Shown here piece by piece: positions 1-64,000 of a stretch of DNA of 64,000 bases. Location: contig DATMXP010000014.1 in NCBI GenBank assembly GCA_035561515.1, forward strand, positions 62,001 through 126,000, in the 5' to 3' direction. The position numbers and the translations under genes were made by a program. Below the pieces are notes generated by a model. It ran no database searches. It was not told the DNA's origin and was given only the letters and a program-made list of their open reading frames with translations. Origin of the DNA: Terriglobales bacterium. GTDB lineage: Bacteria > Acidobacteriota > Terriglobia > Terriglobales > Acidobacteriaceae. The stretch's first letter is position 1; the number at the start of each line of letters is the position of its first letter.

Positions 1-2
1 CG

Positions 3-1028
3 CAGGAACCCTTGGCGGACCGCGCCGCCTCGCGCATGTTACACGTGGAACGCGGCACAGGTCAGTTTCACGATCGTCTCTTTCGCGAGTTCCCGGACCT
101 GATTCGCCCGGACGATCTGGTGGTTTTCAATAACACGAAGGTTTTCCCGGCGCGGATTTTCGGTCATCGAAGCGGATCGCATGCACAAGCCGTCAGCCCG
201 AACAATCCCGCTGCTAAGGAGTTCCTAAAGGGGAAGTGCGAAGCGCTGCTGGTACGTCCGGTCGCCGAGTGGGACTGGGAAGCCCTCGTGCGTCCGGGAC
301 GAAAAATAGGTCTGGGTGAACGGTTGACCTTCAGCGACGAGCTTAATGCTGAAGTCGTTGCGCGCGGTGAGTTCGGTGAACGCACATTGCGTTTCGATCC
401 GGTCCCCGACTTCTTCGCTGCCGTTGAGAAAGTTGGCCACGTCCCGCTTCCGCCCTACATCGATCGTGCAGACAAGGCCACTGACCGCGATCGTTATCAG
501 ACCGTCTATGCGCGCGAGCGAGGCTCGGTTGCAGCGCCTACTGCCGGGCTCCACTTCACGCCGGAGATTCTTGACCGCCTCCGGCAGCGCGGTGTCGAAA
601 CCACTGAAGTTACCCTGCATGTCGGATTAGGTACGTTCCAGCCGGTCCACGAGGAACGCGTAGAAGACCACAAGCTTCATCAGGAGTGGTATCGCATTAC
701 ACCGCAATCGGCCGACAGCATCAATCGCGCACTCGATGAGGGCCGCCGCGTGCTCGCCGTTGGAACCACCGCTGTCCGCACTCTCGAGCACGCCGGACGT
801 AACGGCCGCATCGAAGCGGGTTCCGGCGATACCTCTTTGTTCATTTATCCGGGATATCAATTCCGCGTCGTGAGCGCCATGCTCACCAATTTTCACCTGC
901 CGAAGAGCACGCTGCTGATGCTGGTATCAGCGTTGGGCGGGAAAGATCTGGTGCTGAGCGCCTATGAGCACGCGGTTCAGGAGAAGTACCGTTTCTACTC
1001 CTACGGCGACTGTATGTTGATCGAATGA
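3..1028 (+). CDS. queA: S-adenosylmethionine:tRNA ribosyltransferase-isomerase QueA (5' partial)
   Basis: QueA transfers and isomerises the ribosyl group of S-adenosylmethionine onto preQ1-tRNA to give epoxyqueuosine in the wobble base of certain tRNAs; it is cytosolic. The frame is open to the left edge and its first visible residues (QEPLADRAASRML) match the segment that normally lies about a dozen residues after the QueA start, so only a short N-terminal piece is missing. Other family blocks are DLVVFNNTKVFPAR, the GSVAAPTAGLHFTPE active-site region, HVGLGTFQPV and the C-terminal TNFHLPKSTLLMLVSALGG. A TTG at 12 is in frame but is probably internal. The 3' end overlaps the convergent YdcF-like gene by 28 bases. 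Identification is secure; only the start is unseen. Confidence 0.95.
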   Translation, partial: QEPLADRAASRMLHVERGTGQFHDRLFREFPDLIRPDDLVVFNNTKVFPARIFGHRSGSHAQAVSPNNPAAKEFLKGKCEALLVRPVAEWDWEALVRPGRKIGLGERLTFSDELNAEVVARGEFGERTLRFDPVPDFFAAVEKVGHVPLPPYIDRADKATDRDRYQTVYARERGSVAAPTAGLHFTPEILDRLRQRGVETTEVTLHVGLGTFQPVHEERVEDHKLHQEWYRITPQSADSINRALDEGRRVLAVGTTAVRTLEHAGRNGRIEAGSGDTSLFIYPGYQFRVVSAMLTNFHLPKSTLLMLVSALGGKDLVLSAYEHAVQEKYRFYSYGDCMLIE

Positions 1029-1633
1029 CGCTGTGGCTGGTTCCATTGATCGACCACGTACCACCAGAACAGCCGCTCTCCTTCGGTGAGCATCATCTTC
1101 GCCCACTCGCGATTGGTCCACCATCTCGTGCCGAACTCCTTCGGGTTGTAAGCTGCGGCAACCGTCCATCGAACGCCTAGCTCTGACCGGCGAAAGATCG
1201 CCAGGGCGCGTCGTGTGTGGTGATCGCTGGTCACGATCAGTGCGCTTCTCGCTCCCACCTTCTTCAGGCACTCGACTACCCATGCAGCTTCATTCTTGGT
1301 GGAGTTGTCCCAGACCGGGCACACCTTGACGCGTTCGACATCCGGCCCGGCTGTCTCTTTGATGTAACGAGCCGCGTATTCCGAGGGCGGATGGCCGAAG
1401 TACAGGTAGTCGGCGGAGGCGTTCACAAGCATGACTTTCCCGTATCCGGCCCGCAGTAGTTCCAGACCCTTGTTATATCGGCTCGTCGTATGGTCTCCCG
1501 CCAGGACCACGATTACGTCAGACTTCTCGCGGTTATCCTGCACCAGGAACTCGCCGGCCTTCGCGCCCACCAGAATCAGCAGAGCAGCGAGCACGAATAC
1601 AACGATCCAGAAGCGGCCTTTGCGCAGGAACAT
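1001..1633 (-). CDS. YdcF-like DUF218 family protein, membrane-anchored
   Basis: A 210-residue protein with one N-terminal hydrophobic segment (about residues 5-25) followed by a DUF218/YdcF-type Rossmann-like domain. Family features are SDVIVVLAGD, the RYNKGLELLRAGY helix, DNSTKNEAAWVVECL and ALIVTSDHHTRRAL. The family includes ElyC/SanA envelope proteins and YdcF, for which SAM binding has been reported; the enzymatic role is generally unknown. I chose the ATG at 1633 because AGGAA precedes it by six bases; an in-frame ATG at 1654 has no comparable site. Convergent with queA, overlapping its last 28 bases. The N-terminal anchor suggests a domain facing the periplasm. Function cannot be stated more exactly. 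Confidence 0.75.
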   Translation of the reverse strand: MFLRKGRFWIVVFVLAALLILVGAKAGEFLVQDNREKSDVIVVLAGDHTTSRYNKGLELLRAGYGKVMLVNASADYLYFGHPPSEYAARYIKETAGPDVERVKVCPVWDNSTKNEAAWVVECLKKVGARSALIVTSDHHTRRALAIFRRSELGVRWTVAAAYNPKEFGTRWWTNREWAKMMLTEGERLFWWYVVDQWNQPQRHSINIQSP

Positions 1634-1848
1634 GGTTTTCCTGCCACTATACATGCGGACCCCAAATTTCCCAGAATGGGAATCAGGCGATCAAAAAAGC
1701 CCGGATTTTTGAAGCATCGCGTAAGTAGCCGATCATCGAATGCTTACCGGCATCTAACAACAGCCGGAGGCAAGTAGGCGTCTCATATGTAGCAGGTTCC
1801 AGCCTGCCGAACATTTAGGGGAAGGCCGGCGGGCCGGGTTCTGGTACG

Positions 1849-4026
1849 ATGTCGCCATTCTTTTCCGCCACGCGGCGGACCTTCGTTGTGGGGTCGAGGC
1901 AAGTCAAGCTCTTGATCGCAGTTCTGGTGCTGCTTGTTGCGGGCAGCGCCTCTGGCGCGAAAAACGGTCGCGCCACAGAAAGCCCCACCACCTCGGGCAT
2001 TGCCACTGCGAATGAAACGCTTTTCCTTTCCGTACCGAATCCCGCGTCGGCAGAAGAACATATGAAGATCCTTGCGGCGGAACCGCACATCGCCGGTTCG
2101 CCCGAGGACTACAAGACTGCCCAGTACGTCGCCGTGCGTTTCCGAGAAGCCGGACTTGACACGTCCATTGTCGAGTACAGAGTCTGGCTCGATTACCCCG
2201 CTGAAGTCTCGGTCAAAGCCTATGGCCCAGGCGGGCCGATTATGGTCGGTCCCACGCCCGAGCAAGTTGATCACGATCCCTACCAGAACCACGCGCACGT
2301 CCTGCCGGCGTTCAGCGGATACTCGCCTTCCGGCGATGTAACCGCGCCCGTCGTATACGCAAATTACGGGCGTCCGGAAGACTTCCAGGCCCTACAGCAG
2401 ATGGGCGTGGATGTTCGCGGAAAAATTGTGCTGGTCCGCTACGGTGAGAATTTCCGTGGCGTGAAGGCCTACCTGGCGCAGGAAGCCGGAGCCGCAGGGC
2501 TCATCATTTACTCCGACCCTTCCGATGACGGCTACACCAAGGGAGACGTTTATCCCAAAGGTCCGTGGCGTCCAAGTACGGGCGTGCAACGAGGCACGGT
2601 GGAATTCGGCTTCCAGCATCCGGGCGATCCGACCACTCCCGGCTTTGCCTCCCGTGTAGACCTGCCCGATTCCCAGCGTATTAATCCGATGTCGAACTCG
2701 GACATGCCCAGGATTCCGATCACGCCCTTGAGTGCACACGACGCTCAGCCCATTCTGGCCGCACTGGCCGGGCCTGCCGCCCCGCACGATTGGCAAGGTA
2801 CGCTCCCGTTGACCTATCGTGCCGGACCTGGTCCAGTGAAGATTCACCTGAAGGTGAAGCACGATTACGGCTATCGAACCATCTGGAACGTGATCGGCAA
2901 GATCAAGGGCACCGCCTATCCGGATGAGCTAGTGGTTGCCGGCAATCACCGTGATGCGTGGGTCTATGGCGCAGTCGATCCTGTCAGCGGTACGGTCGCC
3001 ATGCTTGAGGCGGTCAGGGGGCTGGGTGTCCTGCTGAAGAGCGGGTGGAAACCCAAGCGAACGATCGTGTTCGCGAGTTGGGACGCTGAGGAGCAGGGTC
3101 TCATCGGTTCCACCGAATGGGTGGAAGACAACCGAGCGTTGCTGGCTAAAGCAGTCGTCTACTTTAATACCGATACTGGTGCTGCGGGACCGAACTTCCG
3201 CGCCGCCGCCACTCCGAGTCTCCGCAATTTCCTGCGCGACATCACGATGATCGTGCCGAGCCCAAAGGGCGGCATGCTTTTCGAGCAATGGCGGAACCTT
3301 GCGCAATGGACTGCTCCGGCCGCGGGCGGTTCCGATGTCGCATTGGGCAATCTTGGCAGCGGTTCGGATTACACGTCGTTCGTCGATCACATGGGTATTC
3401 CGGCCAGCGACATACGGACCAGCGGGAATTATGGTGTGTATCACTCGGTTTTCGATAACTACGAGTGGTACCGCAAGTTCGGCGATCCTGGATTTCTCTA
3501 TTCCCAGATGGTGGCCCGCGTCTTCGGCTTGCAGGTATTGCGTATGGCTGATGCCGACGTGCTTCCTTACGATTATCAGGTTTACGGCATGGACATCATG
3601 CAGTACGTGCTCGCGGCCGAAGATCGTGCCAAGGACACCTTCGGAGAAGGAGCGCCGGATTTCTCTCCCGTGCTTCGCGCGGCTAAGCGTTTCGTCAGCG
3701 CCGGACGCATGATCGGCAGGGAACAGACTCAGGTCACTGGTGACGTCCGCGAGTTGAACGAAACCCTCATCAACGTGGAACGCGATCTGCTCTTGCCTGA
3801 CGGATTGCCCAAGCGCCCGTGGTTCCGTCACGCGATCTTTGCTCCGGCGGACTTAAAGGGCTACGCCGCTTCCGTCATCCCTGGCGTGAATGAAGCAATT
3901 GGCTACGGCGACCTCGCCTTGACCACGCAGCAGATCGGGGAACTCGCCAAGGCGTTGAACCGCGCAGCCTCCCGGATGGAGTCCTATCGTCCGCGTAGTT
4001 ACAACGTGTTGCAGGCGAACAAGTAA
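1849..4026 (+). CDS. Secreted M28 zinc peptidase, glutamate carboxypeptidase II (PSMA)-like
   Basis: A 725-residue exported peptidase with the three-part layout of glutamate carboxypeptidase II: a split M28 protease domain, a PA insert (about residues 165-215, VRGKIVLVRYGENFRGVKAY) and a C-terminal transferrin-receptor-like dimerisation domain. The two-zinc site looks complete: His367 and Asp377 (NHRDAW...VDPVSG), the Glu414-Glu415 pair (WDAEEQG), Asp442 (NTDTG) and His532 (VYHSVFDNYEWY), with the Tyr-rich block after it as in human PSMA. An N-terminal hydrophobic stretch at residues 20-35 ending near ASG is a likely signal peptide. Family members remove C-terminal residues, often acidic, from peptides. 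It stands alone upstream of a small membrane protein 23 bases away. Substrate is not deducible. Confidence 0.9.
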   Translation: MSPFFSATRRTFVVGSRQVKLLIAVLVLLVAGSASGAKNGRATESPTTSGIATANETLFLSVPNPASAEEHMKILAAEPHIAGSPEDYKTAQYVAVRFREAGLDTSIVEYRVWLDYPAEVSVKAYGPGGPIMVGPTPEQVDHDPYQNHAHVLPAFSGYSPSGDVTAPVVYANYGRPEDFQALQQMGVDVRGKIVLVRYGENFRGVKAYLAQEAGAAGLIIYSDPSDDGYTKGDVYPKGPWRPSTGVQRGTVEFGFQHPGDPTTPGFASRVDLPDSQRINPMSNSDMPRIPITPLSAHDAQPILAALAGPAAPHDWQGTLPLTYRAGPGPVKIHLKVKHDYGYRTIWNVIGKIKGTAYPDELVVAGNHRDAWVYGAVDPVSGTVAMLEAVRGLGVLLKSGWKPKRTIVFASWDAEEQGLIGSTEWVEDNRALLAKAVVYFNTDTGAAGPNFRAAATPSLRNFLRDITMIVPSPKGGMLFEQWRNLAQWTAPAAGGSDVALGNLGSGSDYTSFVDHMGIPASDIRTSGNYGVYHSVFDNYEWYRKFGDPGFLYSQMVARVFGLQVLRMADADVLPYDYQVYGMDIMQYVLAAEDRAKDTFGEGAPDFSPVLRAAKRFVSAGRMIGREQTQVTGDVRELNETLINVERDLLLPDGLPKRPWFRHAIFAPADLKGYAASVIPGVNEAIGYGDLALTTQQIGELAKALNRAASRMESYRPRSYNVLQANK

Positions 4027-4048
4027 TTCTCTCTGCTAATGTGCTCCG

Positions 4049-4504
4049 GTGAGTCTTACCTTTCTCGATGAGCCGCGTCCGATCACACGTCCCGCGGGAG
4101 TACGGACGCTTGCATTCGTGTGCTTCGGGATCACTCTCTACCTGACTGCGAATGGATTGCTGATCGCTTTCGGCGTGCTTTCGCTCGCCAGCGGCGCGTA
4201 TCTTCTGGGCGAGTATTCCACGATGGGACCCGTGGTGTTCCTGATAGTCAGCATTGCTTTTGTGCTGCTGGGGTTCGGTCTGCTTCGAGGGTGGCGCTGG
4301 GCACGACGCCTGGCGGTAATCGCCTCCGGTTTCCTGATCGCCGTCACCGTGGTCCCAATCTCCAGCGCCGTCATCGACACGCGTGTGTTGGCGATCTTCA
4401 TTCACGGCACGAAGATCATCGGCGCCATCATGGCAATCCGGTACCTGCTGCAACCCGAAGTAGTGGATTACTTCACCGCGAGAACCGTCCCAGGATCCAC
4501 ATAA
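4049..4504 (+). CDS. Small membrane protein, unknown function
   Basis: A 151-residue protein from a GTG start 23 bases after the M28 peptidase, so probably cotranscribed with it. After about 20 polar residues it has four hydrophobic segments (near residues 20-40, 55-78, 88-108 and 115-135). No catalytic motif or recognised family is visible. Its last 32 bases overlap the 3' end of the convergent DUF2905 gene. The hydrophobic pattern and clean junctions support a real gene; function unknown. Confidence 0.6.
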   Translation: MSLTFLDEPRPITRPAGVRTLAFVCFGITLYLTANGLLIAFGVLSLASGAYLLGEYSTMGPVVFLIVSIAFVLLGFGLLRGWRWARRLAVIASGFLIAVTVVPISSAVIDTRVLAIFIHGTKIIGAIMAIRYLLQPEVVDYFTARTVPGST

Positions 4505-4697
4505 TCGCCGAAAGCACAAGGCTCAGCACGATGCAGGTAACCAGCGGAAAATAGAAGGTTGTGTTCTTCCCTCGATAGACGATGTCTCCCGGCAGGCGCC
4601 CGAGTGGAAGATTTGTCTTGCCGGCGAGCACGACTACGATGCCGAGCACAACCGTGAGCGAGCCCGCGACAATCAGCAGCTTGCCAATGCCCGTCAC
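4473..4697 (-). CDS. DUF2905 family small membrane protein
   Basis: A 74-residue protein with two transmembrane segments flanking the conserved polar stretch LPLGRLPGDIVYRGKNTTFYFP, the signature of DUF2905. The function of the family is unknown. It starts at a GTG that overlaps the TGA of the upstream gene (GTGA, 4694-4697), indicating translational coupling. Its 3' end overlaps the convergent membrane protein gene by 32 bases. Confidence 0.8.
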   Translation of the reverse strand: MTGIGKLLIVAGSLTVVLGIVVVLAGKTNLPLGRLPGDIVYRGKNTTFYFPLVTCIVLSLVLSAIMWILGRFSR

Positions 4698-5155
4698 TGC
4701 ACCACTTCGAACGGCGAGAAACTGATGGAATGGTCTTTCTTGTCCACAAAGATGGTTGCCGGCTCTTTGCGCTGGTTGATGGTCACCACCACCACCACAC
4801 CATTGCTGGAAGTATTACGGTCCGATGGACGCGACGAACCATCAATATGGAAACTCGTGATCGGCCCCCACTCTCCGGCGGGCCCCCAATCGCGATAGAA
4901 CTCGTTGAACGGATACCGCGCCAACGGCTGCTTCTTTTCCCAATCGGGATCGGCAACCCAGATACCGTAAGCAGTCTTGTAGTCCTTCGCGACCAGCGCC
5001 GTGAAAAATTTGCTGGCCACACGCTCTTCCGGCCAATTTCTGAACAGCCAGGCCACAACGCCCAGCACGAGCACCGAGACCACAACAGCGGAAATAATGA
5101 TCTTGCGGCGCCTTGCCTTCCGCGCATCGTATTCCGGGGCTTCAAAGATCGTCAT
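4694..5155 (-). CDS. Single-pass membrane protein with periplasmic domain, unknown
   Basis: A 153-residue protein with a basic cytoplasmic N terminus (DARKARRRK), one transmembrane helix at about residues 19-40, and a roughly 110-residue extracytoplasmic domain rich in aromatic residues. The segment 'FFTALVAKDYKTAYGIW' resembles the start of NTF2-like or DUF4019-type folds, but this is an impression from the pattern only. It is coupled to the downstream DUF2905 gene by a GTGA overlap. No catalytic residues recognised. Confidence 0.6.
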   Translation of the reverse strand: MTIFEAPEYDARKARRRKIIISAVVVSVLVLGVVAWLFRNWPEERVASKFFTALVAKDYKTAYGIWVADPDWEKKQPLARYPFNEFYRDWGPAGEWGPITSFHIDGSSRPSDRNTSSNGVVVVVTINQRKEPATIFVDKKDHSISFSPFEVVQ

Positions 5156-5199
5156 AGGTAAAGCATAACGCTCACATATTCAGATGCACCAAACAAAAA

Positions 5200-5223
5200 C
5201 GCCGCACCCGTGGGCGCGGCGTC
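5200..5223 (-). terminator. Rho-independent terminator of the TPR gene
   Basis: A perfect 7-bp stem ACGCCGC (5200-5206) and GCGGCGT (5217-5223) with a 10-base loop, followed on the minus strand by TTTTTGTTT. It lies 16 bases beyond the stop of the minus-strand TPR gene at 5239. Confidence 0.85.
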
Positions 5224-5238
5224 CGTAACTCTTTTCTG

Positions 5239-5949
5239 TTATTTCAACTGCGACATGCGCGCGTTCGCGATGTTTCCGATCGGATTGTCGGCATTCTCTT
5301 TCACGATCTCTTCGTACAGCTTGCGCGCCTGCGCCGGGTCTTTCGCGGAATAGAGTTCCGCCAGCGCCATCTGTGCCTGCGCTTTTGGGACGGTATTTGT
5401 CGGCTTATCGATCAACGATTTATAGGCATCGATCGCCTGCTGGTCGCGTCCGGTTTCGTGGTACAGCGAAGCCAGCGCGTTCTTCGCCAGCGCCCCGATG
5501 TCGCTACGGCGGGAACCGGCCACGCTCTTCAGATACTCCTCGGCTTTGGCGTTGTCGCCCATGTCCTGCGAACAGAGCCCGAGGAAGTACTTGGCCATCG
5601 CGCCGGAGTCGGTTCGACCGTAGTTGTCGGTTACTTCCAGGAATTTGCCGCTGGCCTGCTTTGCGCGTTCTTCCGCGCTGAAGAAGCCGATCTCACCCGG
5701 AGGAATCGTGGTCCCGGCCGGCACGACCGGAGCCGAATAGATCCGCAATGCATCGCCTAGCAGGATGCTGGCCTGCTGCTCACGATTCTGTTGATAGTAG
5801 AAACCGCCGACCAGCAAAGCTGCGATGACGACAATCGCTAAAACTCCATAGGTGAGGATGTTGCGGTGCTCCGCAGCCCAGGTAAAGGTCTGGCTCGTTG
5901 CTGCGGCAAATTGATCTTCTTTCAGTTGATGACGTTCGGAACTGCGCAA
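5239..5949 (-). CDS. Membrane-anchored tetratricopeptide repeat protein (YfgM-like)
   Basis: A 236-residue protein with a cytoplasmic N-terminal segment, one transmembrane helix at about residues 33-52 (ILTYGVLAIVVIAALLVGGF) and a periplasmic domain of several TPR-like helical hairpins (about residues 100-230: AMAKYFLGLCSQDMGDNAKAEEYL, ALAKNALASLYHETGRDQQA, AQAQMALAELYSAKDPAQA). This layout matches the YfgM/DUF2133 group, which in E. coli associates with the SecYEG translocon and periplasmic chaperones; whether that role holds here is inference. It is a monocistronic gene with its own strong terminator immediately downstream. Confidence 0.7.
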   Translation of the reverse strand: MRSSERHQLKEDQFAAATSQTFTWAAEHRNILTYGVLAIVVIAALLVGGFYYQQNREQQASILLGDALRIYSAPVVPAGTTIPPGEIGFFSAEERAKQASGKFLEVTDNYGRTDSGAMAKYFLGLCSQDMGDNAKAEEYLKSVAGSRRSDIGALAKNALASLYHETGRDQQAIDAYKSLIDKPTNTVPKAQAQMALAELYSAKDPAQARKLYEEIVKENADNPIGNIANARMSQLK

Positions 5950-6214
5950 GGTAGCTATCCTGAGTAGAGCGATATAGGGGAATGAATTTCCTACTCTAGC
6001 AGTACCCTTTCCACAGCGTCAAACCTGAGTTCCCAACTTGGGAAGAGGTCGGCCTGCCGGGCGCGGAATCCGCATCTATCCTTAAAGAGCCCTAGTACTA
6101 GCACCCATGTGCAATGGCGTTTTGCAACCGTCGTTCCTACTGGGGGTTCGAATATAAGTAGATAGCGCTGCTTTTTCGTCTGACAATAAACCCTGACAGA
6201 GTAGGGGTACCCGT

Positions 6215-9211
6215 ATGCGAAAACTTGCCATCATCCTCGTCGTAGTCTGTGTCCTCATCGTCCTCGGACTTGCCATCATTCCCCAGTTCCTTGATGTCAA
6301 CCACTACCACGACCGTATTCAGGCGGAGTTGCAGAATCGCCTCGGGCGTCCCGTCAGCCTTGGCACCATGAAGCTTTCGCTGCTTCCGCCCTCGCTGACC
6401 GTGAACAACGTGGCGATCGGTGAGGACCCGAAGTTCGGCGCGGGCCCATTCGCGAAAGCCAACTCTCTCTACGTTCGCATCTCCCTGCTGCCGCTTTTGC
6501 GGAAGGACATCCAGATCCAGGCCCTGAGCCTGGTAAATCCCGACATCCAGCTGATCCGCAACAAGGAAGGCCAGTGGAACTACTCTTCGCTCGGTCAGGC
6601 ACCTTCAGCACCTGCCGCTCCAGCCTCGGCACAGCAGAAATCGCAGCCACCGCAGCCGCAGAAGCCGACGGCAGCCAAGCCAGAAGCCGGACAGTCGGCT
6701 CAACAGGCGCCGCAGCTTTCGCTGGCCCACCTGCAGATTGAGAACGGCCGCGTCCGCATGATCGATCAGCAGAAGAACTCGCAGAACACCTACGAGAATA
6801 TCGACCTTACCCTCAAGAACTTTGCGCCCGGAAAGGCGTTCGACATCGACGGGGCGGTCCGTATTGCAGGGAAGTCAGATCAAGAAATCCGGATCGAAGG
6901 CACCGCAGGCCCCATGGCGAATGGATCGGCAATCATTCCCTTCGATGGCACCGTCGACCTGAAACAAATTCCAATCGCCGATCTTCAGAAGGCCGCAAAC
7001 ATAGCCGCGCTCGAAGGCTATAACGGCACGCTTTCCGGCTCCTTGAAGATGAAAACCGATAACGGCGTACTCAACTCCGAGGGTTCGCTCAAGATCGACG
7101 ATCCTCAAATCAAGGCCACCAAGCTCGGATATCCCATCTCGCTCGACTACAAGCTCTCGGACGACCTCAAAGGTGACGTCATTCGCATCGAGAACTCGGT
7201 CCTGAAGTTGGGTCCTACGCCCGTGACCATCGCCGGCGTCATGAACGCCGGTCCGGATCCGGCACAACTTGACATGCGCGTCTCGACTCAGGGTGCATCC
7301 ATTTCGGAGATCGCCCGACTGGCCGCCGCGGCGGGAGTCGCGTTTAACGCCGGGACCGACATCAAGGGCAATCTCAACGCCAATATCTCGGCACGTGGCG
7401 CCTCGAACAATCCTGCGCTGAACGGCAACTTGCAGGCCAGCAACGTCGAGATCACAGGAGGGCAGATCAAGCAGGCTGTCAGCGTGCCCCAGATCAACTT
7501 GTCCCTCACGCCAACCGCCATCGACAGCAACCAGTTCACCGCCCGCACCGGGGGAACCCAACTTGCCGTGCAGTTCTCATTGCAGAATTACACTACTCAG
7601 GCGCCGGCCATGCGGGCGACGCTCCAGACCAACAACGCGAATGTTGGCGAACTACTTTCCATCGCAAACGCGTACGGAGTTACGGCGGTTGAGGGGATGA
7701 GCGGCTCCGGGCAAATCACTCTGAACCTCTCGGCCGCTGGCCCGCTGAAGAATGCCTCCGCAATGGTCTTCAACGGCTCTGGCTCGCTCCAGAACGCGTC
7801 GCTGAACACGCCTTCTCTCACCAAGCCGCTGAACGTTCGCAACGCGAACATGCGCTTCAGCCAGAACTCAATGACCTTGGACAACCTGGCCGTTGTGCTG
7901 GACCAGACCACCGCCGGCGGCAACCTGTCCGTCCGCAACTTCGCCGCGCCGCAGATCAACTTTGCCCTGCACATGGACAAGCTCGATCTTGCCGCCATGC
8001 AGAAGATCATCGTCACCGCGCCCGAGACTCAGAAACGGGCAAGCTTCAGCTTGATTCCGCGTGCCTATGCGGCCACCCAGGAACCTAGCCTGCTTTCGAA
8101 GGCCGTGGGCAGCGGCACTATCAGCGCTGGCCAGATTCTCTATGACCAGATCGTCCTCAACGACGTGAAGTCTCAGGTGTCGTTGAACCACGGAGTGATC
8201 CGGCTCGACCCTGTCACCAGCACTGTCTATGGTGGCCAGCAGACCGGATCCATCGTGCTTGACACCCGGCAAACACCAACCGCCGTTGCCGTTAACACCA
8301 AGCTGCAAAAAGTCGACGCCAACAAGCTTGTCTCCTCCGTCAGCTCGATGAAGGAAACGCTCTACGGTCTGCTCGCCGCAAACGCCAACACGAGCTTCCG
8401 TGCGGGAGGGGAGAGCAACTTCGCGCAATCCCTGAACGGCCAGATGTCGCTCGATCTTTCCAATGGGCGAATCGCCAAGGTCGACGTTCTCAACCAGCTT
8501 GCGAGTATCGGCCGCTTCTTGAACGCCTCGGCGGCTCCGAAGCAGCCGTTCACGGATGTTACCAAGCTTACCGGCACCTTCAACGTGGTGAACGGAGTAG
8601 CGGAAACCGACAACCTGCGCGCGGTGATCCCCGGTGCGAACCTTGCGGCCGCGGGCACCGTGAATCTCGCCAACAACGCGCTGAACATGCATCTGACGGC
8701 GGTATTGTCGAAGCAGTTCAGCGACAAAGTCGGCGGCACAGGTATCGGAGGCTTCATGCAGACCGCGCTCGCCAACAACAAAGGCGAGCTTGTGATGCCG
8801 ATCCTCGTCACCGGTACCACCGACGCGCCGCGCTTTGCCCCCGATCTACAGCAGGTCGCCCGTATGAAACTCGAAAATCTGGTGCCCAGCTTCAATAATC
8901 CCAGTGACCTCACCACCGGCATCCTTGGCGCAGTACTGGGAAAGAAGGGCCAACAGGGAACCCAGCAACAACAGGGCGGCTTGGGCGGCATCCTCGGGGC
9001 CATTGCAGGCAAGCAAGGCCAGCAACAACAGCAGCAGCAACCTCAGAAGCAGGATGCGGTCAGCGGTAACGAGCAACAACAAAATCAGACCCAGCCTGCC
9101 AATCCGGGCGGCCAACTGGGCGATTTGCTCAACCAGGTGCTGAATAAAAAGAAAAAGTCACAGCAGCAGCAACAACAGCAGCAACCGCCGCCAGACCAGC
9201 AACAGAAGTAG
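6215..9211 (+). CDS. AsmA family protein with Gln-rich C-terminal tail
   Basis: A 998-residue envelope protein. The N terminus has a signal anchor (residues 3-24) and the classical AsmA start VNHYHDRIQAELQNRLGRPVSLG, followed by long beta-rich repeats and a conserved AsmA C-terminal block near residues 740-890 (GQMSLDLSNGRIAKVDVLNQL, FTDVTKLTGTFNVVNGVAETDNL). The AsmA/TamB/YhdP group forms bridge-like proteins implicated in lipid transport and outer-membrane homeostasis. A Pro/Gln-rich insert occurs around residues 128-170, and the last 80 or so residues are a low-complexity tail with several runs of 7-8 glutamines plus GGLGGILGAIAGK. Hairpin terminator follows at 9227. The start ATG at 6215 fits the signal anchor. 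Confidence 0.88.
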   Translation: MRKLAIILVVVCVLIVLGLAIIPQFLDVNHYHDRIQAELQNRLGRPVSLGTMKLSLLPPSLTVNNVAIGEDPKFGAGPFAKANSLYVRISLLPLLRKDIQIQALSLVNPDIQLIRNKEGQWNYSSLGQAPSAPAAPASAQQKSQPPQPQKPTAAKPEAGQSAQQAPQLSLAHLQIENGRVRMIDQQKNSQNTYENIDLTLKNFAPGKAFDIDGAVRIAGKSDQEIRIEGTAGPMANGSAIIPFDGTVDLKQIPIADLQKAANIAALEGYNGTLSGSLKMKTDNGVLNSEGSLKIDDPQIKATKLGYPISLDYKLSDDLKGDVIRIENSVLKLGPTPVTIAGVMNAGPDPAQLDMRVSTQGASISEIARLAAAAGVAFNAGTDIKGNLNANISARGASNNPALNGNLQASNVEITGGQIKQAVSVPQINLSLTPTAIDSNQFTARTGGTQLAVQFSLQNYTTQAPAMRATLQTNNANVGELLSIANAYGVTAVEGMSGSGQITLNLSAAGPLKNASAMVFNGSGSLQNASLNTPSLTKPLNVRNANMRFSQNSMTLDNLAVVLDQTTAGGNLSVRNFAAPQINFALHMDKLDLAAMQKIIVTAPETQKRASFSLIPRAYAATQEPSLLSKAVGSGTISAGQILYDQIVLNDVKSQVSLNHGVIRLDPVTSTVYGGQQTGSIVLDTRQTPTAVAVNTKLQKVDANKLVSSVSSMKETLYGLLAANANTSFRAGGESNFAQSLNGQMSLDLSNGRIAKVDVLNQLASIGRFLNASAAPKQPFTDVTKLTGTFNVVNGVAETDNLRAVIPGANLAAAGTVNLANNALNMHLTAVLSKQFSDKVGGTGIGGFMQTALANNKGELVMPILVTGTTDAPRFAPDLQQVARMKLENLVPSFNNPSDLTTGILGAVLGKKGQQGTQQQQGGLGGILGAIAGKQGQQQQQQQPQKQDAVSGNEQQQNQTQPANPGGQLGDLLNQVLNKKKKSQQQQQQQQPPPDQQQK

Positions 9212-9226
9212 AAATTCCCATTTCTG

Positions 9227-9252
9227 ACCCGCGAACGTCTGATTTCGCGGGT
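9227..9252 (+). terminator. Rho-independent terminator after asmA-like gene
   Basis: A perfect 9-bp stem ACCCGCGAA (9227-9235) and TTCGCGGGT (9244-9252) with an 8-base loop, followed by TCTTTTG. It lies 16 bases after the AsmA stop and separates it from pgsA. Confidence 0.85.
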
Positions 9253-9343
9253 TCTTTTGCTGCGCCGATTGCTTTGCTTGTTTCCGGTGGGTCATAATCC
9301 AATCGGCGTAAACACCGTTTTGTCATCAAAGTACCAGGGCTTC

Positions 9344-10015
9344 ATGAATCTACCGAACTCCATTACGTTGACGCGAATCGCCAGCATCCCTGTACTCATC
9401 TGGCTGCTGACGACCAAGCGCATCATTGGCGTGTATGGAGAGCAGGAACTGATCGCCTCGACCGTCTTTATCCTTGCTTCGATTACCGACGGCATCGACG
9501 GCTATCTGGCTCGCAAGCGTAATCAGATCACCACGATGGGAATGTTGCTCGATCCCCTCGCCGACAAACTGATGATCGCCGCCGCCTACATCACCTTGGT
9601 GCAGGTGAACCCGCACATTGTTCCTGCGTGGATGGCCGTGATCATCGTCGGGCGAGAGTTCCTCGTCAGCGGACTGCGGTCCATCGCGGCGGCACAGGGC
9701 TTCACCATCGAAGCCAGCGACCTCGGCAAGTCCAAGATGGTCGTCCAGATCGTGTCCGTCGTGGCTGCGATCCTTTCCCACCGATGGCTCGAATGGGACA
9801 TCCCCGGCACAACGTGGGTTTTTCCCGTTGACCTGATCGCGCACTTTGCCATCTGGTTCATGGTTGTGCTGTCTCTTGCAGGCGCAGCCGATTATTTCTG
9901 GGCATTCTGGTCCAAGATCGACAAACAGGTTGTCAAACGCCAGCGCCGCCGCTCATTCGTCCTAAGCCGTCGTAAGAAACGCGACGTTGCGCCCGGAACC
10001 GCACACACTCCTTAA
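9344..10015 (+). CDS. pgsA: CDP-diacylglycerol--glycerol-3-phosphate 3-phosphatidyltransferase PgsA
   Basis: Makes phosphatidylglycerophosphate from CDP-diacylglycerol and glycerol-3-phosphate, the committed step to phosphatidylglycerol and cardiolipin; integral inner-membrane enzyme. The start at 9344 gives the family N terminus MNLPNSITLTRIASIPVL. The CDP-alcohol phosphotransferase signature DG-x2-AR-x8-G-x3-D-x3-D is complete in DGIDGYLARKRNQITTMGML followed by LDPLADKL (about residues 48-76). Further hydrophobic helices follow, with a basic C-terminal tail (KRQRRRSF). An upstream in-frame start at 9257 would add 29 residues that do not resemble the family. The AMMECR1 gene begins 14 bases downstream. 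Confidence 0.93.
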   Translation: MNLPNSITLTRIASIPVLIWLLTTKRIIGVYGEQELIASTVFILASITDGIDGYLARKRNQITTMGMLLDPLADKLMIAAAYITLVQVNPHIVPAWMAVIIVGREFLVSGLRSIAAAQGFTIEASDLGKSKMVVQIVSVVAAILSHRWLEWDIPGTTWVFPVDLIAHFAIWFMVVLSLAGAADYFWAFWSKIDKQVVKRQRRRSFVLSRRKKRDVAPGTAHTP

Positions 10016-10029
10016 TTCCGGTTGACTAC

Positions 10030-10575
10030 ATGCCCGAATATTCAAAAGACGAACGCCGTCAACTCCTCGCTCTCGCTCGGGAATCCATCACGGCTGCGTT
10101 AGACAGTCGAAAACTCGACCTGACTCCGCCCTCCGAACACCTAGCCGAGCACCGCGGCGCCTTCACCACGCTCCACATCGCGGGCGAACTGCGTGGGTGT
10201 GTCGGCTATGTCTTCCCGCAGTATTCGCTCTACCGCACCGTAGCCGAAACCTCCTGCGCGGCCGCCTTTGACGATCCCCGTTTCACGCCGGTGCAGAAAC
10301 AGGAAGTCCCGTCGTTGCAGTTCGAGATTAGCGTGCTCTCGCCGCTGCAACCGATCGACCCGGAAGACGTCGAAATCGGCGTTCATGGGTTGGTAATCAC
10401 TTACGGCAATCGTCGCGGACTGCTGCTCCCGCAGGTTCCTAATGAGCATGGCTGGGATCGGGAGACCTTCCTCCAGCAAACCTGCCTCAAAGCCGGACTG
10501 CCGTCCGATGCCTGGGAGCACGGCGCGAAAGTAGAAGCCTTCACCGCCGAGATATTTTCAGAACAAGATTTTTAG
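10030..10575 (+). CDS. AmmeMemoRadiSam system protein A (AMMECR1 domain)
   Basis: A 181-residue AMMECR1-domain protein. The conserved blocks are GAFTTLHIAGELRGCVGYVFP (about residues 44-64, with the core LRGCxG), the AAFDDPRF block and LQFEISVLSPLQPI. In many prokaryotes the domain is linked to Memo-like and radical SAM partners (the AmmeMemoRadiSam system), whose chemistry is not settled. Neither partner is visible in this window. The gene follows pgsA by 14 bases, so the two are probably cotranscribed. Confidence 0.88.
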   Translation: MPEYSKDERRQLLALARESITAALDSRKLDLTPPSEHLAEHRGAFTTLHIAGELRGCVGYVFPQYSLYRTVAETSCAAAFDDPRFTPVQKQEVPSLQFEISVLSPLQPIDPEDVEIGVHGLVITYGNRRGLLLPQVPNEHGWDRETFLQQTCLKAGLPSDAWEHGAKVEAFTAEIFSEQDF

Positions 10576-10607
10576 AAAAAAAGGCCCGAGGTCCCTCAAC
10601 CCCGGGC
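10575..10607 (-). terminator. Terminator for the Cys-pair gene
   Basis: Hairpin GCCCG (10584-10588) / CGGGC (10603-10607) with partly paired interior, followed on the minus strand by a run of T (A-run 10575-10582 on the plus strand). It sits just past the stop of the minus-strand gene at 10625 and directly abuts the convergent AMMECR1 stop. Confidence 0.7.
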
Positions 10608-10624
10608 GCAGAGAGAGAAGCGTT

Positions 10625-10951
10625 CTAAGCCGTTTGTGCCATGGTGGGTTCGGCCACCTGCACGAATACCGGTTCGGTCTGCTGGGTCGCTTTTGGCGGA
10701 ATGAACTTCAACTTGGTGGCGCCTGAAACCGGCAGATTGATGATCTTTACGGCCACGGAATCAAACTCGCGGCGGACGGCGATTGTCATGAACTTGGCGC
10801 ATTCTTCGCAAAGCCAGAAGTGCTCTCTTCCGGCAATGCGGTGGCTCAGGTGATCGATTGCGCGGCGTGGAAACTCCACGACGAACAGCTTCCCCTGGCT
10901 CAGATATCGGAATGGACGGTTACAGAAGGGATTCACGCACTTCCTCAACAT
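10625..10951 (-). CDS. Small protein with two Cys pairs (zinc-ribbon-like), unknown
   Basis: A 108-residue protein with CVNPFC near its start and CEEC about 45 residues later, spacing that suggests a four-cysteine metal site, followed by a beta-rich C-terminal half. Start 10951 (MLRKCVNPFC) is favoured over the longer in-frame ATG at 10993 because a strong AGGAGGGGG lies directly upstream, and because a possible sigma-54 promoter at 11003-11018 would place the transcript start near 10990. Function unknown. Confidence 0.6.
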   Translation of the reverse strand: MLRKCVNPFCNRPFRYLSQGKLFVVEFPRRAIDHLSHRIAGREHFWLCEECAKFMTIAVRREFDSVAVKIINLPVSGATKLKFIPPKATQQTEPVFVQVAEPTMAQTA

Positions 10952-11002
10952 GGCCCCCTCCTTTTGTGCTTGCCTCTCGTTCATACAATCCATAAGGGAA
11001 AG

Positions 11003-11018
11003 AGCATTCCATGTGCCA
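11003..11018 (-). promoter_or_regulatory. Possible sigma-54 (-24/-12) promoter
   Basis: On the minus strand the sequence reads TGGCAC-N5-ATGCT, giving the essential GG and GC dinucleotides exactly ten bases apart. The -24 half is a perfect match to the consensus; the -12 half differs at the first base (A for T). It lies about 50 bases upstream of the ATG at 10951. No activator site was identified; a 7-bp inverted repeat, GTGAGAC/GTCTCAC, at 11076-11098 is a conceivable upstream element. Confidence 0.35.
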
Positions 11019-11124
11019 GAATGCGATTCAATAGAATCAATGACTTACATTTGTAGTAGGGCTGAGATTCTCTCCGTGAGACACGTGGGCAGTCTCACTT
11101 TGGTAACTTGTCAGCGTCTCAGTC

Positions 11125-11769
11125 TCATTTTTGGGTGGGATTCGGAACCACTGGCACTCGGGCAAGATCCTTAAGTTCCTGCCAGATTCTCTCCACTTGT
11201 TCCCTTGTGCTGACGAGCGAACCCGCGTTGTCGATTACGTAATGCGAGATCTTGACCTTCTCGTCATCTGTTGCCTGGACTTTCTGCCGGCGTTCCACTT
11301 CGCCTCGCGCCGCCTGTAGTGACAGCGAGTGCCGTTTGGCGAACCGCTCCACCTTCTGCTCGAAAGAACAAACAACCGTAATCAACCGGTCGAAGCGCCT
11401 CCAACTCCCGGACTCCAGCAGCAAGGCTGCTTCGACAATTGCAACGCCCGACGGATCTGTGCGCAGGAACTCGTCCATCCACGCTTCCTGCGCGGCGATC
11501 ACCGCCGGATGCACAATCGCGTTCAACTCCGCGATTCGCCCGGTCGGAAAAGCTGCATCGGCAAGTTTGGGTCGGCTGATGGTCCTATCGGTATTAAGAA
11601 TGCCCTCGCCAAAAGCTGCAACAATCGCGTGATAAACCGATTGCCCCGGCTGCATCAGTTGATGGCCCAGATCGTCCGCCTTGATGAGGTGCGCTCCCTT
11701 GGCGACGAACATCTCCCCTACCGTGCTCTTGCCGCACGATACGCCACCGGTTAATCCGACCTTCAGCAA
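11125..11769 (-). CDS. coaE: Dephospho-CoA kinase CoaE
   Basis: Phosphorylates the 3'-hydroxyl of dephospho-CoA, the last step of coenzyme A synthesis, in the cytosol. The 214-residue protein has the P-loop GLTGGVSCGKST (residues 5-16), the adenylate-kinase-like ADDLGHQL motif, the substrate-lid region IVHPAVIAAQEAW, and VEAALLLESG. Length matches the family. A 3' tail rich in Pro/Asn/Thr is non-conserved. Divergent from the Trm112-like gene. Confidence 0.95.
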   Translation of the reverse strand: MLKVGLTGGVSCGKSTVGEMFVAKGAHLIKADDLGHQLMQPGQSVYHAIVAAFGEGILNTDRTISRPKLADAAFPTGRIAELNAIVHPAVIAAQEAWMDEFLRTDPSGVAIVEAALLLESGSWRRFDRLITVVCSFEQKVERFAKRHSLSLQAARGEVERRQKVQATDDEKVKISHYVIDNAGSLVSTREQVERIWQELKDLARVPVVPNPTQK

Positions 11770-11868
11770 GGCTGTTCTCCGAATTGCTTCATGCTACATC
11801 ACTGCCCCTCGCAACCGATGTAAGCTGTCGTGCTTCCGCTCTGGATGGGTAGTAAAATGGCGCACGCC

Positions 11869-12036
11869 ATGATCAACAAAGATCTCCTCGAAATTCTCGC
11901 GTGTCCCGTGTGCAAAAAGCCGCTGGCTTACAACGAAGACAAGGACAACCTGAAATGCGGGGTATGTCACCGGGTGTATCCGATCCGTGACAACATACCC
12001 GTACTGCTCGTCGAGGAATCGCACGTCGAGGAATGA
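11869..12036 (+). CDS. Trm112-like (UPF0434) small zinc-binding protein
   Basis: A 55-residue Trm112/YcaR-type protein with two Cys pairs, CPVCKK and CGVCHRVYPIRDNIPVLL, the characteristic end of the family. Eukaryotic and archaeal Trm112 activates methyltransferases; bacterial roles are less clear. Starts at 11869 (MINKDLLEILACPVC) or at 11857 (four extra residues) are both possible; the family N terminus favours 11869. A hairpin terminator follows. Confidence 0.85.
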   Translation: MINKDLLEILACPVCKKPLAYNEDKDNLKCGVCHRVYPIRDNIPVLLVEESHVEE

Positions 12037-12072
12037 GCGACGCAATTCGGCAGTTTTGATACAAAAATGCCT

Positions 12073-12098
12073 AGGCCCTGTCCCATCGGACAAGGCCT
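12073..12098 (+). terminator. Rho-independent terminator after the Trm112-like gene
   Basis: Stem AGGCC-c-TGTCC (12073-12083) and GGACA-a-GGCCT (12088-12098), a ten-pair stem with one internal mismatch and a CATC loop, followed by TTTTGTATTT. Confidence 0.8.
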
Positions 12099-12272
12099 TT
12101 TGTATTTCAGGCACTTAGGCTCGGCCTGCAACTACTTGTGGCGCTTCGGGTTGTATTTACCGTACGAAGATTGAGTGACGTGACCCACTTCGGCACTCAA
12201 ATTGCTGCAACGAAATGGTGGGTGGTGGAGTCTAAAGGAATAGAAAGTAGTGGGGTCGGAGGTGATCCGAAG

Positions 12273-12503
12273 ATGGCAACCGAAAAGTTCACCGTCGCGG
12301 AAGTTACGGCCCTAAGGAACGAGCTGATGCAACGCATGCTCGATCCTTCGGAAGCCGCAGAACTTTTGCAAGTATTCCTGATGGGCCGCGGTTACGGCGT
12401 TTCGCCGCAGGCGGCCATGGACGCGGCCAGTCGCATGGGAGCTGCGGGATGCTCTATGGATGCGATTGCGAAGGAGCTCGAAGGCGTAGCCCTGGTGATG
12501 TAA
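12273..12503 (+). CDS. Small hypothetical protein
   Basis: A 76-residue protein starting at the ATG at 12273, preceded by GGAGGTGAT at 12258-12266, which is an almost full complement of the 16S rRNA 3' end and strongly fixes this start over an in-frame ATG at 12138. The product is helical, Ala/Met-rich and slightly acidic (VTALRNELMQRMLDPSEAAE), with no membrane segment, recognised domain or catalytic motif. Its own terminator at 12550 supports an independent, well-translated gene. Function unknown. Confidence 0.6.
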   Translation: MATEKFTVAEVTALRNELMQRMLDPSEAAELLQVFLMGRGYGVSPQAAMDAASRMGAAGCSMDAIAKELEGVALVM

Positions 12504-12549
12504 ACGGGCAGAAACCGTCGTTCGAAGCTGTACGACATAACCTGAAGAG

Positions 12550-12571
12550 AGCCGGGCGAACCTGCCCGGCT
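12550..12571 (+). terminator. Rho-independent terminator
   Basis: Perfect 8-bp stem AGCCGGGC (12550-12557) / GCCCGGCT (12564-12571) with a 6-base loop, then TTCTTGTTT. It ends the small gene at 12273-12503. Confidence 0.85.
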
Positions 12572-12682
12572 TTCTTGTTTCTACCTCTTTCCATAAACCC
12601 ATCCTGATATCAGTACCCGGACACTCCAACCTGACAACTCCTGACCCTCGCCTTCTTTCTTACTGCCAAGAGGTCTCCAAAC

Positions 12683-13834
12683 ATGGGTTTCCGAAACCGT
12701 TCCTCGCAGAGGCATGAACGAGTGCGCCGGTTGAAACAGGCAGCCAAAGCAGTGCTTCTTGTCGGCGGAGTTACAACCGGAGTAGCAATGGGCCTGGCCG
12801 CCATGGCGATCTCGCGCCGGCGTCGGAACCGCTTTGATTTCCTCGGCCGTGTCGTCGTAATCACTGGCGGCTCGCGCGGACTTGGTTTTGCCCTCGCGGA
12901 AGAATGTGCGCGACTCGGTGCCAGCGTTGCAATCTGTGCACGCGACGACCGGGAACTCCGCTGGGCGCAGGAAAGCATCGAGCGGCAGTTCGGGACCGAA
13001 GTCTTTACCCATGTCTGCGACGTCACCAACAACGACGAAGTCGCCGAATTCATAACCGCAGTCCTGTCGCGCTTCGGTCAAATCGACATCCTTATCAATA
13101 ATGCCGGCATTATCACGGTCGGACCGGTCGAATCGCAGACCCTTACCGACTACCAGGAATCCATGGACATCATGTATTGGGGAACGGTGTATCCCACCTT
13201 GGCCGTGCTGCCGCACATGAAGTCCCGCGGAGAAGGCCGGATCGCCAATATCACTTCCTTCGGAGGCAAAGTTTCGGTGCCGCACCTGGTGCCGTATTGT
13301 TCCGCGAAGTTCGCAGCCGTCGGATTTTCCGAAGGCATGCGGGCAGAACTCAGGAAACACGGAATCAAGGTGACGACCGTGTGCCCCGGACTCATGCGCA
13401 CCGGCTCTCACCTGAATGCCTATTTCAAGGGTCAACATCGCAAGGAGTTCGCGCTATTCAGTTTCGGCGCCACGATTCCTTTCGTCTCCATCAACGCGCG
13501 ACGTGCGGCTCGCAAGATCATCAACGCCATTCGCTCGGGGCAACCGGAGCTCGTGATAACGCCTCAGGCGAAGGCGGCCGTGCTCTTCCACGCCATCTTC
13601 CCCGGTCTCACCACCGACATTTTGGGTCTCATCAATCGCGTCCTGCCCGATGCTGATCGAGAACAGCGTGCGCGCTATCTCGGCAAGGACAGTCAAACCG
13701 CACTCACCGAATCATTTCTTCAGAAGGCAGGACACCAAGCGGCAAAGGAGTTCCACCAGAATCCAGGCACATACGAAGAGGGTCCCGGACCGGCAGAGCA
13801 GGAAGCAACTGGACGCGGGCGCGTCCCGGCGTAA
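12683..13834 (+). CDS. Membrane-anchored short-chain dehydrogenase/reductase (SDR)
   Basis: A 383-residue classical SDR behind an N-terminal hydrophobic segment (about residues 22-44) and a basic stretch (SRRRRNR). The Rossmann fold shows the cofactor motif TGGSRGLG (residues 61-68), the NNAG structural motif near residue 140 and the Ser / Tyr-x3-Lys catalytic set (ITSFGGK ... YCSAK). The C-terminal extension of about 110 residues ends in a low-complexity Gly/Pro/Glu tail. Arg in the glycine motif and downstream suggests NADP(H), but this is inference. Substrate is not evident. It precedes the duplicated-domain gene by 83 bases on the same strand. Confidence 0.85.
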   Translation: MGFRNRSSQRHERVRRLKQAAKAVLLVGGVTTGVAMGLAAMAISRRRRNRFDFLGRVVVITGGSRGLGFALAEECARLGASVAICARDDRELRWAQESIERQFGTEVFTHVCDVTNNDEVAEFITAVLSRFGQIDILINNAGIITVGPVESQTLTDYQESMDIMYWGTVYPTLAVLPHMKSRGEGRIANITSFGGKVSVPHLVPYCSAKFAAVGFSEGMRAELRKHGIKVTTVCPGLMRTGSHLNAYFKGQHRKEFALFSFGATIPFVSINARRAARKIINAIRSGQPELVITPQAKAAVLFHAIFPGLTTDILGLINRVLPDADREQRARYLGKDSQTALTESFLQKAGHQAAKEFHQNPGTYEEGPGPAEQEATGRGRVPA

Positions 13835-13917
13835 ACCCGTTACTGCCCTGCGGCATCCGACTTGAAATAGCAGTCCTGCATACAGTGTGCGCGACTCACT
13901 TCGAAGGAGGCCCTACT

Positions 13918-15069
13918 ATGCCGACGCGGGCGCAATCCACCATCACAACCGATCACGACGAAATCCGTACATGGGCCGAAGAACGCGGCGCGCGCCCCGC
14001 ATGTGTGCGGCGTACCGGCGCAGAAAACGATATCGGTATCCTTCGCCTCGACTTCCCCGGATACAGTGGCGCCGATTCTCTTGAGGAGATCTCGTGGGAT
14101 GACTGGTTCGAGAAGTTCGACGAGCGAGGTCTGGCGCTCCTGCACCAGGACACCACGGCTCGCGGCCAGAAGAGTAACTTCAATAAGCTCGTCTCGCGTG
14201 AAACTGCGAAGGCAGCGGAGTCTGGAAGAGGACGCTCCAGGGGCAGCGCGCGTTCCCGCTCGACCGCAAAATTATCCTCGACGCGCCGGAGCGCTTCAAC
14301 CTCTTCGCGCGGACGCGCAACCGCCGCCAAGCGCAGTTCCCGGAAAGCAGCGACACGGTCCACCTCGCGCAAACGGGCGGGCACAACATCGCGAAGCATG
14401 TCACGGAAATCCGCAGCCAGCCGCTCCTCTTCAAGAAGTGCCTCTGGCCGAGCCACCAGCACCCGGAAAACAGGTTCGCGCAGCGCAGCTTCCAAGTCTC
14501 GTTCCCGCGCAAAGTCGCCCAGAACAACGGCCCGCAAGTCCGCGAGTACTCGGTCTCGCTCCACAACTTCGCGGCGCAACCAAGCCGCATCACGCAACAA
14601 GTCGAATCCCGGTACGTCCACCCGTAGGACTGCCTCCAGCGGCAGCAACCGTCGAACAAGCTCCAGCACGAATCGGATCCTCACTGATCACGATGAAATT
14701 CGCCAATGGGCTGAGGAGCGCAACGCGCAACCTGCATGCGTGCGCGGCACTGGTCGCAAGAAGAATGACACCGGAATGATTCGTCTCGATTTTCCGGGCT
14801 ATAGCGGCGCAAAGTCTTTGCAGCCGGTCGAATGGGACGACTGGTTCCAGTCCTTCGACGACAACAACCTCGCCCTCGTCGTGCAGGACTCCACTTCACG
14901 TGGGCAGACGAGCAACTTCAACAAGCTGATCGGACGCGAAACAGCAGGCAGTCGACGAGGCAGCCGCCGTCATCCGGAGCGTGGCAGCAAGGTGCAGGCG
15001 ATCAGTAGCGCTCGCGGAACTCGCGCTAAAACGAAGTCCACCCGCGGAAGCACTCGCAGGGCAGCCTAG
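13918..15069 (+). CDS. Duplicated small-domain protein joined by an Arg/Ser-rich linker
   Basis: A 383-residue protein built of two copies of one roughly 88-residue domain (residues 9-96 and about 255-342) joined by a linker of about 155 residues made almost only of Arg, Ser, Thr, Ala and Lys, with a similar short C-terminal tail. Each copy reads TDHDEIRxWAEERxAxPACVR, then LDFPGYSGAxSL, WDDWF, LAL, QDxTxRGQxSNFNKL. As I recall, single-copy proteins of this kind are widespread and often mis-named as glucan branching enzymes; no catalytic role is established. The linker resembles histone-H1-like basic tails, suggesting nucleic-acid contact, which is inference. Start 13918 is set by AAGGAGG; a 13885 start is less likely. 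A Pro-rich mini-gene follows directly. Confidence 0.75.
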   Translation: MPTRAQSTITTDHDEIRTWAEERGARPACVRRTGAENDIGILRLDFPGYSGADSLEEISWDDWFEKFDERGLALLHQDTTARGQKSNFNKLVSRETAKAAESGRGRSRGSARSRSTAKLSSTRRSASTSSRGRATAAKRSSRKAATRSTSRKRAGTTSRSMSRKSAASRSSSRSASGRATSTRKTGSRSAASKSRSRAKSPRTTARKSASTRSRSTTSRRNQAASRNKSNPGTSTRRTASSGSNRRTSSSTNRILTDHDEIRQWAEERNAQPACVRGTGRKKNDTGMIRLDFPGYSGAKSLQPVEWDDWFQSFDDNNLALVVQDSTSRGQTSNFNKLIGRETAGSRRGSRRHPERGSKVQAISSARGTRAKTKSTRGSTRRAA

Positions 15070-15240
15070 ATGAGAACTCTACATGACGCGGGCGGGAATG
15101 ATCCCCGTCCGCCGCAACCTCCCACACAAACGCCAGACGCTCCCGTTGAAGAGCCTCCCGACTCGCCTCAGACCGAACCCGACGCTCCCGTGCGTGAACC
15201 GGGACCTGATCCAACAAAGAAATGGGCATCTGCGAATTGA
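15070..15240 (+). CDS. Pro-rich 56-residue peptide, translationally coupled
   Basis: An ATG directly abuts the TAG of the preceding gene (TAGATG, 15067-15072) and opens a 56-residue frame of which about a third is proline, with many acidic residues (PPQPPTQTPDAPVEEPPDSP). It has no membrane segment or Cys. Pro-rich acidic mini-proteins of this kind occur in soil bacteria but have no known role. Coupled position and strongly biased composition argue for a real gene, though no ribosome-binding site is visible other than the coupling. Confidence 0.45.
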   Translation: MRTLHDAGGNDPRPPQPPTQTPDAPVEEPPDSPQTEPDAPVREPGPDPTKKWASAN

Positions 15241-15412
15241 TTCTTTGAATCATCATTCGCTCCTTCTGATTCTCGCGTTGCGACCGTGACACACCTGTGT
15301 CTCCTCACGCACACCATTCCCATTTCAGTCCCTATATTTCTCAACGTCATCTGCGTGGTAATCAGAGTGCACTACTACAAGCGTTATAATCCGCCCTTCC
15401 ACGAGGAAAGAT

Positions 15413-16456
15413 TTGACGCGCTTATCCACACGACGATGGTGGTTGCTACCACTTGCGCTGATGCTCGCAGTGGTCGCCTTCGGTCTCGTGCGAAATCTGA
15501 ACTCCGGACCACATTCTTTAGTTCTAGAAGTTGATCACGCCTCGCTTCCCGCCGACGGCTATGCGCGTGGGGTAATCAAGGCAAGTTCGTCAGACGGTCG
15601 CAAGGTCGAAAATGTCCGCTGGCGAATCAAGTCCGGAGAGCACCTCGTTACCACGGATATCTCCGAGAACCAACTGAGGTTGAGATCCGGCATCGTCCCC
15701 GGCGACGTTCGCATCGCTGCTTCGCACGAAGGATTTAAGCCGGCCGAGATCACTCTCCACCTTGGCCTCGATCCTACCGACCAGTTCGGTGACGGCACGC
15801 CCGACTTCCTTCGCCTTCAGGATCAGGCCGATCGCGACGCCTTCCGCAACTGGTTTGCGTTCCTCGCCGAATCCGCTTACGTCCAGAAAGAAGAAGATCG
15901 CCCAAAGGAAATCAACGATTGCGCCGCGCTCATCCGCTTTGCCTATCGCGAAGCATTGCGCACTCACGACGGCGTCTGGGCAAATCAGTGGCACCTCGGC
16001 ACAGTGCCGAACGCACCTTCGGTCCGCAAATACGACTATCCGCATACCGCCTTGGGCGCCGGACTCTTTCGCATCCGTGAGGGTGCGTTCTCGCCGGACG
16101 ACGTCTCCAACGGTGCCTTCGCCGAATTCGCCGATGCCGAAACGCTTCGCCGGTACAACACGCATTACGTCAGCCGCGATCTGCGTGCCGCCCGTCCGGG
16201 CGATGTTCTCTTCTTTCGTCAGACCGGGCAGCGTATGCCCTTTCACACCATGATCTTCCTTGGGCAAAGCCATTTCGGCGACGGCGACAACTGGCTCGTC
16301 TACCACACTGGTCCCAGCGAAGGACATGCCGGCGAAATCCGGCGCGTGACCGTAGAAGATCTTATGCATCACCCTGAAGTTCGTTGGCGGCCATTGCCGC
16401 AAAATCCGGCGTTCATGGGTATTTATCGCTGGAACATTCTCCGGGAGGCCGACTGA
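15413..16456 (+). CDS. DUF1175 (YfaT-like) secreted protein
   Basis: A 347-residue protein from a TTG start with GAGGAAAG upstream, a signal anchor at residues 8-27, a beta-rich Ig-like domain (about 35-125) and a DUF1175 domain to the end. The latter carries an NlpC/P60-like pattern: a Cys in EINDCAALIRFAYREAL, and His in RMPFHTMIFLGQS and VYHTGPSEGHAGEIR. This suggests a papain-like envelope enzyme, which is inference. In E. coli the DUF1175 gene yfaT sits beside the alpha-2-macroglobulin yfaS; here too the next gene, one base away, encodes an alpha-2-macroglobulin, so the pairing is conserved. Confidence 0.85.
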   Translation: MTRLSTRRWWLLPLALMLAVVAFGLVRNLNSGPHSLVLEVDHASLPADGYARGVIKASSSDGRKVENVRWRIKSGEHLVTTDISENQLRLRSGIVPGDVRIAASHEGFKPAEITLHLGLDPTDQFGDGTPDFLRLQDQADRDAFRNWFAFLAESAYVQKEEDRPKEINDCAALIRFAYREALRTHDGVWANQWHLGTVPNAPSVRKYDYPHTALGAGLFRIREGAFSPDDVSNGAFAEFADAETLRRYNTHYVSRDLRAARPGDVLFFRQTGQRMPFHTMIFLGQSHFGDGDNWLVYHTGPSEGHAGEIRRVTVEDLMHHPEVRWRPLPQNPAFMGIYRWNILREAD

Positions 16457-16457
16457 T

Positions 16458-19400
16458 ATGCGCGCCTATCGCGCGGTTGCGCTCGCGGTTTTCGTCTTCA
16501 TCTCGCTCTTATCTTTCGCACAGGAAGAGAAGGTCGGTTACTTCTCGCTGAACTCCAGCCGAACCTACGCTCCGGGCCAGAAGGTCACCGTGGACATGTG
16601 GGCCCAAAACGTCGAGACGCTCGAGTTCCGCGTCTATCGCGTCAACGACCCCGTCAAGTTCTTCAAAGATCTCGACGACGCCCACCAGTTCGGCGGCCGG
16701 GTGCCCGCTCCTCCTCACAAGCTCACCTGGCTGGAACGCTTCCACGACTGGAAGCGCGGCATCTACTCGTGGATCCGCGACTTCTTCCGCGCACAGTTCA
16801 CCGCAGAGAATCGCCGTGTAATCCGTGAGCGTCGGACCGCGACCAGGCAGCAGCCGCAAACTCCCGCCCAGGTCTTCGCGCAGATACCGATCCTGAACTC
16901 GCAGCAACTCGTTGCCACGTGGAAGCAAAACGTTCCCTCCGGACGTGAACGATGGGAAACGGAAGTCGTCAATGTTCCGGTGAAGGACCGAGGCGTTTAT
17001 CTGGTTGAAGCTACCGACGGCAAGCTGCGCGCCTACACCATCGTCATTGTCAGCCAGATGGCGATCGTCACCAAAACTGCTCCCGGAACCGTTCTCGCCT
17101 TCGTGGTTGACCGCCAGTCGAGCCAGCCAGTCACGAACGCGCAGACTTACTTCTTCATCAATCGCAACCAGAGTGGACAGCAAGTCACTGACAACGACGG
17201 TCTCGCCCAAATTGCCGTAACTGAAGCGCATCCCGAAAACGTGCTGGTAATGGCCCGCACCAAGGACGACTTCGCCGTCAGCTCGCCGTGGTCCTACTGG
17301 ATGAGCACCGACCCGGCCCGCTCGCTCACCACTTACGTCTATACCGATCGTCCCGTCTACCGTCCGGGTGATACCGTCCACTTCAAGGCCATTCTGCGCA
17401 CGCGTTCGGGATTCACCTACCAGGCTCGGGCAAATACTGAATTCAACGTCAACATCACCGACGTGGAAGGAAAAGACGTCCTCACCAAGACCGTGAAGTC
17501 TTCCTCCCTGGGAACGTTGAATGGCGAATACGCCATCCCGCTCAACGCCTCGCTTGGTGACTACAACATCCAGGTACGCCGCGGCGAATCGTACACATCG
17601 GGTGGCAGCTTCGCCGTGGAGGAATACAAGAAGCCCGAATATGAAGTTCGTGTGGTCCCTGACAGCAAACGCGTGCTGCAAGGGCAACCGATTCAGGCCA
17701 CCATTGAAGCCCGCTACTACTTCGGCGAGCCGGTAGCAAACGCCAAAGTCACCTGGGTTGTCCACCAGAATCGCGTCTCAAACAGCCTGTACACCTGGGA
17801 AGACGACGAGGATTATTCCGAGTACGGTGGTGAAGGAGAAGGTGAAGGCGGCGACAGCGAGAACTATTACTACGGCGAGCAAACCGAAGAGAAGACCGGG
17901 ACGCTCGACGCTGATGGCAAGTTGCGCATCTCCCTGCCCACCACCTTCGACGCGAGCAGAAAGTCGGACATCAGCTATCGCATTGAAGCTCGTGTGACCG
18001 ACGAGGGTAATCGCGAGATTACTGGCCGCAACTACATCCTTGCCACATACGGCAGCTTCAAGATCGGCGCCAACCCAACCAGTTACGTGTACGAAGTCGG
18101 CAAAACCGCACAGATCAACGTCGATGCCCGCGACTACGACGGCAAGCCGATTCAGACCGCTTTTCACATCATTGTTCGTACCTGGGATTACCGCTCCCGG
18201 AGCGGTGACGAAGTTTTCGCCGCCGATGGCCAGACAGATGCCAACGGCCACGCGGAGGTCAGCATCCCGATCACCCGAGGCGGTTCGCTGCGCGCGATCG
18301 TAACCGCCGCCACTCCGGAAAATCGGCAACTCGAAGACACTGCTTACCTGTGGGTTCCCGACCGCAACTGGTATTGGGGAGGCTCAAGCGAACGCATCCA
18401 GATTGTCCCCGACCAGAAGTCTTACAAGCCCGGGGACACCGCGAAACTTCTCATCATGGCCGGTCCCGATCCCGTAAGTATTCTCGTGACCACTGAAGGC
18501 ATGGGACTTCACAGCCGTCAGGTCATCAGGAGCAAGGGCGGGCCCATCACCGTTGATGTCCCGGTTCGTACGGAATACGCGCCCAACTTCTTCGTCAGCG
18601 CCGCTTACATCAAGGACAACGCGCTGCACACCGGATCGAAGAGCATCAATGTTCCGCCTGATGCCTACAAGCTGAACGTTCAGATTCAGCCTTCGAAACC
18701 GCAGTTCCAGCCCGGCGAAGCAGCCTCATACACCATTGTTGCCAAAGACTCGAATGGCAAACCGGTCAGCGGCGAGTTCAGTATTGGTGTGGTTGACGAA
18801 GCCATTTACGCGATTCGTCCGGAAGCCACCACCGATATCCTGAAGTTCTTCTACGGACGCACTTTCAATCGGGTGAACACCGACAGCTCGCTCTCGTACT
18901 ACTTCCGTGGCGAGGCCGGCAAGAAGCAGATGCGTCTCGCCGAAGTGAAGCGGCGCAACTGGCTGGCACAGATTAAGCCCGAGCGACTCGTTCAACCTAA
19001 GATCCGCAAGGCATTTCCCGACACCGCCTTCTGGGTCGCCGACGTCCGTACTGGAGCCGATGGCCGTGCCACCGTGAAATTCAGCTTCCCCGATTCGCTC
19101 ACTGCATGGCGAGCGACCGCACGCGGCGTCACCGCCGACACCAAAGTCGGCAGCGCCGTCGAGAAGGTGATCGTTCGCAAGAACGTCATGGTGCGCCTGG
19201 TCGTGCCCCGCTTCTTCCGGCAGGGCGATCAGGTCACAATCTCGGCAATCGTCCACAACTATTTGCCTGCGGCAAAAATGGCACGCGTCTCCATGGACCT
19301 GAAAGGCCTGCAAGTGCTGGAAGGCTCCACGCGAGACGTGAATGTTCCCAGCCGCGGCGAAGTGAAAGTCGACTGGCGCGTGAAGGCCGACAATGTTCTC

Positions 19401-21098
19401 CAAAGCACCGTGCTCGCCAAGGCGCTCACCAATGAAGAGTCCGATGCCATGGAGTTGTCGCTGCCTGTCATCCCCTATGGCGTGAAGATGGCGGTTCCGC
19501 AGTCTGGTTCGCTCAACAGCACCACTGGCGAGATCACCCAGGAGATCAACTTCCCGCAGCGCAGCGAACCCAGCGGACGCTTCCTGCAAGTCGATCTGTC
19601 ACCCTCTGCCGCCGGTGCCATCTTCGGCGCGTTGCAATACCTCACTTCTTATCCGTACGGCTGCACCGAGCAGACGATGTCCAGTTTCCTTCCCAACATC
19701 ATCGTGGCCGATGCGGTGAAACAACTCGGCTTGAAGCCGCAGATGGACGAGAAGGAACTAAACGCCAAAATCGAAGCCGGTCTGAAGCGTCTCTATGACT
19801 ATCAGCACGAAGACGGTGGTTGGGGATGGTGGCAAACTGACGATAGCCACGTGTTCATGTCTACCTATGTGCTCGCCGGATTGAGCCAGGCAAAGCAGGT
19901 CGGGTACAACGTTGAGCAGGACCGCGTCACTCGCGCGCAGGGCTGGGTCAGGCAAACCTTCGATAACGATAAGAAGATCATTGCCGACCTTCGCGCCTAC
20001 ATGGCCTATTCGCTCATGCTGAGCGGAGCTAACGACAAGGCCATCCTCGACTCGGTTTGGAAGCAGCGTTCAGAACTTAGCCCTTATGGCGCCGCCATGC
20101 TCGGCCTCGCCATGGATCTCGTGAAAGATTCGCGTACAACGGAGCTTGCCACAATCGTAGAGAAAGGCGCCGTCACCGACGAGCAAACGGCGCACTGGAG
20201 CTTGAACCGCGATCCAATGCTCGACTTCGAGACCGACGCCAGCCCAGAAGCGACAGCGTTCGCCGCGAAGTTCCTCAGCAAAGTCCGGCCGGAAAGCGCG
20301 CTGCTTCCAAAGGCCGCATTCTGGCTGGTCATGCATCGCAACGAGGGATACTGGTGGAACTCGACGAAGCAAACTGCTTTTGTCGTGTACGGGCTCACGG
20401 ACTTCTTGAAGCAGAGCGGGGAACTGAAGCCCAGCTTTTCCGTCGAGGTGCTGGTCAACGACCGTCAGATCATCTCGCACCGCTTCACCGAAGCCGATGC
20501 GTTTGGAGCCAGCGCCGTCATGCTTCGCCTTACCCCCGAACAACTCGGGCAGAACAACCGTGTCATCATCCGGAAGAAGGGGCAGGGCCGCCTCTACTGG
20601 TCGCTGCGCGGCGAGTACTACTCCGACGAGAAGAAGCTCACGAATGTGGGCTCCTTCAACCTGACGCTCGCGCGCGAGTACTTCAAGCTCTCTCCCGTGC
20701 GCGAAAACGGCTCGGTGAAGTACAAGCTGGAATCGCTAAGTGGGCCGGTGCAGGTCGGTGACACGCTCGCTGTGCGGCTTACCGTCTCCGGTTCTGATTG
20801 GAAGTACCTGATGATCGAGGACCCGATTCCACCCGGCACCGAGTTCATCGAGCACGACAACCTATATACGCTGAAAGATCAGCCTCGCTGGTGGAGTTGG
20901 TACTTCACGCGACGTGAGTTCCACGACGACCGTGCCGCATTCTTCACCACCTACTTCTGGCGTGGCGCCCGCGAATATGTGTACATGCTGAAGGTGGTGA
21001 ACCCCGGCGTGTTCCGCGTGAGTCCGGGCAAAGTGGAACCGATGTACCAGCCGTCCTATTTTGCGACTAGCGATCCGCTGACGCTGGAGGTCAAATGA
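16458..21098 (+). CDS. Bacterial alpha-2-macroglobulin (YfaS-like) with intact thioester motif
   Basis: A 1546-residue secreted bacterial alpha-2-macroglobulin, thought to trap foreign proteases in the periplasm through a bait region and a reactive thioester. It has a signal peptide (residues 1-22), MG-type beta domains in series, the conserved YRPGDTVHFKAILR block (MG2), an alpha-2-macroglobulin core (FPDTAFWVADVRTGADGRA) and the thioester CTEQ at Cys1069-Gln1072 inside YGCTEQTMSSF, followed by a toroid of helices (YQHEDGGWGWW). The first Cys is not preceded by a lipobox, so it is probably soluble. An acidic, Gly- and Tyr-rich insert (about residues 447-480) interrupts an MG domain. Operon with DUF1175 upstream and, by ATGA overlap, a membrane protein downstream. 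Confidence 0.93.
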   Translation: MRAYRAVALAVFVFISLLSFAQEEKVGYFSLNSSRTYAPGQKVTVDMWAQNVETLEFRVYRVNDPVKFFKDLDDAHQFGGRVPAPPHKLTWLERFHDWKRGIYSWIRDFFRAQFTAENRRVIRERRTATRQQPQTPAQVFAQIPILNSQQLVATWKQNVPSGRERWETEVVNVPVKDRGVYLVEATDGKLRAYTIVIVSQMAIVTKTAPGTVLAFVVDRQSSQPVTNAQTYFFINRNQSGQQVTDNDGLAQIAVTEAHPENVLVMARTKDDFAVSSPWSYWMSTDPARSLTTYVYTDRPVYRPGDTVHFKAILRTRSGFTYQARANTEFNVNITDVEGKDVLTKTVKSSSLGTLNGEYAIPLNASLGDYNIQVRRGESYTSGGSFAVEEYKKPEYEVRVVPDSKRVLQGQPIQATIEARYYFGEPVANAKVTWVVHQNRVSNSLYTWEDDEDYSEYGGEGEGEGGDSENYYYGEQTEEKTGTLDADGKLRISLPTTFDASRKSDISYRIEARVTDEGNREITGRNYILATYGSFKIGANPTSYVYEVGKTAQINVDARDYDGKPIQTAFHIIVRTWDYRSRSGDEVFAADGQTDANGHAEVSIPITRGGSLRAIVTAATPENRQLEDTAYLWVPDRNWYWGGSSERIQIVPDQKSYKPGDTAKLLIMAGPDPVSILVTTEGMGLHSRQVIRSKGGPITVDVPVRTEYAPNFFVSAAYIKDNALHTGSKSINVPPDAYKLNVQIQPSKPQFQPGEAASYTIVAKDSNGKPVSGEFSIGVVDEAIYAIRPEATTDILKFFYGRTFNRVNTDSSLSYYFRGEAGKKQMRLAEVKRRNWLAQIKPERLVQPKIRKAFPDTAFWVADVRTGADGRATVKFSFPDSLTAWRATARGVTADTKVGSAVEKVIVRKNVMVRLVVPRFFRQGDQVTISAIVHNYLPAAKMARVSMDLKGLQVLEGSTRDVNVPSRGEVKVDWRVKADNVLQSTVLAKALTNEESDAMELSLPVIPYGVKMAVPQSGSLNSTTGEITQEINFPQRSEPSGRFLQVDLSPSAAGAIFGALQYLTSYPYGCTEQTMSSFLPNIIVADAVKQLGLKPQMDEKELNAKIEAGLKRLYDYQHEDGGWGWWQTDDSHVFMSTYVLAGLSQAKQVGYNVEQDRVTRAQGWVRQTFDNDKKIIADLRAYMAYSLMLSGANDKAILDSVWKQRSELSPYGAAMLGLAMDLVKDSRTTELATIVEKGAVTDEQTAHWSLNRDPMLDFETDASPEATAFAAKFLSKVRPESALLPKAAFWLVMHRNEGYWWNSTKQTAFVVYGLTDFLKQSGELKPSFSVEVLVNDRQIISHRFTEADAFGASAVMLRLTPEQLGQNNRVIIRKKGQGRLYWSLRGEYYSDEKKLTNVGSFNLTLAREYFKLSPVRENGSVKYKLESLSGPVQVGDTLAVRLTVSGSDWKYLMIEDPIPPGTEFIEHDNLYTLKDQPRWWSWYFTRREFHDDRAAFFTTYFWRGAREYVYMLKVVNPGVFRVSPGKVEPMYQPSYFATSDPLTLEVK

Positions 21099-21919
21099 AC
21101 CCCCGCATGACTGATTTCGAACGTGATTCGCTCCTGGCAGTCCTGCACAGTAAGGGTGTATGGCTGATTCACGTCATTGTGAATGCCCTGCTAATACTGT
21201 CGTTTTTCTATTGGACACGCATTCCCGACGAGCGCGGATGGCAGTTCACCATGAGCGTCATCAGCGGCCTGAGCATCGTCTTCATCACCCTCTGGCTGCA
21301 CAGCGCCACCTTCGATTACTTCCGCCTGGCACCGCGATCGTTCAAAGTGTCGCTTCGTCGTGCCGTGACGCGCATTCCAGCGTTTCTGGTTTGGACCTTG
21401 ATCTTCGGATTTGTGCTCTGGGCCATCTCGTTGCTCTGGAACTACGACGAGCAGATCGGGGCCTGGGCCCGCCACACATTTCCTGAATTCCTGCGGCGCC
21501 AGATCAGTCCGCGCTCAGTAATCTCCGCCGCCAACGGAGCGGTCTTCTTCCTCTGCTTCTTCCTCTGGCCAATCTTCTTTGTCCCGGTCGGGGCGCAGGT
21601 TGCGACTCGCGGGCTTCGCGGTTTCTTCACGGCTGCCGCTTTCCGTCCCGTGAGGGAACTGCGCTTCTGGATCGCCTACGCCGTCTGCTTCGTCATCGGC
21701 GCATATCTGCCCTACCGGCTCGCTTGGATGACGCCCGACAAGCCTTCGTCGCTGAATGCACAAACCTGGAGCATGGTGATGCGACTCGGGTTGGGGTACC
21801 TGTTGTTGGTGACTGCGTGGCTGGTACTGTGTGCCGCGATCATGCGGGCGAGCGAAGGAGAAACGGAAACAAGCGTGGAACCGGAAACGGAACCGGTTAC
21901 TGCGTCGCCGACAAAGTAG
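21095..21919 (+). CDS. Multi-pass membrane protein in the alpha-2-macroglobulin operon
   Basis: A 274-residue protein with about six hydrophobic segments (near residues 24-45, 52-70, 90-118, 150-172, 195-215 and 228-252) and an acidic Thr/Glu-rich tail. Its ATG overlaps the stop of the alpha-2-macroglobulin gene (ATGA at 21095), so it is translationally coupled and probably works with it, but the family is not recognised. Its 3' end overlaps the convergent SpoIID gene by 23 bases. Confidence 0.7.
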   Translation: MNPRMTDFERDSLLAVLHSKGVWLIHVIVNALLILSFFYWTRIPDERGWQFTMSVISGLSIVFITLWLHSATFDYFRLAPRSFKVSLRRAVTRIPAFLVWTLIFGFVLWAISLLWNYDEQIGAWARHTFPEFLRRQISPRSVISAANGAVFFLCFFLWPIFFVPVGAQVATRGLRGFFTAAAFRPVRELRFWIAYAVCFVIGAYLPYRLAWMTPDKPSSLNAQTWSMVMRLGLGYLLLVTAWLVLCAAIMRASEGETETSVEPETEPVTASPTK

Positions 21920-23516
21920 GCACTCCAGACTTCACCCAGTCGAGCACCTTCGGCAGTCCATACCGTTGAACCGCGTCGGCAACCGCACTGGCGCAATCCC
22001 GGTATGCCGCTCTCATCTCGGCCTCCGTGCGTAGAGAGTGTAGCCGCCGCTCCAGCGCAACAACGTCAACTTTCGCGGGCCGCGCTGTTGCCCGATTGCT
22101 CAAGTAGATGGCAAGACCTTCCCGCAGCCACAGCGGCGAATCACCTCGCGCCTGCGATTCAATCAACATATGCAGAAACTCGTGTCGCAGCGTCGACTCC
22201 AGCGCCCCCGTCCGCTGCAATGTGCTCAGTGGCTGTAAACGAATCACGTTGCCCCTTGTGCTTGCGGCCACCCATCCGGGTTCTCCCGTTGCGTCGCGAT
22301 AAATTCCGATCGTCGGATAGACCTTCACCTGTGGACGCCCGCTCACCTTCCACGGCGTCGCGTTCTGCGCGAAGCTGAATGCGCGTTCCACTACTGGAAT
22401 CAGTGTTGCAGCGTCATTGCGGTTGGTGGTGACGACATCCACCGATGCCCCCGGCAACTTCTCCCATGCCAGCCCTTGCGCGTTCAGTCCGAGCGCAGTT
22501 CCCGGATAGTAGTACGCAAGGATCTCGCGATAGCTCTTGCCTCTCGCGCCCATCGCATCGGCTCCGGTCTGGCACAGACCCACACCATGTCCCTGTCCGC
22601 GCCCCCGGAATGCAATACGATCTCCGCGATCTTCCATCTGGTAGAGGTCACTTCGAATCTTGTCCCATCCAAGAGCACGCCCAATCCCCAGGCGAAAATC
22701 CACGGCGCTCATCGGTCGCCCATTCACCAGCACCTTCGCCGTCCGCCCCGAACCTGTCCGTTCCGCCACGCTCAGCGTATTCACCGGACGCCCAAGCGCG
22801 CGAGCCAGATCGGCCTTCGCGATCTCCGCCCGCCACTCATCCGTGCGCGAGCAGTAGTCGTCCTGATGCCGTCGCAGGTAGGGCGCGCGCAACGTGGGTT
22901 CCAGCGCACTCGCGTCCTCCAGTTCGCCGCCGCAACTCCGGTGATAGTACGTAGCGGCCGGCCTTCCTTCGAACCACAATAGTTCACCTTCGGTGGCAGA
23001 GACAGCAGCGCGCATTCGCGCCGACTCGTTCCCCAATCGGACATCCTGACAGTGCGTCGTATCGCAGAAGTCAAAGCCTTCCAGTTTGTGTCGCGAGCCG
23101 AACCTCATCGCGTAAGTACGGGCTGCCACTGCCATCGACTTCAGCGCTTCATCCGACTTGAATCCGCCGCTCTCGCCCTGTAATACGGCAGTGACGTAAT
23201 CTTCCAGCGGCATTGTCAGCGTCAAGAGCAGCACGCCCTGGCGTGATTCAACCTTCATTTCATCGCGCGTGACAAATGCCGGAAAGCCCGCCCCCGAAAT
23301 TCTCGCCGCTCCCGAAAGTGTGAAACTGCTCGCTGACGCGCCGCTCACTTCAACCGGCGCTCGCATCGCTTTGCCTTGCCAGGTTGCTCCCACCGGCTCA
23401 ACGAGGATCTTCTCCGGCGGATGCTGCCAGAACAGTCGCACCTTCACCATTCGCTGCTGTGCCTCGGCTGACACGCAAGCCAGCAACAGACACACCGTAG
23501 CGAACGCTACCTTCAT
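21897..23516 (-). CDS. SpoIID/LytB domain protein fused to a gluzincin-type metallopeptidase domain
   Basis: A 539-residue secreted protein with signal peptide MKVAFATVCLLLACVSAEA. The first two thirds form a SpoIID domain (LEDYVTAVLQGESGG, with the usual Glu; SMAVAARTYA; TYYHRSCGG; RGRGQGHGVGLCQTGADAM). SpoIID enzymes cut denuded glycan strands. The last 150 residues carry HEFLH (445-449) and Glu466 in LREGLAIYL, the pattern of peptidase-MA-like gluzincins. The start at 23516 shares one base with the stop of the upstream transpeptidase gene (TGATG), so the two are coupled. The fusion suggests a combined peptidoglycan and protein hydrolase in the periplasm; activity is inferred. Confidence 0.8.
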   Translation of the reverse strand: MKVAFATVCLLLACVSAEAQQRMVKVRLFWQHPPEKILVEPVGATWQGKAMRAPVEVSGASASSFTLSGAARISGAGFPAFVTRDEMKVESRQGVLLLTLTMPLEDYVTAVLQGESGGFKSDEALKSMAVAARTYAMRFGSRHKLEGFDFCDTTHCQDVRLGNESARMRAAVSATEGELLWFEGRPAATYYHRSCGGELEDASALEPTLRAPYLRRHQDDYCSRTDEWRAEIAKADLARALGRPVNTLSVAERTGSGRTAKVLVNGRPMSAVDFRLGIGRALGWDKIRSDLYQMEDRGDRIAFRGRGQGHGVGLCQTGADAMGARGKSYREILAYYYPGTALGLNAQGLAWEKLPGASVDVVTTNRNDAATLIPVVERAFSFAQNATPWKVSGRPQVKVYPTIGIYRDATGEPGWVAASTRGNVIRLQPLSTLQRTGALESTLRHEFLHMLIESQARGDSPLWLREGLAIYLSNRATARPAKVDVVALERRLHSLRTEAEMRAAYRDCASAVADAVQRYGLPKVLDWVKSGVPTLSATQ

Positions 23517-24391
23517 CACCTTGCGCTCTGCTTCCATGCTTCGAAGATTTCACCTGCAATCGGAGCCGCATCGCCCGGCCCTGTTCCGCGCTCCAGGAAA
23601 ACGACGACCGTCACTTGCGGCTTGTCCGCTGGCGCGTATCCCGCGAACCACGCGTTTGTCCACGATCCGCCCTCTGTTCTCGAAGTGCCTGTCTTTCCTG
23701 CGACTTTCATTCCCTTTGGCGACGCCAGTCTTCCCATGCCGTACTCGGTCGAAGCCTCCAGTCCGGCGAATACCGTTCGCTCCGCCTTCCTCGCATCGGT
23801 CGAGGTACGCCGTAACGCAAGCGACCGAAACGCGGTCAGCAGTTCCAGCGGCGTGATCTTCATCTCGCCTTCGCCGATAGCCTGCAACTTGCGTTCCTCA
23901 TCGGTTCGCGCCAGTTTGATCGATCCTGTCGCCTCACCCTTCTGCAATCCGGTCGCCGAAGTGAACCCCGCCTTCGCAAACGCCTGCCGCAACTCCTCCG
24001 CCGTGAGGCGCGATCCTGAAGTCGCAAAGTAGTCATTGCACGAATACGCCAGCGCCGATACCGCCTGCAATGCGCCCGACTCCGGATGCGAACACGAAAG
24101 ATTGTGCCTCCCAACGCGCAGGTTCCGGCGGCACACAAACGACTCATTCGCGCGCACCTTGCCACTCTCGATTAGCGACAATAGCGTGAAGACCTTGAAG
24201 GTCGAACCCGGCCTTGCGAGCCGTCGAGCCGCGACTTCCGGGTGATAGGAGGCGAGGATTTTCCCGGAAGCGACGTTCATCACTACAGCCGTCCCCGAGC
24301 GCCCGCGCATCAACCGCGCCAGAGCCGCTTCCAGATCGGCGCCAAAACACGAAGGAATCAGAAAGAGAATGACTGCGAGCAGCCGGATCAC
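23516..24391 (-). CDS. Penicillin-binding transpeptidase-domain protein
   Basis: A 291-residue secreted serine acyltransferase of the penicillin-binding/class D beta-lactamase fold, with signal peptide (residues 1-17). All three active-site motifs are present: STFK (Ser63-Lys66), SCN (117-119) and KTGTS (from Lys233). It lacks the N-terminal dimerisation and glycosyltransferase domains of large PBPs, so it is a minimal transpeptidase-type domain. It is first in a two-gene unit with the SpoIID-peptidase fusion, convergent with the alpha-2-macroglobulin operon. Bacterial alpha-2-macroglobulins are often found near PBPs. Transpeptidase, carboxypeptidase or beta-lactamase activity cannot be separated from sequence alone. 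Confidence 0.82.
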   Translation of the reverse strand: MIRLLAVILFLIPSCFGADLEAALARLMRGRSGTAVVMNVASGKILASYHPEVAARRLARPGSTFKVFTLLSLIESGKVRANESFVCRRNLRVGRHNLSCSHPESGALQAVSALAYSCNDYFATSGSRLTAEELRQAFAKAGFTSATGLQKGEATGSIKLARTDEERKLQAIGEGEMKITPLELLTAFRSLALRRTSTDARKAERTVFAGLEASTEYGMGRLASPKGMKVAGKTGTSRTEGGSWTNAWFAGYAPADKPQVTVVVFLERGTGPGDAAPIAGEIFEAWKQSAR

Positions 24392-24423
24392 GCCGTGATT
24401 CTAACGCGGCCCGTCTATGGAGT

Positions 24424-25575
24424 TCACAGCTTCCGTAAACGCTCGCATGCATTTTCCAGATCGGATTGGGTTTTCGCGAAACAGAACCGGATCAGATTCT
24501 CGCCGGCGTCATCGTGATAGAACGCCCCGCCCGGCACTGTCGCCACGCCGGTCTTCTCCAGCAGGTACATCGATTTTGCCTTGCTGCTGTTGCCCGGCAG
24601 CTTCGACGCATCCGACAGAACGTAATACGCGCCGCTGGGAACGCTGGGCGTCAGCCCCACCTCATCCAGCGTCGAGCAGATCAGGTCTCGCTTCTTCGCG
24701 TACTCCGTCCGCAGTTCTCGATAGAAATCATCCTTCAGCAGCGCAATCCCCGCGGCCACCCCATGTTGCAGCGGTGCCGGTGCGCACACGTAGCACAGAT
24801 CGCTGTAGTACCCGATCGCATGGGCCCACCTCGCATCGGCCACTGCATACCCGATGCGCCAACCCGTAATGCTGAACGTCTTCGAGTATCCGGAAATCGT
24901 GATCGTGCGGTCTCTCATCCCGGGTAATGTGGCCATGCTCAGGTGTTGCAGGTCGTCATAAAGGAAGTACTCGTAAATCTCGTCCGTGATCACAAACAGG
25001 TCGTGCTTTTTCGCCAACTCCGCGATCGTCTCCAGTTCCGTACGACTGAACACTCTTCCCGACGGATTCGCCGGGGAGTTCACCACAATCGCGCGCGTTC
25101 TCGGCGTGATCGCCTTCTCCACGTCCTCCGGCCAAAACTTCCAGTCCGGCGCTTTCAGAGTCACATACACCGGGACCGCGTCCACCGAGAGCACTGTATG
25201 CAGGTGATATCCGTAATAAGGTTCGAAAAGGATCACCTCGTCTCCCGGATTCAGCAGCGCCAGGCACGCGCAGTAGAACGCGCCCGTCGATCCCGCCGTC
25301 ACCACCACTTCCTTTTCCGGATCGCAACCCACTCCGTTGAAGTCCAGCATCTTGCGCGCAATCTGCTGCCGCAGCGGATGTACCCCATCCAGTCGCGTAT
25401 ACGAGTTATGCCCCAGTTCAATCGCCTGCTCTGCCGCCTGCCGCACCTCGATCGGAACAGGTGTATCGCACACACCCTGCGCCAGGTTCACACCGCAAAC
25501 CTTCTCGCACTCCACCGACATCACACGTATTTCCGACTGCGCAATCCGCCCCGCGCGGGCACTTAATGACGGCAT
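24424..25575 (-). CDS. PLP-dependent class I/II aminotransferase
   Basis: A 383-residue fold-type I aminotransferase. Visible are SYTRLDGVHPLR, the glycine loop VVVTAGSTGAFYCACLAL, the NSPANPSGRVF loop, DEIYEYF with the PLP-ring Asp, the PLP-lysine motif SGYSKTFSITGWRIGY, and the C-terminal Arg region NLIRFCFAK. It resembles aspartate/aromatic and kynurenine-type aminotransferases, but substrate cannot be fixed. The start at 25575 (MPSLSARAGRIAQS) fits the family; an ATG six bases upstream is also possible. It stands alone on its strand. Confidence 0.87.
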   Translation of the reverse strand: MPSLSARAGRIAQSEIRVMSVECEKVCGVNLAQGVCDTPVPIEVRQAAEQAIELGHNSYTRLDGVHPLRQQIARKMLDFNGVGCDPEKEVVVTAGSTGAFYCACLALLNPGDEVILFEPYYGYHLHTVLSVDAVPVYVTLKAPDWKFWPEDVEKAITPRTRAIVVNSPANPSGRVFSRTELETIAELAKKHDLFVITDEIYEYFLYDDLQHLSMATLPGMRDRTITISGYSKTFSITGWRIGYAVADARWAHAIGYYSDLCYVCAPAPLQHGVAAGIALLKDDFYRELRTEYAKKRDLICSTLDEVGLTPSVPSGAYYVLSDASKLPGNSSKAKSMYLLEKTGVATVPGGAFYHDDAGENLIRFCFAKTQSDLENACERLRKL

Positions 25576-25736
25576 CCCCACACTCCTGCTATCGAGCTTA
25601 GCAAAATGCTGATTTGACCGTCGCGAAAGAACCTGCCCTCCCCTTTGCCGGTAGCGAACTCCATCTGGCGAGAGCGTTCATTTATTGAACATTCATCAAA
25701 TTCGCTTACTCTAAAGTTGAAGGTGAGAGGTATCGT

Positions 25737-25854
25737 ATGGAGCGCAACGACCGTCACAAAGTCCACGAACTTGATCCGGTCACTTTCTTCATTGTGACCG
25801 AACTTATGCGTGAAGAACGCATCGAATCAGGAACGGAGGAGAAGGCGATTTCCT

Positions 25855-25883
<29 letters not shown>
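25737..25883 (+). CDS. Small 48-residue acidic protein upstream of photolyase
   Basis: An ATG at 25737 preceded by AAGGTGAGAGG opens a 48-residue frame (ELDPVTFFIVTELMREERIE in the middle) rich in Glu. It overlaps the 5' part of the photolyase frame in a different register and ends at 25883, so the photolyase may start inside it by coupling. Composition looks coding, but the piece is short and no family is recognised. Confidence 0.4.
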
Positions 25884-27264
<1,381 letters not shown>

Positions 27265-27315
27265 CTTTTGCGTCTCCCCCAAACTTGCGAGAGAATAGAG
27301 TCAATAGGGTGAGGT

Positions 27316-27981
27316 ATGGCTGTGAAGAAGCTTCTCTTTGTGCTCTTGCTGTTCGTCGTTCCTTCCGTTTTTGCCCAGCAGATCAGTGGCGACTACATTG
27401 AAACCCGTACGGCCGACGTCTACACCGGCGCGTGCTTCGCCAACGGGGAAGTGAACTTGATGGGCAACGAAGCCATCATGGGCTGGCGTGTCACCAACGG
27501 TTCATGGGACGGCGTTAAGCTCGACGGCCTCTCCGCTGTTGCCGTAGTACGGGCTAAGGCCACTCTTGGCGATCCTTATGCGAACCCATATCCCGCCAAG
27601 TCGGTGCTCGTTATCGACGATCAGGCCTCACCGCAGCAGCGTGCCGCGCTGATCAATTTCGTTCACCACATGACCGGCAAGCTCACTGACGACGTGGAGC
27701 GGGTTGTTGACGCACCCGTGGATCTCTCGGTTGCGCAAAGTCACGATCGCCACGGTAAAGCTTTGTTGCGTGCCGGTAATTTTGTGACCGTGCAAACACG
27801 TCCGCTGAACGGAAACGATCACATCTGCGGAAACGAAGAAACCTACTATCCGCCGCTTACAAAGACCACGCATGCCATGCCGGTGGTTGCCATGAAGGAC
27901 GAATACCAGGGACCGGGCCTGAATGCCAATTGGTCGAACAGCGGCAAACGCAGTGCATTTGTCGGTACGTTCGCGAGGTAG
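27316..27981 (+). CDS. DUF1326 family secreted protein
   Basis: A 221-residue protein with a signal peptide (residues 1-20, ending VFAQQ) and a DUF1326-like domain (SGDYIETRTADVYTGAC, then DGVKLDGLSAVAVVRA and VLVIDDQASPQQRAALINF). The function of the family is unknown; domain architecture alone gives no enzyme class. It follows photolyase by 51 bases in the same direction, so could be cotranscribed, though an independent promoter is equally possible. Confidence 0.7.
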   Translation: MAVKKLLFVLLLFVVPSVFAQQISGDYIETRTADVYTGACFANGEVNLMGNEAIMGWRVTNGSWDGVKLDGLSAVAVVRAKATLGDPYANPYPAKSVLVIDDQASPQQRAALINFVHHMTGKLTDDVERVVDAPVDLSVAQSHDRHGKALLRAGNFVTVQTRPLNGNDHICGNEETYYPPLTKTTHAMPVVAMKDEYQGPGLNANWSNSGKRSAFVGTFAR

Positions 27982-28145
27982 TTTCGTTAACGCTTCCGGC
28001 TACTCTGCTGTTTGGGGCCCTCACGTACAACAAGTTCCCAGCAGTCCGCATCTACTCAGACTTCGGGCTGCTGGTACTCCATTCTCCTGCTGCTCTCTTG
28101 TCGGGCCTCAAAATTCACGCACGTTTTACTACATGTCTGTAATAA

Positions 28146-30683
28146 ATGAATGAGCATCAAAATCTCTTCGTAGGCGGCGGCGAAATGGGCGCGCTGATGC
28201 GCTCGCTCGATTGGTCGCGTACGAAGCTTGGGCCGCCCGAGAATTGGCCTCACTCCCTTCGCATTGCCCTCCGAATTCTCCTTGGCTCCGGCTACCCCAT
28301 GTACATCGCGTGGGGTCCCGAGTTTACCCAGTTTTACAACGACGGCTACCGTCCCATTCTCGGCAAGACCAAGCATCCCGCCGCGCTTGGCATCGGCACG
28401 CCGGAAACGTTCAGGGAAATCTGGGATTTCATCGGTCCCATGTTCCACCGCGTCTTGGCCGAAGGGGAAGCCACCACACTCATCGACCAGTGCCTCTTTC
28501 TTGATCGCAACGGATACATCGAAGAGTGTTACTACACCTTCTCCTACAGTCCCATCCCTCATGACGACCCTGAGAAAGTTGGCGGCGTTTTTGTCACCGT
28601 CATTGAAGTCACCGAACGCTTGATCGAGGAGCGTCGTCTTCGCACTTTGAGCGATCTTGCCGCCCGCACCTCTGAAGCGCGAACCGAGCAGCAGGCTTGC
28701 AAACTTGCCGCGGAAATCCTGGAGAACAACCTTCAAGATGTACCGTTCAGCTTGATTTTTCTGAACGACGCCGCTGGTGATTGGAAGCTCGCTGCTACTT
28801 CGGGCTGTGCTCAGGCATCTGGCACTCTCTTCGAAAATTCCGCTTGGCCACTTGCAGCAGAGCCGCGGGAAAATGCGATTGTCACCGATCTCGTTTCACG
28901 GTTCGGCAAAGTTCCTCTTGGTGCCTGGAACGTGCCGCCGCACAGTGCAGCCGTCCTGCCCGTCATTTCGACCGGTCAGCATCACCCGAACGCCTACCTC
29001 GTCGCCGCTATCAACCCTCACAAGGAGTTTGACGTTTCGTACCGGCGTTTCTTTGAACGCGTTGCCGGCCAGATCGCCAGTAGCATCGCCGACGCTCACG
29101 CCTACCAGGAAGAACGGAGGCGTGCGGAAGCCCTCGCTCGCGACGTCACTGAAAAGAAGCTTGCGCAGGAATCCCTCAAGATCGCCCACGACCGGCTCGC
29201 CCTCGCGCAGCAGACGGCAAACCTCGCAACCTGGGATTGGAACCTCATCGACGGTTCCATCACCTGGGCTGATAGTAGTGCACCCGTCTATGGCTCGCCG
29301 GTTTCCGAGATGACGCCGATCCAGAAGTGCGTGGACCGCGTCGTCGAAGAAGACCGCCTTGCAACCATGCGAGCTCTCCAGCACGCCATCGATAACCGTT
29401 CCGAGTACAACCACGAGTTCCGCGTGCGTTGGCCCGACGGCTCCATTCACTGGCTCGTCGGACGCGGTCGCGCCATCTACGACGAGGCCGGCCGGCCAAT
29501 TCGCGTGCTAGGCATCAACTGGGACATCACAGCGCACAAGCTGGTCGAAGCCGAGCTCTCCAGTGAACGACGCCGGCTCATTGAACTCTTCCAGCAGGCG
29601 CCGGCGTTCATCGCCGGTTTGCGCGGGCCTGACTTCGTATTCGAACTGACGAACGCCTCATACCAGCAACTCATCGGCAACCGTCAGGTTATAGGTAAAC
29701 GCATGCGCGACGCATTGCCCGAGGTCCAAAGTCAGGGTGTGCTTCACCTGCTTCAGAAGGTTTACGAAACAGGTGAGCCCTATGTCGCCCAAGGCTTCCG
29801 GCTCGAGATCGATCGCACGCCAGGACAGCCGCTCGAAGAGCGCTTCCTCGATTTCGTATATCAGCCGGTACGCGACAGTAAAGGACAGGTCTCCGGCATC
29901 ATTGCGCTCGGCATCGACGTCACCGAACGCCGTCGTGCCCAGGAGGCACTCGTGCGTAGTGAAAAGCTGGCCGCCGTCGGACGCCTCGCCGCTTCCATCG
30001 CCCACGAGATCAACAATCCTCTCGAGGCCGTAACCAACCTTCTTTACCTCATCGAAAACACGGAGTATCACGACGAGACGAAGCGTTACGCCGCCTTGGC
30101 CGATCAGGAACTTAAGCGTGTGTCACAGATCGCGACGCAAACGCTCCGTTTCCATCGTCAATCCACAGCCCCATCCCGCACCAATCTCTCCAACGTAGTT
30201 CAGTCTCTGCTCCCGCTCTTCCAGGGACGCCTCAGCAACACCGGCATCGTCATCGAGAAATCCATGCGGGCCACCTCGCCCGTTTTCTGTCTCGATGGAG
30301 AAATTCGCCAGGTCTTCAGCAACCTCATTGGTAACGCGATCGATGCCATGCCCAACGGTGGATATCTGATGATTCGCACGCGCGACGGCTACCGCCACAG
30401 CGATGGCCGGGGCGGCGTCTTTGTCACCATCGCTGACACGGGTCTCGGCATGACCCCCGGCGTCAAGAGCCGTCTCTTCGACGCCTTCTTCACTACCAAG
30501 CAGGGAACCGGTACCGGACTCGGCCTATGGATTTCTAAGGGCATCATTGACAAGCACGATGGCACCATTCAGTTCCGCAGCTCCCAAGCCCGGGGCGCCC
30601 ACGGCACCGTCTTCCGAGTGTTTCTACCCTATGAAGCGATTATCGTCGAAGCCCCGGCCCACAACATGGCCGTCGGCTTCTGA
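28146..30683 (+). CDS. Sensor histidine kinase with PAS and GAF domains
   Basis: An 845-residue cytoplasmic kinase with no transmembrane segment. In order: a PAS domain (about residues 40-165, YPMYIAWGPEFTQFYNDGY), a GAF domain (about 175-320), a short coiled coil, a PAS with PAC (about 350-465), another PAS (about 475-595), then a HisKA domain with phosphoacceptor His620 in SIAHEINNPLEAV, and an HATPase with the N box (GNAIDAMPNGGY), G1 (DTGLGM) and G2 (GTGTGLGLWIS). It autophosphorylates and passes phosphate to a response regulator, but none is encoded nearby, so this is an orphan kinase. Signal unknown; the soluble PAS/GAF array suggests an intracellular or redox/light cue. Confidence 0.9.
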   Translation: MNEHQNLFVGGGEMGALMRSLDWSRTKLGPPENWPHSLRIALRILLGSGYPMYIAWGPEFTQFYNDGYRPILGKTKHPAALGIGTPETFREIWDFIGPMFHRVLAEGEATTLIDQCLFLDRNGYIEECYYTFSYSPIPHDDPEKVGGVFVTVIEVTERLIEERRLRTLSDLAARTSEARTEQQACKLAAEILENNLQDVPFSLIFLNDAAGDWKLAATSGCAQASGTLFENSAWPLAAEPRENAIVTDLVSRFGKVPLGAWNVPPHSAAVLPVISTGQHHPNAYLVAAINPHKEFDVSYRRFFERVAGQIASSIADAHAYQEERRRAEALARDVTEKKLAQESLKIAHDRLALAQQTANLATWDWNLIDGSITWADSSAPVYGSPVSEMTPIQKCVDRVVEEDRLATMRALQHAIDNRSEYNHEFRVRWPDGSIHWLVGRGRAIYDEAGRPIRVLGINWDITAHKLVEAELSSERRRLIELFQQAPAFIAGLRGPDFVFELTNASYQQLIGNRQVIGKRMRDALPEVQSQGVLHLLQKVYETGEPYVAQGFRLEIDRTPGQPLEERFLDFVYQPVRDSKGQVSGIIALGIDVTERRRAQEALVRSEKLAAVGRLAASIAHEINNPLEAVTNLLYLIENTEYHDETKRYAALADQELKRVSQIATQTLRFHRQSTAPSRTNLSNVVQSLLPLFQGRLSNTGIVIEKSMRATSPVFCLDGEIRQVFSNLIGNAIDAMPNGGYLMIRTRDGYRHSDGRGGVFVTIADTGLGMTPGVKSRLFDAFFTTKQGTGTGLGLWISKGIIDKHDGTIQFRSSQARGAHGTVFRVFLPYEAIIVEAPAHNMAVGF

Positions 30684-30689
30684 TTCCCC

Positions 30690-31871
30690 TTACTGCACCG
30701 TCAGGTTTACCTTGTCGAGCCAGACGTTATACGGCTGCTGTGCGAAGTTGCCGTCCATCTGGAATGCCACATCGATGCTTTCCATCGTCCAGACGGGCTC
30801 GTTCGAGTAATACAGGTCCAGCGGATACTTCTTGTCCGCCACCGTTACGCTGATGTAGTGCACCTGGTTATCGACGCGTTCAAACTCCCACACCAGGTGT
30901 ATCCACGTGTTCGCCGGAAACGGCACACAAGGAACATTCGTCGGTTGCCATCCGAGATTTCCGTCCCACACGTCCCATTTGCCGCTGCCCCTGAAGTTGC
31001 ACTCCGTCCCGAACACCCATCGACGGTTGTTGAACGCCTGGTTCACGTCGAACTCCAGCGCTTGCGGCAGGTCTGGATTATCGATCATGAAGTACATGTC
31101 GTACGTGAAACGTGTCGGGAACGAGCCTCCGCCTAGGAACTTCGTCCACAACGCGTTCGAGTATCCCTTCGGACCACCTATCGTGAGCTTCGCCGACGCT
31201 CCGCTCATCGACGGCGTGCTCTGGTTCTCTGTCATCGTGGATTCCGCATTTCCCAGCCCCGCAGCACAAAGCTGGCCTGCCCTCGGATGTCCCGCGGGAA
31301 ACAACGCCGAACAGAACTCCCAATTCGGAATCTTCTGTATGTCAGCGATCGTGTACGGTTGTGCCGATGCGACATTCAGCGAGAACGACGTGCTCGCATT
31401 GTTGCCGCTCTTGTCTGTCGCCACGATCACCACGGTATGTGTTCCGGGCGACATGAAGACCAGCGAGTCCAGCGTGTTCCAGAACGTGAACTGCTGGGGG
31501 CTGTCGTCTACATACACCCGCATGTAGGCGATATTCTTCATCGTCGTTGACGCCACGATATGCGCCGGCGAACTCACCGACGCCCCATTCGCCGGACTCG
31601 ATACACACACCGACCCTGCCGCTGTTGTTCCCGGCTGCGGTGCCGGTATCGGCGCTGCCGGAGGCATCGGAGCCACCCCGGTCATCGGTCCCTGGCTGAT
31701 CGCCGATGTCACCTGCGGACACGACGAAGCGCTCGGCGGATTATTAGCTCCACCCGGATTTGGATTCGCATTGCCGTTGTTGTTCGAAGGTTCCGGATTT
31801 CCGCCGCATCCGGCAAACACCGCAACAAAGGAAAGTGTCAGCACGAACAGACCAGCTCGTAGCAATTGCAC
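30690..31871 (-). CDS. Lipoprotein with Ig-like domain and concanavalin-like C-terminal domain
   Basis: A 393-residue lipoprotein: signal peptide with lipobox VFAGC (lipidated Cys21), an Asn/Gly/Pro-rich linker (residues 22-50), an Ig-like beta domain (about 90-165, SPANGASVSSPAHIVAST and MRVYVDDSP) and a C-terminal domain (about 190-390) with a lectin- or glucanase-like pattern (FPTRFTYDMYFMI, WIHLVWEFERV). No obvious catalytic Glu pair of GH16 was recognised. Probably a surface or periplasmic polysaccharide-binding protein. Its stop lies seven bases from that of the convergent kinase. Confidence 0.65.
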   Translation of the reverse strand: MQLLRAGLFVLTLSFVAVFAGCGGNPEPSNNNGNANPNPGGANNPPSASSCPQVTSAISQGPMTGVAPMPPAAPIPAPQPGTTAAGSVCVSSPANGASVSSPAHIVASTTMKNIAYMRVYVDDSPQQFTFWNTLDSLVFMSPGTHTVVIVATDKSGNNASTSFSLNVASAQPYTIADIQKIPNWEFCSALFPAGHPRAGQLCAAGLGNAESTMTENQSTPSMSGASAKLTIGGPKGYSNALWTKFLGGGSFPTRFTYDMYFMIDNPDLPQALEFDVNQAFNNRRWVFGTECNFRGSGKWDVWDGNLGWQPTNVPCVPFPANTWIHLVWEFERVDNQVHYISVTVADKKYPLDLYYSNEPVWTMESIDVAFQMDGNFAQQPYNVWLDKVNLTVQ

Positions 31872-31997
31872 AGGAAACCGCCTTGTAATGGGGATCAGCC
31901 TGTGTTTTAGAAGGTGTGATCTGCTTCTGGAGATGTCAGCTGCTCAACCGGCAACTCTCGTGCCAGCCGACTAAGCACTCTTTCGTAGTACTAAAGC

Positions 31998-32993
31998 TTA
32001 TTGAACCGATGCCGCCGAAGCCCGTTTGGCCTTCTTCGTCTGAACGCGGAACCGGGCCGGAGGCATGCCGTACTCGCGTTTAAAAGCTCTGTTGAACGCC
32101 GGCTCCGACTCATACCCCACCTCATCCGCGATCTGCGCCACGCTGTAGCTTGTCGAGTGCAGCATCTGCGCGCCCAGTTGCAGCCGCCAGCGCATCAGGT
32201 ACGTCATCGGAGGCTCTCCCAGGAAATGCCGGAACCTCTCCGCCAGCACCGAGCGCGACGCCCCCACCTCTTTCGCCACCTCAGCGATCGTCCACGAACG
32301 CGCCGGCTCACGGTGCAGAAACGCCAGCGCCTGTCCGACGAGCGGATCGCGTGCCCCGGCCAGCCAGCCCGTCTGCTCACCCGGCAACTCCATCATGTAT
32401 CGTCGCAGTGTTTCCACGAATAACGCCTCCGACAACTTCGCCAGCACCGCGTCTCCGCCTGCGCGCTCTTCCGCCGCTTGCTCCGCCGAAAACTTGATCG
32501 ATCCTTCCAGCCACTTTCCCGCGTCATCGTTGCGGATGTTCACCTTGAACAGTGGTGGCAGTCCGCCAAGGAATCCCTTGCTCAACTCGCGGTCGCATTC
32601 CATATACCCGCAGACGAACCTCGTCGGTTCGCCGCCGCCACCCGCGCGTGCTAGTTTCATGCCGCGCCCGAACACGCGCTTCATCTGACCTTCGCTGCCG
32701 CCGATCATCTCCATCGGCGATCCATTGAAGATCGTGTGCGCATCTCCATGCGGGAACACCACGATGTCCCCGGGAATCAGTGGAATTCTGCACGTGTCGT
32801 CGTCCGTCTTCGCCGTCGCGCGTCCTTCCGTCACCAGGTGGTAGATGATGATGTGCTTCGTCCCCTTACCCAGAAAGCTCGCGATGTTGCACGATTGTGG
32901 CGAACGAAATCCCCATGGCGCCGTGAACTCGGCGTTGTAGAAGACTGCGCCTTCCATCTTCACTGCATTTAACACTTCTGAAAGTGCATCCAT
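31998..32993 (-). CDS. AraC family transcriptional regulator with cupin sensor domain
   Basis: A 331-residue regulator: an N-terminal cupin_6-type domain (about residues 5-190; GTKHIIIYHLVTEG, IPLIPGDIVVFPHGDAH) and a C-terminal double helix-turn-helix AraC domain (SWTIAEVAKEVGASRSVLAERF and SVAQIADEVGYESEPAFNRAFKREYG). Start 32993 (MDALSEVLNAV) is favoured over an in-frame start at 33047, whose extra residues are not family-like. It is divergent from the tautomerase gene at 33166, which it may control through the 172-base gap; that is inference from position. Confidence 0.88.
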   Translation of the reverse strand: MDALSEVLNAVKMEGAVFYNAEFTAPWGFRSPQSCNIASFLGKGTKHIIIYHLVTEGRATAKTDDDTCRIPLIPGDIVVFPHGDAHTIFNGSPMEMIGGSEGQMKRVFGRGMKLARAGGGGEPTRFVCGYMECDRELSKGFLGGLPPLFKVNIRNDDAGKWLEGSIKFSAEQAAEERAGGDAVLAKLSEALFVETLRRYMMELPGEQTGWLAGARDPLVGQALAFLHREPARSWTIAEVAKEVGASRSVLAERFRHFLGEPPMTYLMRWRLQLGAQMLHSTSYSVAQIADEVGYESEPAFNRAFKREYGMPPARFRVQTKKAKRASAASVQ

Positions 32994-33165
32994 GGTGGGG
33001 TCGGACTCCCGGCAAAGGTTTTCGGACGCCGGGTCAACTATTCCCACATCCTATCGTGCCCCAGTCAATTTAACCAGACGCCCTGCAAAGTGCGCCCCGT
33101 CCCTTCACGGCACACTGCTTCTCGTAGCGGGTCACCGCTGTTAGCACAAACCAAGGAGAGTTGAT

Positions 33166-33384
33166 ATGCCGCTGATCGAAGTCAAGTTAATCGAAAACGT
33201 TTTCACCCCCGAGCAGAAGAAACAGATGATCACCAAGCTCACCGATGCCATGGTCGCCGTCGAAGGCGAAAACATGCGCCCCGTCACCTGGGTCATCATC
33301 GAGGAAATCCGCGGCGGCGACTGGGCTCTGGGCGGTAAAGCCCTCAGCGCAGCCGACGTCCACGCCATCGCCGCTGGCAAATGA
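33166..33384 (+). CDS. 4-oxalocrotonate tautomerase family protein
   Basis: A 72-residue member of the tautomerase superfamily, with the catalytic Pro directly after the initiator Met (MPLIEVKLIENVFTPEQKKQ) and a length matching one subunit. Family enzymes use the N-terminal proline as base in keto-enol tautomerisation, some as dehalogenases. The Arg residue expected near position 38 is seen in GENMRPVTWV. Divergent from an AraC regulator; 157 bases ahead of the haloperoxidase. Confidence 0.85.
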   Translation: MPLIEVKLIENVFTPEQKKQMITKLTDAMVAVEGENMRPVTWVIIEEIRGGDWALGGKALSAADVHAIAAGK

Positions 33385-33540
33385 AACAACTTCTCTGCCT
33401 GGGGGCCAATCGCCCTCGGGCAGACCGCCGTGGATTCGTAGGTTCGTGATGTACGCAGCAATGACGGCATCGCGTTGCACTCCGCGGCCACACCGCCGTA
33501 TCACGAAATTCAGATAGCGCATTGCGCAGGAGAAAAAACG

Positions 33541-34809
33541 ATGTTCGCCAGAAGAAGCAAAGTCTTTTGTTCCACCCTCATCTTGATCGCTGCTTTCGCC
33601 CTCACCGCTGTGCCGGCGCAGGCAGATACCGCCAGCGAATGGATCCAGGTCGCCAACGACACGGTTCTCGCCGGCGGCACCAACCCGCTTGTCACCACCC
33701 GTGTCATGGGCATCGTCGGCGCGTCCATGTTCGACGCCCTCAACGGCATCGAGCGCCGCTATACCCCCATCCACGTTACGCCCGACGCACCCTTCGGGGC
33801 CTCGCGTCGTGCTGCCGTCATCCAGGCCGCTTACACCGCGCTCGTCGCCATGTACCCGAATCAGCAGGGCACGCTCACCATCAAGCGCGAAGCCGCTTTA
33901 GCCGCGCTTACCAACGGTGGTAATGGCGGTGTCTCCGTCGCGCGCGGACTCGAGTGGGGAGAGCACGTCGCCAACCAGATCCTCGCTTGGCGCGCCACTG
34001 ACGGCTTCACCCCCGCGCCTCCGCCTTACACCGGGTCCACTGAGATCGGCAAGTGGCGTCCCACTCCTCCGGGCCTCGCCCCCGGCGCTGCGCCTCAGTT
34101 CGCAACCATGACGCCGTGGTTCATGACCGCCCCCAGCCAGTTCCGTCCGTCCGCGCCTCCGTCGCTCGACAGCGCCGCTTATGCCGACGCCTACAACGAA
34201 GTCAAAACCATCGGCGAACTCACTTCATCCACCCGCACCGCCGAGCAAACCTACGTCTCATTCTTCTGGAGCGGCAACACCACGCTCTATTGGAATCGCA
34301 TCGCCCGTCAGGTTGCGGCCCAGCGTGAACTGAGCCTCTCGCAGGAATCGCTGCTCTTCGGCACGCTCAACGTCGCCATCGCCGACGCCGGCATCGCCTG
34401 CTGGGACGCCAAGTACTACTACAGCGCGTGGCGCCCGGTCACGGCCATCCCGCTCGCCGATCAGGACAGCAATCCCGCCACCGACGCTCAACTCGGCTGG
34501 ACTCCGCTCCTCACCACGCCCGCTCACCCCGAGTTCCCCTCCGGACACTCGACCCTCAGTGGTGCAGCCGCCGCCGTGCTGATCAAGTACTTCGGAGACA
34601 GCGCCAACTTCTCCGTCGCATCGGAAGTCCGTCCCGGAACGCGCTCGTTTACGTCGTTCACCGACGCTCTTCTCGAGAACAACGACTCTCGCATCTTCGG
34701 CGGAATTCACTATCGCCCGGCGTGCACCGTCGGCAACCAGATCGGCGCATCCGTCGCCAACCACGTCATGCAGACCGGCTTCCAGCGTCTGCGCGGCAAC
34801 ACCGACTAA
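33541..34809 (+). CDS. Secreted vanadium-dependent haloperoxidase family protein
   Basis: A 422-residue secreted protein of the vanadium haloperoxidase/PAP2 superfamily. Signal peptide MFARRSKVFCSTLILIAAFA to AQA. Vanadate-binding residues are all visible: Lys291 and Arg298 (AKYYYSAWRP), the PSGH block (Ser334, Gly335, His336), Arg384 and His390 (SRIFGGIHYRP). The start at 33541 has AGGAG at good spacing; a further in-frame start at 33475 is unlikely. These enzymes oxidise halides with peroxide or, in some cases, hydrolyse phosphate; which applies here is unknown. It may be in one unit with the tautomerase upstream; a strong terminator follows. Confidence 0.88.
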   Translation: MFARRSKVFCSTLILIAAFALTAVPAQADTASEWIQVANDTVLAGGTNPLVTTRVMGIVGASMFDALNGIERRYTPIHVTPDAPFGASRRAAVIQAAYTALVAMYPNQQGTLTIKREAALAALTNGGNGGVSVARGLEWGEHVANQILAWRATDGFTPAPPPYTGSTEIGKWRPTPPGLAPGAAPQFATMTPWFMTAPSQFRPSAPPSLDSAAYADAYNEVKTIGELTSSTRTAEQTYVSFFWSGNTTLYWNRIARQVAAQRELSLSQESLLFGTLNVAIADAGIACWDAKYYYSAWRPVTAIPLADQDSNPATDAQLGWTPLLTTPAHPEFPSGHSTLSGAAAAVLIKYFGDSANFSVASEVRPGTRSFTSFTDALLENNDSRIFGGIHYRPACTVGNQIGASVANHVMQTGFQRLRGNTD

Positions 34810-34843
34810 CGATTCTCCTCTAAACGGCAGTACCCTTACGCAC

Positions 34844-34868
34844 ACCCCTGAGCCTCGTGCTCAGGGGT
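34844..34868 (+). terminator. Rho-independent terminator after the haloperoxidase
   Basis: Perfect 10-bp stem ACCCCTGAGC (34844-34853) / GCTCAGGGGT (34859-34868), a 5-base loop, then ATTTTTG. It lies 35 bases beyond the haloperoxidase stop. Confidence 0.9.
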
Positions 34869-34881
34869 ATTTTTGTAGATG

Positions 34882-37830
34882 TCACTTCTTGATCCGCGTT
34901 TCCGGAATCGGCATATAAGCCCCGGACGCACCGGCAAAAACGATTTCGAAACGATCCAACGTTATGCCCGGGTCCAGTGCCGTTACCGTCAGCGTGTGGT
35001 TGCCCGGAGCGATCGGCACGTCGTGAAGGGCGACAACCGCAGCGTTGTCGAGCACGTTTTGCCGCCACTTGGCGCCGTAATACACGATGCTGAAATCCAG
35101 CACCTTCGGCGCCCCGCCATCGAGCGAAATCGCAATGCGCAGCTTATCGCTCTTGGTGATCGGAAAGGTGGGAAGCGCGATGGCCTTGATCGTAGCGATC
35201 TCATCAATCACGTAGTTGGGAAAACTGTAATCACGGTCTTGCGGTCCAGTCGCAAAGCGATAGACCACTCGCGGCGCATTGGCGAATGCCGCCGCATCGG
35301 CAACATCTACCGGCGTCAAATCCAGATCGGATTGCAGCGCCGCACCCGCATGACCAACTCCCTCGAGCACCTTCCATCGGCCGCTCCTTTCGTCAGCGTG
35401 GTTCGCATACATCGCCACCACGCCTTGCGAGTCGATAAACGACGCTGCTTTCGTGTCGATCGGACGTGCAATCCTTACGTGAACGGGTAGCGGCTGTTTG
35501 CCCGCACTGCACTGAACCGTCACCGTGCCCTCGCCTTTTTCAGGTGCCGTCGCCCAATCGATCGAAACCATGATGCGCTCTTCGAACCGGCGGTCTGCTT
35601 GCGAGAAGCGACCCGCACTGCGATCGATCTTGATCCATGGTGCGCTCGGCTGCGCGCTCCAGTCTTCATCAATCGAAGCTTCCGTAAATACATCGAGGTA
35701 GTAACTCTTGGCTCCCAACTCACGATGGAACGATGGCAGCGTTGGTGTCCACCAGCCCACGTCATCAAAGTATCCGCCACCTTCCACCTGCACACCGCAT
35801 TTGCGTGCGTCGGTTGGAGCCTGCCATTGCGGGATATACGGCGCTTCGTAGTTCGGAAGCGCATGTGGATAGTCGGTGACCATCCCGTTCCATTTGCCGT
35901 TCTCGATCACCTCATTGAACCGGCGAGTGTCGGCGGCAATCCGCTCCTGCGCCGCCTTGGCTTCCTGCGCGTATACATTGGCGCTGGCCCGGTGCTGCAG
36001 TCCGTAAACAATCGACTTGTCCAGTGCCAACTGACGCAGGCTCAAGTTCCCGCCGGTGTTCACCGTGTATTGCACCAGCTCATAAAAGGCGGACTTGCGG
36101 TCCGCCGGCATTTCTTCCATCAGCTTCGCCGATTCGGCAATGATGGCCCTGTAAGCGTCGGCTCGGCGTGCGTTCTCGTCGCTGAAATCGAGGATGTTGA
36201 ATTTCGATTGCTGCACCGACGATTCTGGAAATGTCGTCGAGAATGAAGCCAGTTCCGGATTCTTGTCGAATGCCAGCTTGTAGTAACGCCACATTACATT
36301 CGCGACTTCGTCCTGGTGCTCCGGGCCGAAGTTGCGCCCTGCCCACTCGTGCAAATATTTCTGTACGCTTTCCGGCTTCTCGAATGCTTCTATGTCAAAG
36401 GCCATCGCCAGGAAGAACTCGTTCAGGTATTCCACTGGCTTGATCGAACCAACGTTCAGCACCCACAGGTTACGCGCGTTGAAGTGGTAGGCCTTCGTCA
36501 TCTCCTCCCACATCAGTGTCGGGTCCGTAGAGCCAAGCCATAGATACGCCGCCGGAGCGCCCCAGAACGTCGCATGGTAATAGACGCCGGACCCACCGGG
36601 TCGCTTTCGCTCCGCCGGGTTATCCAATTGCATGATGTAACCGAAATTGTCTTCGGACCAATTCAGGATGATGTCTGCGGGCAGCTTCAGACGGCCCGTG
36701 TTGTAGGCGGTCGTGATCTCTTTGTACGGAGTAAACACCTGCGGTACCTGATCCGCAGGTTTGTGAAGGACTTCACTCAGGATCTTTCGTTGCTCCGCTA
36801 TCACTTCGCTTACCACGTCTGCCATCTGTTCGGGGGTAGCGGCGCCTTCCATCGGAAAGTCATCAGCCCCGCGCAGTCCCACCGTGTACAGATTGTCGTA
36901 TTTCCCGAACTTCTCGACTGCTTCTCTCCAGTACTGGAGCATCCGGGCTTTGTTCGTAAGCCAGTTGTACGGACCCATCGTTTTGGGGTCCCACTCATGC
37001 CCATTGTTGCGAAGCAGCATCTCGACATGAGAGCTGCCTCGGACGATTGCGTAATCGCTCGCCAGGTCGTAACTGCCCGGAATTTCGTTGAAAACCTTGT
37101 CGTAGTTGGTCATGGCAGGCCAGAGCATGTTCGCCTTCAGCCGCCACATGAGCTCAAAAACACGAGCGTAAGTCTTCAACCCAATGCCGCCGTGCTCTGG
37201 ATCGAAAGTGTTCGCCGCCCATTTTTGCAGGGACAGCGTGTTGATGAAGAATCCCCGGTACTTCACGGACGGCTGTTTCGAGTAGTACGTCGCAGCGCTC
37301 GCGCTGATGCTGTCCACTCTGCGGATCTTGACGTCGGCCCACCATTCCCAGGCCGACACGCCGATCTCACGGCTGAGATCGATCACGCCCCAGATCGTGC
37401 CGCGCGTGTCGGATCCGAAGATCACCAGCGCCTTCTGTTTCGCGTTCCACGGGGCAGGAACAACGGCGCGCCCGTACACTTCCCATTTGCCGCTGATCGG
37501 CGATACGTCGACCTTGTTTTTCTTCAACAGCGCAGCCATCCCCGGCGAGTCCGCCCGGCCAATAATCACTCCGACTCCACGACCGTCGCTGAACTTCGAG
37601 CTGACCGCAGCCGTCTGTCCGCTCAACGCCGTCAGGTCATGCTGCAGCAACTCCGCCGATTTGCGGATGGGCGTGCCGCTCGCGTTGTCGTAAAAGATGG
37701 TTGCGACATTCTTTCCATCGAAGAGTTGGATCGTTTGCGCTGCTGCCGGCGCTGCCGTCGCCAAGCCGGCCATGAACAGCAACAGTGTCCGAATCACCTT
37801 GCCGCGAACTGTGTTGTTTGAAGACGCCAT
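34882..37830 (-). CDS. Glycoside hydrolase family 115 (alpha-glucuronidase-like)
   Basis: A 982-residue secreted protein of GH115, a family of xylan alpha-1,2-glucuronidases. Signal peptide near residues 9-32 (TLLLFMAGLATAAPAAAQ). The domain order fits: an N-terminal beta domain with the SADTRGTIWG-like block (FGSDTRGTIWGVIDLSREIG), a TIM-barrel core (KYRGFFINTLSL, FELMWRLKANMLWPAMT, DYAIVRGSSHVEMLLRN, WSEDNFGYIMQL), then helical and beta C-terminal regions. In-frame starts upstream to 38037 would precede the signal peptide, so I take 37830. No other xylan genes are adjacent; downstream is the convergent haloperoxidase. Confidence 0.88.
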   Translation of the reverse strand: MASSNNTVRGKVIRTLLLFMAGLATAAPAAAQTIQLFDGKNVATIFYDNASGTPIRKSAELLQHDLTALSGQTAAVSSKFSDGRGVGVIIGRADSPGMAALLKKNKVDVSPISGKWEVYGRAVVPAPWNAKQKALVIFGSDTRGTIWGVIDLSREIGVSAWEWWADVKIRRVDSISASAATYYSKQPSVKYRGFFINTLSLQKWAANTFDPEHGGIGLKTYARVFELMWRLKANMLWPAMTNYDKVFNEIPGSYDLASDYAIVRGSSHVEMLLRNNGHEWDPKTMGPYNWLTNKARMLQYWREAVEKFGKYDNLYTVGLRGADDFPMEGAATPEQMADVVSEVIAEQRKILSEVLHKPADQVPQVFTPYKEITTAYNTGRLKLPADIILNWSEDNFGYIMQLDNPAERKRPGGSGVYYHATFWGAPAAYLWLGSTDPTLMWEEMTKAYHFNARNLWVLNVGSIKPVEYLNEFFLAMAFDIEAFEKPESVQKYLHEWAGRNFGPEHQDEVANVMWRYYKLAFDKNPELASFSTTFPESSVQQSKFNILDFSDENARRADAYRAIIAESAKLMEEMPADRKSAFYELVQYTVNTGGNLSLRQLALDKSIVYGLQHRASANVYAQEAKAAQERIAADTRRFNEVIENGKWNGMVTDYPHALPNYEAPYIPQWQAPTDARKCGVQVEGGGYFDDVGWWTPTLPSFHRELGAKSYYLDVFTEASIDEDWSAQPSAPWIKIDRSAGRFSQADRRFEERIMVSIDWATAPEKGEGTVTVQCSAGKQPLPVHVRIARPIDTKAASFIDSQGVVAMYANHADERSGRWKVLEGVGHAGAALQSDLDLTPVDVADAAAFANAPRVVYRFATGPQDRDYSFPNYVIDEIATIKAIALPTFPITKSDKLRIAISLDGGAPKVLDFSIVYYGAKWRQNVLDNAAVVALHDVPIAPGNHTLTVTALDPGITLDRFEIVFAGASGAYMPIPETRIKK

Positions 37831-38137
37831 CCCAAATTCCCTCGTTGGCAGAAGCCGACCGCCGGAATAGTTTGAGGTAAAGACTAAATCGATTCTTCCT
37901 TTCATTCCACAAGAACCCTCGGCACCGAACTCTGTCTTTGTGATGCGAACCGTACAATCCGACGAGCCTCTTTTCCAGCAGACCCGTTCACTCACCAGCC
38001 TCGCCCATAACCGGCGAAGATGGGGCTCGTGTCCCATGCGAACGACACCACCCGCTCACCACTTGTTCCCGCCAGCCGAAGAAATATCGTGGGAACAACC
38101 TCCGTGCCCTTGGGGTCGAATTTCCCAGGGGGATTAC

Positions 38138-39139
38138 ATGGATACCTCGAACGTTAGGAAGTTCTGCCGTGATCACGTCACTCGCATTCCGCGATACGCC
38201 GCTGTAGGCATTGCAATCTTGATCGCACTGAACATGGGATGGGTGCGCCCGCTGTCTCGCTATCGGGGGATCGCTGAATCAAAAGCCACCGGCCTCGGCG
38301 CAGTTTCGGGAGTCCTCACCGAATACGAAGAGGAATACTCTGAACAGGCACGCTCGGTCCAATACCTCGCACTCGCGGCTCCTCCGAACCCCAACGATCA
38401 GGACAAGGAAATCAACGTAGTATCCCGCGACCGCAAGATGGTTCGCTCCGCCAGCTTCGACCTGCTCGTCTCCTCTACTCTCGACTCGGTCCAGCAAAGC
38501 CAGCGCATCGCGGAAAGCGTCGGCGGATTCGTTGTCAGCTCCGACATCCGCGGCGACTCGAATGCGCAGTACGCATCCATGCAGATCCGGGTGCCTGCCC
38601 GCGACTACGACGACGTTCGCTCGCAGCTGCGAAAACTCGCTCGCCAGGTTCTCACCGAAACCACCGCCGCCGACGACGTAACACGCCAGTACGTAGATTC
38701 CGAAGCCGCCCTCCAGAACTACCGTGCCGAAGAAGTCCGCTATCGCGACATCCTGAATCGTGCCTCCACCGTGAAGGACATCCTCGAAGTCACCGAAAAG
38801 CTGCACGAAGTCCGACGTGAGATCGAGAAACGCGAGGCTGAATTCAAAACGCTCACGCTTCGAGTCGCCACCTGTCTCATCTCCTTGTCCTTCCGCACGG
38901 AAACCGAGTTGAAAGTATTCGGCATCCAGTGGCGGCCGCTGTGGGAGATAAAGATGGGCCTGCGCACAGGACTCGAAAGCCTGGTTCAGTACTTGAACGG
39001 CATGCTGTCATTCGCATTCCACCTGCCCGCCATTCTGCTCTGGTGCACGACGATCCTCGTGGGCATGGCAGTCGGGTGGCGTTTGCTCCGATGGGCACTG
39101 CGCCTCACCTTCAGCTCCAAACCTGTGAACACTATTTAG
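38138..39139 (+). CDS. DUF4349 membrane protein
   Basis: A 333-residue protein. Transmembrane helix at about residues 20-38, a periplasmic DUF4349 domain (MVRSASFDLLVSSTLDSVQQ to the EIEKREAEFKTL coiled coil at about 100-245), and a C-terminal region with a second hydrophobic helix (LPAILLWCTTILVGMAVGWRLL). Start 38138 is set by AGGGGG six bases upstream; the frame upstream lacks family character. The coiled coil suggests oligomerisation in the envelope. Function unknown. Confidence 0.8.
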   Translation: MDTSNVRKFCRDHVTRIPRYAAVGIAILIALNMGWVRPLSRYRGIAESKATGLGAVSGVLTEYEEEYSEQARSVQYLALAAPPNPNDQDKEINVVSRDRKMVRSASFDLLVSSTLDSVQQSQRIAESVGGFVVSSDIRGDSNAQYASMQIRVPARDYDDVRSQLRKLARQVLTETTAADDVTRQYVDSEAALQNYRAEEVRYRDILNRASTVKDILEVTEKLHEVRREIEKREAEFKTLTLRVATCLISLSFRTETELKVFGIQWRPLWEIKMGLRTGLESLVQYLNGMLSFAFHLPAILLWCTTILVGMAVGWRLLRWALRLTFSSKPVNTI

Positions 39140-39161
39140 GCTGGCGCCCATTGCCGGGGTG

Positions 39162-39194
39162 CCCCACTCTATTCGCGCAGCCAATAGGGTGGGG
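39162..39194. repeat. GTGGGG-type hairpin element
   Basis: Arms CCCCACTCTATT (39162-39173) and AATAGGGTGGGG (39183-39194) pair over 12 bases with one G-T pair, loop CGCGCAGCC. No T tract follows. Related hairpins lie near 43503 and 62822. The rest of the gap 39140-39423 shows no gene and no Rhs remnant that I can see. Confidence 0.5.
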
Positions 39195-39423
39195 TGAGAC
39201 GAACGTTCGTATCACCCTCGACTGATTGTCCAGTTCAAGGTACCGACATGGGGCTACTCGAGATCGAATCGGAATGGACAGCACGCTAGCGTGAGAGCAA
39301 AATCACTGGCAGTCGGGAACGGATATTTCTCTGTTCCATCGATTAACTCATGTGAGATGGAAGCGATGGCGGAAGAGTCGAGAAGTGGAATTCCAAATCA
39401 AATTCCTGGGAGCCAGACCAACA

Positions 39424-39753
39424 ATGAAAACATTGATACTCTTTGGTATTTTGGCCGTCGCCATGCTTTCTGGACCAGCGTTTAGTTGTCTTGCTGCAGA
39501 TCAGAAAGCGTCGGAACCATTTACTATTCGCGACGAACAAACCGCAATTCAGTTTGCTCAAGTTGTCATTCGCAGCGAATTTGGAAATTCGGAGTTCCGG
39601 GCATTGAAGAGGTACGAAGCCCGGCGAGATGACGATGAGTGGATCGTTCGGGGCTTTCGGACTAAGAAGATACCGAAGACCACTCATGGGGGTGTTGCCG
39701 TTGTACGGCTGAAAAGCAATGGGTGCGTAGTCAGCGTCGGGTATGACATTTAG
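39424..39753 (+). CDS. Secreted NTF2-fold immunity-like protein
   Basis: A 109-residue protein with signal peptide MKTLILFGILAVAMLSGPAF and a short domain resembling the NTF2-fold immunity family (Imm-NTF2): TAIQFAQVVIRSEFG, DDEWIVRGF and HGGVAVVRLKSNGCVVSVGY. Family members protect against polymorphic toxins. It heads the overlapping Rhs-tip array; its TAG stop (39751-39753) is followed without frame change by an Rhs-core reading frame. The cognate toxin is missing upstream, so it may be the relic immunity gene of a lost cassette. An in-frame ATG at 39352 is possible but would destroy the signal peptide. The region is visibly lower in GC than flanking genes. Confidence 0.6.
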   Translation: MKTLILFGILAVAMLSGPAFSCLAADQKASEPFTIRDEQTAIQFAQVVIRSEFGNSEFRALKRYEARRDDDEWIVRGFRTKKIPKTTHGGVAVVRLKSNGCVVSVGYDI

Positions 39754-40554
39754 AACAACAGACGATCACGTTCTCCCGGCAAAGAACGTGACTCTGAAAC
39801 CGGACTCGACTACTTCGGGGCCAGATACTACGGAAGTAATATCGGGAGGTATCTATCTGCTGATTGGGCCGAAAAGCCTGAGCCGGTACCCTTCGCCGAA
39901 TTCAATAACCCTCAAACCCTCAACTTATATCAGTACGTGGGAAACAACCCAGTTGCGCGGGCAGACGCAGACGGACATTGCTGGCCGGTTTGTACGTCTG
40001 TGATTGGTGGCGCGATAGGCGGTGCTGTTGGTGCAGGCGTTAGTTTCTATTCTCAATGGAAAAGCAATGGACACAGCATAGCCAAAATTGACACCGAAAA
40101 AGTCGCTTCAGCCGCCCTTGGAGGGGCAGGGTCGGGAGCTCTAGCGGGGGCAACGCTTGGTACATCACTCATTGGCAATGCCTTGAAGGGGGGAGCAGCA
40201 AACGTCGTAGGCGGTATGGTACAGCGAGCTACCAGCGGAGATCCGAACCATCACGCCATGGACGGCAAGCAGATCAGCAAGGACGCAGTCGCAGGTGCAG
40301 TCAGTGGTGCCGTCGGTACTGCGGTGGCCAAGGCATTGGTTTCATCTACGGTTGTGACGCCTGCTGGACAAAACACTGTACAGAATCTCAGTAATCCGAG
40401 TGCATACGATGCTGTTAAGACTACGACTGGACTTCGACCGGTGGCTGAGGTGCAGATCAAGATAAATACCGCCGCGACCGCAGCCGGTAACGCAGCTTCA
40501 CAGTCAACGTCCGCAATTCAAAACAAGCAGAAGGAGAAGAAGGATGGAAACTAA
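39754..40554 (+). CDS. Orphan Rhs core plus Gly-rich C-terminal tip (cassette 1), no start codon in the core
   Basis: An open frame of 266 codons directly after the NTF2 stop. It encodes the Rhs-repeat-associated core (GKERDSETGLDYFGARYYGS, ending NNPVARADADGH) then a C-terminal tip with glycine-zipper stretches (GGAIGGAVGAG, GGAGSGALAGATLG) and a Lys-rich end. The first in-frame start codon is the GTG at 39937, inside the core, so the Rhs part is 5'-truncated; it would need recombination onto a longer gene, or readthrough of the TAG, to be made whole. The Gly-rich tip and a four-helix partner protein suggest a membrane-acting toxin, an inference. Nucleotides 39778-39834 match the same region of cassette 3 at 56 of 57 positions. 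Confidence 0.6.
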   Translation, partial: NNRRSRSPGKERDSETGLDYFGARYYGSNIGRYLSADWAEKPEPVPFAEFNNPQTLNLYQYVGNNPVARADADGHCWPVCTSVIGGAIGGAVGAGVSFYSQWKSNGHSIAKIDTEKVASAALGGAGSGALAGATLGTSLIGNALKGGAANVVGGMVQRATSGDPNHHAMDGKQISKDAVAGAVSGAVGTAVAKALVSSTVVTPAGQNTVQNLSNPSAYDAVKTTTGLRPVAEVQIKINTAATAAGNAASQSTSAIQNKQKEKKDGN

Positions 40555-40915
40555 GAAACTCCTTCTATTATTCGTGCTAGCCGTCATCGCAGTCGTATGT
40601 TGGGCGGCAGGAAACGAGCTATTGTCTCCAGATTCGCGACTCCTGGCCGCGACTAACACGGTTGCCTATCCGGCATCGATTATCCTCGGTGCCGGAGCAC
40701 TAGCGGGTCTGGGAACGCGGCTGGCAAGCCTGCGAACTTCTCAAGGGCATGTCTCTCTAGCGAAAACAGGAGTCGCATTCGCTGGACTACTCACAATCGT
40801 GCTGGTGTTTCAGAGGTGCGGAGGCACACTTGCTCACAACCTCTCTCTGTATTTCTTGATAACTTTGGCATTGAGCTACGTGTTTCTGGTGCTACTACGA
40901 AGCCGAGCGGCATGA
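40544..40915 (+). CDS. Four-helix membrane protein, probable immunity protein 1
   Basis: A 123-residue protein with four hydrophobic helices (about residues 5-24, 38-58, 72-90 and 98-117). It overlaps the end of cassette 1 by 11 bases and its own TGA overlaps the next Rhs tip ATG (ATGA), a typical toxin-immunity arrangement. No family recognised. A membrane immunity protein would suit a membrane-active toxin; both statements are inference from position and topology. Confidence 0.55.
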   Translation: METKKLLLLFVLAVIAVVCWAAGNELLSPDSRLLAATNTVAYPASIILGAGALAGLGTRLASLRTSQGHVSLAKTGVAFAGLLTIVLVFQRCGGTLAHNLSLYFLITLALSYVFLVLLRSRAA

Positions 40916-41682
40916 GCGGATACTCGTACGACGTTCCGCTGTGTTGCGTGTCACAGTTCACCGGCAAAGAACGTGATGCCGAAACCGGCCTCGACTACTC
41001 CGGGGCCAGATACTACGGGTCAAACGTGGGGAGGTTCGTCAGTCCTGATGAGTTTGCAGGCGGACCGGTCAGCGTGTTCGGCGGCGATCCCACGCCGCCC
41101 GGGCCCCTTCCATACGCGGACATCGGCAATCCTCAATCACTGAACAAATATGCCTACGGTTACAACAACCCTTTGAAGTTCATTGATCCTGATGGTCATT
41201 CCTCACTTGTTTTCGACGGTGAAGAGAAGACAATCACTCTGTACGACAAAGACAACAAGCAAGTGGGTCACTGGGACGCTGCCAACAACGTCGACAGTCA
41301 CTCGGGCCTAAAGAACGGATTGCCGGATGGAACCTATGACATGCAGGACACCAAAGCTCCACATACGCATGATGCTGCAAAAGACTCGAAAGATGGCGAG
41401 TACGGCACGGTTGGCATATTCCGGGTGAAGGACTTCAGTGGTCCAGACAAGGATGCGAAAGGGAATCTCAACAAGCATCAGGGTGTCGGCGTACATGCAG
41501 GCCGAGAAAACAAGCCGGATGGGCTGAAACGAAAGGGTCCGGAGCATGCAACCCAGGGATGTATACGGATGACAGAAGACGCAATGAAGCAGATTAAAAC
41601 CACAGCCAAAGACGACCCCCTGACATATACCGTTGTAGTGAACAACAGAACGCTAAAAAAGAATGAGGAGGTGAAACCTTGA
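40912..41682 (+). CDS. Orphan Rhs core plus L,D-transpeptidase-like tip (cassette 2)
   Basis: A 256-residue protein whose ATG overlaps the previous stop (ATGA). Residues 16-96 are the Rhs core (QFTGKERDAETGLDYSGARYYG ... NNPLKFIDPDGH), shortened by an internal Gly/Pro-rich insert. The tip (97-256) carries His195 in VGVHAGREN and TQGCIRM with Cys217 and Arg219, the layout of YkuD-type L,D-transpeptidase catalytic sites (His, then S/T-x-GCxR). Such domains act on peptidoglycan stem peptides, and a T6SS effector of this kind is known. No signal peptide or delivery domain is present, so the gene looks like a spare tip. The next gene encodes a secreted protein, as expected for an immunity protein against a periplasmic toxin. 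Confidence 0.7.
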   Translation: MSGYSYDVPLCCVSQFTGKERDAETGLDYSGARYYGSNVGRFVSPDEFAGGPVSVFGGDPTPPGPLPYADIGNPQSLNKYAYGYNNPLKFIDPDGHSSLVFDGEEKTITLYDKDNKQVGHWDAANNVDSHSGLKNGLPDGTYDMQDTKAPHTHDAAKDSKDGEYGTVGIFRVKDFSGPDKDAKGNLNKHQGVGVHAGRENKPDGLKRKGPEHATQGCIRMTEDAMKQIKTTAKDDPLTYTVVVNNRTLKKNEEVKP

Positions 41683-42233
41683 TGCGCGTCGTAGTACGAA
41701 GAAAATACGTTCTGATGATTGTAGCCCTTTGCGTCGTTCTTTCCCCAGCGCGATTGGCGGGGGATCATGCTCCTCAGCAGATGGCCGGGAGAGCTCCAAC
41801 TAGCTGCGCCGGAATAAGGCTCGGCCGCGATACGTTTGACCGGCTGCGAGCGCGATTTGGTGAACCTAAATCTACCCGAAAGGAACTTGCAAAGGGCTAC
41901 TCAGATCGAGGGAACATTGATTACGAATGGTTGGTCGGAGACACAAAGGTATCAGCCGGTTCGTATTTCGTCGACAGAGAAGAGTCGCCAGTTTATTCCG
42001 TAACGGTTTCAGGCAAGCGTTCTGGAGAAACCGGGACTTGCGTGCTGGTCCTCGGTTCCAACGGTACAAGCGCCTCAAGGAAATTCGGCCGTGCGATGCG
42101 TGTCGTATCTCGTTACCCGAACGGGCGAACATCATCATTCGAGGTAGAGTGGTCTGACGGTACGACGCTCCGTGGCACGATCGATGACGATCGCAGAATC
42201 ATGCAACTAACGTTGACTTCGGCGATCGAGTGA
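41682..42233 (+). CDS. Secreted protein, probable immunity protein 2
   Basis: A 183-residue protein whose ATG shares one base with the upstream stop (TGATG). It begins with a signal peptide (MRVVVRRKYVLMIVALCVVL), then a beta-rich domain with two Cys. Its TGA overlaps the following GTG start (GTGA, 42230-42233). No family recognised. Position directly after the L,D-transpeptidase-like tip and predicted export make it the likely antidote to a periplasm-acting toxin. Confidence 0.55.
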   Translation: MRVVVRRKYVLMIVALCVVLSPARLAGDHAPQQMAGRAPTSCAGIRLGRDTFDRLRARFGEPKSTRKELAKGYSDRGNIDYEWLVGDTKVSAGSYFVDREESPVYSVTVSGKRSGETGTCVLVLGSNGTSASRKFGRAMRVVSRYPNGRTSSFEVEWSDGTTLRGTIDDDRRIMQLTLTSAIE

Positions 42234-43018
42234 TTTCGAGGTACAGGTACGACGTCTCACCGCGTTATACGTACCAGTTCACCGGCAAAGAACGTGACTC
42301 TGAAACCGGACTCGACTACTTCGGGGCCCGATACTACGGAAACACAGTGGGACGGTGGACGAGCCCTGACTGGGCCGAGACTCCAAAAACAGTGCCGTAC
42401 TTGGACCAGAGTGATCCGAGAACTCTTAATTTGTATTCATATGTCCGGAACAACCCCGTCTGGTTGCCGGATATAGACAGGCATGAAGATGGGCTTATAA
42501 AAGATTTCCTGAATGTAGTTGAAGTTGAAGTTGACGCTGGCGTAGGTGTGAAAGCTTCAGCACAAGCCGGAACGGTGGAGTACAAGGTCGAAGCTCTGCG
42601 AGTTGGAGTAGAACTGAAGTCAGGACTCGGAGGAGGTAACGCAGAGGCAAAGGATGTTGCGAAGCTTTTTGAATTCGGAGCTCAATCGGGACCGGTGGAA
42701 GGCAAGATCAAGGCAGGAGCTGAACTATCAACCGTTGACGGTGCGAAGGTTGAGGCAAGCGCTAACGGTCGGATCGGTCCGGTCCAAGGGTCGGTCAGTA
42801 TTAACCACGACGGAAATGTGGACAAGAGCCTGACGCTCGCTGGGAACAAAGACGTAAAAGTCGGAGCGACTCTCCAGGGAATGATTGGGATTGGAGTCAA
42901 AATCAACTTCAGTCAGCTCGGAAGGGCTTTAAGTAGCACCAGAGAGAGTTTGAATCTATTTGGCCAATATCTTGTTCAAGAAATGCAGAAATCTGTACCA
43001 GATAGGGATTTATTGTGA
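42230..43018 (+). CDS. Orphan Rhs core plus unknown beta-rich tip (cassette 3)
   Basis: A 262-residue protein from a GTG start overlapping the previous stop (GTGA). A 12-residue lead (ISRYRYDVSPRY) enters the Rhs core (TYQFTGKERDSETGLDYFGARYYG, TSPDWAE, NLYSYVRNNP). The core ends in LPDIDRH where the usual motif is DPDGH, i.e. slightly degenerate. The tip (about 80-262) is rich in short beta-like Val/Gly/Ala/Lys repeats and ends in an amphipathic helix; no nuclease or known toxin motif was seen. It closely resembles cassette 1 at nucleotide level in the core. The next gene overlaps it by GTGA. Confidence 0.65.
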   Translation: MISRYRYDVSPRYTYQFTGKERDSETGLDYFGARYYGNTVGRWTSPDWAETPKTVPYLDQSDPRTLNLYSYVRNNPVWLPDIDRHEDGLIKDFLNVVEVEVDAGVGVKASAQAGTVEYKVEALRVGVELKSGLGGGNAEAKDVAKLFEFGAQSGPVEGKIKAGAELSTVDGAKVEASANGRIGPVQGSVSINHDGNVDKSLTLAGNKDVKVGATLQGMIGIGVKINFSQLGRALSSTRESLNLFGQYLVQEMQKSVPDRDLL

Positions 43019-43446
43019 ATAAGAGCGTGATTAGGTCAGCCAAGACACTGCTTATCGCTGTGGGAACTCTTCTCTGCGTTGTGGCAATTCTTGCGGTGAC
43101 GAAAATCAGATATGAACGCAAGGAAGCGCTCCACGCCTTTGAGTCTTACATGCATGCAGTCACCATTGGAGACAACCACCTAGCGTATTCCTTGGCAGGT
43201 TCAGATTTCAAGGCGGCTGTACCCTTTGAAGATTACCTTCGGATAATGGAATCGCTAACCGACCACTATGGGATGCTTAAGTCCTTTGAAATCGAGGGAT
43301 ACTCTGTAAAAACTGAAGGTTCACTGAACAACTGGTCAGCTACATATACGACAAGTGTCGTTTTCCAAAAGGGAAGTTCGATTTTCACTTTCGAGTTCCA
43401 CAAAGACAACGGGATTTGGAAGTTGTATGGATTCAAAGAGCTCTAG
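43015..43446 (+). CDS. Membrane-anchored NTF2-like protein, probable immunity protein 3
   Basis: A 143-residue protein from a GTG overlapping the stop of cassette 3 (GTGA). One transmembrane helix (about residues 9-30) and a periplasmic domain (HAFESYMHAVTIGDNHLAYSL ... FEFHKDNGIWKLYGFKEL) with the helix-then-strand pattern of NTF2-like folds. It ends the overlapping array. An anchored immunity protein facing the periplasm is the simplest reading; the family assignment is approximate. Confidence 0.5.
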   Translation: MNKSVIRSAKTLLIAVGTLLCVVAILAVTKIRYERKEALHAFESYMHAVTIGDNHLAYSLAGSDFKAAVPFEDYLRIMESLTDHYGMLKSFEIEGYSVKTEGSLNNWSATYTTSVVFQKGSSIFTFEFHKDNGIWKLYGFKEL

Positions 43447-43502
43447 CCCTCCGTCCTCCGGACTGGTGGCCCACGTAACGGACCAGTTACACAGCTTACG
43501 TG

Positions 43503-43567
43503 CCCCACCTTCACGTCCCGCTGTTTGGGACGTTAAGGGCCTGCCCTGAGCGAAGCCGAAGGGTGGG
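43503..43567. repeat. Hairpin element with a nested 24-base insertion
   Basis: Left arm CCCCACCTTC plus ACGTCCC (43503-43519), loop GCTGTTT, then GGGACGT (43527-43533) and TTAAGGG. The right arm is interrupted by a 19-base piece (43540-43558, CCTGCCCTGAGCGAAGCCG) flanked by a direct AAGGG duplication (43535-43539 and 43559-43563), after which TGGGAG completes the arm. The inner 7-bp stem could also act as a weak terminator of the array. Confidence 0.55.
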
Positions 43568-43668
43568 AGACCACCGCACTCCCTTCCCGGTGGGTTCTTC
43601 GACGCCTGACCGGTGACACCAATGACCGGGACTACCGCCGGCGTTCACACCGAACTCTTTCCCATTCA

Positions 43669-43707
43669 ACTCTCTGTGCCTCTGCGTCTCTGTGGTTATC
43701 TTTTTTG
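43669..43707. repeat. Interspersed ACCACAGAGAC-type motif
   Basis: The minus strand reads GATAACCACAGAGACGCAGA followed by GGCACAGAGAG. I recall this short, nearly tandem CAGAG-based motif as scattered in intergenic regions of many environmental bacteria, including Acidobacteriota, without an agreed function. Only one copy is seen in this window. Confidence 0.5.
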
Positions 43708-43928
43708 TTCTGTTTCGGCACTGCCTGCTCCGGAGCGTGTCAAGGGGGTCACCGCGCCCTTTTCCCCGCAACATCTTGAAAACACTCGCAAAATAAATTT
43801 CAGAACCTTGGCATGATGCCCCCGCCCAAATTGCTATTCTGAAAATGTAGGTAATGAATTGCCGACTGAGAGCCAATAGCTAATAGCTATAAGCAGTGAG
43901 CAGAACACAACATCTTGTACCCACAGCT

Positions 43929-44025
43929 AAGTTCTTTGTTATCAAATTGATAATGTAACTAGCTGCAAAATCAGTGACTTATAAGTGCTTTGTTTTCATA
44001 GTCCGTCGTGCAAGTGCTTTGTTTT
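43929..44025 (+). repeat. Three direct repeats AAGTGCTTTGTTTT
   Basis: Identical 14-mers AAGTGCTTTGTTTT at 43983-43996 and 44012-44025, with a two-mismatch copy AAGTTCTTTGTTAT at 43929-43942. Spacings start-to-start are 54 and 29 bases. Directly followed by a G-rich tract. Confidence 0.6.
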
Positions 44026-44131
44026 GTGACCTGGGAGGGGGTGGGGGGTACCTGACGGGGAACTTTGGCCGAATACAACATCTTGTGGTCAGACGAAAGC
44101 CGTTGCCGTAACGGGTTCTCAGATCACCCGA

Positions 44132-44812
44132 TTACAAATTGCCCGATTCTCGATTCTGGGTGTTCGCCACTGCATGCGCAACGAAGTCCAGGGTTGCCGC
44201 CTTCTGTGCCGCCAGCGCTTCCTTCCCCAGCGGATTGGGTTGGTCCATCGCCAGCGCAAACGGAATCGTGTTGAAGTAGTTCACGATCGATCCAACCATG
44301 CACACCAGGAATCCCGGCACGTCCATCTGCCGGAACTCACCCGACGCGATGCCGGTCTCCACCGTCTCGATCAGTTTGGCCCAGATCGGGACGAAGTAGT
44401 TCTGGGCAAAGCGCCTCAGGTGCGGAGACTTCTTCCGGCCCGACCGCATGAACTCGTACTGGATCAGCCGCGGTAGATGCGCCGACCGCGCCACGTAATC
44501 GAAGTGCGCCTCCACGTAGCGGGCCAATTTCTCCCGCGGAGGCCTCTCACCCGCCAGCGACTCCAGCAGGGTGTCCCGGAGCCCCTCCAGGATCGAGTCC
44601 ATCACCGCCCCGTAGAGAGATTCCTTGCTCCGGAAGTAGTAGTAGAGGAGCGCCTTATTCACCCCCGCCGCCCGGGCGATTGCATCCGTCCGCGCCCCGG
44701 CCACCCCCTCCGTGGCAAACTCCTCCAGCGCCGCCTTCAAAATCACAGCGCGCGTCTTCGCCGGGTCCCCCCGGCCCTTTGTCCTTGCGATTTTTTCGCC
44801 GGCCTTCGTCAC
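44132..44812 (-). CDS. TetR/AcrR family transcriptional regulator
   Basis: A 226-residue regulator. The N-terminal HTH is classical (TRAVILKAALEEFATEGVAGART, IARAAGVNKALLYYYFRSKESLY; about residues 18-70), followed by a helical ligand domain (TetR_C type: LARYVEAHFDYVARSAHLPRLIQYE). Its last residues (NRESGNL) are encoded by a short interspersed repeat, so the tail is probably not conserved. Divergent from a Kef-type antiporter; a perfect palindrome at 44821-44832 just ahead of its start is a likely operator, so autoregulation and control of the antiporter are plausible. Confidence 0.9.
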   Translation of the reverse strand: MTKAGEKIARTKGRGDPAKTRAVILKAALEEFATEGVAGARTDAIARAAGVNKALLYYYFRSKESLYGAVMDSILEGLRDTLLESLAGERPPREKLARYVEAHFDYVARSAHLPRLIQYEFMRSGRKKSPHLRRFAQNYFVPIWAKLIETVETGIASGEFRQMDVPGFLVCMVGSIVNYFNTIPFALAMDQPNPLGKEALAAQKAATLDFVAHAVANTQNRESGNL

Positions 44813-44820
44813 TTTTAATT

Positions 44821-44832
44821 AACCAGTTGGTT
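44821..44832. promoter_or_regulatory. Candidate TetR operator palindrome
   Basis: AACCA-GT-TGGTT, inverted repeat with 5-bp arms and flanking A/T, eight bases upstream of the tetR-like start in the divergent gap to the antiporter. Palindromes of this AAACCAACTGGTT kind are typical TetR-family operators. Confidence 0.5.
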
Positions 44833-44958
44833 TATACGCCCGGACCAACTTCGCCGCAAGCTGCTGCAGCAGCAGGAGCTTTGGAATTTCGTGGTCTCAC
44901 CTAAGGTTGTTGGAGTACAAATAAAGATTGCCCCTTAGTCCTCTAGTTCGACCGTAAG

Positions 44959-46167
44959 ATGCCTCACACTGCTGACATTTTCCTGCTGGAACTCTTTGCC
45001 ATCTTTGTTTGGGCGAAGGTCTTTGGTGAGATCTTTGAGCAGATCTCACTTCCCGGAGTTCTGGGCGAAATCCTCGCCGGAGTCATACTCGGTCCGCATC
45101 TCGCCGGACTTGTCCAGCCCAGCGAAACCGTCGTCTCCATCGCCGAAATCGGCGCCATTTTCCTGCTCTTTACCGTCGGACTCGAGACGCGCCCATCCGA
45201 CCTTATTAAGGTCGGCCGCGAAGCCCTCAACGTAGCCCTTGCCGGAATCGCCGTCCCCTTCGTCCTCGGCTTCGGATACCTCGCCGCCATTGGCGAACCG
45301 CGACACGAAGCCGTATTCGTCGCTGCCGCTATGGTCGCCACCAGCGTCGGAATCACCGCCCGCGTCATGAGCGACATGCACGTCCTGCACACGCATGTTG
45401 CCCGCATCATCCTCGGCGCGGCCGTGTTCGACGACATCCTTGGCATGGTCTTGCTGACCATCGTCACCGGCATGGCCACAGGCGCGGAATTCCAGTGGCT
45501 GCACATCATCGTGCTGGTCGCGGAGTCTATCGGCTTCGCGATCTTCATGATCTTCATCGGCCCCCGCATCGTGCGCCGCATGCGTCCCGGCCTGCAGCGG
45601 ATGAGCACCCACGACGCGCCGCTGATCCTCGCCTTGGCCATCTGCCTCGGCCTGTCGGTGCTCTCCACCAAGATCGGCATGGCCGCTATCATCGGCGCCT
45701 TCTTCGCCGGTTTGGTGTTCGCCGATTACGACCACGAATGGAAGATCAGCCCGCGCGCCCACGGCATCAACGAGTTCCTTGCCCCCTTCTTCTTCTTCGT
45801 CATGGGCTCGCGGTTGGATGTGAACCTGTTCACCAGGGAAGTGCTGATCATCGCGGTGGTCATCTCATTCCTGGCATTGGTCTCCAAGGTTGTGGGTTGT
45901 GGACTGCCAATCCTGAGGCGAAACGGCTGGAGGCAAGCCCTCCAGGTTGGTGTCGGCATGACGCCCCGCGGCGAGGTCGCCCTCATCGTTGCACTGATTG
46001 GGTTGCAGATGAACGTTATCTCCCAGCAGGCCTACGCGGTGGTCATCTTTATGACCGCCGTAACCACGATTGTGGCCCCTGTGGCGCTCCGGTACCTGTT
46101 CCGGGACGCCGGAACGGTCATTCCCAGCGAAATGGAGGAGGAAGTCAGCCGCAGTCCGCTGGGATAA
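44959..46167 (+). CDS. CPA2 family cation:proton antiporter (Kef/NapA-like)
   Basis: A 402-residue integral membrane protein with about 12 transmembrane helices and the Na_H_exchanger fold. Conserved pieces: LPGVLGEILAGVILGPHLAG, GAIFLLFTVGLET, ATSVGITARVMSD, GAAVFDDILGMVLLTIV with the Asp-Asp pair of electrogenic CPA2 transporters, and GMTPRGEVALIVAL. It exchanges Na+ or K+ for H+ across the inner membrane; ion choice is not predictable. No C-terminal TrkA-type regulatory domain is present. Divergent from the tetR-like gene. Confidence 0.9.
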   Translation: MPHTADIFLLELFAIFVWAKVFGEIFEQISLPGVLGEILAGVILGPHLAGLVQPSETVVSIAEIGAIFLLFTVGLETRPSDLIKVGREALNVALAGIAVPFVLGFGYLAAIGEPRHEAVFVAAAMVATSVGITARVMSDMHVLHTHVARIILGAAVFDDILGMVLLTIVTGMATGAEFQWLHIIVLVAESIGFAIFMIFIGPRIVRRMRPGLQRMSTHDAPLILALAICLGLSVLSTKIGMAAIIGAFFAGLVFADYDHEWKISPRAHGINEFLAPFFFFVMGSRLDVNLFTREVLIIAVVISFLALVSKVVGCGLPILRRNGWRQALQVGVGMTPRGEVALIVALIGLQMNVISQQAYAVVIFMTAVTTIVAPVALRYLFRDAGTVIPSEMEEEVSRSPLG

Positions 46168-46312
46168 AGGGGTAAGTTGTTGGCTGGCAATCGATTTTCC
46201 GGAAACCTTTTCCCGCAGCTAGCGTCCAAAGATTATGCCTGGCAGGGTAGCCGGTGAAATCCGGCTATAATGTAGCAACAGTTTGCCCGGCAGGCCTGGT
46301 CATCAGTAGCTC

Positions 46313-47539
46313 ATGTCTAAGACTCTCAAAGCGGTACTCCTTCTCTCTTCCGTAGCAGTTGTGGCTTTCATCGTAATCGGCGGGCTTCGCGTCAGCGCTG
46401 CGTCCAATGACGGCGCTTACCGCCAGCTTGGCGTGTTCAGCGAAGTTCTTTCGCGTATCCGGACGGAGTACGTGGAAGAGCCAAACATTCCGCAGGTGAC
46501 CGATGGCGCGCTGCACGGATTGCTGGAGTCTCTCGATGCCAATTCCAGCTACCTGACGCCAGAGGAATACAAGAAGCTCAAGGAACGCCAGAACGAGGGC
46601 AAGGGCAACATCGGCGCCACGATCTCGAAACGCTTCGGCTATGCGGCTGTCGTTTCCGTGCTGCCCGGAAGCGCCGCGGCGAAGTCGGGCGTAGAGACCG
46701 GAGACATCATTGAAGCAATCGAGGGCCGCAGTACCCGCGAGATGTCTCTGGCGGAGATCCAGGGGCTGCTAGCCGGACAGGTGGGATCGAACCTCAATGT
46801 TTCGATCGTGCGTGCTCGTCGCGCCGAGCCGTTGAAGGTCACTATCACTCGCGACCTAGTGAAGTATCCACCGGCAAGCGAGAAGATGCTGCAGGAGAAC
46901 ATCGGATACATCAAGGTCGACGCGCTTCCTAAAGGCGAATCGCAGCAGATTGCGGAAAAGATCAAGGGAGCGACTTCGCAGGGCGCGAAGAAACTGATTC
47001 TCGATCTGCGGGATACGTCCGACGGCGACATGAACGAGGGCATCGCAGCGGCGAACCTGTTCCTCGATCATGGAACCATCACCTACCTGCAGGGGCAGAA
47101 GTATCCGCGTGAAACGTTCACAGCCGATCCGAAGAAAGCCATCACCACGTTACCGGTAGTTGTGCTGGTGAACCGTGGGACGGGTGGCCCAGCGGAAGTG
47201 GTCGCCGCGGCGCTCCTGGAAAATGCACGCGCCGATGTGGTTGGCGACAAGACATTCGGAATCGGATCGATTCAGAAGGTAATCAATGTTCCTGACGGAT
47301 CGGCGCTGATCCTGTCGATCGCAAAGTACTACACGCCGAATGGCAAAGCGATTCAGGATACCGCGGTGACGCCGAACATTACCGTCGCGGAGAACGACGA
47401 CGACTTCGTGCTCCCCGATGAGGACGCACCGGAATCGACTCCGGAACCTGAACAGAAGAAGGTTCGCACTCTGGAGAACGACCAGCAATTGCAGCGGGCG
47501 ATCCAGGTTCTTCAAAACAAAGAGAAGAAAGCCGCCTGA
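46313..47539 (+). CDS. S41 (CtpA-like) peptidase homologue lacking the catalytic Ser and Lys
   Basis: A 408-residue C-terminal-processing-protease homologue: signal anchor (residues 7-27), an S41 N-terminal helical region, a PDZ domain (about 97-180) and the S41 core (about 185-360). The nucleophile motif, GTASASE in active members, reads GTGGPAE with Gly292 at the Ser position, and the base motif FGKG reads FGIG with Ile317 at the Lys position, 25 residues later as in active enzymes. The NPGG-type oxyanion segment is also changed (LDLRDTSDGD). The fold looks intact, so this is probably a pseudoprotease with a binding or scaffold role in the periplasm. A strong terminator follows, ahead of PBP1A. 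Confidence 0.85.
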   Translation: MSKTLKAVLLLSSVAVVAFIVIGGLRVSAASNDGAYRQLGVFSEVLSRIRTEYVEEPNIPQVTDGALHGLLESLDANSSYLTPEEYKKLKERQNEGKGNIGATISKRFGYAAVVSVLPGSAAAKSGVETGDIIEAIEGRSTREMSLAEIQGLLAGQVGSNLNVSIVRARRAEPLKVTITRDLVKYPPASEKMLQENIGYIKVDALPKGESQQIAEKIKGATSQGAKKLILDLRDTSDGDMNEGIAAANLFLDHGTITYLQGQKYPRETFTADPKKAITTLPVVVLVNRGTGGPAEVVAAALLENARADVVGDKTFGIGSIQKVINVPDGSALILSIAKYYTPNGKAIQDTAVTPNITVAENDDDFVLPDEDAPESTPEPEQKKVRTLENDQQLQRAIQVLQNKEKKAA

Positions 47540-47558
47540 TATAAGCAGTTCACTTGAG

Positions 47559-47581
47559 ATCGCGGGCCAAGTGCCCGCGAT
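47559..47581 (+). terminator. Rho-independent terminator after the S41 homologue
   Basis: Perfect 9-bp stem ATCGCGGGC (47559-47567) / GCCCGCGAT (47573-47581), a 5-base loop, then TTTGCTTTTT. Confidence 0.9.
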
Positions 47582-47671
47582 TTTGCTTTTTACCTAGAAG
47601 GAACGCCTCGCCGCCATGCCGTCTACAGCGTGCTATTCTGAACCTGCTCTGAGCCAGTTTCCAGAGAGACG

Positions 47672-49915
47672 ATGTCGATCCTAGCAGCAGAACCACCTCC
47701 GCCGATGGTCATCCGACGCCGGCGTTGGCTCAGCGTTCTCGCATTTTCCATCCTGGTGATTGCGGCAGCGGTAGTCGGCGCTACGGCGGGCGTGTTGCTG
47801 GTCTACACCACCGACTTGCCGGAAGTGTCGGAACTGGAACGGTACCGTCCGAGTTCGGTTACAGAACTTTACGACGATCAGGGCAAAGTCATTGGATCGT
47901 TCGCGCTGCAACGGCGCGTGGTCGTGAGCTACGACGACTTTCCGAAGGTCCTGCGCGAAGCCATTCTCTCGATTGAAGACAAAGACTTTTATCGTCACTG
48001 GGGCATCAACCTGTGGCGCGGCATTGGTGCTGCGTACTACGACCTGACAGCGGGAGCGCGAGTGCAAGGGGCGTCGACAATCACCATGCAGTTGGCGCGC
48101 AACTTGTACCTTTCGCCGGAGCGCAGTTTCCACCGAAAGCTGAACGAGATTCTGCTGTCGATGCAGATCGAGCGGCGTTTTACGAAAGCGCAGATCTTTA
48201 CCCTCTATGCCAACCAGATCTTTCTTGGTCACGGCGTTTACGGCTTCGAGGCCGGTGCACAGTACTACTTCAGCAAGCACGCTAAGGATCTGACGCTCGA
48301 GGAGGCGGCATTACTCGCAGGCCTTCCCAAAGGGCCCAGCGCATTTTCGCCGATTAACAATCCCGAGCGCGCACTGCGGCGTCGCAACCTGGTGATCAAC
48401 GCCATGCTGGAAGATGGGAAGATCACCGCCGCGGAAGCTGCCCGCGCGAAGAATTCTCCGGTGCGACTGCGCATCCAGAGCGATCCAAATTGGCTGGCAC
48501 CGTATTTCGTGGAGGAGATTCGCCGCTACCTCGAACGCAAGTACGGTACTGACGAAGTACACGAGCGAGGTCTGCGGGTGTACACGTCACTGAATACCGG
48601 CTTGCAGATGGCAGCGAACCAGGCGGTGCTCGATGCGCTCGCAGCTTACGAGCGGCGTCACGGGTGGAAGGGCGTTCTTCCCAATGCAATTGCAGAGGGA
48701 GTTGATCTGGCGAAGTACGACCATCCGGATTGGGACAAACCAATCCGCGTCGGCACTTACGTACATGGCTTGGTGACAGACGTTGCTCCGGACCAGGTTC
48801 ACGTGCGTTTCGGGGTATACACCTCGACGCTGACGCTTGCGGACATGGCATGGACGAAGCGCAAGGGTTACGAGGAGATCCTGTCGAAAGGCGACGTGGT
48901 GTATCTAAAGGTGACGTCGCTCTCATCGGAGGGGCAGGCGAAGGCGACACTGGAACAAGATTCCGGAGCGCAAGGAGCGCTGCTGGCACTGGACAACGCA
49001 ACCGGTGACGTAAAGGCGCTCGTGGGAGGACGCAACTTCGATCTGTCGAAGTTCAACCGTGCTACGCAGGCGTATCGTCAGGTCGGATCGTCGTTTAAGC
49101 CGTTTGTTTACGCGGCTGCCGTCGAACAGGACGGAGCGACTCCCGACGACGTCATCCTGGATGCGCCGGTGACATTCGCGACCGCGTCGGGCGCGTGGTC
49201 ACCGAGAAACTACGACGGCAAGTTCGAAGGCAACATTACATTGCGGCGGGCGCTAGCGCAGTCACGCAACGTTCCGGCGGTAAAAACTGCCGCGAAGGTC
49301 GGCATCAAGACTGTCATCGATTACGCACGCAAGTTCGGTATCACATCACAGATTCCGCCGGTGTTGCCGGTTGCGCTCGGATCAGCCGACCTGACGCTGA
49401 CGGAGCAGGTGAGCGCGTTCACGGCATTTCCCAACGATGGTGTCCGCGTAGTACCCCGCTACATCCGCAAGGTTGAAGACTATAACGGGCGCGTGCTGGA
49501 ACAGAATTACCCCGAAGCGAAAGATGTGATTTCGGTGAATACTGCTCGCACACTAACCGCAATGTTGCGCGAAGTGGTACTACATGGGACCGGATTCCAG
49601 GCTTCGAAGCTCAACCATCCACTGGCGGGGAAGACGGGAACGACAAACGATTACACCGACGCATGGTTCGTAGGGTTTTCTCCGTCGATCACCTGCGGGG
49701 TGTGGATCGGGTTCGACGAAAAGAGATCGCTTGGCGAAAAAGAGACTGGCGCACAGGCAGCTTTGCCGGCGTGGGTCGAATTCATGAAAGTGGCTATCCA
49801 AGGTCATGAGAACGAGCAGTTCCCGGAGGCGCCGAAGCCCGAGAAAGCTGCCAACCCAGTGGCGCGCAAAGTGGATACTCCAGACTTCCGTCCGGGTGAC
49901 GGCGAAGCGCACTAA
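47672..49915 (+). CDS. Penicillin-binding protein 1A family, bifunctional glycosyltransferase/transpeptidase
   Basis: Polymerises lipid II into glycan strands and crosslinks stem peptides. The 747-residue protein has a transmembrane anchor (about residues 19-46), a GT51 domain with catalytic Glu102 (SIEDKDFYRHWG) and QGASTITMQLARNLYL, and a transpeptidase domain with SSFK (473-476), SRN near residue 531 and KTGTTND (from Lys654). The tail is short and Pro/Lys-rich. Length and domain order match class A PBPs of the PBP1A/PbpF type. Confidence 0.93.
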   Translation: MSILAAEPPPPMVIRRRRWLSVLAFSILVIAAAVVGATAGVLLVYTTDLPEVSELERYRPSSVTELYDDQGKVIGSFALQRRVVVSYDDFPKVLREAILSIEDKDFYRHWGINLWRGIGAAYYDLTAGARVQGASTITMQLARNLYLSPERSFHRKLNEILLSMQIERRFTKAQIFTLYANQIFLGHGVYGFEAGAQYYFSKHAKDLTLEEAALLAGLPKGPSAFSPINNPERALRRRNLVINAMLEDGKITAAEAARAKNSPVRLRIQSDPNWLAPYFVEEIRRYLERKYGTDEVHERGLRVYTSLNTGLQMAANQAVLDALAAYERRHGWKGVLPNAIAEGVDLAKYDHPDWDKPIRVGTYVHGLVTDVAPDQVHVRFGVYTSTLTLADMAWTKRKGYEEILSKGDVVYLKVTSLSSEGQAKATLEQDSGAQGALLALDNATGDVKALVGGRNFDLSKFNRATQAYRQVGSSFKPFVYAAAVEQDGATPDDVILDAPVTFATASGAWSPRNYDGKFEGNITLRRALAQSRNVPAVKTAAKVGIKTVIDYARKFGITSQIPPVLPVALGSADLTLTEQVSAFTAFPNDGVRVVPRYIRKVEDYNGRVLEQNYPEAKDVISVNTARTLTAMLREVVLHGTGFQASKLNHPLAGKTGTTNDYTDAWFVGFSPSITCGVWIGFDEKRSLGEKETGAQAALPAWVEFMKVAIQGHENEQFPEAPKPEKAANPVARKVDTPDFRPGDGEAH

Positions 49916-49931
49916 GCACCAGCCGTTTCCC

Positions 49932-51056
49932 TCAGTTTCGTGCAAACAATGCTTCCCAACCCTCTCGCGGCATCAGCGGTTTGCTTGCGACCTGGAGATT
50001 CGTTTCCACATGGCGTTTGCTGCCCATCCCGACAAGTGACGTAGTCAGGTTGGTAGCGGAGCGCGCGAACTGGATCGCGGCTTCGGAGTCGGTGTCAGAG
50101 CCAAGAATTTGCTTCAACTGCTCCGGTAATCCCGAGGTGAGATTTCCCTGATGCAGCGTCCCGCTGCCGACAACTGCTACTCCGAACTCTGGAGCGTGCG
50201 TCAGCAAGGATGCGTTGGCGCCGTCACGCGACTGGTTTGCGTAAGCATAGGCCTCAAGCATTGCCAGGTTGAAAGGCAACTGCACGAAGCGGAAGTGATG
50301 GTCCTTGCCAGCCACCTGCGTCGCGATTTGTACGAAGTGCTCGACGGAGAGATGCGAGCGATCAGCCGGATTGGCACGAAAGCCGTTCCAGGTAGCGGCG
50401 CCATAGTAGCGGATGCGATTGTCGGAGACAGCGCGCTCGAGCATTTCGAAAGCCGTACGAAGGCGCGAGTAGAACAGCTCGCGCGACACGTGGCTGAGTT
50501 GTGATTCAGGGTTGTGGACGTAAAAGACATCGAGAGTCTGCAGGCCGAGGTTGCGGCGACTGCGCTCGATCTGGTCGGAAAGGTAGCGCGGATTCATGCA
50601 GTGAGATCCGCCGACGATTTCCCCGGCGGGCGCGAGGCCGCTCTCGATGTATTCGCGCCGCAAGTAGGAGACGGCGTCGCGGGGCATGTCGGTGTCAAAG
50701 GGCAGATAGCCGGCCTTCGTGCAGACGAGCACTTCATCCCGCGAAACGGTTCCGGCGGCGACCGCCTGGCGAAGGGCTTCTCCGAGATTTCTCTCGGAGC
50801 GCTGATGACGGTAATTGATGGCAGTGTCTAGTACGTTGATGCCGGATCCTATCGCCGCGAGTAGAGCTGCTGTGTAGGCAACATCGGCTTCGGCCGTGGG
50901 ATCACCGAGATAGGTTCCGATGCCGATCGAGGAGAGCCAAAGATCTCCGGCCGCTGGGACACCGGGAGCATGTCGGTAAAAGCCCGCGTTGGCGAGATCT
51001 GTGAATCGGGAGCGAAAACGAGAGGTGCCTTCGGGCGTAGCGAAGCCGGCGATCAT
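49932..51056 (-). CDS. Aldo/keto reductase
   Basis: A 374-residue NAD(P)H-dependent oxidoreductase of the AKR TIM-barrel family. The catalytic tetrad is visible: Asp and Tyr in VLDTAINYRHQRSE, Lys in VLVCTKAGYLP and His in DVFYVHNPE. The cofactor end SLVGMGSKRHVETNL is family-like. It has an extra segment between the Lys and His motifs (SYLRREYIESGLAPAGEIVGG) compared with short AKRs. Substrate unknown. Stops 16 bases from PBP1A, convergent. Confidence 0.88.
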   Translation of the reverse strand: MIAGFATPEGTSRFRSRFTDLANAGFYRHAPGVPAAGDLWLSSIGIGTYLGDPTAEADVAYTAALLAAIGSGINVLDTAINYRHQRSERNLGEALRQAVAAGTVSRDEVLVCTKAGYLPFDTDMPRDAVSYLRREYIESGLAPAGEIVGGSHCMNPRYLSDQIERSRRNLGLQTLDVFYVHNPESQLSHVSRELFYSRLRTAFEMLERAVSDNRIRYYGAATWNGFRANPADRSHLSVEHFVQIATQVAGKDHHFRFVQLPFNLAMLEAYAYANQSRDGANASLLTHAPEFGVAVVGSGTLHQGNLTSGLPEQLKQILGSDTDSEAAIQFARSATNLTTSLVGMGSKRHVETNLQVASKPLMPREGWEALFARN

Positions 51057-51238
51057 CCGGTTAGTGTAGCAATGCAGCAGCGGGATCTGAGAATCCGGAA
51101 CTGCACCGCGCGCGAGTCGGCAAACTTTGGCTGTGGCTGCGCATCTCTCCTTGCGTAGGGTAAAGCTTGTCTGAGGTGGGCAGTCCTCTTTGCGACACGA
51201 GGCCGCTCCTCGGCAATCCCCAAGTCCAAGGAGGCAGT

Positions 51239-51493
51239 ATGAAGTCGTTCTTGATGGGTCTGGGCATCGGCGTTGGCCTGGGTGTGCTGTTCGCTCCGAT
51301 GAGCGGCGAGGAAACGCGCAGCCGTCTTTCGGAAACTGCGAGTGATCTGGCCGATTCGGCCCGCGACACGGTGGAACAGGGCCGCGACCGTATGCAGCGT
51401 GGCGTCAGCGCCATTCGTAGCGCAACGGATCGCATGACCGGCAGCAGCATCGGCGAAACGCGTCCGACGGGAACGGAAACGTCGACGTTGTAA
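51239..51493 (+). CDS. YtxH-like small membrane-associated protein
   Basis: An 84-residue protein with an N-terminal Gly-rich hydrophobic helix (MKSFLMGLGIGVGLGVLFAP) then an Arg/Glu/Ser-rich helical tail, the layout of the YtxH/GvpP-like family associated with stress. The start at 51239 has AAGGAGG with good spacing; a longer in-frame start at 51167 is not needed. Terminator follows. Confidence 0.75.
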   Translation: MKSFLMGLGIGVGLGVLFAPMSGEETRSRLSETASDLADSARDTVEQGRDRMQRGVSAIRSATDRMTGSSIGETRPTGTETSTL

Positions 51494-51518
51494 TAAAAGC
51501 GGTTCAGCAGAACAAACG

Positions 51519-51539
51519 TGGCAGCCGAAATGGCTGCCA
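51519..51539 (+). terminator. Rho-independent terminator after the YtxH-like gene
   Basis: Perfect 8-bp stem TGGCAGCC (51519-51526) / GGCTGCCA (51532-51539) with a GAAAT loop, followed by TTTTGTTTTG. Confidence 0.88.
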
Positions 51540-51563
51540 TTTTGTTTTGGCCCGACGAGGTTG

Positions 51564-51749
51564 CTACTTCTGCAGCGGGCGGAGGAAGTCTTCCGAAGAC
51601 ATCGGAGGAACCAGGCGCTGGAGTTTTTCGAGAACAGCACGCTTGTCGCCTTCGTTCTTTGCGGCTTTGTAGTGCCGGCGCAGTGTACTGATTTTGCGGG
51701 CGCGCGCCCAGCGACGCCGGATTTCGCTCTTACGGGTGGGTGTGGTCAT
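51564..51749 (-). CDS. Small basic protein (DUF6800-like)
   Basis: A 61-residue, strongly basic helical protein (TRKSEIRRRWARARKISTLRR then YKAAKNEGDKRAVLEKLQRL) ending MSSEDFLRPLQK. It resembles a set of small uncharacterised basic proteins that I recall as DUF6800, with moderate certainty. Start 51749 has AGGAG five bases upstream; a start at 51821 is less likely. Possibly nucleic-acid or ribosome associated, judging only by charge. Confidence 0.55.
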   Translation of the reverse strand: MTTPTRKSEIRRRWARARKISTLRRHYKAAKNEGDKRAVLEKLQRLVPPMSSEDFLRPLQK

Positions 51750-51943
51750 ACAGTCTCCTGTCGAAATGAGTACGTGAATAGATTCAGGCATTCCTCGCAT
51801 TCCGGTCAACCATGCTGTCACACGGGTCCAAAGTGACAGGATTTTGTGTTACCTGAGTACCCCAGATTACCTCTGTACTGTTGTGAGTTGAATGATGTAA
51901 CTCCATTATGAGTTGGCGCATCAGATGAGGTGCGAGAACAAAG

Positions 51944-52165
51944 ATGAACACCGCGATTTCAGCAGCGATACAGCAGATGGCGAGCCGGGTGGCCTTGGTA
52001 GGCCACGGCGCACGGACTGCATGGACGCTGGCGAGCGCGGTGATTGCGGTAGTAGCGGGAATTTCGACTTTGAACATGGCTGTCGCCGATATCGGCATGG
52101 CGACGCTGAACGAGATCGCCTCCCCCTGGGTACAACAGATCGCCCGGCTAACACGCCAGGCTTAG
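51944..52165 (+). CDS. Small hydrophobic hypothetical protein
   Basis: A 73-residue protein rich in Ala, Ile and Val with one long hydrophobic segment (about residues 25-52). The ATG at 51944 has only a weak upstream purine stretch. A hairpin terminator at 52202 supports a transcription unit ending here. No family recognised. Confidence 0.4.
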   Translation: MNTAISAAIQQMASRVALVGHGARTAWTLASAVIAVVAGISTLNMAVADIGMATLNEIASPWVQQIARLTRQA

Positions 52166-52201
52166 AACGGGGTTGGGGCGTCGGAAGTATCGATGGCGCT
52201 C

Positions 52202-52225
52202 AGGGCACGGATGAAACCGTGCCCT
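52202..52225 (+). terminator. Rho-independent terminator
   Basis: Perfect 9-bp stem AGGGCACGG (52202-52210) / CCGTGCCCT (52217-52225), loop ATGAAA, then TTAATTTT. It ends the small hydrophobic gene. The rest of the 52166-52548 gap holds the promoter of the sigma-factor operon and no further gene. Confidence 0.85.
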
Positions 52226-52339
52226 TTAATTTTGCGGGAATTTTGGGAGTTCCAATCCGGGAATCGGGTAAGTCCTACCTTTTCAACTGCTTACATTTGA
52301 TCACAGGTTTTTGAATTTTCGTCCCAGAGCGGCGGGTCC

Positions 52340-52345
52340 TATAAT
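52340..52345 (+). promoter_or_regulatory. Candidate -10 box of the sigma-factor operon
   Basis: A perfect TATAAT about 200 bases upstream of the chosen sigma-factor start. The -35 region is weak (TTTTCG at 52316-52321 would give an 18-base spacer). CCGTCTAAG, reminiscent of an ECF-type -10, lies at 52368-52376, but no GGAACT-like -35 partner is seen. Confidence 0.35.
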
Positions 52346-52548
52346 TGCTCACCCTTCGACTGCCAGCCCGTCTAAGTCGTTGCAAGCCAGAGAGCTAGTG
52401 GCTCTGGCGAGCGGCCCGAATCCAGCAGAGGGAACGACAGAAGACAGGTGAACGCAAGATGCCGGCCGAGTCAATGACATGGTCGTTTGCGGTTGGCGGC
52501 GCGAAGAGAATGGAGCGCAGTGATGCGGCTTCACCAAGTCGGGGGCGA

Positions 52549-53145
52549 ATGGCAGGGCAGACACAAGGTCGCGTAGACGACACGAACCTGATCCGAGAGG
52601 CGCAGAAGGGAAACCATCGCGCATTCGAGGAATTGATCCGGCAATACGACTCGGCAGTGTTGCGACTGGCGTTGCACCTGACGGGATCGCCGGATGACGC
52701 CCAGGACATATACCAGGAAGCGTTCCTGAAGGCTTACAAGAGCGTCGGCAATTTCCGGTTCGAGTGTTCGTTCTACACGTGGCTATACAGGATTGTTACG
52801 AATCTTTGTCTCGACCACCTGCGCAAGAGGCAGGTGCGCAAGGAGGATTCGGCAATTGTGAGCGACGGCGATGGCGAGGAGTACAGCCTGCTGGACCAGG
52901 TATCCGACGATCGCGCCGCACACAATCCCGAGCACGACCTGATGCGCAAAGAGCTGGGACGCAAGATCGGGAAGGCGCTCACAAGACTGACCGAAAGAGA
53001 GCGCATGGTTTTTGAGTTGAAGCACTACCAGGGATTAAAGCTGCGAACCATCGGCGAGATGTTGAGCACGACGGAAGAGACAGCGAAGAACACGTTGTTC
53101 CGGGCCACGCAAAAGCTGCGGCTCGCTCTGGCGGAGATGAGGTAG
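52549..53145 (+). CDS. ECF-type RNA polymerase sigma factor (RpoE-like)
   Basis: A 198-residue extracytoplasmic-function sigma factor. Region 2 is clear (FEELIRQYDSAVLRLALHLTG, DAQDIYQEAFLKAYKSVGNF, FYTWLYRIVTNLCLDHLRKR) and region 4 is clear (LTRLTERERMVFELKHYQGLKL, IGEMLSTTEETAKNTLFRA). A 52459 start would add 30 residues without family character; 52549 (MAGQTQGRVDDTNLI) has GGGGG upstream. It is first in an operon with its putative anti-sigma factor six bases downstream, so release from that factor under envelope stress is the likely control. Confidence 0.92.
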   Translation: MAGQTQGRVDDTNLIREAQKGNHRAFEELIRQYDSAVLRLALHLTGSPDDAQDIYQEAFLKAYKSVGNFRFECSFYTWLYRIVTNLCLDHLRKRQVRKEDSAIVSDGDGEEYSLLDQVSDDRAAHNPEHDLMRKELGRKIGKALTRLTERERMVFELKHYQGLKLRTIGEMLSTTEETAKNTLFRATQKLRLALAEMR

Positions 53146-53151
53146 GGAAGT

Positions 53152-54093
53152 ATGAACTGTCAATGGGTCAAAGAAAACACGTTCCTGTACGCCTATGACG
53201 AACTAAGCGACGATTTGCGCTTCGAGTTCGAGCAGCATGTGAACCGCTGCGCCGATTGCGCGAACGAAGTGAAGGCGCTGAACGGCTTGCGAGCTGCCAT
53301 GGATGCGGCACCGGTGCTGGAGCCTTCGGCGAGCTTGCTGGCGTCCGCACGTATGCGTCTGCAGGAACAGTTGGAAATCGCAGAGCAGGAGCGCGGATGG
53401 AAGCGCTGGTTCTATGACCCGTTTGCGATGCTGGGCCAGATGAAGTTTTCGCCGGCACTGGCGGCGGTGATCCTGATGGTCGGGTTTGTCGGCGGCGGAG
53501 CAGTCACGTGGAAGATGGCGCACAGGCCGGGAGTTGGCGGTGGTGGCGTTAATGCTCCGGTGCAGGAACAGCCGACCGCGATGTCGATTGCGGGCATTCG
53601 TGAAATCCAGCAGGATCCGACGACTAACAAAGTTTCCATCAAGTACGACACGCTTCAGCCGCAGACCGTGGAAGGCAACATCAACGATCAGCGAATCCAG
53701 CAACTGCTTCTCTACGCCGCACGGAATAACAACAACTCGGGTATCCGGCTGAACTCGATCAGCGCGCTGACGCAGCAGCCGGAGGACAGCAAGATTCGCG
53801 AGGCGTTGATTGCATCGCTGCGGTTTGATTCGAATCCAGGCGTTCGTTTGAAGACGTTGGAAGCACTGGGACCGTATGTGAAGGACGACCAGGTGATCCG
53901 CAACGCGATGGTGGAAGCGTTGCTGCACGACACGAATCCAGGGGTTCGCTCGCTGGCGCTCCAGATGTTGCAGCCGGTGAAGGGCGACAGCACGGTACGG
54001 ATGACGTTGCAGTTCTTGTCGGAGAAAGACAAAGACCAGGCGATACGGCGGCAGTCGCGGGCGATGTTGGCAACTTTGCCGCAAATTTATTGA
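53152..54093 (+). CDS. Anti-sigma factor with zinc-binding N terminus and periplasmic HEAT repeats
   Basis: A 313-residue membrane protein. N-terminal ZAS-like domain with His29-x3-Cys33-x2-Cys36 (EQHVNRCADC), one transmembrane helix (about residues 102-120), a Gly-rich link, and a periplasmic region (about 175-310) of HEAT-like repeats (NNSGIRLNSISAL, SNPGVRLKTLEALGPYV, TNPGVRSLALQML). The first part should hold the sigma factor at the membrane; the repeats may sense a ligand or partner. HEAT repeats on an anti-sigma factor are unusual to my knowledge. Six bases after the sigma-factor gene. Confidence 0.85.
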   Translation: MNCQWVKENTFLYAYDELSDDLRFEFEQHVNRCADCANEVKALNGLRAAMDAAPVLEPSASLLASARMRLQEQLEIAEQERGWKRWFYDPFAMLGQMKFSPALAAVILMVGFVGGGAVTWKMAHRPGVGGGGVNAPVQEQPTAMSIAGIREIQQDPTTNKVSIKYDTLQPQTVEGNINDQRIQQLLLYAARNNNNSGIRLNSISALTQQPEDSKIREALIASLRFDSNPGVRLKTLEALGPYVKDDQVIRNAMVEALLHDTNPGVRSLALQMLQPVKGDSTVRMTLQFLSEKDKDQAIRRQSRAMLATLPQIY

Positions 54094-54148
54094 TACGGGA
54101 CAGCCATTTTAGAGTAGGCCGACTCGGGGCGAGTCAGGAGAAACGAAG

Positions 54149-55348
54149 TTGAAACGCAGACTACAAATCGCGACGGTGTTGGTGATGGCGGTGATGATCA
54201 CCCTGCCCATGCTGGCGCAAAACTCGCGGGTGTACCGCGAAGGCAATGCGTGGGTGGAGGAGATCACCGGTACATTGCCGCATGCAAGGAATCTGAAAGT
54301 CGTCACTGAGCTTGGCTCGGTCAACGTCAACGGCGGGAGCGGGGCGGAAGTTCGATACACCATCAAGAAGCGCTCTTATGTGACATCGGAACAGGATGCT
54401 CGCCAGGCGTTCCAGCAGTTCCAGGTGTCGGCTTCGAAGCGCGCCGATTTCGCGGTATTCCAGGGGAGTGTTGAAGGTGGACGCGTCCGCAGGTTCAACG
54501 CTGAGTTCAGCCTCGTAGTTCCGCGTGACCTGGCGCTGGTGAAGTTGAGCAGCGACGGTGGGAGCATCAACGTTCGCGGGATCGGCGGGAGAGTGGAAGC
54601 TGAGACGGGCGGCGGATCGGTGCAACTGGACGACATCGGCGGATTCGCGATCGCTGAGACGGGCGGTGGTTCGATTGAAGTCGGCCGCTCGAATGGAGAG
54701 CTGAAGCTCACCACTGGCGGCGGCAATATCAAGGTCGTCTCCGCCAAGGGCCGCGTGGCGGCCAGTAGTGGCGGCGGAAAAGTATGGGTCGGTAAGGCTT
54801 CGGCGGTTGCGGTCGAGACCGGCGGCGGGTCAGTAGATGTGCAGAGCTGCAATGGTGAGACCAGCGTGGAAACCGGCGGCGGTACTATCGACCTGGGAAC
54901 GATCAATGGTCCAGTAACGATGGAGACGGGCGGGGGATCGATTCGGTTAGCTGGCGCGACGGGGCCGGTCAAGGTAAGTACGGGCGGCGGAAACCTTGAG
55001 CTCTACAAGCTTATGCAGGGAGCGAAGGCTTCGACGGGAGCAGGTTCGATTACTGCCGAATTCTCAGGTACTCCGTCTAACGCACAGGGATATTCGTTGC
55101 TGGAAACTTCTGCGGGCGACGTGGTGGTCTACGTTTCTCCGCAGGCAAAGCTGAACGTAAAGGCCGTGATCCAGACGGCATTCGGACACAAGATTTCCTC
55201 GGACTTCCCCGAGTTAAAGGTCACCACCGAGGGCGGCGATTGGGGCCCAAAGACGGTGTACGCGGAAGGCGGCTTGAACGGCGGAGGACCGCTGCTCAAG
55301 GTGCGGACGACGATCGGAAATATCTACATCCGCAGAGCAAGACAGTAA
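54149..55348 (+). CDS. DUF4097 beta-helix-like secreted protein
   Basis: A 399-residue exported protein with signal peptide (about residues 1-24, ending MLAQ) and a DUF4097-type repeated beta-strand region. About nine 18-residue turns of the form ETGGGSIxLxxxxGxVxV appear between residues 130 and 310, consistent with a right-handed beta-helix. Function of the family is unknown; it often sits beside anti-sigma or PDZ genes. Third gene of the sigma-factor operon. Confidence 0.82.
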   Translation: MKRRLQIATVLVMAVMITLPMLAQNSRVYREGNAWVEEITGTLPHARNLKVVTELGSVNVNGGSGAEVRYTIKKRSYVTSEQDARQAFQQFQVSASKRADFAVFQGSVEGGRVRRFNAEFSLVVPRDLALVKLSSDGGSINVRGIGGRVEAETGGGSVQLDDIGGFAIAETGGGSIEVGRSNGELKLTTGGGNIKVVSAKGRVAASSGGGKVWVGKASAVAVETGGGSVDVQSCNGETSVETGGGTIDLGTINGPVTMETGGGSIRLAGATGPVKVSTGGGNLELYKLMQGAKASTGAGSITAEFSGTPSNAQGYSLLETSAGDVVVYVSPQAKLNVKAVIQTAFGHKISSDFPELKVTTEGGDWGPKTVYAEGGLNGGGPLLKVRTTIGNIYIRRARQ

Positions 55349-55376
55349 GGGGCTACTTCAAATCAGGAACAAGGTC

Positions 55377-56552
55377 ATGCGTAAAGCGAGCCTAATTTTC
55401 GTAACTGTTATCGTAATCTCGGCATTAGCGGTCGCCCAATCGACGCCGCCGACACCACCAACGCCGCCGACTGCGGCCACTCCCGAAGTGCCACAGACTC
55501 CGGATGTGAAGCCACCGAGAGCCCCTCGCGCGCCACGGGCACCCCGAGCGCCGAGAGCGCCACACAGTGTCAACCGGGGTTCGTATCTCGGTGTTGACAC
55601 CAAAGACGTGACGCCTGAACGGACGGGCGCACTGAAGTTAAAGAGCGACAAGGGCGTCGAGATCGTGATGGTAGATTCCGACGCTCCGGCCGGAAAAGCA
55701 GGATTAAAGGAGCACGACGTCGTCCTGAGTTTCAACGGCAAGAGGGTTGAGGACGTGGTGCAACTCCGGCAGATGATCCGCGACACGGCCCCGGGAACGA
55801 AAGTGAGCCTGGGAATCAGCCGCGATGGCCAGCAGATGAACGTGCCCGTCGAACTGGCATCGAGAACCAGCATGTGGTCGGGCGAAATGATCCGGATTCC
55901 GAAGATCGACATTCCTCCGATGCCCGAGATCGAAGTTCCTTCCTTCGCGATGCTCCAGTATTCGCGCCGGAATGGGTTAATGGTCGAAAACCTGACGCGT
56001 CAACTGGGTGAATTCTTCGGAGCGAAAGAAGGCAAAGGCGTGCTGGTCCGTTCGGTGGAGAAGAACAGTCCAGCGGAATCGGCCGGCTTTAAAGCAGGAG
56101 ATGTGATCATCCGCGTTGGCAGCGAACCGGTGGAGAATATGGCGGACTGGAACCAGATCATGCGCCAGCAGCAGGCAGGCAAGGTCCCAGTCACGGTGAT
56201 TCGTGAGAAGCGCGAATCAACTTTCACACTAGCCATGCCGGAGCGTCGCGGCAATCGGTCTCTGAAAGACGGGTTCGATTTGGACGGGGATAACGTCGTC
56301 ATTGCCGACCTGAATCCGCATTGGCGTGAAGACTGGGAAAAGGTCCGGACGGAGCTCAACAAGAAGCTGAACGACAAGAAGTTCCAGATGGAACTGCAGA
56401 AGGACCTGAGAAAGTCGCTGGAGAAGAGTCAGAAAGAGGTCCAGAAGCAGATGGAAGAGGCACGCAAGGCGATGAGTAAGGCGATGAAGGACCTGGAAGA
56501 CCAGCGAATCACTATCGACTTCGACGACGACATTCACGACGACAAGAACTAA
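55377..56552 (+). CDS. Secreted double-PDZ protein without protease domain
   Basis: A 391-residue protein: signal peptide (residues 1-20), a Thr/Pro-rich region then five APR tripeptides (near residues 45-60), PDZ 1 (about 66-160, GSYLGVDTKDV, DAPAGKAGLKEHDVVLSFNGK), PDZ 2 (about 190-285, GKGVLVRSVEKNSPAESAGFKAGDVI) and a charged coiled-coil tail (about 310-385, MELQKDLRKSLEKSQKEVQ). No trypsin-like or other catalytic domain is present, so it probably binds C-terminal tails of envelope proteins. Last gene of the sigma-factor operon, terminator behind it. Confidence 0.85.
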   Translation: MRKASLIFVTVIVISALAVAQSTPPTPPTPPTAATPEVPQTPDVKPPRAPRAPRAPRAPRAPHSVNRGSYLGVDTKDVTPERTGALKLKSDKGVEIVMVDSDAPAGKAGLKEHDVVLSFNGKRVEDVVQLRQMIRDTAPGTKVSLGISRDGQQMNVPVELASRTSMWSGEMIRIPKIDIPPMPEIEVPSFAMLQYSRRNGLMVENLTRQLGEFFGAKEGKGVLVRSVEKNSPAESAGFKAGDVIIRVGSEPVENMADWNQIMRQQQAGKVPVTVIREKRESTFTLAMPERRGNRSLKDGFDLDGDNVVIADLNPHWREDWEKVRTELNKKLNDKKFQMELQKDLRKSLEKSQKEVQKQMEEARKAMSKAMKDLEDQRITIDFDDDIHDDKN

Positions 56553-56571
56553 CCTCCTGTCACTGTGACCA

Positions 56572-56594
56572 AGGCGCGCTCCCCCAGCGCGCCT
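56572..56594 (+). terminator. Rho-independent terminator of the sigma-factor operon
   Basis: Perfect 9-bp stem AGGCGCGCT (56572-56580) / AGCGCGCCT (56586-56594) with a CCCCC loop, then TTTTGATTT. Confidence 0.9.
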
Positions 56595-56651
56595 TTTTGA
56601 TTTCCTACCGAATGAATCGTTGAGGCATTCCATCAAGTAAACTGGGGCTTA

Positions 56652-58019
56652 GTGTCCCTGGGCGAACAACTCGACTTCACCTTTCAGCCGATGCGACGCA
56701 TCTTTACCGTGCGTGACCTGGTCTCGGCGATCCGCACGCAGTTGGAGCGCGAGTATACCGACGTGTGGGTGGAGGGAGAGATTTCCAATTACCGCTCGGC
56801 AGAGTCGGGCCACCTGTATTTCACTCTGAAAGATGATGCCTCGCAGTTGCGGGTGGTGATCTGGCGTACGCAGGCCCGACTTCTTCGCTTCAAGCCGGAG
56901 AACGGATTGCAGGTGATCGCTCGCGGTCGCGTGACGGTCTACGATCAGCGCGGGGAACTTCAGCTTTCCGCCGATTACCTCGAGCCGAAAGGTGCGGGCG
57001 CACTGCAGATCGCGTTCGAGCAACTGAAGGCGAAACTCGCGGCGGAAGGACTCTTCGATCGCTCGAGAAAGAAAGCGATTCCGCGCCTTCCGAGAAGGAT
57101 CGGCATTGTAACTTCCCCTCGCGGAGCCGCATTGCAGGACATGCTCAACATCCTGCGCCGTCGGCATGAAGATGTCGGTATATTGATTTACCCGGCGCAA
57201 GTGCAGGGAGATGCGGCAGCCCTGGAAGTTGCGACAGGTGTGAAGTACTTCAACCGGGCAAAGAACGTGGATGTCATTGTGCTGGCGCGGGGCGGAGGGT
57301 CGCTTGAAGATTTGATGGCCTTCAACGACGAAGGCCTGGCACGGACGATTGCCGCGTCGGAGATTCCGGTGATTTCCGCCGTCGGCCATGAGACCGACTT
57401 TACGATCGCAGACTTTGTTGCCGACATGCGCGCGCCAACTCCTTCAGCGGCTGCGGAGTTGGTGATTGAATCGAAACGCCTGCTGGAAGAGCAGGTCGCG
57501 ACACTTAGGCGAAGGCTGGCGCGAGGTGCGCAATATCAACTGCAGCAGCTTCGACTGCGACTGACGCAACTGGCTCAACACGGGGCGTTTGCCAGTATGC
57601 GCGAGGCGATTCGCCGGCGCGATCAGCGGGTGGATGAGCTTAGGTATCGCCTGGCCCAGGCAGAGAGAAAGTTGATTCTTGCCCGGATGCGGCGCCTCGA
57701 TGTGGCATCCACGCGTCTGCGCCATCTGGACCTGCGTCTGCGGCTGAACTACTTCCATAAGCAACTCGATACGCATGCGTCGGGAATGACGTCAGCGGTG
57801 CGCAACCTGCTGGCTCGCCGGAGGGCGACACTGGAGCATTTGACTGCGCAACTGAAGGCGCTTTCTCCTACGAACATCCTGGAGCGTGGCTATGCTTTGG
57901 TCTTCGATGCCGAAGGCAAGCTGGTGAAGAATGCCGCGCAGGTCCAACCCGGACAGGACATCAGCGCACAGGTCGCAGACGGGAAGATCACTGCAACGGT
58001 GAAGCGGACCGAAAACTAA
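56652..58019 (+). CDS. xseA: Exodeoxyribonuclease VII large subunit XseA
   Basis: Catalytic subunit of exonuclease VII, which degrades single-stranded DNA from both ends. The 455-residue protein has the OB-fold N terminus (VWVEGEISNYRSAESGHLYFTLKD), the core (IGIVTSPRGAALQDMLNIL, VIVLARGGGSLEDL, ISAVGHETDFTIADFVAD) with the conserved Asp and His, and a long coiled-coil C-terminal region ending in ERGYALVFDAEG. The start is GTG at 56652. No xseB small-subunit gene follows; the next gene is on the other strand and overlaps by four bases, so the partner must be elsewhere. Confidence 0.95.
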   Translation: MSLGEQLDFTFQPMRRIFTVRDLVSAIRTQLEREYTDVWVEGEISNYRSAESGHLYFTLKDDASQLRVVIWRTQARLLRFKPENGLQVIARGRVTVYDQRGELQLSADYLEPKGAGALQIAFEQLKAKLAAEGLFDRSRKKAIPRLPRRIGIVTSPRGAALQDMLNILRRRHEDVGILIYPAQVQGDAAALEVATGVKYFNRAKNVDVIVLARGGGSLEDLMAFNDEGLARTIAASEIPVISAVGHETDFTIADFVADMRAPTPSAAAELVIESKRLLEEQVATLRRRLARGAQYQLQQLRLRLTQLAQHGAFASMREAIRRRDQRVDELRYRLAQAERKLILARMRRLDVASTRLRHLDLRLRLNYFHKQLDTHASGMTSAVRNLLARRRATLEHLTAQLKALSPTNILERGYALVFDAEGKLVKNAAQVQPGQDISAQVADGKITATVKRTEN

Positions 58020-58897
58020 TCGGCCGTTGGATGAGGTCCCGTGAATTCAGAGCAGCATGGCTTCTCTGCTGGAGTGAATTCCATAAACTCGATCCGAACA
58101 TCATCTGGATCCCAAACATTGAGCTGACGTTTGCCGTCGCGTCCAAGTTGCGTATGCTCGGCTTTTGTCGGCTCCCATCCTGATTTTGCGAGACCCTTGG
58201 CTGCATCATTGATGTCGGCGATGCCGAGCGAGTAATGATTCATGATGCCCAGCAAGTGGTGATCGGCGTTGGGTTTTACATCCAACATGTACTCCATCCA
58301 GTCGGTGCCCTCCGGAACCTGGGACGAAACCCAAATCGGATGGTCCTCGGTCCATCCGCCGTACCAGTAAGGACGGAAGCCGAGGATCTCGCGGTAGAGG
58401 CGGTCCATTACTCCACGGTCGTTGACGACAAAGCCAACGTGAATCATGCGATGGGAGATGTCGCCCCGTTTGTCACTGAGCTTGCCCGGCTGCAGAAACA
58501 CAACACGGTGCCCTTCGGCATCCGTGATCTCGAACTCCTGGCTTCCGTCGGAGTTCTTCTGCACAGTCTTCGGAACACTGATCTTCTTCACCTCGAGATA
58601 GCGGCGAAGTCCTTCTGCATCGGCGGTCTTGAAGCCGATGACTTCCATGCCATTGTTGCGGCCGTCAGCCTTGATGACCTGAACGTACTGGTCTTTGCCG
58701 ACCTGGTATTGACGGCAGTCCTTGATCACGCAGGGAACTTCAGGAAGGCGAAGCCGTTCGGTATAGAACTTGTGCGATGCGTTTACGTCTTTGGCGAGGA
58801 TGCGAACAAGAGCAATGCCGGTGATGGCGGGACGCTTGAGTTCTTCCGCAAAACTAATGGTGCTTATGACCACGAGAAGAGCTGCGAGTAGTTTCAT
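58016..58897 (-). CDS. Secreted VOC (glyoxalase/dioxygenase-fold) family protein
   Basis: A 293-residue protein with signal peptide MKLLAALLVVISTISFAEE and two vicinal-oxygen-chelate modules (about residues 26-145, GIALVRILAKDVNASHKFYTE; and 150-275, HRMIHVGFVVNDRGVMDRLYREILGF). His and Glu pairs typical of metal ligands occur in both halves, but the class (glyoxalase, dioxygenase or resistance) is not clear. The 58897 start is favoured over 58903 because AGGAG sits eight bases ahead. Export of a VOC protein is uncommon. Eleven bases downstream of the oxidoreductase start-to-stop order, so probably cotranscribed with it. Confidence 0.75.
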   Translation of the reverse strand: MKLLAALLVVISTISFAEELKRPAITGIALVRILAKDVNASHKFYTERLRLPEVPCVIKDCRQYQVGKDQYVQVIKADGRNNGMEVIGFKTADAEGLRRYLEVKKISVPKTVQKNSDGSQEFEITDAEGHRVVFLQPGKLSDKRGDISHRMIHVGFVVNDRGVMDRLYREILGFRPYWYGGWTEDHPIWVSSQVPEGTDWMEYMLDVKPNADHHLLGIMNHYSLGIADINDAAKGLAKSGWEPTKAEHTQLGRDGKRQLNVWDPDDVRIEFMEFTPAEKPCCSEFTGPHPTAD

Positions 58898-58908
58898 CCT
58901 CATGTCTC

Positions 58909-59934
58909 CTATGAAGGCCAGTCGAGCGTTCGGCGTTGGGCGCTGCTTTCGATGGCGAGCTCCATCGCACGCATCACGTTGAGAGCTTGCTCGGGCGTGA
59001 CGGCGATTTTGGCTTTGCCGAGTATGGCGTCGCGAACATTTTCGTAGTAGCCGCGATAGTTCCCCGGAACCGTGGGGATGGTTTTGACTCCATCGGCGAT
59101 GGTAAGTTTGCCCCACGAGGCTTCTGGTTCCGTGCCCCAACCTTGTTGCGTGGGGTGGCCGCCCGCTTTCATCGCGTCTTCCTGCGGATCGAGCCCGTAC
59201 TTGGTGTATGTGCCGGTGGTACCGCAGATCCAGTAGCGCGGACCGGGCGCCGCGGTAACCGGAGAGGCACGCAGCAATGCGCGCAGCCGCGGATAATGAA
59301 AGGTGATGTCGAAAGCATCGTCAACAACGCTGCCATCCCGCTCTTTGCGGAGATCCGCAGTGATAGCTTGAGGCGTCCCGAAAAGCACGAGTGCCTGGTC
59401 GATGAGATGCGGCGCAAGATCGAAAAGCAGGCCCATACCGGGCACAGGCTTTTCGTGCCACGTGCCACGGAGATTCGGACGAAAGCGGTCGAAGTGCGTT
59501 TCGAAGATGACGATGCGCCCGAGTGAGCCGTCGGCGATGATCTTCTTCACTGTCTTGAAATCGCCATCCCAGCGGCGATTCTGGAAGACAGTGATGATGC
59601 GTTGCTGCTTCTTCGCAAGCGCAACCAGTTCTTCGGCTTCCTTCAGTGTGGGCGTGAAGGGCTTGTCGACGACGACATGGCGTCCGGCCTCGAGGCACTG
59701 GCACGCGATGGAATAGTGCGAGTCGTTGGGCGTGGCGACGACGACGAGTTGGATGTCTTTATCGGCGAGCAATTCGTCCACGGTTCGAACAAAATGGACA
59801 GAGCTGTAAGCAGGATCAGGCTCTCCGCTGCGACGCATGATAGCCGCGAGCTGAAATCCTTCCACGAGCTGAATGAATGGGGCGTGAAAGACTCTGCCCG
59901 CGAGTCCGAAACCGACGACACCAACCTTTATCAT
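58909..59934 (-). CDS. Gfo/Idh/MocA family oxidoreductase
   Basis: A 341-residue NAD(P)-dependent oxidoreductase: Rossmann domain with GVVGFGLAGRVFHAPF, VVVATPNDSHYSIA and the DKP variant (VVVDKPFTPT) of the EKP motif, then a C-terminal alpha/beta domain (MGLLFDLAPHLIDQALVLFG) with the HLIDQ substrate-site region. It resembles YvaA/IolW-type sugar or inositol dehydrogenases. The gene is divergent from polA with a 76-base gap, and the secreted VOC gene follows 11 bases later. Confidence 0.9.
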   Translation of the reverse strand: MIKVGVVGFGLAGRVFHAPFIQLVEGFQLAAIMRRSGEPDPAYSSVHFVRTVDELLADKDIQLVVVATPNDSHYSIACQCLEAGRHVVVDKPFTPTLKEAEELVALAKKQQRIITVFQNRRWDGDFKTVKKIIADGSLGRIVIFETHFDRFRPNLRGTWHEKPVPGMGLLFDLAPHLIDQALVLFGTPQAITADLRKERDGSVVDDAFDITFHYPRLRALLRASPVTAAPGPRYWICGTTGTYTKYGLDPQEDAMKAGGHPTQQGWGTEPEASWGKLTIADGVKTIPTVPGNYRGYYENVRDAILGKAKIAVTPEQALNVMRAMELAIESSAQRRTLDWPS

Positions 59935-60010
59935 GAGCGCCTTCCTGCGCTGGCATTTTACAGGACACTGATCCTGCGCGGGTCCGGTTCCAACTGGTAG
60001 ACTTTTCCGG

Positions 60011-62806
60011 TTGGCTACGAAGAAGAAAACTACTGCTGAAAGTGCCGCGCCCGCGGAAGCTGCAACTTACGTGGCGAAAGGCCCCGAAGACACTCAGAAA
60101 CTCGGACGTGTGTTCCTGATCGACTCGTTTGGGTTGATCTTCCGGGCGTATCACGCGATGTCGAGACAGCGCTCCATGTCCACCAAGGCGGGTATTCCCA
60201 CGAGCGCGAGCTATGTCTTCATCAACATGCTGCGCAAACTGCGGGAGGATTTTCATCCCGAGTACGTGGCAGCCGTGTTCGATACCTCCGGCCCGACGTT
60301 CCGCGATACGAAAGCGCAGGAAGTAACAGCGGTAAAGAAGTTCGACCTCAAGACCCAGACATTCCAGGAGATCGAGTACAAGGGCTACAAGGCAAACCGT
60401 TCGGAGATGCCAGCCGACTTGGCGCAGCAAATCCCATACATCCGGCGAGCGCTGGAGGCGTACCGGATTCCGATCCTGCAGATGGAAGGCTTCGAAGCAG
60501 ATGACGTGATCGGGACGCTGGCGAAGAAGGCTGCGGACGAAGGCTTTCCCGTGTACGTGGTGTCGAGCGACAAAGACATGCTGCAACTGGTGAACGAGCG
60601 GGTCTGCGTCCTGAACCCGCCGAAGGACAACCTGATCTGCGATTCGCGGAAGGTGGAGGAAATCCTGGGCGTTCCGCCGGAGCGCGTGATCGACGTGATG
60701 GCGCTGCGCGGCGACTCCATCGACAACATTCCGGGAGCGCCGGGAATCGGCGACAAAGGTTCGGTGGATCTCATCCAGAAGTTCGGCTCACTGGACAACC
60801 TGCTCGAGCACGCGGAACAGGTGGAGAAGAAGACTTATCGAGAGTCGCTGCTGAATAACAAGGAGACCATTCAGTTCAGCCGCGAGATGGCCACCATCGA
60901 CTGCAATGTTCCAATCGACTTTGACCCGGCGCCGATGAAGATAGGCGATCCGGATATGAACGTCCTTCGTGAACTCTTCACCGAGTTGGAGTTCACGTCG
61001 CTGCTGAAGGATATGGTGGCCGGCGTGGATGAGAGCCAGACCGAGTATGGCGAGGCGAAGTCGGCGGCAGATATTGAGAAAGTCATGAAGTCGCTGGGCA
61101 AAGATGGCGTGCTGGCCGTTGCACTCGATGTGCCCGCGCAATCTGAAGAGGAAGCGGAATCTGCGGAAGAAGGGCAGGAGCAACAGGGACAGTTGATGTT
61201 GTCGGCGGCGCCAGCGAGTTCGCCGAAGCTTCAGAAGGTAGCCATCTCAGCGGCGTCAGGTAAGGCAAGTGTGGTGTCGCTGGACGACAGCGATGCCGGC
61301 AAGGTGCTGAAGCGCTCGCTGGCTGATGCGAATGTCGAGAAGGCCGTCCACGATTACAAGTCGGCGATCCATGGGTTCGACGAGTGCGGGGTGAAGCTCG
61401 ATGGTGTCCGCGACGAGACCATGCTGTATTCGTACCTGCTGGATCCGACGTATTCGAGCCACACGCTTCCGGAAGTGGCGCTACGGCGCTTCAACGTGAA
61501 GCTGAGCGGCGGGTTGGCGGAATCGGCCGACATTACGCAACGCCTGGCGAACCTATTGCGCGATGAGGTGGAAAGCAAAGGTCTACGCAAAGTTTACGAC
61601 GATATCGACCTCCCGCTCGTTCCGGTGCTGGCGCGCATGGAACAGGCTGGCGTGAAGATCGACTGCGATGTCCTGCGAGACATGTCGGCTCGGCTCGACA
61701 AAGACTGCTACGCTGTTGCCGAGAAGATCTACGAGAAATCGGGGCAGCGGTTCAACATCAACTCGCCCAAGCAACTGGGCGACGTGCTGTTTAACAAAAT
61801 GAACCTGCGGAAGCCAGTGAAGTATGGCAAGGGCAAGACGATTTCGACGGCCGTTGACGTCTTGCAGGAACTGGCGACCGAGCATGAGGTTCCGCGGCTG
61901 GTGCTGGAGTTCCGCCAGTTATCGAAGTTGAAATCTACTTACGTCGACGCACTGCCGCTGATGCTCAACCATTGCACGCAGCGTCTGCATACGACTTTCG
62001 ATCAAACGAACACGGCGACCGGGCGATTGTCTTCGAAGAACCCGAATTTGCAGAACATCCCGATTCGCACCGAGCTTGGACGCGAGATTCGCGCAGCGTT
62101 CATCGCCGAGCCCGGACATGTGCTGCTGTCGGCTGACTACTCGCAGATCGAACTGAGGCTGCTGGCGCATTTCTCGGAAGATCCGCTACTGATCGAATCC
62201 TTCGCGAACAATGAAGATATTCATACCTCAACGGCGGTGCGTGTGTTTGGCATAGGCGCGGACGAGGTCACGCCGGAACATCGGCGTCGGGCGAAGGCAG
62301 TTAACTTCGGCATCGTGTACGGGCAAACGCCATTTGGGCTGGCGCAGACGCTCGGCATCGACCAGAAAGAGGCGAGGCAGTTCATTGAGGCGTATTTCGC
62401 GAAGTACACGGGCGTCCGCAAGTGGCTGGACGACATCGTCGTCGAGGCGCACGAGAACAAGATGGTGAAGACGATGTTCGGGCGGATGCGTCCACTGCCG
62501 GATATCGATTCTCGCAATCCAAACCTGCGCGGGTTTGCCGAACGCACGGCGATGAACACGCCGCTGCAGGGCACAGCCGCCGACCTGATTAAGCTGGCGA
62601 TGATTCGCCTGGATGCCGATCTCCGCGAGCGCAAGCTGAAGTCGCGAATGACGCTGCAAGTTCACGACGAACTGGTGTTCGAAGTTCCCGAAGAGGAAGT
62701 GGATGTGATGATGTCTCTGGTGTGCGAACGCATGGAGCAGGTGTGGCCCTTGCGGGTGCCGCTCCAGGTGGATGCGGGGACGGGTAAGAACTGGCGGGAC
62801 ATTTAG
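60011..62806 (+). CDS. polA: DNA polymerase I PolA with degenerate 3'-5' exonuclease
   Basis: A 931-residue repair and Okazaki-fragment polymerase from a TTG start. In order: 5'-3' exonuclease (about residues 33-310, LIDSFGLIFRAYHAM, DRGDSIDNIPGAPGIGDKG-like ALRGDSIDNIPGAPGIGDKG), a 3'-5' exonuclease-like domain (about 340-540) and family-A polymerase (about 560-930) with motif A DYSQIELRLLAHFSEDP, motif B RRAKAVNFGIVYGQ and motif C VHDELVFEV. The exonuclease domain is broken: LDVPAQ replaces the DTET metal motif, and the AEDAD block reads AESAD, so proofreading is presumably lost, as in Taq polymerase. An acidic Glu/Gln insert (EEEAESAEEGQEQQG) lies in this dead domain. Confidence 0.95.
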   Translation: MATKKKTTAESAAPAEAATYVAKGPEDTQKLGRVFLIDSFGLIFRAYHAMSRQRSMSTKAGIPTSASYVFINMLRKLREDFHPEYVAAVFDTSGPTFRDTKAQEVTAVKKFDLKTQTFQEIEYKGYKANRSEMPADLAQQIPYIRRALEAYRIPILQMEGFEADDVIGTLAKKAADEGFPVYVVSSDKDMLQLVNERVCVLNPPKDNLICDSRKVEEILGVPPERVIDVMALRGDSIDNIPGAPGIGDKGSVDLIQKFGSLDNLLEHAEQVEKKTYRESLLNNKETIQFSREMATIDCNVPIDFDPAPMKIGDPDMNVLRELFTELEFTSLLKDMVAGVDESQTEYGEAKSAADIEKVMKSLGKDGVLAVALDVPAQSEEEAESAEEGQEQQGQLMLSAAPASSPKLQKVAISAASGKASVVSLDDSDAGKVLKRSLADANVEKAVHDYKSAIHGFDECGVKLDGVRDETMLYSYLLDPTYSSHTLPEVALRRFNVKLSGGLAESADITQRLANLLRDEVESKGLRKVYDDIDLPLVPVLARMEQAGVKIDCDVLRDMSARLDKDCYAVAEKIYEKSGQRFNINSPKQLGDVLFNKMNLRKPVKYGKGKTISTAVDVLQELATEHEVPRLVLEFRQLSKLKSTYVDALPLMLNHCTQRLHTTFDQTNTATGRLSSKNPNLQNIPIRTELGREIRAAFIAEPGHVLLSADYSQIELRLLAHFSEDPLLIESFANNEDIHTSTAVRVFGIGADEVTPEHRRRAKAVNFGIVYGQTPFGLAQTLGIDQKEARQFIEAYFAKYTGVRKWLDDIVVEAHENKMVKTMFGRMRPLPDIDSRNPNLRGFAERTAMNTPLQGTAADLIKLAMIRLDADLRERKLKSRMTLQVHDELVFEVPEEEVDVMMSLVCERMEQVWPLRVPLQVDAGTGKNWRDI

Positions 62807-62821
62807 CCGACCCGAAGTACG

Positions 62822-62849
62822 CTCCCACCCTCCGCCGGGAAGGTGGGAG
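62822..62849. repeat. GTGGGAG-type hairpin
   Basis: CTCCCACC (62822-62829) and GGTGGGAG (62842-62849), perfect 8-bp arms with a 12-base loop and no T tract. It lies between the convergent polA and the propeller-like gene and is related in sequence to the hairpins at 39162 and 43503; it may serve as a weak bidirectional terminator. Confidence 0.5.
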
Positions 62850-62862
62850 TACAGATTGCGCA

Positions 62863-64000
62863 CTAATTCCCTGAAACTCCAGATTGCGCCGAACTTACTT
62901 TCAACGTGTAGACTTCCTGCCGCTCTGTAAGTACAGCTAGTCTCTCCCCGTCATCGGAGAATTGGGCGTACTCGATGGGACTCTCGAAGGTAAGCTCGGC
63001 TTTCTTCGATTTGGCAGCCAAGTCGAACAGCACCACTCGTCCGGGCTCACGCTCGATCGCGAGAATGTCTGTCTTTGTGCAGATGACCGGCGCTCTTCCG
63101 AAGTACCGTCCAATTCGCTGGCCCTTCAGGTCGTAGATCAACACTCGATGGTGGCTATCCTGAAACATGAGGTACTTGCCTGTCGGGATCATGTCGGAAA
63201 TCTTGAACGAACCTCTGCCGGTATCGATCGGGAAACGTGCCATTGGGGTCCCAGTGCGCACATCCAGAGCGACGACGAAATAACTTTCGTCCTTCTGCAG
63301 AATAGTTTCCGCCAGACGCGCCGCCTCCGGATCTTGTTTGATTTCTTCCTTCGCACCCTTGTCGGTGAGATCCCACGCGAGCACCAGGACATTTTCGCCA
63401 GGATTCCAGCCAAGGTTCGGCATCCGTTTGAAGAAGCGGGTCCAGAGCAGTTTCCCGGAACGCACATCGTGAATTTCAAACGTCACGTCACGCGTCGGGT
63501 GTTCATCCGGATCTTTCGGCAGGATAACGACGTACGTCCCGGCAACCTGAAACACCCGTTCGCGCTTCTTGTGACTTGCAACTTGGACTATGGCAGGACG
63601 GTCAAGGTTAATAGAGGCTACAGTGTTCCCCTGCTGGTCTCCTTCCTGTTTGCGTAAGTCCTTTTCGCTCGTGCCGCGCATCAGGAGTTTGCGATAGCGA
63701 TTCGGCGGCGCGAAGTTCAGGAGCGCGGTGCTGCTCTCAAAGAAGGCGCCGTTGAACGGCGCAAGATTCAGAGCACCACTGCCGGTCAGGTCCCAGATCT
63801 TTCCTCGCGTCTTTTCGCTGAGCGCAAGCACCTTCAGATCAGGCGAGAACATTACCGCACGAGTGTAGCCGAGAGGCGCCCTGGGCAAAGTGACCGTTGC
63901 CAAAGGCGCGGTAAGCGGGCGACGGTACAGTGCGACTTCTCCGTTGGCGCGCTCGTTAACCCAGGTACCGTCATACACGTCTACTGCATTGGTCTTGCTC
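62863..64000 (-). CDS. Beta-propeller-like (WD40/YVTN type) protein, 5' partial
   Basis: At least 378 residues, with the frame open to the right edge of the window, so the N terminus is missing; a GTG at 63978 is in frame but not evidently the start. The sequence is a succession of beta-blade-like units with WDLT, YDLKGQRIGRYFG, FDLAAKSKKAELTF and the blade-like FSDDGERLAVLTERQEVYTLKV, suggesting a WD40/YVTN-like propeller. No enzyme or anchor is seen in the visible part. Probably a scaffold or sensor domain; function unknown. Confidence 0.6.
   Translation of the reverse strand, partial: SKTNAVDVYDGTWVNERANGEVALYRRPLTAPLATVTLPRAPLGYTRAVMFSPDLKVLALSEKTRGKIWDLTGSGALNLAPFNGAFFESSTALLNFAPPNRYRKLLMRGTSEKDLRKQEGDQQGNTVASINLDRPAIVQVASHKKRERVFQVAGTYVVILPKDPDEHPTRDVTFEIHDVRSGKLLWTRFFKRMPNLGWNPGENVLVLAWDLTDKGAKEEIKQDPEAARLAETILQKDESYFVVALDVRTGTPMARFPIDTGRGSFKISDMIPTGKYLMFQDSHHRVLIYDLKGQRIGRYFGRAPVICTKTDILAIEREPGRVVLFDLAAKSKKAELTFESPIEYAQFSDDGERLAVLTERQEVYTLKVSSAQSGVSGN

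Follow-up and report, generated by a model that had tools for sequence, protein, structure and literature searches.

In many Gram-negative bacteria, CTP proteases set the levels of peptidoglycan hydrolases, and NlpI and LbcA are the adaptors of Prc and CtpA, respectively. The terminal helices of CtpA form its dimer and hexamer contacts. In P. aeruginosa CtpA (PA5134), replacement of either the catalytic serine (S302A) or the catalytic lysine (K327A) abolishes activity in vivo, mutation of the glutamine has only a minor effect and marks it as the least important residue of the triad, and His84 is placed near the catalytic lysine in the active enzyme (PMC11021448). The gene lies in the order envC-ctpA-PA5135 (PMC12569750), and PA5135 is the orthologue of the E. 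coli septal peptidoglycan deacetylase SddA/YibQ (PMC12569750, PMC12440217). The B. subtilis CtpB variant S309A, a PDZ-gated S41 ring with a dead serine, retains the ability to bind a C-terminal peptide and to change its conformation (PMC3808539). E. coli Prc/Tsp, together with NlpI, acts on cell-wall enzymes through an S41 core and a PDZ domain. Among S41 relatives, vertebrate IRBP/RBP3 is non-proteolytic. No description of a bacterial S41 pseudoprotease family was found in the open-access papers searched.

The window of 64,000 nucleotides analysed here comes from an uncultured, soil-dwelling member of the Acidobacteriota. It contains a gene of 408 codons whose start and stop lie where an earlier note on this DNA had placed them (Table 1). 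Pfam detected both a Peptidase_S41 domain (PF03572, residues 196–358, E-value 2.2e-38) and a PDZ domain in the 408-residue protein, and the predicted fold is that of CtpA, in agreement with the note's description of an intact PDZ domain and remaining core. The score of the NCBIfam prc profile TIGR00225 was 224.9, above the cut-off of 218.6, so annotation pipelines will name this dead protein a peptidase. By sequence, the solved structures closest to the window protein are those of H. pylori and P. aeruginosa CtpA. Both are S41A enzymes with the fold and domain order of the window protein, and their structural alignment with it gives approximately 30–34% identity. The PDZ domain also carries a Ser105-Lys/Arg106 pair, which is specific to the pseudoprotease family and missing from the canonical paralogues.

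Table 1. Features of the pseudo-CtpA locus (window positions).
Feature	Position	Strand	Evidence
S41/CtpA-type pseudoprotease CDS, 408 aa	46313..47539	+	ORF (ATG at 46313, stop codon ending at 47539); PF03572 + PDZ; TIGR00225
N-terminal hydrophobic helix, residues 3–30: predicted export signal or single membrane anchor	46319..46402	+	sequence; AlphaFold model
N-terminal helical region, residues 33–78, equivalent of CTP N-terminal dimerisation region; includes Asn77	46409..46546	+	
Asn77 codon, canonical auxiliary His position	46541..46543	+	
PDZ domain, residues 101–182	46613..46858	+	Pfam PDZ_6/PDZ; conservation
S41 core, residues 196–358	46898..47386	+	PF03572; Foldseek to CtpA/CtpB/Prc
TSDG (residues 235–238) replacing NPGG loop	47015..47026	+	
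Gly292 codon GGC, catalytic Ser position	47186..47188	+	read from window; alignment
Ile317 codon ATC, catalytic Lys position	47261..47263	+	read from window; alignment
Gln321 codon, third of Ser-Lys-Gln set, kept (136/145 family members)	47273..47275	+	
C-terminal helix, residues 391–407; protein ends ...KKAA-COOH (405–408 at 47525–47536)	47483..47536	+	
Intrinsic terminator: 13-pair stem, 5-nt loop, then CTTTTT	47555..47585	+	
PBP1A-family peptidoglycan synthase, downstream neighbour	47672..49915	+	TIGR02074; conserved in many Terriglobales by synteny

The catalytic columns were anchored on the H. pylori CtpA chain of PDB 9ku3 (S300A/K325A/Q329A), the mutated letters of which align with Gly292, Ile317, and Gln321. 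The alignment bears out the claim that the catalytic serine and lysine, 25 residues apart, are replaced by glycine and isoleucine, and the oxyanion segment is altered from NPGG to TSDG, as had also been noticed. A further change, absent from the earlier note, is the loss of the auxiliary histidine, which is present in 29 of 31 canonical paralogues, is D, N, or Y in the pseudoprotease family, and is Asn77 here. The window protein thus has the S41 core, the PDZ domain before the core, and the glutamine of an active S41A CTP, and lacks the catalytic serine, the catalytic lysine, an NPGG-type loop, and the auxiliary histidine. Given the minor effect of the glutamine mutation in P. aeruginosa CtpA, the sole triad residue kept here is the dispensable one. 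Unlike the P. aeruginosa and H. pylori enzymes, the window protein is therefore not expected from its sequence to be active; it would not count as an active CTP and seems to work like the binding half of one.

It is very improbable that the protein still cuts by means of other residues. Gln321 is kept and both Ser105-Lys/Arg106 and Lys/Arg313 are conserved across the family, but residues 105 and 106 are adjacent to each other and lie in the PDZ domain, outside the core, and the NPGG loop and the histidine are gone too. Thr290 was rejected as a substitute catalytic residue because it is shared with nine of the 31 intact paralogues, which bear the normal serine, and Lys313 was rejected on its position and its state in intact paralogues. 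No family-conserved Ser/Lys pair that might substitute at the active site was found in the aligned sequences, which leaves the pseudoprotease reading of the earlier note standing. Selenocysteine at the active site was also considered for in-frame TGA codons in three genomes (G432, G449, and G374); there TGA serves as the terminal stop only.

The replacement is not peculiar to the window. Of 100 relatives searched, about 90 have an orthologue, full or partial, and only three of the relatives without one are at least 90% complete. At the serine site, the 145 aligned family members have glycine in 135, serine in six, asparagine in two, and alanine and glutamine in one each. At the lysine site, at least 15 different residues occur, lysine in three members and E, D, V, A, R, and others in the rest. 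The phylum's canonical S41 paralogues, 31 in the alignment, all have both Ser and Lys. Glycine together with a non-Lys residue also prevails among the more divergent members from other families of the phylum. In named genomes, including Terriglobus roseus DSM 18391, glycine occupies the serine site at 79 of 80 loci; all the matches of this search were acidobacterial, and its patterns were themselves drawn from the pseudoprotease family. The earlier note named conserved Gly and Ile at the two sites in orthologues as the mark of a stable pseudoprotease family: this held for the glycine (135/145) but not for the isoleucine, since the site varies and is merely non-Lys in 142/145. The lysine site is free to vary except that lysine is almost never present.

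The glycine at the serine site is encoded by GGC (60), GGG (33), GGT (31), and GGA (32), none of them rare, indicating that the residue is kept and not the codon. Pairwise dN/dS was mostly 0.02–0.13 in the closest pairs, with a median of 0.11 over 72 pairs. The low dN/dS and the use of all four codons point to selection both for the protein and for glycine at the serine site. A stop-containing or truncated copy (L091) was observed in one related genome, G096. The chance that we are dealing with a decaying pseudogene or an assembly error, for which this copy could speak, is close to nil, as the low dN/dS, the full-length frames in well over a hundred independent assemblies, and the fixation of glycine over saturated synonymous change all stand against it; for the family, this explanation is already refuted. 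With glycine kept, lysine avoided, and strong purifying selection, these proteins form a stable pseudoprotease family, as proposed, and not a set of decayed genes. The catalytic loss is stable and shared across most of the phylum, not local.

Orthologues with both normal residues, a finding that would count against the earlier note, occur only in two small lineages: L064, L076, and L079, from one Terriglobia family, and L277–L279, from another lineage. Their sequences suggest that some members of the pseudoprotease family may cut. L064 and L076/L079 have no auxiliary histidine and carry CGGE or CAGH in place of NPGG, so that activity cannot be assumed for them. When the motif columns are left out of the tree, the L064/L076/L079 group (lineage f9) lies among dead members. 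A single loss, with this group placed basally with the canonical enzymes, was 19 log units worse (p-AU 0.018) and was rejected, which means that catalysis was either lost many times, mostly to glycine each time, or regained. The serine codon in f9 is TCG, at least two steps from any glycine codon. The TCN serine codons appear to favour retention of the serine with parallel losses, whereas the tree appears to favour regain; judged from these sequences, parallel losses with the serine retained in f9 may be given the same likelihood as regain. In addition, L049 and L056 have a half-lost site, in which the serine is kept (TCN codons) and the lysine is replaced by isoleucine.

An AlphaFold model was obtained with 39 pseudoprotease-family sequences as input. 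The mean pLDDT was 88.8 and the pTM 0.82, and the pLDDT fell below 50 only at residues 26–32 and 366–381. Foldseek returned, in order, H. pylori CtpA, P. aeruginosa CtpA with LbcA, B. subtilis CtpB, D1 protease, and Prc, and the all-resting H. pylori CtpA chain aligns to the model at 2.9 Å. The model suggests that the CtpA fold is intact despite the dead site. The N- and C-terminal helices are conserved in the pseudoprotease family, and the N-terminal region has the lowest mean column entropy among the regions measured in the family (1.45 versus 2.04 in the canonical paralogues). RBP3 is among the weak PDB matches. As RBP3 is itself a non-protease S41 relative, one might suppose that the window protein binds small hydrophobic ligands or other non-peptide cargo in the same manner; this is improbable, because the PDZ domain, the N- and C-terminal CTP architecture, and the cell-wall gene context are kept here, unlike in IRBP. 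IRBP consists of tandem modules without a PDZ domain and functions in retinoid transport, with no clear functional relation, whereas the window protein is a single core with a PDZ domain. E. coli Prc/Tsp also differs from the pseudo-CtpA in being active and much larger, with other termini. In iRhoms and other pseudoproteases a protease fold is likewise kept for a non-catalytic job; the fold and clan are different, and the likeness is one of analogy only.

The conserved terminal helices also bear on the main rival reading, in which the genome's one intact S41 protease, L001, a CtpA/CtpB-like paralogue of 539 residues, has the pseudo-CtpA as its inactive partner or its regulator, acting in mixed dimers or rings or as an adaptor. 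Exactly two S41 domains are encoded in the genome, one of them intact and the other dead, and the P. aeruginosa CtpA dimer bound to LbcA has just one of its protomers in the active state (PMC11021448). The KAA tail described below could also be read by the PDZ domain of L001. Nevertheless, L001 is only about 31% identical, has a different and longer C-terminal part, and is encoded by a gene unlinked to that of the pseudoprotease, and we regard such a partnership as possible but rather doubtful.

The gene neighbourhood led us to consider a role in the cell wall. In the lineage of the window, the pseudoprotease gene mostly lies 100–400 bases before the PBP1A gene, at many loci. At 24 loci, from deep-branching relatives and part of Terriglobia, the next gene downstream on the same strand encodes a PF04748 divergent polysaccharide deacetylase, and M23 (EnvC-like) peptidase genes lie upstream in all four of the PF04748 loci examined by Pfam. 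The order M23, pseudo-CtpA, PF04748 was observed in L299–L304, L307–L310, and others. This is the genomic place of P. aeruginosa ctpA (M23/EnvC-ctpA-PF04748), shared by the deep acidobacterial relatives; it is a trait of the family that does not extend to the window locus, where PBP1A is the replacement neighbour. In other clades, the gene adjoins the divergently read ruvX-mltG upstream and often precedes thrS-infC. It is mainly the presence of a cell-wall enzyme in each of these three differing settings that speaks for a cell-wall function, and the variation of the neighbours among lineages implies no single partner.

We consider it reasonably probable that the protein is an acidobacterial CtpA orthologue that has lost catalysis and kept its fold, and that it serves peptidoglycan enzymes in the periplasm as a scaffold or switch that bears a PDZ domain and is not proteolytic. 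Its sequence suggests that this dead CtpA relative probably works by binding, not cutting. It would be exported to the periplasm and, like CtpA, would assemble by way of the helices at its N- and C-terminal ends. The PDZ domain and the closed groove would then bind the C-terminal tails of periplasmic cell-wall proteins, candidates being M23/EnvC-like activators, MltG, PBP1A, and other hydrolases. In the bound state, the pseudo-CtpA may influence peptidoglycan growth and cell separation without cutting, either as a ligand-responsive scaffold or as a sequestering switch. Several observations weaken the scaffold reading: the neighbours differ between lineages, two small lineages carry Ser and Lys, a terminator separates the gene from that of PBP1A at the window locus, and a search of the window's genome for PF04748 proteins found none. 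The earlier note had described the gene as expressed-looking, with its own terminator. The terminator is present, but no sigma-70-like promoter was found for the gene, so its expression is putative.

The C-terminal tail provides a further lead. An AA end occurs in 75 of 173 family members, mostly as KAA, and the window protein ends in KKAA. The same end was found in none of 247 neighbouring proteins (RuvX, MltG, ThrS, InfC, PASTA, deacetylase, and PBP1A) and in only one of 45 canonical S41 paralogues. It is present in 23 of 37 representatives sharing less than 45% identity, indicating that the tail is not due to close copies. PDZ domains of CTPs bind short non-polar C-termini, such as Val-Pro-Ala in CtpB (PMC3808539), and this preference makes the KAA tail a candidate ligand. 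By this analogy, the family's own PDZ domain or the active paralogue may take the tail as its ligand; a PDZ ligand or a degron are both possible. A bolder version, which we think unlikely, is that the pseudo-CtpA is ancient and phylum-wide and controls peptidoglycan growth as a ligand-gated switch without proteolysis, with the KAA tail as the PDZ ligand in cis, in an adjacent subunit, or for the active paralogue, and that both Ser/Lys lineages descend from a dead ancestor and became catalytic again.

Most of a large environmental phylum thus appears to carry a dead orthologue at the place of CtpA, still called a peptidase by profiles, which raises the question of the role of a CtpA unable to cut. 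The pseudo-CtpA corresponds in nature to the mutants S302A and S309A of structural work, with a natural glycine in place of the engineered alanine of CtpB S309A. It also shows in clean form how Ser was fixed to Gly, by convergence or in an ancient event, next to a freely varying lysine site, and the Ser/Lys lineages provide a test case for catalytic loss versus regain. Elsewhere in the window, the ORF at 42230–43018 starts with YTYQFTGKERDSETGLDYFGARYYG, which resembles the core-end motif of RHS/YD-repeat proteins.
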